Origin: Alloprevotella sp. OH1205_COT-284
GTDB taxonomy: Bacteria > Bacteroidota > Bacteroidia > Bacteroidales > Bacteroidaceae
Length of the DNA stretch: 33,839 bases
Assembly (NCBI RefSeq): GCF_003859795.1
Contig: NZ_RQYI01000034.1
Location: 1 to 33,839 of the forward strand
Direction: 5' to 3'
Shown here: positions 1 to 33,839 of the stretch, one piece after another
Position numbering within the stretch: the first letter of the stretch is position 1
Layout of the letters: each line of letters starts with the position of its first letter
Notes under the pieces: generated by a model
What the model was told of the DNA's origin: nothing
Database searches by the model: none
Seen by the model: the letters and a program-made list of their open reading frames with translations, nothing else
Program-made: the position numbers and the translations under genes

Positions 1-49
1 GGGAGCAGGGGGAGATCTTCATAGGGTAAAGATACAAAAAAAGAAAGAA

Positions 50-78
50 TTGACAAAATAAAAAAGAAAATAGTTTTG
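50..78 (+). promoter_or_regulatory. Bacteroidetes-type promoter of the truncated surface-protein gene
   Basis: A -33 TTG at 50-52 and a -7 TAGTTTTG at 71-78 are separated by 18 bp, close to the Bacteroidetes consensus. The predicted transcript start is only a few bases before the ATG at 92, so the downstream reading frame appears to be a transcription unit of its own despite looking N-terminally truncated. Confidence 0.6.
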
Positions 79-91
79 CAGAGGTCTCGGA

Positions 92-886
92 ATGAATTGT
101 TTCATTGGCCATAAAAGCGAGTTGACTCTGCATATTGCAGAGGGATCAACAGGTTATGATACAGGAGGATGGGAGAGCTTTATTTCACAAAGCGACCTCT
201 ATAACGATGATACGGAGCACTACAACATGACAGCAGCCGAAAATGTATCAGTAGCTTATATGCGGGACTATCACCACACCAAATGGCAACCACTTTTCGC
301 TCCTTTCAATATTCCATATAGTGCACTCAGAGACAAATTTGAAGTCGCTAAATTGGCCGATGAACAGCCCGACGCGGAAATCGTGAAGTTCACACTGCTA
401 AAAGAGGATGAGACACTGTCGGCGCACACCATAGCCCTGATTCGCTCCAAAGAAACCGGCATACGTCCACTGATCGTGGAGAACACGTCCCGTGTCGCCC
501 CCAAGACGGAAAAGATTAAGAAAGTGGGCAATTTCGAGTTTTGGGGTACGAGCAAAAAATATTATGCGAAAGATGGTTTGGAAGGAGCTTATGTAATGAA
601 AGACAACTTTTTGCACCCTTATCAAGGCGCGATAGCTCCTGATCCACAACCGCTTCGGGCTTTCCGTTGGTTCATTTTGACATCAACCTTAGGTACTCCC
701 AAACTAAGCATCGAAATCGGCGATGGCGATCATATAACCCACATCAACTCCTCCCAAATCAACACCGAGGTAGCTTCATCTATCAAAGGGAATAAGTCTG
801 TGATCTATACTCTCGACGGCCGATACATGACAAAAACACCATCAAGAGGGATCTACATTCTAAATGGCAGAAAAGCCATTCGATAA
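92..886 (+). CDS. C-terminal part of a BspA-like/LRR-type surface protein, apparently N-terminally truncated
   Basis: The 264-residue product resembles the region that follows leucine-rich repeats in Bacteroidales surface proteins. It opens with a segment like the end of an LRR repeat (EGSTGYDTGGWESF). A module beginning NVSVAYMRDYHHTKWQPLF, where related proteins read roughly SYTRxFxxTxWQxLYVPF, follows at about residues 51-70. The end (YTLDGRYMTKTPSRGIYILN) is the typical tail of such proteins. No signal peptide and no leucine-rich repeats are present, so the product as it stands has no visible route to the surface. A good promoter lies directly upstream, which argues that the start at 92 is used or that the promoter once drove something longer. 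It may be a decayed remnant or a cytoplasmic domain protein. Recognition is from family resemblance only. Confidence 0.6.
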   Translation: MNCFIGHKSELTLHIAEGSTGYDTGGWESFISQSDLYNDDTEHYNMTAAENVSVAYMRDYHHTKWQPLFAPFNIPYSALRDKFEVAKLADEQPDAEIVKFTLLKEDETLSAHTIALIRSKETGIRPLIVENTSRVAPKTEKIKKVGNFEFWGTSKKYYAKDGLEGAYVMKDNFLHPYQGAIAPDPQPLRAFRWFILTSTLGTPKLSIEIGDGDHITHINSSQINTEVASSIKGNKSVIYTLDGRYMTKTPSRGIYILNGRKAIR

Positions 887-920
887 CTCCCAACCTATTA
901 AATTCAAACGCTTTTACCTC

Positions 921-1079
921 ATGAAGAAAACATACATCACACCGAGTCTACTTTGTTTGCAACTATCTACTGAGGGCGTTATGGCCTCCTCACCCTCAAT
1001 CGGTAAATCCACAACTCCCATCAATAATCCCGATACGCAAAGCATGTCGTTTGATGACGATTGGGATGAAGTCGAATAA
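921..1079 (+). CDS. Small 52-residue peptide of unknown function
   Basis: The peptide begins MKKTYITPSLLCLQLSTEGV, continues with a short Ser/Pro/Thr-rich stretch and ends in an acidic DDDWDEVE tail. I recognise the pattern, a basic MKKxYxxP start, a hydrophobic middle, then (M/L)ASSP and an acidic tail, from many short, mostly unannotated Bacteroidales ORFs beside surface proteins or proteases. I know of no established function. An in-frame ATG at 864 exists but overlaps the preceding gene and adds a basic stretch without family resemblance, so 921 is preferred. The gene lies 34 bp after the surface-protein fragment and is followed by a 12-bp hairpin, so the two are probably co-transcribed. 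It is too hydrophilic overall for a membrane peptide; a secreted or precursor peptide is possible but unproven. Confidence 0.6.
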   Translation: MKKTYITPSLLCLQLSTEGVMASSPSIGKSTTPINNPDTQSMSFDDDWDEVE

Positions 1080-1288
1080 TAAGGGAAAGTCGTGAATCAA
1101 TGAAGACACAGCTACCTTGACGATGCTCCATATGAGAAATCGCTTCTATCCACCATCGGAATAGAAGCGATTGTTGTATGAAAAAATTCCTCGTTCAGGT
1201 AACTCATTCTTCCCTCCCCCCAAAATATCAAAAATCCTGTTTACGTCTAATAAATTCCTAAATGTCATAAAACACGGCCTTTCATCGC
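1080..1288. other. Intergenic region between the small peptide gene and the gpx promoter
   Basis: Apart from the hairpin at 1138-1172 I see no gene, repeat or RNA signature here. The gene-free stretch continues to 1406 and includes the gpx promoter and an 88-base leader. Confidence 0.6.
1138..1172 (+). terminator. Hairpin, probable terminator
   Basis: A perfect 12-bp inverted repeat (AATCGCTTCTAT at 1138-1149, its complement at 1161-1172) encloses an 11-base loop and is followed by GTTGT rather than a strong T run. It lies 58 bp after the small peptide gene and plausibly ends that unit. Confidence 0.55.
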
Positions 1289-1318
1289 TTGCGATATAAA
1301 AAGAAAGTTCTATCTTTG
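1289..1318 (+). promoter_or_regulatory. Promoter of the glutathione-peroxidase gene
   Basis: TTG at 1289-1291, a 19-bp spacer and TATCTTTG at 1311-1318 match the Bacteroidetes sigma consensus closely. It implies a leader of roughly 85 bases before the ATG at 1407. Confidence 0.75.
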
Positions 1319-1406
1319 CACCACAGACAGCCGACGGCCGTCGTTTCGAACATAGACTCCGAGGTGCTTCGCCTCACATTTACTCCAACAAACAGCATCA
1401 CTCAAC

Positions 1407-1955
1407 ATGGCAAACGCATACGATTTCAAGTTATCCGACAAAAAAGGCAACGAAGTTTGCCTTGCCGACTATCGTGGAAAAGTGTTACTCATCACCAACA
1501 CTGCCACAGCCTGCGGATTTACTCCTCAATATGAAGAGTTGGAAAGCCTTTACAAACGCTTCAAAGAGCAAGGGCTCGAGATTCTCGACATTCCCTGCAA
1601 TCAGTTCGGCGGACAGGCTCCCGGTTCCGACGAGGAGATTTCGGAATTTTGCTGCACAAAATTCGGCGTGAGCTTTCCGCAATTCAAAAAATCGGAAGTC
1701 AACGGCGAAAACGCCTTGCCGCTCTACGCTTGGTTGAAAGGCGAAAAAGGCTTTGAAGACTTCGCCCCCAATCATCCGCTGACCCCCATTTTGGTCGAGA
1801 TGTTCGACAAAGCCGATGCCAATTGGCGCAGCAGTTCGGACATCAAGTGGAATTTCACCAAATTCCTCATCGATCGTCAAGGCAACGTCGTGGCTCGCTT
1901 TGAGCCTACCCACGATTTGGGCGACATCGAAAAGCAAATTTCCGCCTTGCTCTGA
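1407..1955 (+). CDS. gpx: Glutathione-peroxidase-family thiol peroxidase
   Basis: This 182-residue protein reduces hydrogen peroxide and organic hydroperoxides; bacterial members usually take electrons from thioredoxin rather than glutathione. The peroxidatic cysteine is C36 in NTATACGFTPQY, with Q70 in NQFGGQ and W148-N149 in WNFTKF completing the usual catalytic tetrad. The enzyme is a cysteine, not selenocysteine, form. C82-C83 in EFCCTKFGVSFP sit where the resolving cysteine of two-cysteine, thioredoxin-dependent members lies; C83 aligns best. Length is normal for a family member without a signal peptide, so it should act in the cytoplasm. It has its own promoter and terminator and precedes an OhrR-type regulator by 94 bp, which fits peroxide-responsive control, although no operator was identified. 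Confidence 0.93.
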   Translation: MANAYDFKLSDKKGNEVCLADYRGKVLLITNTATACGFTPQYEELESLYKRFKEQGLEILDIPCNQFGGQAPGSDEEISEFCCTKFGVSFPQFKKSEVNGENALPLYAWLKGEKGFEDFAPNHPLTPILVEMFDKADANWRSSSDIKWNFTKFLIDRQGNVVARFEPTHDLGDIEKQISALL

Positions 1956-1980
1956 TCGCCAAAATCCTCTTCGACACAGC

Positions 1981-2018
1981 AAAACCGGCTTAGAGGCTGA
2001 AAACCCCAAGCCGGTTTT
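1981..2018 (+). terminator. Rho-independent terminator after gpx
   Basis: AAAACCGGCTT at 1981-1991 pairs perfectly with AAGCCGGTTTT at 2008-2018 (11 bp, 16-base loop), and the 3' arm itself ends in TTTT. It sits only 31 bp before the ATG of the regulator, so it may also attenuate read-through into that gene. Confidence 0.8.
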
Positions 2019-2049
2019 GTGTATCTATCCATTTCAGTAGCACGACCCC

Positions 2050-2490
2050 ATGGCATACGACCAGCTCAAACTCGACAACCAACTCTGTTTTCGGCTCTAT
2101 GCCGCAAGCCGCCTCATCACCCAAGCCTATCGTCCGCACTTGGAACGAATAGGCGTGACCTATCCCCAATATCTCGTTTTGATGGTGCTGTGGGAGTCAG
2201 ACTCCCTTCCCGTCAATGACATTGCCAAACGCCTCTCGCTGGAAACAAACACCGTCACGCCGCTCATACAGCGCATGGAACGCGAAGGCCTCGTCACGCG
2301 CACGAAAGGCAAGGTGGACAATCGGCAAACCATCGTTGCACTCACGCCACGGGCACAACGCTTGGAAGAGGAGGCCGCCGACATCCCCAACTGCATGCTC
2401 GACCTGCTGTGTAAGAACGGAGTGAAAAAAGACTCTGTTTTCGGCATGTTGCCCATGCTCGACGACCTCATCGGGCATCTCAAAAAATAG
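2050..2490 (+). CDS. ohrR: MarR-family organic-peroxide sensor, OhrR type
   Basis: This 146-residue winged-helix regulator matches OhrR at the N terminus: C13 in DNQLCFRLYAASR is the reactive cysteine, and Y27 and Y38 occupy the positions that hydrogen-bond it (C15, Y29, Y40 in Bacillus subtilis OhrR, a constant offset of two). The helix-turn-helix follows at about residues 55-80 (NDIAKRLSLETNTVTPLIQRM), with a wing around KGKVDNRQTIVALT (residues 86-99). Extra cysteines C115 and C121 near the C terminus could act as resolving partners, as in two-cysteine Xanthomonas-type OhrR. The family represses peroxide-detoxification genes until oxidised. Here the nearest target candidate is gpx rather than ohr. 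No ohr gene is in the window. Confidence 0.88.
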   Translation: MAYDQLKLDNQLCFRLYAASRLITQAYRPHLERIGVTYPQYLVLMVLWESDSLPVNDIAKRLSLETNTVTPLIQRMEREGLVTRTKGKVDNRQTIVALTPRAQRLEEEAADIPNCMLDLLCKNGVKKDSVFGMLPMLDDLIGHLKK

Positions 2491-2495
2491 AAAAA

Positions 2496-2547
2496 CACCG
2501 CTTCATCGCCTTTCTCGTTTCCGAGGGGATGAAGCGGTGCTCGTTTT
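2496..2547. terminator. Bidirectional terminator between ohrR and the sulfatase gene
   Basis: CACCGCTTCATC at 2496-2507 pairs perfectly with 2528-2539 (12 bp). On the plus strand it is followed by a T-rich stretch; on the minus strand the stem runs directly into TTTTT (complement of 2491-2495). It can therefore stop both converging transcripts. Confidence 0.8.
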
Positions 2548-2649
2548 CGTCCGATCCGACTTGACGACTATCGCATCGCGGGGTATTCGCTCCGTTGTTT
2601 CAACATTCGGTTGCGGTCATCGTCGCCATTGCAGTTCGTTTCGGCCTTT

Positions 2650-4197
2650 TCATCGGGCAACGGCTCCGACTACTTCCGAAAGTTTTTGCTGCAAGCGGCG
2701 CAAGACTTTCGGATATTTTTTGGCCACGTTCTCTTGTTCCTCCACGGACTTCTTCATGTCGTAAAGCTGCGGTTCGGAAGAAAATCCGGTTTCGATCTTC
2801 GGCCCCCATCCCACCATGGGACGCCCTTTGGTGGGGGGAATGTACTTCCAGTCTTTCGTGCGAATGGAAACGGATCGGTTGTAGGCCATTGCCACGCTAT
2901 ACTCTCTCGACTTGTCGGAGCGTCCGAGCCATGTGGCGTGTTGGTCGCGGCTGTCGGTGGCCAAACTGTCGGCAACATTTCCCTTTGCCACGACCGCCAA
3001 TGAGCGTATGGCATCGATTTGCGATACCAACGCCTTGCTGGTTTTCCCCTGAGGCACACGACCCGCCGGCCAGCTCACGATGAACGGCACGGTGCTTCCG
3101 GCTTCGTAAGCACTGTATTTTCCGCCTCTCAACATGCCGTTTTCGCGATGATCGCCTTTGAGTTCCTCGGCCTGATCGGCATAGCCGTCGTCGAGCACGG
3201 CTCCGTTGTCGCTCGACAAGATAATCAGCGTATTGTCTGCTATGCCGCGCTTTTCGAGGGCTTCCATGACACGTCCCACCGTTTCGTCGAATTGAAGAAT
3301 GGCGTCGCCGCGCAAGCCCAATCCGCTCCGTCCGACAAATCGCGAGTGCGGCCATCTGGGCACATGGATATCATTGGTACAGAGATACATGAAAAAAGGT
3401 TGTTGCTCTCCACGACGCGCATTTTCGTCAAGATGGCGTTCCACCCAATCTATGGCGAAATGCGCGATCGAGTCGGCAATGTTTTCGTCTTGCCAAAGCG
3501 CACTTCCGCCGCCCTTCATGTAGCCGATGCGGGAAATGCCGTTCACGATGCTCATGTCGTGTCCGTGCGACGGCTGCAACTTCAAGAGGTGAGGGTGTGT
3601 TTTGCCGGTGGGTTCTCCCTCGTAGTTTTTCACGTAGCTCACCTCTATGGGGGCAGTGGGGTCGTAGTTTCTGACACTTCCGTTCTCGATGAAGACACAC
3701 GGCACGCGGTCGGCCGTGGCGGCCATGATGCAACTGTAATCGAAACCGATGTCGGCCGGCGTGGCGTCGATCGTACCGTTCCAATCCTGCTGCGCGCGGC
3801 GGCTGCCCAATCCGAGGTGCCATTTTCCGATAGCCGCGGTGGCATAGCCGGCTTCCTTGAACATGTCGGCAAGGGTGTACTGATGAGGACGGATGACCAT
3901 TTCTGCGTTGCCATCGGCCACGTCGGTGCCGGTTCGTCTGAAAGGATACTGACCCGTCAGCAGACCGTAGCGCGAGGGAGTGCTCGTTGCAGCGGCGGCG
4001 TGAGCATCGGTAAACATCGTGCCCCGTGCGGCCAAACGATCTATATGGGGAGTGGAAACTTTCCCCTTATAGCACGACAAATCTCCCGATCCGACATCGT
4101 CGCCCAACAAAACGATGACGTTGGGGCGTTGAGTTTGGGCGGAAACGATCGCGGCCAAAAGGGAACATCCCGAAAGCAATGATAATTTGGTATTCAT
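2650..4197 (-). CDS. Exported sulfatase, serine-type signature (S1 family)
   Basis: The 515-residue protein is a type I sulfatase of the alkaline-phosphatase superfamily. Metal ligands D33-D34 lie in VIVLLGDD. The formylglycine signature is S72-T-P-S-R76, so the residue to be oxidised is serine, not cysteine. GKWHLG and SSDNGAV carry further active-site residues. The N terminus MNTKLSLLSGCSLLAAIVSA is a signal peptide with likely cleavage after VSA. The ATG at 4197 is preferred; a TTG four codons upstream overlaps the stop region of the preceding gene. In Bacteroidales such enzymes remove sulfate from host glycans or mucins; serine-type enzymes need an anaerobic sulfatase-maturating enzyme, which is not in this window. 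It lies 12 bp after the LOG gene and is probably co-transcribed. The sulfated substrate cannot be told from the sequence. Confidence 0.9.
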   Translation of the reverse strand: MNTKLSLLSGCSLLAAIVSAQTQRPNVIVLLGDDVGSGDLSCYKGKVSTPHIDRLAARGTMFTDAHAAAATSTPSRYGLLTGQYPFRRTGTDVADGNAEMVIRPHQYTLADMFKEAGYATAAIGKWHLGLGSRRAQQDWNGTIDATPADIGFDYSCIMAATADRVPCVFIENGSVRNYDPTAPIEVSYVKNYEGEPTGKTHPHLLKLQPSHGHDMSIVNGISRIGYMKGGGSALWQDENIADSIAHFAIDWVERHLDENARRGEQQPFFMYLCTNDIHVPRWPHSRFVGRSGLGLRGDAILQFDETVGRVMEALEKRGIADNTLIILSSDNGAVLDDGYADQAEELKGDHRENGMLRGGKYSAYEAGSTVPFIVSWPAGRVPQGKTSKALVSQIDAIRSLAVVAKGNVADSLATDSRDQHATWLGRSDKSREYSVAMAYNRSVSIRTKDWKYIPPTKGRPMVGWGPKIETGFSSEPQLYDMKKSVEEQENVAKKYPKVLRRLQQKLSEVVGAVAR

Positions 4198-4209
4198 AGA
4201 TGATGACAA

Positions 4210-4749
4210 TTATGCTTCTCGACAAACGGCTTCGAGTTCTTCGATCGAAGCAACCACCCGAAAACTTTCTTGCAATTCGTGGCCGATGAGTCCTTGCTGC
4301 GTCAAACCGTCGAGCGTTTCCAAGAGCGGTTTCCAACAATCGTCCACATTGTAGAGCAACACCCTCTTACTGTCTGTGCCGATAGCGTTTGCGGCCAGCA
4401 CGGTAAACATTTCGTCGAGTGTTCCGGTACCGCCGGGAAGCACGACAAAGATGTCGCTCTCTCGCATCAAAACGGCTTTGCGGTCGTGGAGATCCGTCGT
4501 GCGAAATTCGACATCGAGCAACGTACTCACGCGCTTTCGATCATAAAGGATTTGGGGCACTACGCCAAACACGCGCCCACCACTCTCCCTGACCGATCGT
4601 GCCAAAACCTCCATCAGTCCGCAGGAAGAACCTCCGTAAATCAATGTGCGACCTGTCGAACCGATCCAATGCCCCACAGCTTCGGCAGCAGCATGGAAAG
4701 AAGGAGAAATTTCGCTGCGCGAAGAAAGAAAAACTCCGATTTTCTGCAT
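4210..4749 (-). CDS. LOG-family protein (lysine decarboxylase-like fold, possible cytokinin riboside 5'-monophosphate phosphoribohydrolase)
   Basis: The 179-residue protein carries the LOG motifs: GGSSCGLM near residue 40 (usual GGxxxGLMG) and PGGTGTLDE around residues 102-110 (usual PGGxGTxxE). The family forms a Rossmann-like dimer that hydrolyses nucleoside 5'-monophosphates to base and ribose 5-phosphate; older annotations as lysine decarboxylase are misleading. The start at MQKIGVFLSS (4749) aligns with family N termini. An in-frame ATG at 4806 would add 19 residues and is also downstream of the promoter, so it is not excluded. The gene is first in a two-gene unit with the sulfatase; I see no biochemical link between them. 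Confidence 0.85.
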   Translation of the reverse strand: MQKIGVFLSSRSEISPSFHAAAEAVGHWIGSTGRTLIYGGSSCGLMEVLARSVRESGGRVFGVVPQILYDRKRVSTLLDVEFRTTDLHDRKAVLMRESDIFVVLPGGTGTLDEMFTVLAANAIGTDSKRVLLYNVDDCWKPLLETLDGLTQQGLIGHELQESFRVVASIEELEAVCREA

Positions 4750-4830
4750 ATCGTCAATATTTTTTCGAGGAGGCGAGTCTATTCCGACCTTCGGAAAAAC
4801 GCACACACATCGAAGGGGTTGAAATTACGG

Positions 4831-4862
4831 CAAAGGTACAAATATTTTTTCGACATCGCAAA
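4831..4862 (-). promoter_or_regulatory. Promoter of the LOG-sulfatase unit
   Basis: Read on the minus strand, TTTG (4862-4859), a 20-bp spacer and TACCTTTG (4838-4831) match the Bacteroidetes consensus. Confidence 0.7.
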
Positions 4863-5269
4863 GCAATCATGCACGTTCAAAAGCCATGAACTGCCGACAA
4901 ATTCGTGCTTTGCCCAAAAGCCGGCAGCATCGTTGCTCGCCAAGAAACACTTCTCAACCTTTTGTCCACCAAGGAACACACAAACTTATCGGCTCATTTT
5001 CAAGAAGAAACGAACACCAACACGCGGTCTGTTCGCACAAAAGAGAAAGGTGGGTTCTGCATCGCGAGTAGAATTCCCAAACAATGAGTAGAAAAACGGG
5101 GTAGGAAGTAAGAAGGACACGAGTCGGCGGCCGTATTTCGGTATTCCGATTTTCGGAAATTCGCCGATACGATCCGCACATCTGCGACGAGTATCGGAAC
5201 GACCTGCTTTTTTTCGGTGAAAACCTCAAAAAAACAAAGGGCAAATAGGTGTTTCGCTTTTTTTTCCGT
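4863..5269. other. Gene-free divergent region between the LOG and hpt genes
   Basis: About 400 bp with no convincing coding capacity. It holds weak GAGTAGAA repeats at 5066-5107 that resemble the 21-bp family seen elsewhere. A stem at 5164-5170/5191-5197 (CCGATAC/GTATCGG) follows, with a T7 run a few bases downstream. Confidence 0.6.
5164..5215 (+). terminator. Orphan terminator-like hairpin
   Basis: CCGATAC at 5164-5170 pairs with GTATCGG at 5191-5197, and a run of seven T follows about 10 bases later. No plus-strand gene ends upstream, so it is either a chance structure or the end of an unrecognised small RNA. Confidence 0.25.
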
Positions 5270-5277
5270 ATTTTTGC
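5270..5277 (+). promoter_or_regulatory. -7 element of the hpt promoter
   Basis: TATTTTTG matches the TAnnTTTG element and lies 20 bp before the chosen hpt ATG. I find no clear TTTG at the -33 position. Confidence 0.55.
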
Positions 5278-5297
5278 ATGCAAAACTTTTATTGACC

Positions 5298-5834
5298 ATG
5301 GAGATCGTTACCGTAAAAGATAAAAAATTTGCCATTTCCATCACGGCGGAGCAACTCCGCCAACGCATCGCCGAAATAGCGGCTCAAATCAGCAAAGACA
5401 TGGAGGGGAAAAAACCGCTGTTTCTTGCCGTGCTGAATGGTTCGTTCATGTATGCCGCCGATCTGATGCGCGGCATCACCACGCCTTGCGAAATATCTTT
5501 TGTGCGTTTTGCCAGTTATGAGGGCATGCACAGCACCGGATGCGTCAATGAGGTGCTCGGATTGGCCGAGGAGATCAAAGGGCGCAACGTCATCGTGGTG
5601 GAAGACATCATTGATTCAGGTCTGACGATGCAACTGCTCCTGTCGAAACTCCGCGAACACCAACCTGCCGACCTCAGAGTGGCCTCGCTACTGGTGAAGC
5701 CCGGCAACCTGAAAGTGGAACTCGACATTGCTTACACTTGTTTTGAAATCCCCAACGACTTCATCGTCGGCTACGGCTTGGACTACGACGGAGAAGGACG
5801 CAACCTGCCCGCCATCTACACCGTGATGGAATGA
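5298..5834 (+). CDS. hpt: Hypoxanthine phosphoribosyltransferase
   Basis: The enzyme salvages hypoxanthine (and usually guanine) with PRPP to give IMP or GMP. The 178-residue length is normal. The PRPP-binding motif is VVEDIIDSGLTM with E102, D103 and T110; the loop LNGSFMYAADL (about residues 48-58) and the late FIVGYGLDYDGEGRNLP segment are also family hallmarks. The ATG at 5298 is preferred: an in-frame ATG at 5217 lies upstream of the -7 element and would add a basic unrelated stretch. It is followed 147 bp later by adk, another purine nucleotide enzyme, an order common in Bacteroidales. Cytoplasmic. Confidence 0.95.
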   Translation: MEIVTVKDKKFAISITAEQLRQRIAEIAAQISKDMEGKKPLFLAVLNGSFMYAADLMRGITTPCEISFVRFASYEGMHSTGCVNEVLGLAEEIKGRNVIVVEDIIDSGLTMQLLLSKLREHQPADLRVASLLVKPGNLKVELDIAYTCFEIPNDFIVGYGLDYDGEGRNLPAIYTVME

Positions 5835-5981
5835 TCTCGCCTCGGCGGGCAAGTCGCGGCGAAAGGCGATTCGGCCTTTTGATGCGACAAGTTCTCATCG
5901 GCCTTGGAACGGAAACACATGCTCCACAGGACGAACGATATTCTCTTTCCGTTTAATTCTTTTCCCCTTTCCTTTTTAACA

Positions 5982-6551
5982 ATGAAAAATCTTGTGATTT
6001 TTGGTGCTCCCGGTTCGGGCAAAGGCACACAAAGCGATATTTTGGTGGCCAAATACGGCTTCGACCACATCTCCACGGGCGACGTGTTGCGCGCAGAGAT
6101 CAAAGCCGGCACCGAACTTGGCAACACCGCCAAGGGATACATCGACAATGGGCAACTCATACCCGACAGCCTCATGGTAGACATTCTCGCCGCCACCTAT
6201 GATGCACTGCCGAAAACGAAAGGCGTGATCTTCGACGGATTTCCCAGAACCATTCCCCAAGCCGAAGCACTCAAAGCCATGTTGGCCGAACGAGGAACTG
6301 CCGTACATGCCATGCTCGAACTCAACGTGCCCGACGAGATGCTCATGGAACGCCTCATCAATCGGGGAAAAACCAGCGGACGCGCCGACGACAACGAAGA
6401 AACCATTGCCAAACGCCTTGGCGTCTATCACTCACAAACGTCGCCCCTCATCGAATGGTACGAAAAAGAGGGCATTCGCAACTCCGTGCAGGGCTACGGC
6501 TCGCTCGAAGAGATCAACGCCAAACTTTGTGCCGTGATCGATGCCCTCTAA
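5982..6551 (+). CDS. adk: Adenylate kinase
   Basis: It interconverts ATP and AMP with two ADP, balancing the adenylate pool. The P-loop is GAPGSGKGTQ at residues 8-17, followed by DHISTGDVLRAEI for AMP binding and FDGFPRTIPQAE. The 189-residue size and a short LID region (NRGKTSGRADDNEETIAKRL, with no zinc cysteines) identify the short, metal-free form usual in Bacteroidetes. The start at 5982 places the beta strand MKNLVIFG directly before the P-loop; an upstream in-frame ATG at 5904 would add 26 unrelated residues. It lies in the same orientation as hpt and ends before a probable terminator at 6568. Confidence 0.96.
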   Translation: MKNLVIFGAPGSGKGTQSDILVAKYGFDHISTGDVLRAEIKAGTELGNTAKGYIDNGQLIPDSLMVDILAATYDALPKTKGVIFDGFPRTIPQAEALKAMLAERGTAVHAMLELNVPDEMLMERLINRGKTSGRADDNEETIAKRLGVYHSQTSPLIEWYEKEGIRNSVQGYGSLEEINAKLCAVIDAL

Positions 6552-6567
6552 ACGACAATAAACCTCT

Positions 6568-6605
6568 TGCGCCGGCGACCAACGTCGGCGCATACTCCTT
6601 TTTTT
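6568..6605 (+). terminator. Probable terminator after adk
   Basis: TGCGCCGGCG at 6568-6577 pairs with CGTCGGCGCA at 6583-6592 (10 bp including one G-T pair). A run of seven T follows at 6599-6605, slightly further away than usual. Confidence 0.6.
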
Positions 6606-6682
6606 AAGGTACGTTTCCGAAGCGGCGTCCTCATGCCGTACAGAAGCGAAATCATCTCATTTCGAACCCCAGCTCAACCAAG

Positions 6683-7840
6683 ATGGAATCCAATTTTATT
6701 GACTACGTCAAAATTTATTGCCGTTCGGGCAAAGGCGGACGCGGATCTATGCACATGCACCGCGGAAAATATCAACCCCTCGGAGGACCCGACGGAGGCG
6801 ACGGAGGACGCGGAGGTAATGTTTACCTGCGAGGCAATCACAACTACTGGACACTGCTCCACTTGCGCTACGAACGCCACATCTTTGCCGGACACGGGGG
6901 CAACGGTTCGAAATGTTGCAGCACGGGAAAAGACGGTGAAGACAAATACATCGATGTGCCGCCCGGCACAGTGGCCTACGACGCCGAAACCGGAAAATAC
7001 ATCTGCGACGTCGTTGCCGACGGACAAGTCGTGATGCTCCTCAAAGGCGGACGAGGCGGATTGGGCAACTATCGTTTTCGCACCGCCACCAACCAAGCTC
7101 CGCGATTTGCGCAGCCGGGCGAACCGATGCAAGAAATGATGGTCGTTCTCGAACTCAAACTGCTGGCCGATGTCGGATTGGTTGGCTTCCCCAATGCCGG
7201 AAAGTCGACTTTGGTCAGCTCCGTGTCGAATGCAAAGCCCAAGATCGCCAACTATCCCTTCACCACGCTCGAACCCTCGCTCGGCATCGTGCCCTATCGC
7301 GACGGACGTTCGTTCGTAATGGCCGACATCCCCGGCATCATCGAAGGGGCGGCCGAAGGCAGAGGCTTGGGATTGAGATTTCTACGCCACATCGAGCGCA
7401 ACTCGATCCTCTTGTTTATGGTGCCCGGCGACACGGACAACATCAAGCGCGAATACGAAATACTGCTCAACGAAGTGGGCAGTTTCAACGCCGGTTTGCT
7501 CAACAAACACCGCATCCTTGCCGTGACCAAAAGCGACCTGCTCGACGACGAACTCATGGAAATGCTCAAAGCCGATCTACCCGACGATCTGCCCGTGATA
7601 TTCATCAGTGCCGTGGCCGGAAAAAACATTGATCGTCTCAAAGACATGCTGTGGGAAGAGCTGAACTCCGAAAGCAACAAGCTGCAAAGCGTGGCAGAGG
7701 GAGGAAGCATCGTACACAGAGACAGAGAAGTGGAATATTTGGATAGGGATTTCCACGACTGGGATGACGACATCATCGAAATCGACGATGACGACATCGA
7801 AGAACTCGAAGACTACGAAATCGAAGACGTGGAGGAATAA
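6683..7840 (+). CDS. obgE: GTPase Obg (ribosome assembly)
   Basis: This is the essential Obg GTPase, which binds the 50S subunit during assembly and couples growth to GTP levels. The N-terminal glycine-rich Obg fold (residues 1-160) contains [14 protein letters not shown]. The G domain shows G1 GFPNAGKST (168-176), G3 DIPG (215-218), G4 TKSD (282-285) and G5 SAV near 313. The C terminus is a strongly acidic tail rich in D and E (from about residue 350), as in other Bacteroidales Obg proteins. Length 385 is slightly shorter than forms with an OCT domain. It opens a tightly spaced series: pgeF follows after 45 bp, then the phosphatase and the CotH lipoprotein. A near-consensus TACGTTTC at 6609-6616 may be its -7 element. 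Confidence 0.96.
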
Positions 7841-7885
7841 GCCTTTTCTCCCGATAAACCGCACTTCCCTGAAAAAGAAACCGGA

Positions 7886-8656
7886 ATGGAACTTTTGGAA
7901 TACGATTTGGGAAAAGGAGTACACGCTTTCTCCACCCTTCGCCATGGTGGAGGGGAGGGAAAGAGAGAGTACTCCTCTTTCAATATCACTCACTACTGCG
8001 GCGACGCTCCGGCCAATGTGGCACGGTGCAGACAGCTGCTCTGCGAAAAGTTGGACATCGACGACGAACACCTCCTGCTGCCACGGCAAACCCACACCGA
8101 CCACGTACTGACCATTGACGGGCAGTTTCTCACACTCAGCCCCGAAGAGCGAACAGCCCGCTTGGAAAACCAAGACGCACTCGTCACCAATGTGAGAGGC
8201 GCTTGCATCGGTGTTTCGACCGCCGACTGCGTACCCATTCTCCTCTACGAGCCGAAACGAGAAGTCATAGCCGCCATTCACGCAGGCTGGCGCGGCATGG
8301 TGGCGCAAATCGCCCGAAAGGCTGTGGAGGCGATGCAATCATTGGGAGCCGATGCCGCTCATACTCATGCCCTCATAGGCCCCTGCATTTCCACCGTATT
8401 CTTTGAAGTGGGTGAAGAAGTGGCGACGGCCTTTGCCGAAAGCGGATTTCCTCTTTCGGTTGTTTCAAGATCCTTTGCCCGTCCCCACATCGACCTGCAA
8501 GCCGCAGCAACATGGTTGCTTGAAGACAGCGGCCTCGATTTGCTGAACATACGCGTGTCGGGCTTGGACACTTATGCCTCGCCCGACGATTTCTTCTCTG
8601 CACGACGGCAAGGCATCAAGTCGGGACGCACGTTTACGGGCATCATGATGAAATAA
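7886..8656 (+). CDS. pgeF: Peptidoglycan editing factor PgeF (YfiH, laccase-domain family)
   Basis: The 256-residue protein belongs to the YfiH/DUF152 family, once called polyphenol oxidase or laccase-domain protein. The Escherichia coli member removes wrongly incorporated residues such as L-serine from peptidoglycan precursors; purine nucleoside activity has been reported for others. The metal ligands are visible: H70 in QTHTD, C115 in STADCVPILLYEP and H132 in IHAGWRG. GPCI and the C-terminal FFSARRQG motif complete the signature. It follows obgE by 45 bp and precedes the exported phosphatase by 27 bp. Cytoplasmic, with no signal peptide. Confidence 0.92.
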   Translation: MELLEYDLGKGVHAFSTLRHGGGEGKREYSSFNITHYCGDAPANVARCRQLLCEKLDIDDEHLLLPRQTHTDHVLTIDGQFLTLSPEERTARLENQDALVTNVRGACIGVSTADCVPILLYEPKREVIAAIHAGWRGMVAQIARKAVEAMQSLGADAAHTHALIGPCISTVFFEVGEEVATAFAESGFPLSVVSRSFARPHIDLQAAATWLLEDSGLDLLNIRVSGLDTYASPDDFFSARRQGIKSGRTFTGIMMK

Positions 8657-8683
8657 ACTCGTTTATCCCCCATTTGCAGCATC

Positions 8684-9868
8684 ATGCACAAAATCACAAC
8701 ACTCATCTGCCTGCTTCTGTTTTCCACCGTTCCCCTCATAGGACAAGATGTTATGGTGGTTCGCTCTCAAAAGGGCGAAAGCCGCGTGATGCGTGTGAGC
8801 GATCTTCTCGCAATCGAGTTCACCGACCACAAGCAGCAAAACGATCTCTTCGTGGGAACGGAGATAAATCCCTTGGCATCGGCATATTTGGGAACGGTGG
8901 TTTATTCGGACGACGACTATCGGAAATCGGAGATCGGACGTTTTCTGCCTCCCGAAGGCACACGAGGCGACCACCCGCTCCCCATTCGTCTGCATGCTCC
9001 GAAAGAGGCCGCCACGGCCGACAGGGTACGAGTTTTTTCCGCGGAAGGAGGATTCGAGCTTCCGCAATTGGCCAAAGTGGAACGGGGAGAGGCCGTCGTA
9101 CACCACCTTTTACCCAATCGCACCTACCGAGTGTTGTGGTTGGCAGAAAACAGTTTCGCACCTTTGGCCGAAAGTTCGATTTTCGCAACGGGCGAACTGC
9201 GCATGATCGGTTTGAAACGAGTGCTCAATGTGCGAGATTTCGGCGGCTGGCCGGCCATGGAAGGCCGTAGGGTCAGACATGGTTGGCTCTATCGCGGTGC
9301 ACAATTGCACAACCCTGCCGACGGCACTATTGCCACGGAAGCCGACGTGACAGAACTTCGACGACTGGGCATTCGAGCAGAACTCGATTTGCGCGGCAAT
9401 CAGGAGTCGGGCAAAATCACCGCTTCGCCTCTCGGCAACGACATTCGCTACTATCGCATCGCCGGTGGCGGCATCTACCCCTATGCCGAAATGATCACGC
9501 GTTTTCCGGAAGACATTAAAGAGGTCTTTCGAGAAGTACTCGACAATTTGCGACAAGGCCGACCGACCTACATTCATTGCGCACAAGGCGCGGATCGGAC
9601 GGGGACGATAGCCTTTCTCCTCAATGGTATTCTCGGAGTGTCGGAAAGCGATTTGGCCAAAGACTTCGAACTCACCTCTTTGTCGCCGGTGGGCATAAGA
9701 AGTAGAGTGTTCTATCCGGAACAAAAAGAAATCAACTATGCTGCCTTGGTGAGGGCTTTGGACAAATACAATGGGCAAACGCTATTGGAGCGTTTGGAAA
9801 ACTACTTTCTGTCGGTCGGCATCACACGTGCCGAAATCGAAGAATACCGACTGTTTATGCTTTATTGA
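8684..9868 (+). CDS. Exported tyrosine/dual-specificity protein phosphatase (CX5R)
   Basis: The 394-residue protein starts with a signal peptide (MHKITTLICLLLFSTVPLIG, cleavage probably before QD), so it acts outside the cytoplasm. Residues 25-170 are a Bacteroidales-type N-terminal region of unknown role, probably beta-rich. The catalytic domain begins near RVLNVRDFGGWPAMEGRRV (about 187-205), which matches the start of the Y_phosphatase3 family. The active-site loop is HC299-AQGADR305-TG, with the nucleophilic cysteine and the arginine both present. Related enzymes hydrolyse phosphotyrosine, other phosphoprotein residues or phosphoinositides. It lies 15 bp before the CotH lipoprotein gene, which suggests joint expression and perhaps opposing activities. 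The substrate is unknown. Confidence 0.88.
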   Translation: MHKITTLICLLLFSTVPLIGQDVMVVRSQKGESRVMRVSDLLAIEFTDHKQQNDLFVGTEINPLASAYLGTVVYSDDDYRKSEIGRFLPPEGTRGDHPLPIRLHAPKEAATADRVRVFSAEGGFELPQLAKVERGEAVVHHLLPNRTYRVLWLAENSFAPLAESSIFATGELRMIGLKRVLNVRDFGGWPAMEGRRVRHGWLYRGAQLHNPADGTIATEADVTELRRLGIRAELDLRGNQESGKITASPLGNDIRYYRIAGGGIYPYAEMITRFPEDIKEVFREVLDNLRQGRPTYIHCAQGADRTGTIAFLLNGILGVSESDLAKDFELTSLSPVGIRSRVFYPEQKEINYAALVRALDKYNGQTLLERLENYFLSVGITRAEIEEYRLFMLY

Positions 9869-9883
9869 TCTACACACTACGCC

Positions 9884-12556
9884 ATGTCATTTTTCTCTCG
9901 AAAATCAAACGCCCGTTGGCTGCTATCTTCCTTTTTTTTATTGTTCTCCGTGTTGGCAGGAGGTTGCCTCGCGGGGTGTACCGATCTCACCGACATCGAA
10001 GCCCGACTGACCCAATTGGAAGAAAGCGTAAGCAACTTGGAAAAAGCCGAAGAGGCTTTACGAAAGGCGTATGCAGACGGAAAGATCATCAAAAGTGTCA
10101 CTCCTTTTGCCGCCACCGCCGAAGAAGAGAGTGGCTTTGTTGTGACTTTTTCGGACAACAGTTCGCTAACGCTCCACAATGGTGCCAAAGGAGAAAAAGG
10201 AGATAAAGGAAATCAGGGAGAAAAAGGAGAGCAAGGCGAAAAGGGCGAAAAGGGCGAAAAGGGCGAACAAGGCCTGCAAGGAGAACACGGCACAAACGGA
10301 AAAGACGGCACCACACCTTTCATCAAAATCGACGGGAATGGTTATTGGGTCGTTTCGTATGATAGCGGTCTGACTTGGACGCGCCTGATGAACGACGCGG
10401 GAGCATACTTGACGGCCAAAGGAGAGAAAGGAGAGAAAGGCGAAAAAGGAGAGAAAGGAGATAAAGGAGAAAAGGGAGAGCAAGGAAACAAAGGAGAGAA
10501 GGGAGAGAAGGGCGAACAAGGCCTGCAAGGAGAACACGGCACAAATGGGATCGGTATGAAAGTGATCGTGGATGCAGAAGGGCATTACGCCTTTGTCACC
10601 TACGACATGGGAAAACCCGACACCATAATCGACACCATAAAAACGCCCTATCCGGCACAACCCGAACACTTGATACAACACATCAGCGAAGATGAAACGA
10701 CACACAGCATCACGCTGACATTGAGCAACGGACGTTCATTCCAGTTCGACAAATTCGCGATTACCCCCACATCTGTCGTCCTACTGGAAACCTCCCCCTT
10801 GGTCGTCGGCATGAAATCAAAAGTGACGGTGGAATTTCGTGTCAATCCCTCCAATGCCACGTTCAACCACGACACGGCTTCGCCGGAATGCCAGATATAT
10901 TTGGACAAAGTGGGCGCGACACGTGCCCCCGGCTACATCAATCCTCCGCACAATTATCGTTTAGAGGCCGTAGAAACCGTTTCCGACGAACAGGGCGTTC
11001 AACAAGAAGGACAATATCGCGCCACGATAGCCGATCTCGGACTTTCACTTCCCTATCGCGAAAGAGCCGCACTCGTGCTCAACGTGAAGGACGGACACGG
11101 CAATGCCGTTCAAATCTCATCACAAGCCTTTGAGATAAAACGCGCCGGCGACGAGCTGGTGGAATTCTTTTTCACACAAAAAAACAATCCGACCCTTCTT
11201 AAAGACGAAAAAGCACACATCGCCGATGGAGAGATCTCTTTATCGATTCCTTATCTGAAAGATTTTTCAAAACTCATTGCATCGTTTCAGACAAACGCGC
11301 GCGTCTTCGTGGGAGAAACGGAACAAGTGAGCGGAGTGACGGCAAACGACTTTTCAAAGCCGGTGGTTTACCGCATCGTCGATGCGCAAAACAACGAAAA
11401 GACCTACACGGTGAAAATATCCGACACCGGACTGCCCGTCGTGCGCATCACCACTCCGTCGCTCATCACATCGAAAGAAAACTGGACGGCAGGATGCACC
11501 CTTACCATTGAAGACGAAAAAGGCGTGACGAACTATGGCGCGATAGAGATGCGGGGGCGAGGCAACTCGACATGGACTTACCCCAAAAAGCCCTATGCCC
11601 TGCGGCTTTCGCAACGCTCCGAGGTGTTGGGAATGCCCAAACACAAACGCTGGGTGCTGTTGGCCAACTGGAAAGACCGCACACTCTTGCGAAACGATAT
11701 TTGTTTTGCCATTGCACGAAAAACCGACTTGAAGTGGACACCTTCCGGACAGTTCGTGGAAGTCGTGATGAATCGGCAACACATCGGCAACTACTACTTA
11801 TGCGAACAAATACGGATCGACAAAAACAGGGTGAACATTCCCGAAATGACTGCCACTGACGAAGACGAAACAAGCATTTCGGGAGGATATTTGCTGGAAT
11901 TCGATACGAACTTCGACGAAAAAAACAAGTTCAAAACAATCAAAAGAGATTTGCCCTGCAACATCAAATCTCCCGACGACGATGTCATCACCCCCAAACA
12001 AACAGAATACATCAAAAACTACGTCAACACGTTTGAAACCCTCCTCTATAAAAACAACGGTCTGTCCTCAAAAGAATATCTCGACTACTTCGACCTCGAT
12101 GCGGCCATCGACTATTGGCTCATCAATGAGGTGTCGGGTTCGAGCGAAAGCTATTGGCCGAAAAGCGTGTATGCCCACAAAGATCGAGGCGGAAAACTGA
12201 CCATGGGCCCCGTGTGGGATTTTGATTGGGGAACGTTTCTCCCCTCCAACTCCCACAGCTGGGTGGCCACTCAGGGTATGTGGCAAAAGCGATTGCTCAG
12301 CAGCCACTCCGTGTTGTTACGCATCAAGGAGCGATGGCAAAAATGGAAACCGGCTTTTAAGGAAATTCCGGCCTACATAGAAGCGCAGCGCGAGAAACTA
12401 CGTGCCTCCAATGCCAAAAACATTGAGATTTGGCCGATTTATACACGCGACAACGGCGATGAAGTTCTCGACTATGACAAAGCCGTGGATCGCATGATTG
12501 AGGCTTATCTCGAAAAAATAGAGTGGCTCGACCGGGAATTTACCAAGATCAAATAA
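9884..12556 (+). CDS. Surface lipoprotein with collagen-like repeats and CotH kinase-like domain
   Basis: The 890-residue product has a signal sequence ending in a lipobox, LAGC, with C32 as the likely acylated residue. A short coiled coil (residues 35-62) follows, then a DUF4988-like segment. Two collagen-like Gly-X-Y blocks (100-142 and 180-222), mostly GEK and GEQ triplets, flank a TTPFIKIDGNGYWVVSYD module. Residues 270-520 form beta-rich, probably Ig-like domains. The C-terminal CotH domain (about 525-870) shows EMRGRGNSTW (555-564), KKPYAL, LANWKDRTLLRND and GPVWDFDWG (775-783). Bacillus spore-coat CotH is an atypical protein kinase; the R.RGNSTW and WDFD signatures correspond to its active-site regions. 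Likely anchored in the outer membrane. It directly follows the exported phosphatase. Kinase activity and target are inferred only. Confidence 0.88.
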   Translation: MSFFSRKSNARWLLSSFFLLFSVLAGGCLAGCTDLTDIEARLTQLEESVSNLEKAEEALRKAYADGKIIKSVTPFAATAEEESGFVVTFSDNSSLTLHNGAKGEKGDKGNQGEKGEQGEKGEKGEKGEQGLQGEHGTNGKDGTTPFIKIDGNGYWVVSYDSGLTWTRLMNDAGAYLTAKGEKGEKGEKGEKGDKGEKGEQGNKGEKGEKGEQGLQGEHGTNGIGMKVIVDAEGHYAFVTYDMGKPDTIIDTIKTPYPAQPEHLIQHISEDETTHSITLTLSNGRSFQFDKFAITPTSVVLLETSPLVVGMKSKVTVEFRVNPSNATFNHDTASPECQIYLDKVGATRAPGYINPPHNYRLEAVETVSDEQGVQQEGQYRATIADLGLSLPYRERAALVLNVKDGHGNAVQISSQAFEIKRAGDELVEFFFTQKNNPTLLKDEKAHIADGEISLSIPYLKDFSKLIASFQTNARVFVGETEQVSGVTANDFSKPVVYRIVDAQNNEKTYTVKISDTGLPVVRITTPSLITSKENWTAGCTLTIEDEKGVTNYGAIEMRGRGNSTWTYPKKPYALRLSQRSEVLGMPKHKRWVLLANWKDRTLLRNDICFAIARKTDLKWTPSGQFVEVVMNRQHIGNYYLCEQIRIDKNRVNIPEMTATDEDETSISGGYLLEFDTNFDEKNKFKTIKRDLPCNIKSPDDDVITPKQTEYIKNYVNTFETLLYKNNGLSSKEYLDYFDLDAAIDYWLINEVSGSSESYWPKSVYAHKDRGGKLTMGPVWDFDWGTFLPSNSHSWVATQGMWQKRLLSSHSVLLRIKERWQKWKPAFKEIPAYIEAQREKLRASNAKNIEIWPIYTRDNGDEVLDYDKAVDRMIEAYLEKIEWLDREFTKIK
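10181..10549 (+). repeat. Two collagen-like Gly-X-Y coding blocks sharing a 36-bp exact repeat
   Basis: Blocks at 10181-10309 and 10421-10549 each encode 43 residues with glycine at every third position. Both end GEQGLQGEHGTNG. A 36-bp stretch (10261-10296 and 10510-10545) is identical at a spacing of 249 bp, that is 83 codons, indicating a duplicated module. The tracts are almost pure purine on the plus strand. Confidence 0.9.
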
Positions 12557-12685
12557 ATTCCGCGCATCATGGGGAGATTTCCCCAGATTTCGGCATCGGA
12601 AAATCGGTGTCGTCCGACACCAACCGGACTGACGAAAAGCACGCCGCTCCGCAAATCGGGCAAGACTACCTTGGAGATAGGAAAT
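12557..12685. other. Spacer after the CotH gene
   Basis: Small palindromes are present (GGGGAGATTTCCCC at 12571-12584; GGTGTCG/CGACACC at 12606-12621). None has a T run, so I cannot name a terminator for the obgE-CotH series. Confidence 0.5.
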
Positions 12686-12790
12686 TCTACCTCAAAGGCA
12701 AGGAATTCTACCTCAAAGGCAAGGAAATCTACCTCAAAGGCAAGGAAATCTACCTCAAAGGCAAGGAAATCTACCTCAAAGGCAAGGAAA
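12686..12790 (+). repeat. Five-copy 21-bp tandem repeat
   Basis: Five consecutive 21-bp units begin TCTACCTCAAAGGCAAGG and differ only at the last few bases (first unit ends AAT, the others AAA). Because 21 is a multiple of three, the array is open in several frames (for example FYLKGKE repeats), but no homologous protein is evident. It has the same period and a related TCTACCT...AGG core as the array at 33593. Confidence 0.95.
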
Positions 12791-12826
12791 CCTCCCGACA
12801 AAACGAGAATATCCCTCGCACGCGTA

Positions 12827-13203
12827 CGCGCGCGTTCCTAAATTTTATCACATTTAGCCTTCACTGCCTCCGCAAAACGAGTTAGTCCACTGAATATCAA
12901 CACGATATTAGCGAAGGCAAAGTGAAGGTAAAATAAAAACGACAAACGCAATCAACTGTCAATCAACCTATTGTTTCCTGTTTTTGCTTTCACAACCGCG
13001 AAAAGAGCAGTGTTTCGCGCCGAAACGGTGAAAGCAAGTGAAAGCAAAAGGAGAAGTTTGCCTTCACCTCAGTGATACTGATTTTCAGCCGATTGCATTT
13101 TACCGGTGAAGTTTGCCTTCACTTTACCTTCGCAAGAAACAAACTGATAATCAGAAGAAAAAACGTTTTAGCGGAAGCAAAACGGCAAAAACAAAAAAAT
13201 AGG
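12827..13203 (+). repeat. Foldback dispersed element, copy A (377 bp)
   Basis: This gene-free element starts with CGCGCGCGTT and ends with a purine-rich tract. Its reverse complement matches the element at 25478-25850 at both ends, including a 23-nt exact match (13177-13199 with 25482-25504), and in the middle. Internally, 12911-12932 (GCGAAGGCAAAGTGAAGG...) is a 20-of-22 inverted repeat of 13112-13133, so the element can fold back. No transposase is encoded. It is best described as a MITE-like or palindromic intergenic repeat. Confidence 0.7.
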
Positions 13204-13456
13204 GTAAGGAAACACCCGAAAAGGCGGTTTCACCGAAGATGTCACGGAGATGGAGGGCGAAGCCAAACGTCAGAACAATCAAAGAGAAGCAACGGCTTCA
13301 AAGAGATGCCGATTTTGAGCGGCATGGCGCGAAGGATTTGACAGACACGTAGCAGACACCGATAAAATCGAAACGACGATGCTCAAAAGAAGATCATCTT
13401 CCTTCTCTCAAACGTGGTTTTTACTCATAAGACCAAAGTATTCCAATAAGTTTTTG
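13204..13456. other. Gene-free spacer before proS
   Basis: No convincing gene, repeat or RNA structure is visible here. The short open frames lack family resemblance. Confidence 0.5.
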
Positions 13457-13464
13457 TAATTTTG
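13457..13464 (+). promoter_or_regulatory. -7 element of the proS promoter
   Basis: TAATTTTG matches the -7 consensus and predicts a leader of about 70 bases before the ATG at 13543. No clear -33 TTTG is seen. Confidence 0.5.
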
Positions 13465-13542
13465 TCCGCAAATTGTCGCCTTCTGCGCGACTGCACGTTT
13501 CCTATTTGCAGGATATAAGCAAAAAAAGAAGAAAAACAGATA

Positions 13543-15024
13543 ATGGCAAAAGAACTTAAAGATCTCACCAAGCGCAGCGTAGACTATTCTCGCTGGTACA
13601 ACGAACTCGTAGTAAAGGCAGACTTGGCCGAACAGGCAGATGTGCGCGGCTGCATGGTGATCAAACCCTATGGATACGCCATTTGGGAATGCATTCAACA
13701 AAATCTTGATGCACGCTTCAAAGCTACCGGCGTGCAAAACGCATATTTCCCCATGCTCATCCCCAAGAGCTATCTTTCCAAAGAAGCCGACCATGTGGAA
13801 GGTTTCGCAAAGGAATGCGCCGTCGTGACGCACTACCGCCTCAAAGCCAATCCCGACGGAGACGGCGTGGTGGTCGATCCAGCGGCAAAATTGGAAGAAG
13901 AGCTGATCATTCGCCCCACCTCCGAAACCACCATTTGGAACACTTTCCGGGGCTGGATACATTCATGGCGCGACCTGCCGATTCTCTGCAATCAGTGGTG
14001 CAACGTGATGCGCTGGGAGATGCGTACGCGTCTGTTCCTCCGCACCTCCGAATTTCTTTGGCAAGAAGGCCATACGGCTCATGCCACTCGCCAAGAAGCA
14101 GAAGACCGTGCCAAACAAATGCTGGAAGTCTATGCCGATTTTGCAAAAGACATTTTGGCCATTCCCATGGTGCGCGGCGTGAAAAGCGAAACCGAACGCT
14201 TTGCCGGAGCACTCGACACCTACACCATCGAAGCCATGATGCAAGACGGAAAAGCCTTGCAGAGCGGCACGTCGCACTTCTTGGGACAAAACTTCGGCAA
14301 AGCCTTCGACGTGAAGTTTGTCAATAAAGAAAACAAGGAAGAATATGCTTGGGCTTCTTCTTGGGGCGTTTCGACACGCCTCATGGGCGCGCTCATCATG
14401 ACCCACTCCGACGACAACGGACTTGTTCTTCCGCCTCATGTGGCTCCCGTCCAAGTGGTGATCATACCTATTTTCAAAGGCGACGAGGTCGATAAATTCG
14501 ACGAAGTGCTTGGAGGATTGGCCAAAAAGCTCTCAGCCAAAGGCATCCGTGTGAAATATGACAATGCCGACAACAAACGACCGGGATTCAAATTTGCCGA
14601 CTACGAACTGAAAGGCGTGCCCATTCGTTTGGTGATGGGAGGACGAGACTTGGAAAACGGCACCATCGAACTCATGCGCCGTGACACCCTCGAAAAGGAA
14701 ACCTTGTCATTTGACGGCATCGAAGAGCGCATCCCCTCACTCCTCGAAGAAATCCAAGAGAACATCTACAACAAGGCACTGAAACACAGAGAAGAATGCA
14801 CCTACACGTGCTCGAACTACGAAGACTTCAAGCAACGCGTCAAAGAAGGCGGCTTCTTCATCTGCGACTGGGACGGCACCGCTGAAACCGAAGCACAAAT
14901 CAAGGCCGACACACAAGCCACCATACGCTGCATACCCTATGGCGTTTCGCAAGAAAACCTTAGAACCGACATGGTCAGCGGAAAGCCGGCCGTGGCTCGT
15001 GTAATCATTGCTCGCAGCTATTAA
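13543..15024 (+). CDS. proS: Prolyl-tRNA synthetase (archaeal/eukaryotic-type architecture)
   Basis: This class II synthetase charges tRNA-Pro. At 493 residues without the inserted editing domain of E. coli-type enzymes, and with a C-terminal Tyr (ends IIARSY), it is the short ProS type 3 form common in Bacteroidetes. Class II features include RPTSETTIW (124-132), the following [27 protein letters not shown] region and [27 protein letters not shown] (motif 3). The C-terminal zinc-binding-like domain shows CTYTC and FFICDWDG. The ATG follows a -7 element by about 80 bp. The next gene starts 61 bp after its stop. Confidence 0.97.
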
Positions 15025-15085
15025 CAGAACCTACGCGTCGCTATGCGAGAACTCGTTTTCGCATGGCGACGCCTTCATCTTCGAC

Positions 15086-15667
15086 ATGACCACACAACAA
15101 GAATTTGAAAAAGCGATGAGCCTGTGTCGCGAACTCTTCTTCATGAAGATGCACGACTATGGCACGGCATGGCGCATTTTGCGGCCGGAGTCGCTCACCG
15201 ATCAAATTTACATCAAGGCCAACCGCATACGCTCCCTCCAAACAAAAGGCGTTTCTTTGGTGGGAGAAGGTATCATACCCGAATTTATCGGCATCGTGAA
15301 CTATGCCATCATGGGGCTGATCCAACTCGAACTGGGAGCCTCCGACGGCACAGACGAGAGCGACCTCAACGATCCCGGCGTGATCATTCACTACGACAAG
15401 TATGCAACCGAAGCTCTCGAATTGATGCTTCGCAAAAATCACGACTACGACGAAGCATGGCGTGCCATGCGAGTATCGTCGTATGCCGACCTGATTTTGA
15501 TGAAAGTCTTCCGCACCAAACAAATCGAAGACCTCGAAGGGGAAACATTGGTGAGCGAAGGCATCGCGGCCAACTACATGGACATGCTGAACTATTCCGT
15601 CTTTGCTTTGATCAAACTCGTTGTCGAAAAAGGACAAGAAACCACCCTTCACAGTGACGAAACATAA
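15086..15667 (+). CDS. DUF1599 protein with internal duplication
   Basis: The 193-residue protein consists of two similar halves. The first carries MKMHDYGTAWRILRPESL (about 14-31) followed by IKANRIRSLQ and GEGIIPEFIGIVNYAIMGLIQL. The second carries RKNHDYDEAWRAMRVSSY, MKVFRTKQIEDLE and SEGIAANYMDMLNYSVFALIKL. This matches DUF1599, a nucleotide-modification-related family in which two repeats are usual in Bacteroidetes. No activity is established. The conserved H-D-Y, E/T-A-W-R and N-Y residues recur in both halves and are probably functional. The start at 15086 is preferred because earlier in-frame starts overlap proS and add an unrelated stretch. The downstream membrane-protein gene overlaps its 3' end. 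Confidence 0.85.
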   Translation: MTTQQEFEKAMSLCRELFFMKMHDYGTAWRILRPESLTDQIYIKANRIRSLQTKGVSLVGEGIIPEFIGIVNYAIMGLIQLELGASDGTDESDLNDPGVIIHYDKYATEALELMLRKNHDYDEAWRAMRVSSYADLILMKVFRTKQIEDLEGETLVSEGIAANYMDMLNYSVFALIKLVVEKGQETTLHSDET

Positions 15668-16934
15668 AGCCATACAAATACTGCTACGTCTTACCACGCT
15701 GTTTGCCCAGTGGATTTTGGCCGCCGTGTTTCTCTTTTCCGGCTTTGTCAAAGCACTCGACCCATTGGGCATGGAGCATAAGTTTGAAGCCTATTGTGCG
15801 GAGGCCGGTCTGAATGTCATGGCCGGCTCCCTCTATCTCGATGTGGCCGTCATTGCTCTGACCTTGGTGGAATTTACGCTCGGCGTCTATCTCCTTTTGG
15901 GCATGCGCCGCCGCATCGCCACCTATGGGGCTTTTGTGTTCATGTTGTTCATGACGATCGTCACGATCTACATCTATATTTTCAACCCCGTGCCCGATTG
16001 CGGCTGTTTCGGCGCAGCCATCACACTGACCAACGGCGAGACATTGGCCAAAAACATCGTGTTGCTCGCGCTCACGATTTTTCTGCTGACCCAAAGCCGA
16101 CGCTCACTACGCATCATCTCCCAACGAAATCAATGGTTGCTCTCGGCCTACTCTCTGGTCTATCTGTTGGGAATTACGCTCTACTCTCTGCACTATCTGC
16201 CACTGATCGACTTCACCGGCTATGCTTTGGGAACGGATATACCGAAAGCCATGTCGGGAGAATATGCCATGACATTCACCTATGAGAAGAATGGCAAACG
16301 GCAAGTGTTTACCGAAACAAATCTTCCCGACAGCACTTGGAAATATGTGGATGCCACAACCACCGTCGTCACCGCACCGAGTATAGCCGACTTCTCTCTG
16401 CTCGACCGACAAGGCGAAGACATTTCCGACAGCATCCTCGCCGACACGGGCTTTGTTTTCATTGCCACAATCCCCCACCTGCCGACCGCCGACCCCGGAT
16501 GCTCCGACGCCCTCAACGATGTTTTCGACCACGCCATCGACAAAAACCACCGTTTCTATTGCGCAACGACAGGAAGCGAACAAGACATTTCGCAGTGGAA
16601 AGACCGAACCGGTGCCGCCTATCCTTTTATTTGGGGATCGGCCGAAATGCTCAAAGCCATGGTGCGCTCCAACCCCGGCCTGCTTTTGCTGAAAAATGGA
16701 CGGATCATTGCCAAATGGAGTCGCAACAACATGCCCGACGACGGCGAATTGTCGTCGCTGAGTGATGCCGTAGAACACGTTCAGCGTGCCTCGCGCAACC
16801 GGTCATTCGGCATCCTTTTCCTTTGGTTCATCGTCCCCTTCCTTCTCCTTTTGTCCATCGACCGCATTTGGATAGGAAGTCGCTATTACAAAATTTATCA
16901 CCATTATAAATCTCTTAAAAACGTTCCACAATGA
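15654..16934 (+). CDS. DoxX/MauE-like membrane protein, BT_3928 family
   Basis: The 426-residue protein has a DoxX-like four-helix membrane domain in the first 150 residues, with the hallmark [14 protein letters not shown] near residue 30 and [11 protein letters not shown], a MauE-like cysteine motif, after the third helix. Another helix pair follows, then a soluble domain of about 180 residues that may be thioredoxin-like without an obvious CXXC, and a final helix near the C terminus ([16 protein letters not shown]). The family is widespread in Bacteroidales, usually beside DUF1599 and tpiA, but its function is unknown. The start is a GTG at 15654, overlapping the previous gene by 14 bases; a TTG at 15621 is the alternative. 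Its stop overlaps the tpiA start (ATGA), indicating translational coupling. Confidence 0.8.
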
Positions 16935-17689
16935 GAAAGCACATCGTAGCAGGTAATTGGAAAATGAACAAGAACCTGCAAGAAGGCATCACCCTCGCCA
17001 CCGAACTCAACGACATGCTCACCGCCGAAAAGCCCAACTGCGACGTGGTCATCGGCACACCTTTTATTCACCTCGCCAAAGTGAGCGAAATCATCGACCA
17101 CAGTGTCATCGGACTTGCCGCCGAAAACTGCGCCAACCACGCCTCCGGAGCTTATACGGGAGAAGTTTCCGCAGAAATGGTAAAATCCACCGGTGCCGAA
17201 TACGTAATTCTCGGCCACAGCGAGCGTCGCGAATACTACAACGAAACGCCCGAAATCCTCAAAGAAAAAGTTGATCTCGCACTCGCCAACGGTTTGAAAG
17301 TCATTTTCTGCATCGGCGAAAGCCTCGCTCAACGCGAAGCCAACGAACAAGAATCCGTCTGCAAAGCCGAACTCGAAGGCAGCGTGTTCCACCTCACCGC
17401 CGAGCAATGGAGCAACATCGTCATCGCCTACGAACCCATTTGGGCAATCGGAACGGGTAAAACCGCCACTGCCGAACAAGCCCAAGACATCCACGCTTTC
17501 ATCCGCTCTTGCGTAGCCGAAAAGTATGGTGCGGCCGCAGCCGACAACACCTCTATTCTCTATGGCGGCTCTTGCAACGGAAAGAATGCCCCCGAACTCT
17601 TTGCCAAAGCCGACATTGACGGCGGCCTCATCGGTGGTGCTTCTCTCAAAGCTGCTGATTTCAAACTCATCATCGACGCTTGGAAATAA
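16931..17689 (+). CDS. tpiA: Triosephosphate isomerase
   Basis: This glycolytic enzyme interconverts dihydroxyacetone phosphate and glyceraldehyde 3-phosphate. The 252-residue TIM barrel shows all catalytic residues: N9 and K11 in AGNWKMNK, H96 in LGHSERR and E168 in [11 protein letters not shown] (the phosphate-gripping loop follows). The final [28 protein letters not shown] is the standard C-terminal phosphate site. The start ATG overlaps the stop of the upstream membrane-protein gene. A strong terminator follows at 17714. Confidence 0.98.
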
Positions 17690-17713
17690 CCATTTGTCAA
17701 TCCTAAATTCACG

Positions 17714-17755
17714 AGGACGGGAGACTCTGTCGTGAGACTTCCGTCCTTTTCTTTT
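17714..17755 (+). terminator. Terminator after tpiA, close to the SPOR gene
   Basis: AGGACGG at 17714-17720 pairs with CCGTCCT at 17741-17747; the stem extends inward with one wobble and one mismatch, and TTTTCTTTT follows. It ends 15 bp before the SPOR-gene ATG, which rules out the in-frame start at 17732 and suggests attenuation of read-through. Confidence 0.8.
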
Positions 17756-17770
17756 CATCCTTTCACCGCC

Positions 17771-18280
17771 ATGCGCCATCTCATGCTCATTTCGGTATTG
17801 TTTCTTTGGAACACGCTCGGATTTGCCCACCTCGCTTCAAACTTCGGAAATAGCGTGGCAGCCGACAGTGTTAACGTCAAAGAAAACCTCCCTCTTCCGA
17901 AGCGCAACACGCCTCGTCCGCTCCACGACACCCTACCCTATTCCTCCGACGATGTTTACGAACATCGCCCGGCGCATGCTCCCGCTACGGGCAGACCGGC
18001 CTCCCGCCTGCGCCACAGAACTTCCGGTTATCGCATCCAAGTCTACACCGGAAGCAACAATCGCGCCTCGAAACAAGCGGCCTTGCGCATGAAAGAGAAA
18101 GTACAAAAAGTATTCCCCGAACTTTCCGCCTACATTTATTTCCAATCTCCGCGTTGGATCTGCCGTGTCGGCGATTTTATTTCGCGCGAAGAAGCCCACC
18201 ACTACTTACAAAAAATCAAGAAAGAGCGCATTTCTCCCGAAGCCCGTATCGTTTCGGTCACTGTCTTACGCACCCCATAA
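17771..18280 (+). CDS. Exported SPOR-domain protein
   Basis: The 169-residue protein has a signal peptide ([19 protein letters not shown]), a proline-rich and basic linker, and a C-terminal SPOR domain from about residue 86 ([20 protein letters not shown] ... [20 protein letters not shown]). SPOR domains bind denuded glycan strands of septal peptidoglycan, so a role in division or envelope maintenance is likely. The ATG at 17771 is chosen because the earlier in-frame start lies inside the terminator hairpin. folE follows after 73 bp. Confidence 0.88.
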
Positions 18281-18353
18281 CATCGAACTGCCGTTTTTCG
18301 GGATCGATATGCTCCGTATTTTCTCCTCTCTTCCTCAATCTTCCGCCCTCCTC

Positions 18354-18920
18354 ATGACAGAACAAGAACGCTTGGAACAATTGCAGCTCCACTACACCGA
18401 GATCATCAAGCTCTTGGGTGAAGACCCTCGTCGCGAAGGTCTGCGCAAAACTCCAGAACGCGTAGCCAAAGCCATGCTTACTCTCCTTCGCGGTTATGCC
18501 ATGAATCCCGTAGAAGTGCTCAACAGTGCCAAATTCGTGGAAAACTACAAGCAAATGGTCATCGTCAAAGACATTGAGTTGTTCAGTCTGTGTGAGCACC
18601 ACCTGTTGCCCTTCTATGGCAAAGCCCATGTAGCCTACATCCCCAACGGTCACATTTGCGGTCTTTCCAAGATACCCCGTGTTGTCGATATTTTTTCTCA
18701 TCGCCTTCAAGTACAAGAGCGGCTCACGCTTCAAGTCATGGAAGCCATTCAAGAGGCACTCGATCCTCTCGGCGTTATGGTCGTCGTGGAAGCCGAACAC
18801 ATGTGCATGCAAATGCGCGGTGTGGAAAAACAACATTCCCTGACCACCACTTCTTCTTTTTGCGGTGCATTCGAACAAGCCAAAACTCGCGAGGAATTTC
18901 TTCAACTCATCCATCGTTGA
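18354..18920 (+). CDS. folE: GTP cyclohydrolase I
   Basis: It converts GTP to 7,8-dihydroneopterin triphosphate, the first step towards folate, and often feeds queuosine synthesis. The 188-residue protein has [19 protein letters not shown] (23-41), the zinc ligands C80 and H83 in [10 protein letters not shown] and C151 in [11 protein letters not shown], and [20 protein letters not shown]. This is the zinc-dependent type IA enzyme. MTEQERL at 18354 aligns with usual N termini; an ATG at 18309 would add 15 residues and cannot be excluded. Transcription probably comes from the SPOR gene side, as no own promoter is clear. It converges with the DUF5715 gene over a 700-bp gene-free region. Confidence 0.96.
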
Positions 18921-19118
18921 TCCGCTTCTTCACCTTTTGCGAAATATTATCCGACAACACCTACCGTATCACCCGACAAGACATAACGGCAAGAGCAGTA
19001 TTCTACGCTTGACGGCAAAACACCTATACATAAGAAAGCACTTTCCGACAATTATAGAAAATCGAATCACCGGAAAGAGAATCCGATAGGAAGTTGTGAG
19101 ATTTAGGTCAGTGATAGA

Positions 19119-19160
19119 TTTTTCTACTCGTTACTCCGTTCAATCTACTCCTTAGGTAAG
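19119..19160 (-). repeat. Two-copy degenerate 21-bp repeat
   Basis: Read on the minus strand, two 21-bp units carry CCTAAGGAGTAGA and TAACGAGTAGAAAA. The latter 14 bases are identical to the core of the tandem array at 33614-33697, which ties this locus to the same repeat family. Confidence 0.65.
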
Positions 19161-19257
19161 ATGCGCTCCGGCGCATTAGGATATATCCGAACAAGCCGAA
19201 GTGAAGTCATTCTTCGTAAAAGGCAACTTTCAGCCCCCTTACCGGGAATTTTTCTTC

Positions 19258-19510
19258 TTTTTGTCTACATTGTCTACACTTTCTTCCTTAAATCGCAGAT
19301 ATATAAACCGTTGCGAATGTAGACAACGCAAAAAGAAACTACATTCGTCGCTACAACCTACACACCCTATCGGGAAAGCGTTCGGATGCCCGAAATTCCA
19401 ACCGTGTAGGCCGTGTAGTTTTTCGATAAAAACGTCTACATTCATTTTCATCTGTCTATCATCGACTTAACCGTTTTCCGTGTATACAGGCAAGTCGCCT
19501 GCCTACACTT
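19258..19510. repeat. Cluster of GTCTACA-type short direct and inverted repeats
   Basis: Two direct copies (TTGTCTACATTGTCTACAC) open the cluster. TGTAGAC appears inverted near 19318, GTCTACATTC returns near 19432, and related CCTACAC and CTACATTCG copies are scattered between. The layout, paired 10-bp direct copies plus inverted copies with no gene, parallels the foldback elements at 12827 and 25478, but the sequence differs. Confidence 0.45.
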
Positions 19511-19616
19511 TCATTTCTCTGAAATTCAACGACATGAAAAGCGTAGTGTATGTTTTTCGAGATTTCAAGAAATAATCATCGGATAAGCCCATATCACACC
19601 CCTAAAAACCACGTTC

Positions 19617-20441
19617 TTATCGCGCTGTGATATGAAAGCAAGCCTGTTTTCTTTCATATTTCACATAACAAGTGCCGAGTTTTCGCTGATCTCGCAAAAC
19701 TTCGGCCAACACACTTTTGAGCGTCACCGCCCATGTTTCCACCTGCGGAGGAAGTTCCGGATCTTGCACGCGAATGTAGTGGTTGTAAGAAATATCAAAA
19801 GTCGTTCCGTAGCGATGACAACTCTGTTCGGAAGCATTGGCATTTCGTTTACGCAATCGGGCAATGTCGTTTTCGGTGCGCAATACGGACGTGACGATGA
19901 GTTTATGAAACGGTATGCCTTTCGAGGCAAGACTATCGAGAAAAGAACGTCCGATTTCGTCAAGCAGGGTCGCTGCTCTCGGCACGAGATAAGGAATGCT
20001 GTGGCTGAGCGGTTTGACCTTATAGTAAGGGCTGTCGCCCACATACACCAATTCCTTGATGCGGTGAGCGGCTTCCTCGCGATCCGCGCATTTCTTCACG
20101 CCGATGCGATAAGCCGTGGCCAATTGCACATCATTGAGATCGGGAAAAGCCTCTTCAAACGAAGCAACAGAAGTGACACGATTCCGCACCGGCAACCCTC
20201 GTTCATCCAAAAGGCGGAGCGGACGGCGCGGGTTTCGGAACAAAGAATCCACCCGTCGAGCCGCCGCCACAATGGGATCAATGGGTGCTGCAACCGTGAC
20301 GGGGTCATCACACAAGCCGACGGGATTTCCGCCGGCAATCGAAGGGAAAAGGAGTTTCACGCCGAAAAGCAACAACGCCGTGCTCCAAAAGAAAAGAAGA
20401 AAGTGTTTTTTGTTGTTTTTTGTGCCGTTAAAACTGCGCAT
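19617..20441 (-). CDS. DUF5715 protein, M15-peptidase-like, membrane-anchored or exported
   Basis: The 274-residue protein has an N-terminal hydrophobic segment (FLLFFWSTALLLFGVKLLF, about 14-32) acting as signal anchor or signal peptide. The rest matches Bacteroidetes DUF5715 proteins as I recall them. Its core reads TSVLRTENDIARLRKRN, then SCHRYGTTFDISYN and a terminal CFHITAR. H209 and D216 in HRYGTTFD, with H270 near the end, reproduce the HxxxxxxD...H zinc-ligand pattern of M15 D-Ala-D-Ala carboxypeptidases (SxHxxGxAxD...H). A peptidoglycan peptidase role is therefore plausible but not shown. It reads divergently from phoH with separate promoter elements between them. Confidence 0.75.
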   Translation of the reverse strand: MRSFNGTKNNKKHFLLFFWSTALLLFGVKLLFPSIAGGNPVGLCDDPVTVAAPIDPIVAAARRVDSLFRNPRRPLRLLDERGLPVRNRVTSVASFEEAFPDLNDVQLATAYRIGVKKCADREEAAHRIKELVYVGDSPYYKVKPLSHSIPYLVPRAATLLDEIGRSFLDSLASKGIPFHKLIVTSVLRTENDIARLRKRNANASEQSCHRYGTTFDISYNHYIRVQDPELPPQVETWAVTLKSVLAEVLRDQRKLGTCYVKYERKQACFHITAR

Positions 20442-20464
20442 GATAGATGTGTCCTATTCTCCTG

Positions 20465-20472
20465 CAAAAATA
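20465..20472 (-). promoter_or_regulatory. -7 element of the DUF5715 promoter
   Basis: On the minus strand TATTTTTG matches the -7 consensus, 23 bp before the ATG. No well-spaced -33 TTTG is seen. Confidence 0.5.
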
Positions 20473-20492
20473 AGAATAAAATAGCAAAATTC

Positions 20493-20523
20493 TTGTCTTT
20501 TCGGTGCTTAAAACGTAATTTTG
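20493..20523 (+). promoter_or_regulatory. Promoter of phoH-purC
   Basis: TTG at 20493-20495, a 20-bp spacer and TAATTTTG at 20516-20523 match the consensus. Because the -7 box covers the in-frame TTG at 20521, translation must start further down, at the ATG at 20557. Confidence 0.75.
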
Positions 20524-20556
20524 CAGTCAATACACGACGTTACTATTTTCCACCGA

Positions 20557-21546
20557 ATGATAGAAAAACATTTCATCCTCGAAGAAGCCGATCCCGCCAC
20601 GTTTTTCGGCATCGGCAATGCCAATCTGCGCTTATTGCGCGCCCTCTCTCCCAAGCTCCGCATCATCGGACGCGGAAATGTGCTGAAAGTAATGGGGGCA
20701 GACGAAGACATGGCCGATTTCGAGGAAAGTTTCGAGCATTTGCAACAACATTGTGCGAAATACAACGCGCTCTCGGAAGAAAATGTGATCGACATACTCA
20801 AACGCAGTTTGCCCAACTCCACTGCCGATGGCGACGCCATTGTCTTCTCCACGAGCGGCCGCGCGATTTCTCCCCGCACCGAAAATCAACGCCGCCTTGT
20901 CGAAGCCTATCGAAAGAACGACATGATTTTTGCGATCGGCCCTGCCGGAAGCGGTAAGACCTACATGGCCATTGCCCTTGCCGTTCGTGCGTTGAAAAAC
21001 AAGGAAATCAAGAAAATCATACTCAGCCGGCCTGCCGTGGAAGCCGGCGAAAAGTTGGGTTTCCTGCCCGGTGATATGAAAGACAAGATCGACCCCTATC
21101 TTCAACCCCTCTACGACGCTCTTCAAGAGATGATTCCGGCAGCCAAATTGCAGGAATACATGGAGCAAAACGTCATCCAAATCGCCCCTTTGGCTTTCAT
21201 GCGCGGCCGTACGCTCAACGATGCCGTCGTCATTCTCGACGAAGCCCAAAACACCACTCCCGCCCAAATCAAAATGTTTCTCACACGAATGGGGTGGAAC
21301 ACAAAGATGATCATCACCGGCGACCGCACGCAAATCGATCTTCCCCCCTCGCAAAAAAGCGGCCTCATCGACGCCGAAAACATCTTGCATAGGGTGGAAG
21401 GCATCGCATTTGTGGAAATGACACGCAAAGACATCGTGCGCCACAAACTCGTCACGCGCATTGTCGAAGCTTATGAAACAGAGCAAAAACGCCGCAAGAC
21501 CTCAACCATGGAAGAACAGCACATGCCCAATATCCACCCTCAATAA
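20557..21546 (+). CDS. phoH: PhoH-family ATPase (PhoH-like, YbeZ type)
   Basis: The 329-residue protein has an N-terminal KH-like region (about 1-100) and a P-loop ATPase domain with Walker A GPAGSGKT (128-135) and Walker [10 protein letters not shown] (D228, E229), followed by [10 protein letters not shown]. YbeZ-type PhoH proteins bind RNA and act with the endonuclease YbeY in rRNA maturation; ybeY is not in this window. The ATG at 20557 follows the promoter by 33 bp. purC begins 11 bp after the stop, so the two are an operon. Confidence 0.94.
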
Positions 21547-21557
21547 ATTCACACACT

Positions 21558-22499
21558 ATGAGTGCTCTTACCCAAACCGATTTCAACTTTCCCGGCCAAC
21601 AGAGCGTGTACCACGGCAAGGTGCGCGATGTCTACAACCTCGGCGACCGCCTCGTCATGGTGGCCACCGATCGCATTTCGGCTTTCGATGTGGTTTTGCC
21701 CGAAGGCATTCCTTTCAAAGGTCAAATGCTCAATCAGATCGCCGCAAAGTTTTTGGATGCCACGACCGACATTTGCCCCAACTGGAAGCTCGCCACTCCC
21801 GACCCCATGGTGACGGTAGGCGTGATGTGCGAAGGCTTTGCCGTCGAGATGATTGTGCGCGGCTATCTCTGCGGCAGTGCATGGCGTGCCTATAAAAACG
21901 GCGTTCGAGAAATATGCGGTGTGAAGCTCCCCGACGGCATGCGCGAAAACGAGAAATTCCCCACCCCGATCGTGACCCCCACAACAAAAGCCGCTATCGG
22001 AGAGCACGACGAAGACATCTCGAAAGCGGAGATCCTTGCACAAGGTCTTGCCACTCCCGAAGAATACGAGGTGCTCGAAAAATACACCCTCGCCCTCTTC
22101 CAAAGAGGAACGGAAATCGCCGCCGAGCGTGGGCTGATCCTCGTGGACACCAAGTATGAATTTGGCAAGCACAACGGCACGATCTACCTCATGGACGAGA
22201 TCCACACTCCCGATTCGAGCCGATACTTCTATGCCGAAGGCTACGAAGAGCGTTTTGCCGCAGGCCAACCTCAGAAGCAACTTTCCAAAGAATTTGTGCG
22301 CGAATGGCTGATGAACAACGGCTTCCAAGGGAAAGAGGGACAAAGCATACCCGAAATGACTCCCGAAATCGTCGCCGGCATATCGGAACGTTACATCGAA
22401 CTCTATGAGCATATCACCGGCGAACCTTTCAATCGCGAGGCCGATGAAAATCTACATGCCCGCATTGAGAGAAACGTGACCGAATATCTGACGAAATAG
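21558..22499 (+). CDS. purC: Phosphoribosylaminoimidazole-succinocarboxamide synthase (SAICAR synthetase)
   Basis: It joins CAIR and aspartate using ATP, step eight of de novo purine synthesis. The 313-residue protein shows [25 protein letters not shown] (about 16-40), LNQIAAKFL, a central [13 protein letters not shown] segment and [13 protein letters not shown] with the metal-binding DTKYEFG. Length fits the longer, eukaryote-like bacterial form. It follows phoH by 11 bp and is closed by a strong terminator at 22575. Confidence 0.97.
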
Positions 22500-22574
22500 A
22501 CCACTGCGCCTCATAACGTCACCATACGACACTGCAAGATGCCATACGACACACTGCACGTCACCATACACAAC

Positions 22575-22618
22575 ATCTCCGCCCCGAAGCCGTCGAACTT
22601 CGGGGCGGAGATCTTTTT
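22575..22618 (+). terminator. Rho-independent terminator of phoH-purC
   Basis: A perfect 14-bp stem (22575-22588 with 22599-22612, GC-rich CTCCGCCCCGAA arm) with a 10-base loop is followed by CTTTTTGG. On the minus strand no T run follows, so it serves the plus-strand operon only. Confidence 0.92.
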
Positions 22619-22668
22619 GGAAGAGGCTCTATAACACTCTTTTAGCGGATACGTTCTTTGAGAAGCTT

Positions 22669-25254
22669 TCAACCCAATTCCACAATCGTGATGCCGGCTC
22701 CTCCAAACTGTACATGCTCATCCCGATAAGACGAAACGCCGGCCACCGTGTCGAGATAGCGGCGGATCATCGTGCGAAGTGCCCCCGTCCCCGTTCCGTG
22801 GAGGATGCGCACTCTGCGCTGTTCGAGCAAAATGGCATCGTCGATGAAATAGTGTACCGCCGTGACGGCTTCTTCGCCGTGCATGCCGCGCAGGTCTATT
22901 TCCGGACGGAAACGCAGTTTTTTCTCATACATCGCATCGCGCGTTTCCTTACTGATGAAAGTGGACACTTTCGAAACCGTCGGTTTTTCTTCGGGCTTTT
23001 CGGTGGCTTCGAGCCGTTTGAGCGGAACGGTGGTCAGCATCACGCCAAACAAGACACGCGCCGTTTTTCCTTGAATACTCTCCACACAGCCCACAACGCT
23101 CTGGCCCTTGATGCGCACATATCCTCCGACCGTCACAGCCTTTCCCGTCGCCATGGGCGGCGTGTCCGAAGCGGAGGCCTTTCCGTCGAAAGCAACCGTT
23201 TCCGAAGCAGAAGGTTGATTTTTTCGATCTTTCCGGCGTTCCTGTCGGCGGCGGATCTGTTCCATTTTTTTGGAAATGGCATCGGCTTTCGCGGCAGCAT
23301 CGGTTTCTGTCACATTCTGCCGGAAATCTTGCAGTTCTCGTCGTGCGAGCTGTGTACGTTCGCGCTCGGCCTGACTTTCTTTGATCGCGCGTATCGTGTT
23401 TTCAATCATCGCATTCGACTCCTGCAACAATCGTTCGGCCTCTTGGCGCGCTTCGGTCAGCACCTCTCGTTTTTCTTTTGAAATCGTCGACAGTTCTTCT
23501 TCATATTTGGCGATGGTCTGTTCGAGTTTCTTTTCGCGATCGTGGATATTTCTTCGTTTGTTTTCCCAATACATCTTGTCGCGAACGATGTCTTGCAAAT
23601 ACTTATCGCTCATGACATAGTCCTTTCCCACAAGATCGGAGGCATAAGCGATGACACTTTCCGGAATACCGATTTTGCGGGCGATTTCCACGGCAAAGGA
23701 GCTTCCCGGATTGCCGATCTGCAAAACAAAAAGAGGTTGCATCTTCGAGCGATCATAGAGCATGGCGCCATTCACTACCGCAGAAGTCGTTTCGGCAAAG
23801 TGTTTGAGGTTCTGATAGTGGGTGGTGATGATGCCGCAGGCATTGCGCTCCACGAATTGTTGCAAAATGGCCTCTGCCATTGCGCCGCCGATTTGCGGTT
23901 CCGTTCCGCTGCCGAACTCGTCGATCAGCAGCAAACTTTTCGACGTGCAATGCTTCATCATGGCCTTCATGTTGAGCAGGTGGGAGGAATAGGTGGAAAG
24001 GTCGTTTTCCAAACTCTGTTCGTCGCCGATGTCGATGAAAATATCTTCAAAAATCCCGGCCGTCGAATTTTCTCTGACCGGCACAGGCATCCCGCATTGC
24101 AACATATATTGCAGCAATCCTGCCGTTTTCAGGCAAACGGACTTTCCTCCGGCATTGGGGCCGGAGATGAGCAGGATGCGTGCCCGATCGCGCAGCGTGA
24201 TGTCGAGCGGCACCATTTTCTTGTCGTGTCGTTCGAGGCTTTGTTGCAACAACGGATGCCGCGCCTGCACCCAGTCCAATCTCGGTTCGCGGCGCAATCG
24301 GGGCACGATCGAACCGAAATTCTCGGAAAACACGGCCAATGCGCGCAAGTAGTCGATGTGTGCCAAGAAGTGCATCGAATGCAAGATGTCGTTGATGTGC
24401 GGACGAATTTCCGACGAAAGAATTTGCAGAATGCGAATGATTTCGCGTTTTTCGGCCGCTTTCAGTTCTCTGACACGATTGTTAGCATCGACCACGGCGG
24501 CCGGTTCGATAAAGACGGTTTTTCCCGTTGCGCTCTCGTCGTGAATGATGCCTTTGATTTTTCGTTTCAAAGCCGGCGCCACGGGAATCACGAGCCGTCC
24601 GTCGCGCAACGTGGGCGAAACGTCGCGTTCGATGTAGCCCTCGGCCTGTGCTTCGTTGATAATGGAGCGCAGCGAGTGGCTGATGCTCCGTGCCGTCACC
24701 TCCATGTTGTGGCGAATGCTCAGCAGTTCGGGAGTGGCCGTGTCTTTCACCTTGCCATACTTATTGAGCACGGTGTCGATGCGGCGAATGATTTGAGGAA
24801 AACACCCGATGCCTTCCGTCATGCGAAACAAGGCCGGATATTTTGCGTTTTTGCCGCTCTCGGCGGCCGCCCTTTCATCCGCATTTTCTTCATCGGGAGC
24901 GTCGGGCACCTCCTCGTCTTTACGCAGAAAGCTCACCAAGCTCACCACCGTTTGCAAGGATCGTTTCAGATCGAACAGATCGAGTTCTTCCAAATAGGTG
25001 CGTTCGGGGCGAATGCGCATCAGCGACTGGCGAACATCATAGAAGTTTTCTTCGTAGACATCTTCCTCTTCGGCCATGAAAAGGCCAAATTCGCGTGCCT
25101 GCTCCAAAGCCTCTTTCACCTCTTCGTAGCACGATGAAAAGCGGACATGGTTGTCCACCCACTCTGTGCCGAGAGTAGACATACATCGCCCTTTGAGCAA
25201 CGTGCGCACTTCCGAAAATCCGATTTTACGTTCAAAATGGTCGGGATATATCAT
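22669..25254 (-). CDS. mutS2: MutS2 (endonuclease/ribosome-rescue ATPase)
   Basis: The 861-residue protein lacks the mismatch-recognition domain of MutS. It has a MutS core and clamp region, a P-loop GPNAGGKS (about 365-372), Walker B LLLIDEFGSGTEP (about 438-450), a long charged coiled coil (about 540-660) and a C-terminal Smr nuclease domain (about 785-861) with DLRGMHGEEA and HGTGTGALR. MutS2 proteins suppress recombination in some bacteria and split collided ribosomes in others. The ATG at 25254 is preferred; the in-frame TTG at 25281 lies inside the -7 box. It is a single-gene unit convergent with purC. Confidence 0.96.
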   Translation of the reverse strand: MIYPDHFERKIGFSEVRTLLKGRCMSTLGTEWVDNHVRFSSCYEEVKEALEQAREFGLFMAEEEDVYEENFYDVRQSLMRIRPERTYLEELDLFDLKRSLQTVVSLVSFLRKDEEVPDAPDEENADERAAAESGKNAKYPALFRMTEGIGCFPQIIRRIDTVLNKYGKVKDTATPELLSIRHNMEVTARSISHSLRSIINEAQAEGYIERDVSPTLRDGRLVIPVAPALKRKIKGIIHDESATGKTVFIEPAAVVDANNRVRELKAAEKREIIRILQILSSEIRPHINDILHSMHFLAHIDYLRALAVFSENFGSIVPRLRREPRLDWVQARHPLLQQSLERHDKKMVPLDITLRDRARILLISGPNAGGKSVCLKTAGLLQYMLQCGMPVPVRENSTAGIFEDIFIDIGDEQSLENDLSTYSSHLLNMKAMMKHCTSKSLLLIDEFGSGTEPQIGGAMAEAILQQFVERNACGIITTHYQNLKHFAETTSAVVNGAMLYDRSKMQPLFVLQIGNPGSSFAVEIARKIGIPESVIAYASDLVGKDYVMSDKYLQDIVRDKMYWENKRRNIHDREKKLEQTIAKYEEELSTISKEKREVLTEARQEAERLLQESNAMIENTIRAIKESQAERERTQLARRELQDFRQNVTETDAAAKADAISKKMEQIRRRQERRKDRKNQPSASETVAFDGKASASDTPPMATGKAVTVGGYVRIKGQSVVGCVESIQGKTARVLFGVMLTTVPLKRLEATEKPEEKPTVSKVSTFISKETRDAMYEKKLRFRPEIDLRGMHGEEAVTAVHYFIDDAILLEQRRVRILHGTGTGALRTMIRRYLDTVAGVSSYRDEHVQFGGAGITIVELG

Positions 25255-25278
25255 GAATATTTTTTTCTTTTTCGACTG

Positions 25279-25286
25279 CAAAGATA
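25279..25286 (-). promoter_or_regulatory. -7 element of the mutS2 promoter
   Basis: On the minus strand TATCTTTG matches the consensus, about 24 bp before the ATG. A -33 TTTG is not clear. Confidence 0.55.
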
Positions 25287-25477
25287 CGACTAAAAAACGA
25301 AAAATCGGCTTCTCCCACCGACACTCTTTCCACTATCGTCCACACGACACATCGCCCACACAACACATCGCTCGTCGCAGCCTCCGCCTGAGGCTCACAT
25401 TTTCTCTGCAACTTGTTTTCACGGCGGCAAAAATGCTTTCTGCTTCATCTTCGTCCTCTCTTTTCCCTTCTTTTACA

Positions 25478-25850
25478 CCTGTTTTTTTGTTTTTGCCGTT
25501 TTGCCTTCGCAAAACCAAACAAGACACTGAAAATCAGCAAGGAAGCTGCGAAGGCAAAGTGAAGGCAAAAGTTCCGATCAAATTGCAAACAACTGAAATT
25601 CAAACCATAACGGTGAAAGCAAAACGAAGGTTTTGCTTTCACCTCCCTTCACTGCTTCGCCACAAAAACACGCGAACAGGAACCGGTGAAGGAAAAAAAT
25701 GGCGACAAACAACTGACACACAACCTATTGCAAATCCCACTTTCGTTTTGCCTTCACTTCCCTTCACCAAAAACGCGCTGAAACACAACACATTGCCCCA
25801 TTTTGCGAAGGCAGTGAAAGCAAAAACAAAAAACATAAGTAACGCGCGCG
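25478..25850 (-). repeat. Foldback dispersed element, copy B (373 bp, inverted)
   Basis: This is the reverse-complement partner of the element at 12827-13203; lengths differ by only 4 bp. The right end AACGCGCGCG matches the left end of copy A, and 25482-25504 matches 13177-13199 exactly. Internal arms GCGAAGGCAAAGTGAAGGC (from 25548) and TTTTGCCTTCACTTCCCTTC (from 25746) are inverted, as in copy A. Confidence 0.7.
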
Positions 25851-25901
25851 CATGAGAAAAACGCATATCCGAACAACATTCGACACTTCCGCCCGTCACC
25901 G

Positions 25902-25964
25902 CCTCCCATGCAGAAATGTTTTCCTCCCATGCAGTTTTTTCTAACTCCATGGTAATTTCCACTT
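25902..25964 (+). repeat. Short 21-bp-period repeat
   Basis: CCTCCCATGCAG recurs exactly 21 bp apart (25902 and 25923), and a degenerate CTCCATG follows at about the same phase (25945). The period equals that of the arrays at 12686, 19119 and 33593, but the sequence does not clearly match them. Confidence 0.5.
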
Positions 25965-26289
25965 CATCACTTTCAAGAAAATCCGCATCCTCTCCGACAA
26001 CGAGGAAGCCGTTTTTATCTTTTCTCCATTCATCGAATCCGAAAAATCGACAATAAATGCTTCATCGCCCCTCGCTTCAAAAAAAAGGAAAATATAAAGC
26101 AAGGAAAATAAACTACCCGCAACATCCCTCCCTATTCTCTTCGCGTCCGTGCGAGCCGTTCATCATTGAAAATTCCATAGGCTTCGCTTATTTTTCCGAA
26201 AGCAACACAAGTCTGCGAAAAAACAGGCGATTTGCAAAAATATAGGCAAAGAATTTCCGTCTAAATTTCGCAGATTAGGTTAGAAATGT

Positions 26290-26297
26290 TATTTTTG
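26290..26297 (+). promoter_or_regulatory. -7 element of the lpx operon promoter
   Basis: TATTTTTG matches the consensus and lies 19 bp before the lpxD ATG. Confidence 0.6.
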
Positions 26298-26316
26298 CAC
26301 TATAAAATACATCATA

Positions 26317-27372
26317 ATGGAATTTACTGCCCAACAAATTGCAAATATCCTTGAAGGAACGGTGGAGGGAAATCCGGATGCCGTGGTCAAGACTTTTGCA
26401 AAGATTGAAGAAGGACAACCGGGGGCCATTTCTTTTTTGGCCAACCCCAAATATGCTCATTATCTTTATGAAACCCGCTCTTCCGTAGTTCTGGTCAATC
26501 GCGATTTCACCCTCGAACGAGAGGTAAACACCACTTTGGTGCGCGTGGCCAACGCCTACGAGTCGATCGCACGCCTGCTCTCCGTCTACGAGTCGATGAC
26601 CCAAAAACGCAGCGGCATCCATCCGCTTGCCTGCGTGGCCGAAAGTGCCCGACTGGGCGAAGACGTTTATGTCGGTGCTTTTGCCTATATCGGCGACGGA
26701 GCGACCATTGGCTCCGGCACTCAAATTTATCCCCATACGGTGATCGAAGAGAGAGTATCGGTAGGCGAAAACTGCATTTTCTATCCCAATGTCAGCGTTT
26801 ATCACGATTGCAAAATCGGCAATCGGGTCATTCTCCACAGCGGCTGCGTGATCGGTGCCGACGGCTTCGGTTTCGCTCCGGCGGCAACAGGCTATGAGAA
26901 AATTCCACAAATCGGCATAGTCACGATCGAAGACGATGTGGAAATCGGTGCCAACAGCTGCATCGACCGCTCAACAATGGGCAGCACCTACATCCGCAAA
27001 GGCGTGAAGCTGGACAACTTGGTGCAAATCGCTCACAATGTCGAAGTTGGATCACACACGGTGATGTCCGCACAAGTCGGTGTTGCCGGCAGCACGAAAG
27101 TGGGACAATGGTGTATGTTTGGCGGACAAGTCGGCATATCGGGACACATCAGCCTGCCCGATCGCACACAGGCCGGAGCACAAGCCGGCCTGCACACCGG
27201 ACGGACAGACGGACGCCCCTTAATGGGAACACCGGCCATCGACGCCCGAAATTTTGCAAAATCGAGTGCCATTTTCAAAAAACTTCCCGACATGCGAGAA
27301 GAAATGATGGCCTTACGCCGAGAAGTCGAACAATTGAAACTACAAATCGAGAATACAAAGAACCGCGAATAG
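26317..27372 (+). CDS. lpxD: UDP-3-O-acylglucosamine N-acyltransferase
   Basis: LpxD adds the N-linked hydroxyacyl chain in lipid A synthesis. The 351-residue protein has the uridine-binding N-terminal domain (1-100, with [18 protein letters not shown]), then a left-handed beta-helix of hexapeptide repeats (about 105-310). The catalytic histidine is H240 in [14 protein letters not shown]-terminal helix ([20 protein letters not shown]) completes the trimer-forming architecture. It is first in the lpxD-lpxC-lpxA cluster, just after a -7 element. Confidence 0.97.
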
Positions 27373-27427
27373 TGACACCGGCAACACGAGGTAGCGTCGC
27401 GCGCTTCTTTTTTTTAGAACATCAGTA

Positions 27428-28336
27428 ATGCAACAAACACTTCAAGATAAATTCTCCCTATCCGGCAAGGGGCTGCACACCGGGCTGAATCTCACCATCA
27501 CCTTCTGCCCCGCTCCCGCTGACCACGGTCTGAAAGTGCAACGAGTAGACTTGGAAGGAAGCCCCGTCATCGAGGCCTTGGCCGAAAATGTCATCGACAC
27601 CTCTCGCGGCACGGTCATCGGAAATGCCGACCTCCGCGTTTCAACCATCGAACACGGCCTTGCCTCACTCATGGCATTGGGCATCGACAACTGTCTGATC
27701 CAAGTCGACGGCCCCGAATTTCCCATTCTCGACGGAAGCGCACGCTTCTACGTGGACAACATCCTACGCGTGGGCATTGTCCGTCAAGATGCTCCGCGAC
27801 GTTATCTCACCATCAGCGAACCTCTCGAATACTACGACGAAATATCCGGATCATGCCTGCGCATCGAACCGTCCGATCATCTCAGTATCGACTCCACCAT
27901 CGAGTTTCACGACAGCCAGTTTGTGCAGACTCAACGAGCAGCCATGACAGATGTCAATGACTTTGCCGACGAAATCGCTTCGGCGCGAACGTTTGTTTTC
28001 GTTCGCGAAATCGAACCTCTTTTACAAATGGGACTCATCAAGGGCGGCGACCTGACCAACGCGCTCGTCATCTACGAACGCCGCATGTCGCAACAACGCC
28101 TCGACGCCTTGGCGGACACTCTCGGCGTCGAACACCGGGATGCAGACCATTTGGGTTATCTTCAACAAAAGCCTCTCACTTGGGAAAACGAACCGGCACG
28201 CCACAAGCTCCTCGACATCTTGGGCGATTTGGCACTCGTCGGCCGCCCGATCAAGGGGCACATCATTGCCGTGCGCCCCGGCCACAAGGCCAACAACAAG
28301 TTTGCCCGCCTCCTGCGCGCCAAACACTGCTCCTAA
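27428..28336 (+). CDS. lpxC: UDP-3-O-acyl-N-acetylglucosamine deacetylase, standalone (no FabZ domain)
   Basis: LpxC catalyses the committed, zinc-dependent deacetylation of lipid A synthesis. Zinc ligands H76 (STIEHGL), H259 and D263 (ARHKLLDILGDL) and catalytic H286 (RPGHKANNK) are all present, as is FPILDGSA. The product stops at 302 residues, directly after the LpxC fold. In most Bacteroidetes the gene encodes an LpxC-FabZ fusion of about 460 residues. Here a stop follows RLLRAKHCS, and only 115 bp without FabZ coding capacity separates it from lpxA, so the dehydratase domain is absent rather than frameshifted. It follows lpxD by 55 bp. Confidence 0.95.
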   Translation: MQQTLQDKFSLSGKGLHTGLNLTITFCPAPADHGLKVQRVDLEGSPVIEALAENVIDTSRGTVIGNADLRVSTIEHGLASLMALGIDNCLIQVDGPEFPILDGSARFYVDNILRVGIVRQDAPRRYLTISEPLEYYDEISGSCLRIEPSDHLSIDSTIEFHDSQFVQTQRAAMTDVNDFADEIASARTFVFVREIEPLLQMGLIKGGDLTNALVIYERRMSQQRLDALADTLGVEHRDADHLGYLQQKPLTWENEPARHKLLDILGDLALVGRPIKGHIIAVRPGHKANNKFARLLRAKHCS

Positions 28337-28451
28337 ACGCCCGAAAAGACGGCAACTCCCCGCATCGGAACTCCCGACAAGACAACCGACCGAGCTTTAA
28401 CCCGGCAGAGGCTTTCCCTTTCTCCGCTCATCTTTCAAACAACAATGCCCT

Positions 28452-29222
28452 ATGATTTCTCCGCTCGCTTACATTCATCCCGATGCCAAAATCGGCGAAA
28501 ATTGTGAAATCGGTCCTTTCTGCTTTATTGACGCCAACGTCGAAATCGGCGACAACAACCACCTGATGAACTCGGTGACGTTGCTGAGCGGCACACGATT
28601 GGGAAAAGGCAACACCCTCTTTCCCGGATCCGTAGTCGGGGCCATTCCCCAAGACCTCAAATTCAGAGGAGAAGTGACCACTGCCGAAATCGGCGACAAC
28701 AACACCATCCGCGAAAACGTCACCATCAATCGGGGAACCGCCGCCAAAGGCAAAACCGTGGTCGGCAGCAACAACCTTTTAATGGAGGGCATGCACGTCG
28801 GACACGACAGCATCATCGGCAACGGCTGCATCATCGGCAACTCAACCAAAATCGCCGGTGAAGTCGTCATCGACGATTTCGCCATACTCAGCGCAAACGT
28901 CCTTGTGCATCAGTTTTGCCACATCGGTTCCTATGTCATGGTCAGTGGCGGCACCCGAACAGGACAAGACGTCCCCCCCTTCTGCATCGCAGCCCGCGAG
29001 CCCGTGGCCTACTGTGGCTTGAACCTCGTAGGGTTGAAACGCCGCAATTTCCCCATAGAGGTCATCAACGCGTTGCACTCCGCCTATCTGATTCTCTACC
29101 AAAACTCGAAACTCTTCAACGAACGTATCACGGAAATCCGCGAAACCGTTCACCCTTGCAAAGAGGTGGACTATCTTCTCGACTTTTTGATCAATTCAAA
29201 ACGCGGTTTCATAGGAAAATAA
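28452..29222 (+). CDS. lpxA: Acyl-ACP-UDP-N-acetylglucosamine O-acyltransferase
   Basis: LpxA transfers the first 3-hydroxyacyl chain to UDP-GlcNAc in lipid A synthesis. The 256-residue protein is a hexapeptide-repeat beta-helix (about 1-185) with catalytic H118 in GMHVGHDSIIGNG (H125 in E. coli). The C-terminal helical domain follows, with LNLVGLKRRNFP. It is normally last of the lpx genes in this cluster; an IS1096 TnpR-like gene starts 9 bp after its stop, so the operon continues. Confidence 0.97.
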   Translation: MISPLAYIHPDAKIGENCEIGPFCFIDANVEIGDNNHLMNSVTLLSGTRLGKGNTLFPGSVVGAIPQDLKFRGEVTTAEIGDNNTIRENVTINRGTAAKGKTVVGSNNLLMEGMHVGHDSIIGNGCIIGNSTKIAGEVVIDDFAILSANVLVHQFCHIGSYVMVSGGTRTGQDVPPFCIAAREPVAYCGLNLVGLKRRNFPIEVINALHSAYLILYQNSKLFNERITEIRETVHPCKEVDYLLDFLINSKRGFIGK

Positions 29223-29231
29223 ATTACTCTC

Positions 29232-29768
29232 ATGCAATATCTCATCCGCGTCATCAGCGAAGAAAGCGAAGACTTTCGCCGCGACATCTTGATTGACGAA
29301 GACGCCACTTTTCTCGAACTCAGCAACTGCCTCCTCGAAGCCTGCGGCTATCCCGACGACCAAATGACTTCTTTCTACGTCTGCAACGAGGAATGGGAAC
29401 GCGGCGAACAAATCACGCGCGAAGACGTGCGCGACTCCGCACAAGATCAAGACATCTTCACCATGGCCGACACGGCACTCACCGACTTCCTCGACAACGG
29501 CGTCACCCATTTGGAATACGTGTTCGACCCTTTCAACGATCGTGTGTTCTCCCTCTCCGTACGCGACGAACGCACCGGTTGCGGTGCGGCCGAAGTGGTG
29601 AAATCGGTGGGCGAAGCTCCACGACAAATCGGAGATATGGATTTGAGCGATGCCGCTTTGGCCGGAGGCGGAGGCAGTGCCGATTTTTCGGAAGACTTCG
29701 GCATCGAATCTTTCAACTCCGACGAGATAGACCTTGAAGGTTTTGAAATTTCAGAACAAGAATATTGA
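29232..29768 (+). CDS. IS1096 TnpR-like/pRiA4b ORF-3-like domain protein
   Basis: The 178-residue protein has an N-terminal domain (MQYLIRVISEESEDFRRDIL ... LLEACGYPDDQMTSFYV ... YVFDPFNDRVFSLSV, residues 1-115) that resembles the plasmid pRiA4b ORF-3/IS1096 passenger TnpR fold. An acidic, glycine-containing tail (about 130-178) follows. The name comes from a mobile-element gene, but chromosomal copies in Bacteroidales are common, stable and of unknown role. It starts 9 bp after lpxA and is followed by a 12-bp hairpin before miaA. I infer nothing about recombination activity; no serine or tyrosine recombinase motif is visible. Confidence 0.7.
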   Translation: MQYLIRVISEESEDFRRDILIDEDATFLELSNCLLEACGYPDDQMTSFYVCNEEWERGEQITREDVRDSAQDQDIFTMADTALTDFLDNGVTHLEYVFDPFNDRVFSLSVRDERTGCGAAEVVKSVGEAPRQIGDMDLSDAALAGGGGSADFSEDFGIESFNSDEIDLEGFEISEQEY

Positions 29769-29829
29769 CACGGCATCGGGCAGTTGCGCCCACACTTCGC
29801 AAGGGCGGAAGCCTCATGCACCTTCTTCC

Positions 29830-29873
29830 ACACCCTCCTCTCGGCATCGCAAGATCGTTAAAGAGGAGGGTGT
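29830..29873 (+). terminator. Hairpin between the TnpR-like gene and miaA
   Basis: ACACCCTCCTCT at 29830-29841 pairs perfectly with 29862-29873 (12 bp). T-rich sequence follows some bases later (CTGTTTGTCG, then a T6 run), so termination may be partial and miaA may be reached by read-through. Confidence 0.6.
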
Positions 29874-29918
29874 CTGTTTGTCGAATTGTTTTTTCTCTTT
29901 TTTCCATCCTCTCCTCTC

Positions 29919-30818
29919 ATGCTCCCCACTCTCTTTGTGCTTGTCGGATCCACGGCTGTCGGAAAAACCGCCCTCAGTCTGCGTGTGGCCGAAATGTTGC
30001 AATCGCCCATCCTCAGTGCCGACTCCCGACAGATGTTTCGCGATCTGCCCATCGGCACCGCCGCACCCACTCCCGAAGACAGAGCTCGCGTTAAACACTA
30101 TTTTGTGGGCACGCTCGGATTGGAAGATTATTATAGTGCAGCGCAATATGAGCAAGACGTACTTGCCTTGACGAAACACCTTTTTGAACAACACGACGCT
30201 TTGCTCCTGACCGGCGGCAGCATGATGTATGTCGACGCCGTGTGCAACGGCATCGACGACATTCCCACTATTTCCTCCGATATTCGCCACGAAGTGGCAG
30301 CCGATTTTGAAAAAAACGGTTTGGAACCGCTCTTGGCAGAACTGCAACGCCGAGATCCCGAATATCACGCCATTGTCGATCCGTGCAACCACAAACGCGT
30401 GGTACACGCCCTCGAAGTCATTCGACAAACGGGAAAGCCACTCACGGTTTTCAGAACGGGACAGCGCAAAAAACGACCGTTCCGTGTGGTAAAAATCGGA
30501 TTGCAACGCCCTCGCGAAGAACTCTTTGCACGCATCAATCATCGCACAACGCTCATGGTCGAAGTCGGTTTTCTCGACGAAGCCCGCCGCGTGATGCCGT
30601 TCAGATCCTGCAACTCGCTCAACACCGTGGGATACAAAGAGATATTTCGATACTTCGACGGAGAATGGGCACTCGACATGGCACTCGACCGCATCAGAAA
30701 AAACACACGGGTCTATGCCAAGAAACAGATGACATGGTTTGCAAAAGATCAAGACATTCGATGGTTTCACCCCGAAGAAGAAGACGCCCTGCTCCGTTTC
30801 GTGCAACAATCTCTCTGA
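29919..30818 (+). CDS. miaA: tRNA dimethylallyltransferase
   Basis: MiaA adds a dimethylallyl group to N6 of A37 in tRNAs that read codons beginning with U. The 299-residue protein has the P-loop VGSTAVGKT (9-17), SADSRQMFRDLPIGTA (about 33-48), GGSMMYVDAVCNG (about 96-108) and the late VYAKKQMTWFAKD element that contacts RNA. The ATG at 29919 is preferred over an in-frame TTG at 29886, which would add 11 hydrophobic residues before the P-loop strand. It is separated from the upstream gene by a terminator-like hairpin. Confidence 0.95.
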   Translation: MLPTLFVLVGSTAVGKTALSLRVAEMLQSPILSADSRQMFRDLPIGTAAPTPEDRARVKHYFVGTLGLEDYYSAAQYEQDVLALTKHLFEQHDALLLTGGSMMYVDAVCNGIDDIPTISSDIRHEVAADFEKNGLEPLLAELQRRDPEYHAIVDPCNHKRVVHALEVIRQTGKPLTVFRTGQRKKRPFRVVKIGLQRPREELFARINHRTTLMVEVGFLDEARRVMPFRSCNSLNTVGYKEIFRYFDGEWALDMALDRIRKNTRVYAKKQMTWFAKDQDIRWFHPEEEDALLRFVQQSL

Positions 30819-30894
30819 GTGTTTCACCGATGCTTGAAGCGTTTTTTCCGCACAGGACAGCTACCGATCGGCAACGTAGAAAAAAAGAAATAAA

Positions 30895-30926
30895 TTTGGC
30901 TCTTTCTCGGCTTTATCGTACATTTG
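30895..30926 (+). promoter_or_regulatory. Promoter of the PBP1A gene
   Basis: TTTG at 30895-30898, a 20-bp spacer and TACATTTG at 30919-30926 match the consensus closely. The ATG at 30955 follows 28 bp later. Confidence 0.75.
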
Positions 30927-30954
30927 CCTAAGATTTAGCACATTGACTTCACGT

Positions 30955-33504
30955 ATGGATCTACAACAAAACAGTTTTTTCGGACGTCTGATTCGTCTCT
31001 TTTTATGGACGCTTCAACCGTTCCGAAGCTTTGGAACGTGGTACAAGAGTTTGTATCGCGGTGTACCATGGTGGAAAAAACTCGGTATCGGTACGCTATC
31101 TTTTATACTCTTCCTTTTTTTCTACGCCTTTGCCGTTCAAGTCAATCTATTTTGGCTGTTTGGCAAATCACCATCGTTAGACAGCATCATTCATCCTCAA
31201 AATCCTGCCGCCTCCGAACTTTACAGCGACGACGGACGCCTTTTGGGTAAATATTTCAACGAGAACCGCTCCCCTATACCTTACGATTCCATTGCCCCGG
31301 CTTTCATCGATGCCTTGATCAGCACCGAGGACGAACGCTTTTACAGCCACCGAGGGGTGGACGTTGTGGGGATTTTTGCAGCCTTCAAAGACGCTTTCAC
31401 CGGTAAGGCAAGAGGAGCTTCGACCATCACGCAGCAATTGGTGAAAAACATGTTCAGAGTTCGCACCGAATATTCGTCCGGTCTGCTCGGACACATTCCC
31501 GGAGTGAAGATATTGGTGATGAAAAGCAAAGAAATGATCATCGCCACCGAACTGGAAATGTTTTGCACCAAAAAAGAAATCCTTACCATGTATGCCAACA
31601 CGGTGGATTTCGGCTCCAATGCATTCGGCATCAAAACGGCAGCCCAAACCTATTTCGACACCACTCCCAGACAGCTCAAACCCGAAGAAGCCGCAGTATT
31701 GGTGGGATTACTCAAAGCCACTTCGGCCTATAACCCCAAACTCAATCCGAAAAACTCTTTGCGCCGTCGCAACGTAGTGCTTGACAACATGCGCACACAC
31801 GGCAAACTCACCTCCGAAGAGTGCGAACACCTCAAAGCCACTCCCATTGAATTGAAATTCAAGGTCGAAAGTGCTTACGACGGCACCGCTCTTTATTTCC
31901 GTCAGGCAGTGGCCGAAGAGTTGAAACGCATCATGCCCGACCTCGATCCCTATCGCGACGGCTTGAAAATCTACACCTCCCTCGACAGTCGCATGCAACA
32001 CTATGCCGAAGAGGCGATGTTGGAACAAATGCGCAAAGTGCAACGCAATTTCGAAAGCCATTGGGGACGGAAAGATCCTTGGGCAGACGCCAAAAACAAT
32101 CCCATTCCCCAATTTTTGGAAGAGAAACTGCGTCAGACCAATGCCTACAAAATGCTCGCCGCGCGCTATCCCGACGACCCACAGCGCATACGGGAAATGC
32201 TCAACACGCCACACCGCGTCAAGCTGTTCAGCTACGACGGAACGATCGAACGTGAAATGTCGTCGGTAGACTCTCTGCGCTACATGCTTCGTTTTCTCCA
32301 TGCCGGCTTCATGGCAATGGAACCCGAAACGGGCTTTGTGCGTGCCTATGTGGGCGACTTGGATTTCAACACGTGGCAACACGACAAAATCAGCTCCACC
32401 CACCAACCCGGTTCCACGTTCAAACTCTTTGTCTATGCCACGGCTATCAAACAAGGTTGGCTGCCGTCTGACGCTCGTCTGAAAGATGAATACATCCAAA
32501 TGGACGTCATCGACAAAGACGGCAAACCTGCCATTTGGCGACCTCACAACGCCAACGGCAACTTCTCCGGTGCCCACCTCCCCCTGCGTGCGGCATTTGC
32601 GCAGAGCATCAACACGATCGCCGTGAAGCTGGGGCAGGAAGTCGGCATTGACAACGTCATCAAAACCGCCCAAAGCATGGGCATCACCACCCGATTGGAA
32701 AACGCTCCCTCCCTACCCTTGGGGCCGAGCGACGTGACGCTCAAAGAACTCGTGGCCGCCTATGCTTCCGTGGCCAATCGGGGAGAATATGTCGCTCCGA
32801 GAATGATAACGCGCATTGTGAATGCAGACGGAAAGGTCATCTATGAAGCCAACCGCGAAGTGCACACCGTCATGAACGAAAAAGAAGCCTTCTATCTGCA
32901 AACCCTCCTCAAAGCCGGCGTGAGCGATGGCGGCGGCACTTCGCAAAGTCTGGGAAGTGCTTCCTATTTGGGACAGTGGTATTGGAACAAGTCGATCGAC
33001 GTCGGCGGCAAGACCGGCACCACCAATTCCCACGCCGATGCTTGGTTTGTGGGCGTCACGCCGAAACTCGTCGGAGGAGCGTGGGTCGGGGGTGAATACC
33101 GACAAATCCACTTCCGAACGGGAGCACTCGGACAAGGCTCCAAAACGGCACTCCCCATCTTCGGTTTGTTCATGAAGAAAGTGCTTTCCGACGACCGTCT
33201 GCGCCCGAAATATCTGGCAAAATTCACCATGCCCGAAGGAATCAATCCGGCAGATCTCGAAGGACGCATAGAAATCGAAGAGCCCGACAGCCTTGACATA
33301 GACAGTTTGGCGTTCAATCCTGACTACCCCGATGAAATCGGCCGCGAGCTACCGCCGCCCGACATCGAAAATTTGGACGCTCCGACACCTGCACCGGCCG
33401 AGCCTGCCCCCTCATCGCCCACACCTTCCGTGAAAGAAAAAGTGCGCCCGGCAAAAGAAGAAAAACCCAAACCGATGCGTGAGAAAGACAACCTTTTCGA
33501 TTAA
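30955..33504 (+). CDS. mrcA: Class A penicillin-binding protein (PBP1A, glycosyltransferase/transpeptidase)
   Basis: The 849-residue bifunctional enzyme polymerises and crosslinks peptidoglycan. A cytoplasmic N terminus is followed by one membrane helix (about 42-65, [20 protein letters not shown]). The GT51 domain has catalytic E125 in [14 protein letters not shown] and [14 protein letters not shown]. The transpeptidase has S487-TFK490 (QPGSTFK), S551-I-N553 and K686-TGT. The tail is rich in Pro, Ala, Glu and Lys (from about 795), as in many PBP1A proteins. The ATG at 30955 is preferred to a TTG at 30943. It has its own promoter and a strong terminator 27 bp after the stop. Confidence 0.96.
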
Positions 33505-33531
33505 ACACGAGGCTGTATACAAATATGCACT

Positions 33532-33569
33532 GCACCCCAAAAGTCTTGTCATACTTTTGGGGTGCTTTT
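33532..33569 (+). terminator. Rho-independent terminator after the PBP gene
   Basis: GCACCCCAAAAG at 33532-33543 pairs perfectly with 33554-33565 (12 bp, 10-base loop) and is followed by TTTTA. Confidence 0.9.
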
Positions 33570-33592
33570 ATGAAGTACCATTATGAAATACT

Positions 33593-33739
33593 CTGCCTAA
33601 GAAGCAGGAAATTCTAACTAACGAGTAGAAAATTCTAACTAACGAGTAGAAAATTCTAACTAACGAGTAGAAAATTCTAACTAACGAGTAGAAAACTCTA
33701 CCTAAGAGGTAGAAACTCCTAACTAACGAGTAGGAAATC
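33593..33739 (+). repeat. Seven-copy 21-bp tandem array
   Basis: Seven units of exactly 21 bp run from 33593 to 33739. Units 2-4 are identical (CTAACTAACGAGTAGAAAA plus TT); units 1, 5, 6 and 7 vary. Unit 6 contains a perfect 8-bp palindrome (TTCTACCT/AGGTAGAA with AAG between, starting in unit 5); units 2-5 form TTCT-ACT/AGT-AGAA hairpins with one bulged A. There are no non-repetitive spacers, so this is not a CRISPR. It lies between the PBP terminator and a probable insertion-sequence end. Confidence 0.95.
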
Positions 33740-33788
33740 CGAACCCAAAGGATACTGTCCTATAAAAGTGTGTAAGCTCCAAAGTTCT

Positions 33789-33796
33789 TATCTTTG
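33789..33796 (+). promoter_or_regulatory. -7 element before the partial gene at the right edge
   Basis: TATCTTTG matches the -7 consensus and sits 29 bp before the ATG at 33826. No clear -33 element is seen. Confidence 0.45.
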
Positions 33797-33825
33797 TGGT
33801 GAAATTCGAAAACAGACTAAGAACA

Positions 33826-33839
33826 ATGAAGCTTACGAT
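33826..33839 (+). CDS. Start of a gene truncated by the window edge (possibly a transposase)
   Basis: Only four complete codons (MKLT) are visible after the ATG. The call rests on the -7 box upstream and the insertion-sequence-like end at 33750; the product cannot be determined from this fragment. Confidence 0.3.

Follow-up and report, generated by a model that had tools for sequence, protein, structure and literature searches.

The CotH family includes a spore-coat kinase of Bacillus subtilis, and the passages of PMC7821199 that treat it describe a cotB-cotG-cotH module, in which the kinase gene is clustered with its partner genes, and report that the exchanges D228Q and D251A each result in an inactive enzyme. 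An Asn at the place of PKA Asn171 is listed as a feature of CotH kinases in the relevant part of PMC12189002. Outside the spore coat, the Clostridium thermocellum protein Cthe_0239 is presented with the architecture LTD, LTD, Fn3, CotH in the corresponding section of PMC6083626, and the pertinent passage of PMC12484212 calls the role of the cellulosome CotHs, structural or regulatory, unclear. Here we analyze a CotH gene lying beside a gene for an exported phosphatase in Alloprevotella sp. OH1205_COT-284; the window is the whole stretch of 33,839 nucleotides that was studied. To our knowledge, there is little documentation of proteins being reversibly phosphorylated outside the cytoplasm of bacteria. 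The part of the literature that we covered, which leaves prior publication possible, yielded no report of a CotH-phosphatase pair.

The gene pair and its setting

The first gene (8684..9868, + strand) encodes a CX5R phosphatase of 394 residues, recognized from its ORF and a Pfam match to PF13350 (105.9 bits against a gathering cut-off of 22.2) and predicted by pattern to be exported, as its N-terminus, MHKITTLICLLLFSTVPLIGQ, resembles a signal peptide by eye and in its hydropathy. The P-loop HCAQGADRTG (residues 298-307; 9575..9604, + strand) supplies C299 and R305 of the CX5R signature and retains the catalytic Cys, Arg and Asp, with H298, C299, G302, D304, R305 and G307 invariant in an alignment of nine sequences. 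The residue preceding the Asp is Ala; in the clade of the window phosphatase, 70 of 75 aligned rows have Ala or Cys at this position, in contrast to Lys in 36 of 46 others. The substrates of the family are phosphomonoesters. A phage origin of the gene was rejected: seven phage records match at less than 60% identity and none covers 80% of the query.

The phosphatase stop (at 9868) is separated by 15 bp from the ATG, on the same strand, of a gene (9884..12556) whose product of 890 residues combines DUF4988, collagen-like repeats and a CotH domain, as judged from the ORF and Pfam. It carries a putative lipobox, LAGC (residues 29-32; 9968..9979, + strand), identified by pattern and eye only. The DUF4988 match (residues 35-191; 9986..10456, + strand; 58.6 bits) overlaps two collagen-like Gly-X-Y blocks (10187..10272 and 10418..10521, both + strand; 56.8 bits for the repeats). 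The CotH domain (PF08757; residues 557-875; 11552..12508, + strand) scores 110.1 bits against a gathering threshold of 23.8, which places it in the family by sequence, and the motifs EMRGRGNSTW and GPVWDFDWG are both present. ORFs, motifs, spacing and Pfam scores all agree with the original prediction of an exported CX5R phosphatase directly ahead of a CotH/collagen-like lipoprotein.

Upstream of the pair a gene which, following the name already given to it, we take to be pgeF stops 27 bp before the phosphatase ORF. The downstream neighbor is proS, reached across about 1 kb in which inspection of ORFs and sequence assigned no gene (12557..13542) and which holds a 21-bp tandem repeat (12679..12790, + strand; 5.3 copies, 96% matches). 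Mobile-element ends flanking the pair were sought and rejected, the repeats found being short and chance-like, apart from those within coding sequence and the 21-bp array. In the host genome (2.3 Mb, 95.55% complete), PF13350 is matched once and CotH twice.

Among 29 other pgeF loci, drawn from 43 other same-genus genomes with a pgeF match, six show an interval up to proS with almost nothing in it or with different content: it measures about 154-224 bp in five genomes, as against 4.9 kb in the window, and in one species it is occupied by another ORF. None of the 29 loci holds either gene within flanks of 1.5 kb (less at contig ends) with either of two sets of CotH and phosphatase models, and the suggestion that proximity to pgeF hints at an envelope role falls away with this count. 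The pgeF-proS interval is a variable site, and the pair may stem from two separate insertions.

Active site of the CotH domain

The window CotH retains both Lys residues in PKKPY, the LCEQI Glu and the metal-binding Asp equivalent to D251, which alignments place at Asp779 of the WDFD motif (12218..12220, + strand); Lys, Glu and metal Asp are intact in all 80 window-like CotH domains. The catalytic Asp, D228 in B. subtilis, is replaced by Glu755 (12146..12148, + strand; from alignments). Glu occupies this position in 74 of the 80 domains, and on a quick tree the exchange fits a single change. The equivalent of PKA Asn171 is Ser761 according to a profile alignment to 5jd9 and the CotH alignment, a placing made uncertain by a gap in the loop. 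The active site of a Bacillus-type kinase, on which the phosphorylation proposal leaned, is conserved in its Lys, Glu and metal-binding positions but altered at the catalytic Asp and, by this placing, the Asn. With these two exchanges the window protein cannot be presumed to act as an ordinary CotH kinase, and as the catalytic Asp is mostly Glu throughout its clade the chemistry may differ from that of Bacillus CotH.

Recurrence of the PF13350-CotH pairing

Among 125 PF13350 ORFs with flanks, that of the window included, CotH is the next gene for 12, and 105 have no CotH in the locus; the count of 12 was obtained with our second CotH model, the first having recovered eight and missed the CotH beside giant phosphatases. 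On the phosphatase tree these adjacencies are spread over three distinct branches. In a sample of 151 genomes with 109 PF13350 matches, 10 CotH adjacencies were observed against about 0.47 expected by chance; counted by independent lineage there are three against 0.47, with a Poisson chance of about 0.012.

One branch contains a related two-gene module, in which a phosphatase with the signature HC[AG]xGCDR[CT]G accompanies a lamin-tail CotH in seven genomes of six genera and two families. The two genes are codirectional in three of these genomes and convergent in four, and no flanking gene is common to all seven loci. In the family sample the five strong lamin-tail CotH matches (>1300 bits) are precisely the five paired with the phosphatase. 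A further genome, G581, has a strong lamin-tail CotH and no visible phosphatase, although only 91 bp of its contig precede the ORF. Unlike the window clade, the CotHs of this module retain the catalytic Asp. The window pair lies outside the module, its phosphatase falling outside the HC[AG]xGCDR[CT]G clade and its CotH carrying DUF4988 and collagen-like repeats with no LTD match.

The exact pair of the window is absent from every other genome examined, and a phosphatase occurs at none of the 80 nearest CotH loci within the flanks examined. The conserved adjacency anticipated for other Bacteroidales thus holds at the level of the two families, which meet in two other phosphatase branches, one of them as the conserved module, and not for the pair itself. 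SusD or glycoside hydrolase genes lie within 4.5 kb at some loci of the window CotH clade, each recurrent family at no more than 11 of 80. VTC and DUF4956 genes, which were candidate CotH neighbors, are absent among the 10 recurrent CotH neighbors scanned, and no ORF of the loci examined fuses phosphatase and CotH domains in a single protein.

Possible functions and known relatives

We tentatively favor a reading in which CotH and phosphatase carry out opposed phosphorylation and dephosphorylation at the surface. The two genes would form one functional unit. The lipoprotein would use its collagen-like stalk to present a phosphotransferase domain of the CotH fold beyond the cytoplasm and probably on the cell surface. 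This domain would most likely phosphorylate, or otherwise transfer phospho-groups to, hydroxyl residues of surface or extracellular proteins, and the adjacent exported CX5R phosphatase would act on the same groups, removing the phosphate. Both domains, the patterns of export signals, the 15-bp spacing, the lack of the pair from the relatives' gap and the pairing in other lineages are seen in the sequence; from these we infer co-transcription, surface exposure, a shared substrate, the direction of the reaction and the phosphate donor. In our tally, the points for a unit were the tight same-strand spacing, the gap difference, the excess of adjacency, the three branches, the module and the retained catalytic residues; those against were the exact pair found nowhere else, the Glu and Ser exchanges, the modest lineage-level Poisson value, the majority of PF13350 ORFs without CotH, and G581. 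We know of no ATP source outside the cytoplasm of such bacteria, and this, together with the exchanged catalytic residue, weakens the favored reading.

The same two points lend themselves to a somewhat unlikely account, in which the window CotH is a pseudokinase serving as a non-catalytic or phospho-ligand-binding scaffold, while the phosphatase removes phosphate from phosphorylated ligands of dietary, host or microbial origin that are kept close to the surface, allowing phosphate or nutrients to be taken up. The prevalence of Glu across the clade, which fits one change on the tree, and the SusD and glycoside hydrolase genes near some clade loci, as in nutrient capture, are consistent with it; yet an unbroken Lys, Glu and metal Asp exceed the needs of a mere scaffold, and the partner CotHs of the module keep their catalytic Asp. 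That two surface-protein genes merely met at the variable pgeF-proS site, together or successively and with no common function, we consider unlikely. The singularity of the exact pair, the different ORF in one species' gap and the phosphatase-free flanks of the CotH relatives speak for such a chance neighborhood, but the expected adjacency is low and the same families pair in two other branches, once surviving rearrangement. Transfer of something other than phosphate is distinctly improbable. AMP transfer and glutamylation are activities of other kinase-fold enzymes, and a Glu-type CotH with an otherwise intact site, kept across most of its clade, could perform such a reaction with the phosphatase serving a neighboring step. 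However, an AMP or Glu adduct is no phosphomonoester, and there is no direct evidence for this scheme.

The favored reading of opposed surface phosphorylation and dephosphorylation keeps part of the original prediction of a pair adding and removing phosphate: the family-level pairing recurs more broadly than was claimed, although the pair itself is restricted to this genome among those examined and its CotH has Glu at the place of the catalytic Asp. It is conceivable, if doubtful, that Bacteroidales repeatedly combined a CotH-fold enzyme with an exported CX5R phosphatase into phosphorylation cycles outside the cytoplasm; the window would then hold an independent version, based on a large clade of CotHs that function with Glu where the catalytic Asp would stand. 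A recurring pair of kinase-fold protein and phosphatase that survives rearrangement provides concrete candidates among the gut Bacteroidales. What a widespread surface CotH domain does is the question that the Asp-to-Glu clade poses.

The window phosphatase shares with PF13350 enzymes of known structure, 8dhi and 1ywf (the latter presumably Mycobacterium PtpB), the family, the CX5R P-loop with Asp-Arg and the DLR motif, and matches them weakly in sequence (2.6e-8 and 0.0006, respectively); it differs in its N-terminal extension, its CotH neighbor and the Ala before the P-loop Asp. Bacillus CotH (PDB 5jd9/5jda) is the sole PDB sequence match of the CotH profile (E 7.8e-10) and has the Pfam family, Lys, Glu and metal Asp in common with the window CotH, which departs from it in the Glu for D228, the Ser at the Asn171 equivalent and its form as a lipoprotein with DUF4988 and a collagen-like stalk. 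The C. thermocellum cellulosome CotHs (CseP, Cthe_0239) are extracellular and outside the spore coat, as here, and the domain order given for Cthe_0239 resembles that of the lamin-tail CotH; they are cellulosome parts for which the consulted sections of these sources describe no phosphatase partner. As in the window, the B. subtilis module, in the passages describing it, sets a kinase-family gene beside its partners, but there the neighbors, cotB and cotG, encode substrates, whereas here the neighbor encodes a phosphatase.

Recurrence of phosphatase-CotH adjacency

In the window an exported-type PF13350 phosphatase gene (8684-9868, forward strand; an open reading frame scoring 105.9 bits in Pfam) is followed after 15 bp on the same strand by a CotH gene (9884-12556; an open reading frame with DUF4988, collagen repeats and a CotH domain of 110.1 bits in Pfam), the spacing being that of the original prediction. 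Simple patterns, rather than a trained predictor, detect a signal-peptide-like stretch at the N-terminus of the phosphatase and a lipobox at that of the CotH protein. Across the genome PF13350 matches once and CotH twice. The nearest named relatives of the window CotH protein are from Bacteroidota, mostly Bacteroidales of animal guts, which makes the lineage presumed in the original prediction plausible.

Conservation of the pairing, which the original prediction proposed as a check, does not extend to the exact window pair: the 80 loci closest to the window CotH show no PF13350 gene in their flanks (at least 1.5 kb on both sides in 64/80). The window phosphatase is without a close relative in order- and genus-level searches, matching 6 of 393 order-level genomes at E <=1e-10 (itself included; the others at no more than 42% identity) and, at E 0.001, 11 of 58 genomes of the genus (again counting itself; identity in the others no higher than 43%, a value reached across 47 residues only). 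Its best identity on trimmed columns is 46% over 201 columns, to locus L071.

What does recur is PF13350-CotH adjacency as such. Wide flanks were fetched for the PF13350 matches of a 151-genome family sample, plus those that the window protein matched at order and genus level; a 117-base fragment match (contig end, G083) was left out, as were 15 further profile-search rows with 1.5-kb flanks only. In the resulting 125 PF13350 ORFs from 118 loci, window included, CotH is the next gene within 500 bp in 12, lies 1.7-7.9 kb off in 8 and is absent from the locus in 105, contig ends cutting some of these loci so that misses are possible. The adjacent pairs comprise seven of a lamin-tail kind with short phosphatases (L064-L068, L212 with a CotH truncated by the contig end, and L220), four of a giant kind from one genus (L290, L293, L295, L296), in which a phosphatase of 1177-1179 aa and a CotH protein of 1085-1087 aa are divergently transcribed, and the window itself. 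Export signals were examined in these 12 pairs, and 11 of the phosphatases have a strong hydrophobic N-terminus, L068 scoring low from the Met chosen. In a tree of 121 of the 125 phosphatase domains (short or identical ones dropped) the 12 form three separate branches within one 75-row clade, where the window phosphatase, on a long branch, has a weakly supported position (90/73).

Family relatives commonly encode PF13350 proteins of 1043-2246 aa, four of which adjoin CotH and many of which carry the P-loop HC[VAI]WGADRTG; Pfam matches the 1179-aa L293 phosphatase to PF13350 alone. In five same-genus genomes (L215-L219) a PF13350 protein of 455-488 aa adjoins a RuvA-like gene, so named by eye, and these loci are without CotH.

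The pgeF-proS site

The gene order adk-obgE-pgeF-proS is found in same-genus genomes. Forty-three genomes have a pgeF match, and in the 29 pgeF loci inspected from other genomes of the genus proS follows inside the examined flank in six; in the remaining 23 it is absent from the flank, contig ends or other ORFs coming next, and neither a phosphatase nor a CotH gene occurs in the flank of any of the 29. The pgeF-proS gap is about 154-224 bp in L185-L188 and L190 (ends from tblastn) and 837 bp in L182 (2263-3099), where it carries an opposite-strand ORF of 198 aa, and the gap is thus a variable site. L182 is from another species, and its gap ORF looks GNAT acetyltransferase-like by eye. In the window the distance is 4.9 kb, made up of the phosphatase and CotH genes plus roughly 1 kb that includes a 21-bp repeat. 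On the simplest reading both genes were gained or lost here as one event; two separate insertions are possible. The window has two 21-bp tandem arrays (12679-12790 and 33609-33738), of differing sequence.

The lamin-tail module

Pfam confirms lamin-tail matches in the CotH proteins of L064 and L220, that of the cut L212 protein lies below the Pfam cut-off, and those of L065-L068 are placed in the group by alignment. The module phosphatases share 45-60% identity with that of L064, and the CotH proteins 47-53%. The paired genes run in one direction in L064, L065 and L220 and converge in L066, L067, L068 and L212. At E 1e-8 no two of the seven loci have a flanking ORF in common (1 to 12 ORFs of at least 90 aa from the first Met per locus, with L066 and L212 on short contigs). 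L065 has a further PF13350 gene (4648-5772), from another subfamily (HCLEGKDRTG), upstream of its paired phosphatase and 1.7 kb away from the lamin-tail CotH.

In the family sample, every lamin-tail CotH match above 1300 bits (five in all) is a paired one, and no paired one scores lower; the next seven reach at most 244 bits. The one additional strong match at order level (G474) is paired, as are those of G569 and G082 at genus level. For the G581 protein (996 bits) no phosphatase is seen, the contig stopping 91 bp upstream of the CotH ORF, and the window phosphatase finds no match in that genome. Among the order's more distant lamin-tail-like CotH proteins (at most 335 bits) a phosphatase occurs in none of nine loci (L333-L341) drawn from the other 41 matches listed, five of them refetched wider (L349-L353). 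This module, with its catalytic Asp retained (7/7) and its pairing maintained through rearrangement, is a stronger case for an extracytoplasmic phosphorylation cycle than the window pair, and the strongest one here.

Active sites and the reading of the pair

In nine aligned phosphatases Cys299, Asp304, Arg305 and the DLR and N-R-D-x-G-G motifs are invariant. Immediately before the P-loop Asp, the 75-row clade has Ala in 59 rows, Cys in 11 and Arg in 2 (pattern unmatched in 3), and the 46 other phosphatases have Lys in 36 and Glu in 1 (unmatched in 9). A Lys here is associated with phosphoinositide use in PtpB-like enzymes; hence, with Ala or Cys, the 75-row clade may prefer other substrates.

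The CotH profile matched a single PDB sequence, spore coat protein H (5jd9/5jda), aligning its NFDG Asp with window Glu755 and its PWDYD Asp with Asp779; by our own count the Asp spacing of 23 agrees with B. subtilis D228/D251. The account of CotH activity in PMC7821199 has both D228 and D251 as required. Of 80 window-like domains (window included, split ORF L124 dropped; a biased set, the majority having been chosen for likeness to the window), 74 have Glu at the catalytic position and 6 have Asp; 33 of 34 other CotH proteins have Asp there, the exception being L002, the second CotH of the window's genome. On a quick tree of 128 domains this residue must change twice, most simply from Asp to Glu once and back once within an 8-row subclade (7 Asp), which has an insertion at this very place. 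The Bacteroidales clade with Glu for the catalytic Asp (L084-L163) has varied neighbours, including SusD, GH3, GH16, GH30 and DUF6377.

The window-like domains keep the PKKPY Lys pair (80/80 and 78/80), the LCEQI Glu (80/80) and the metal Asp (80/80); their invariance suggests which Lys and Glu would bind ATP. Two places ahead of the Glu, where Asn is almost invariant, the window has Ser753. The nucleotide- and metal-site residues that the original prediction proposed to test thus look present, the catalytic base is exchanged, and activity of the window CotH cannot be deduced from its residues.

That phosphatase and CotH act jointly on phosphate groups outside the cytoplasm is a reading we favor tentatively, at somewhat short of even chances. 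The main objections are the Glu at the catalytic place of the window CotH and the lack of a phosphate donor known to us outside the cell. A CotH protein serving as a scaffold appears rather unlikely, and one performing chemistry other than phosphorylation quite improbable. A chance neighborhood is also unlikely, less so than such other chemistry: with one gene per 1200 bp, family-sample match counts and random placement, about 0.47 PF13350-CotH adjacencies are expected among the 109 PF13350 matches of the family sample, against 10 observed (5 lamin-tail, 4 giant and the window), and counting these as three lineages, related genomes not being independent, gives a Poisson chance of about 0.012. 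The placement model is crude, since genes for surface proteins may cluster.

CotH is described, in the relevant passage of PMC12189002, as retaining equivalents of PKA D166, N171 and D184; at these places the window CotH has Glu, probably Ser, and Asp.
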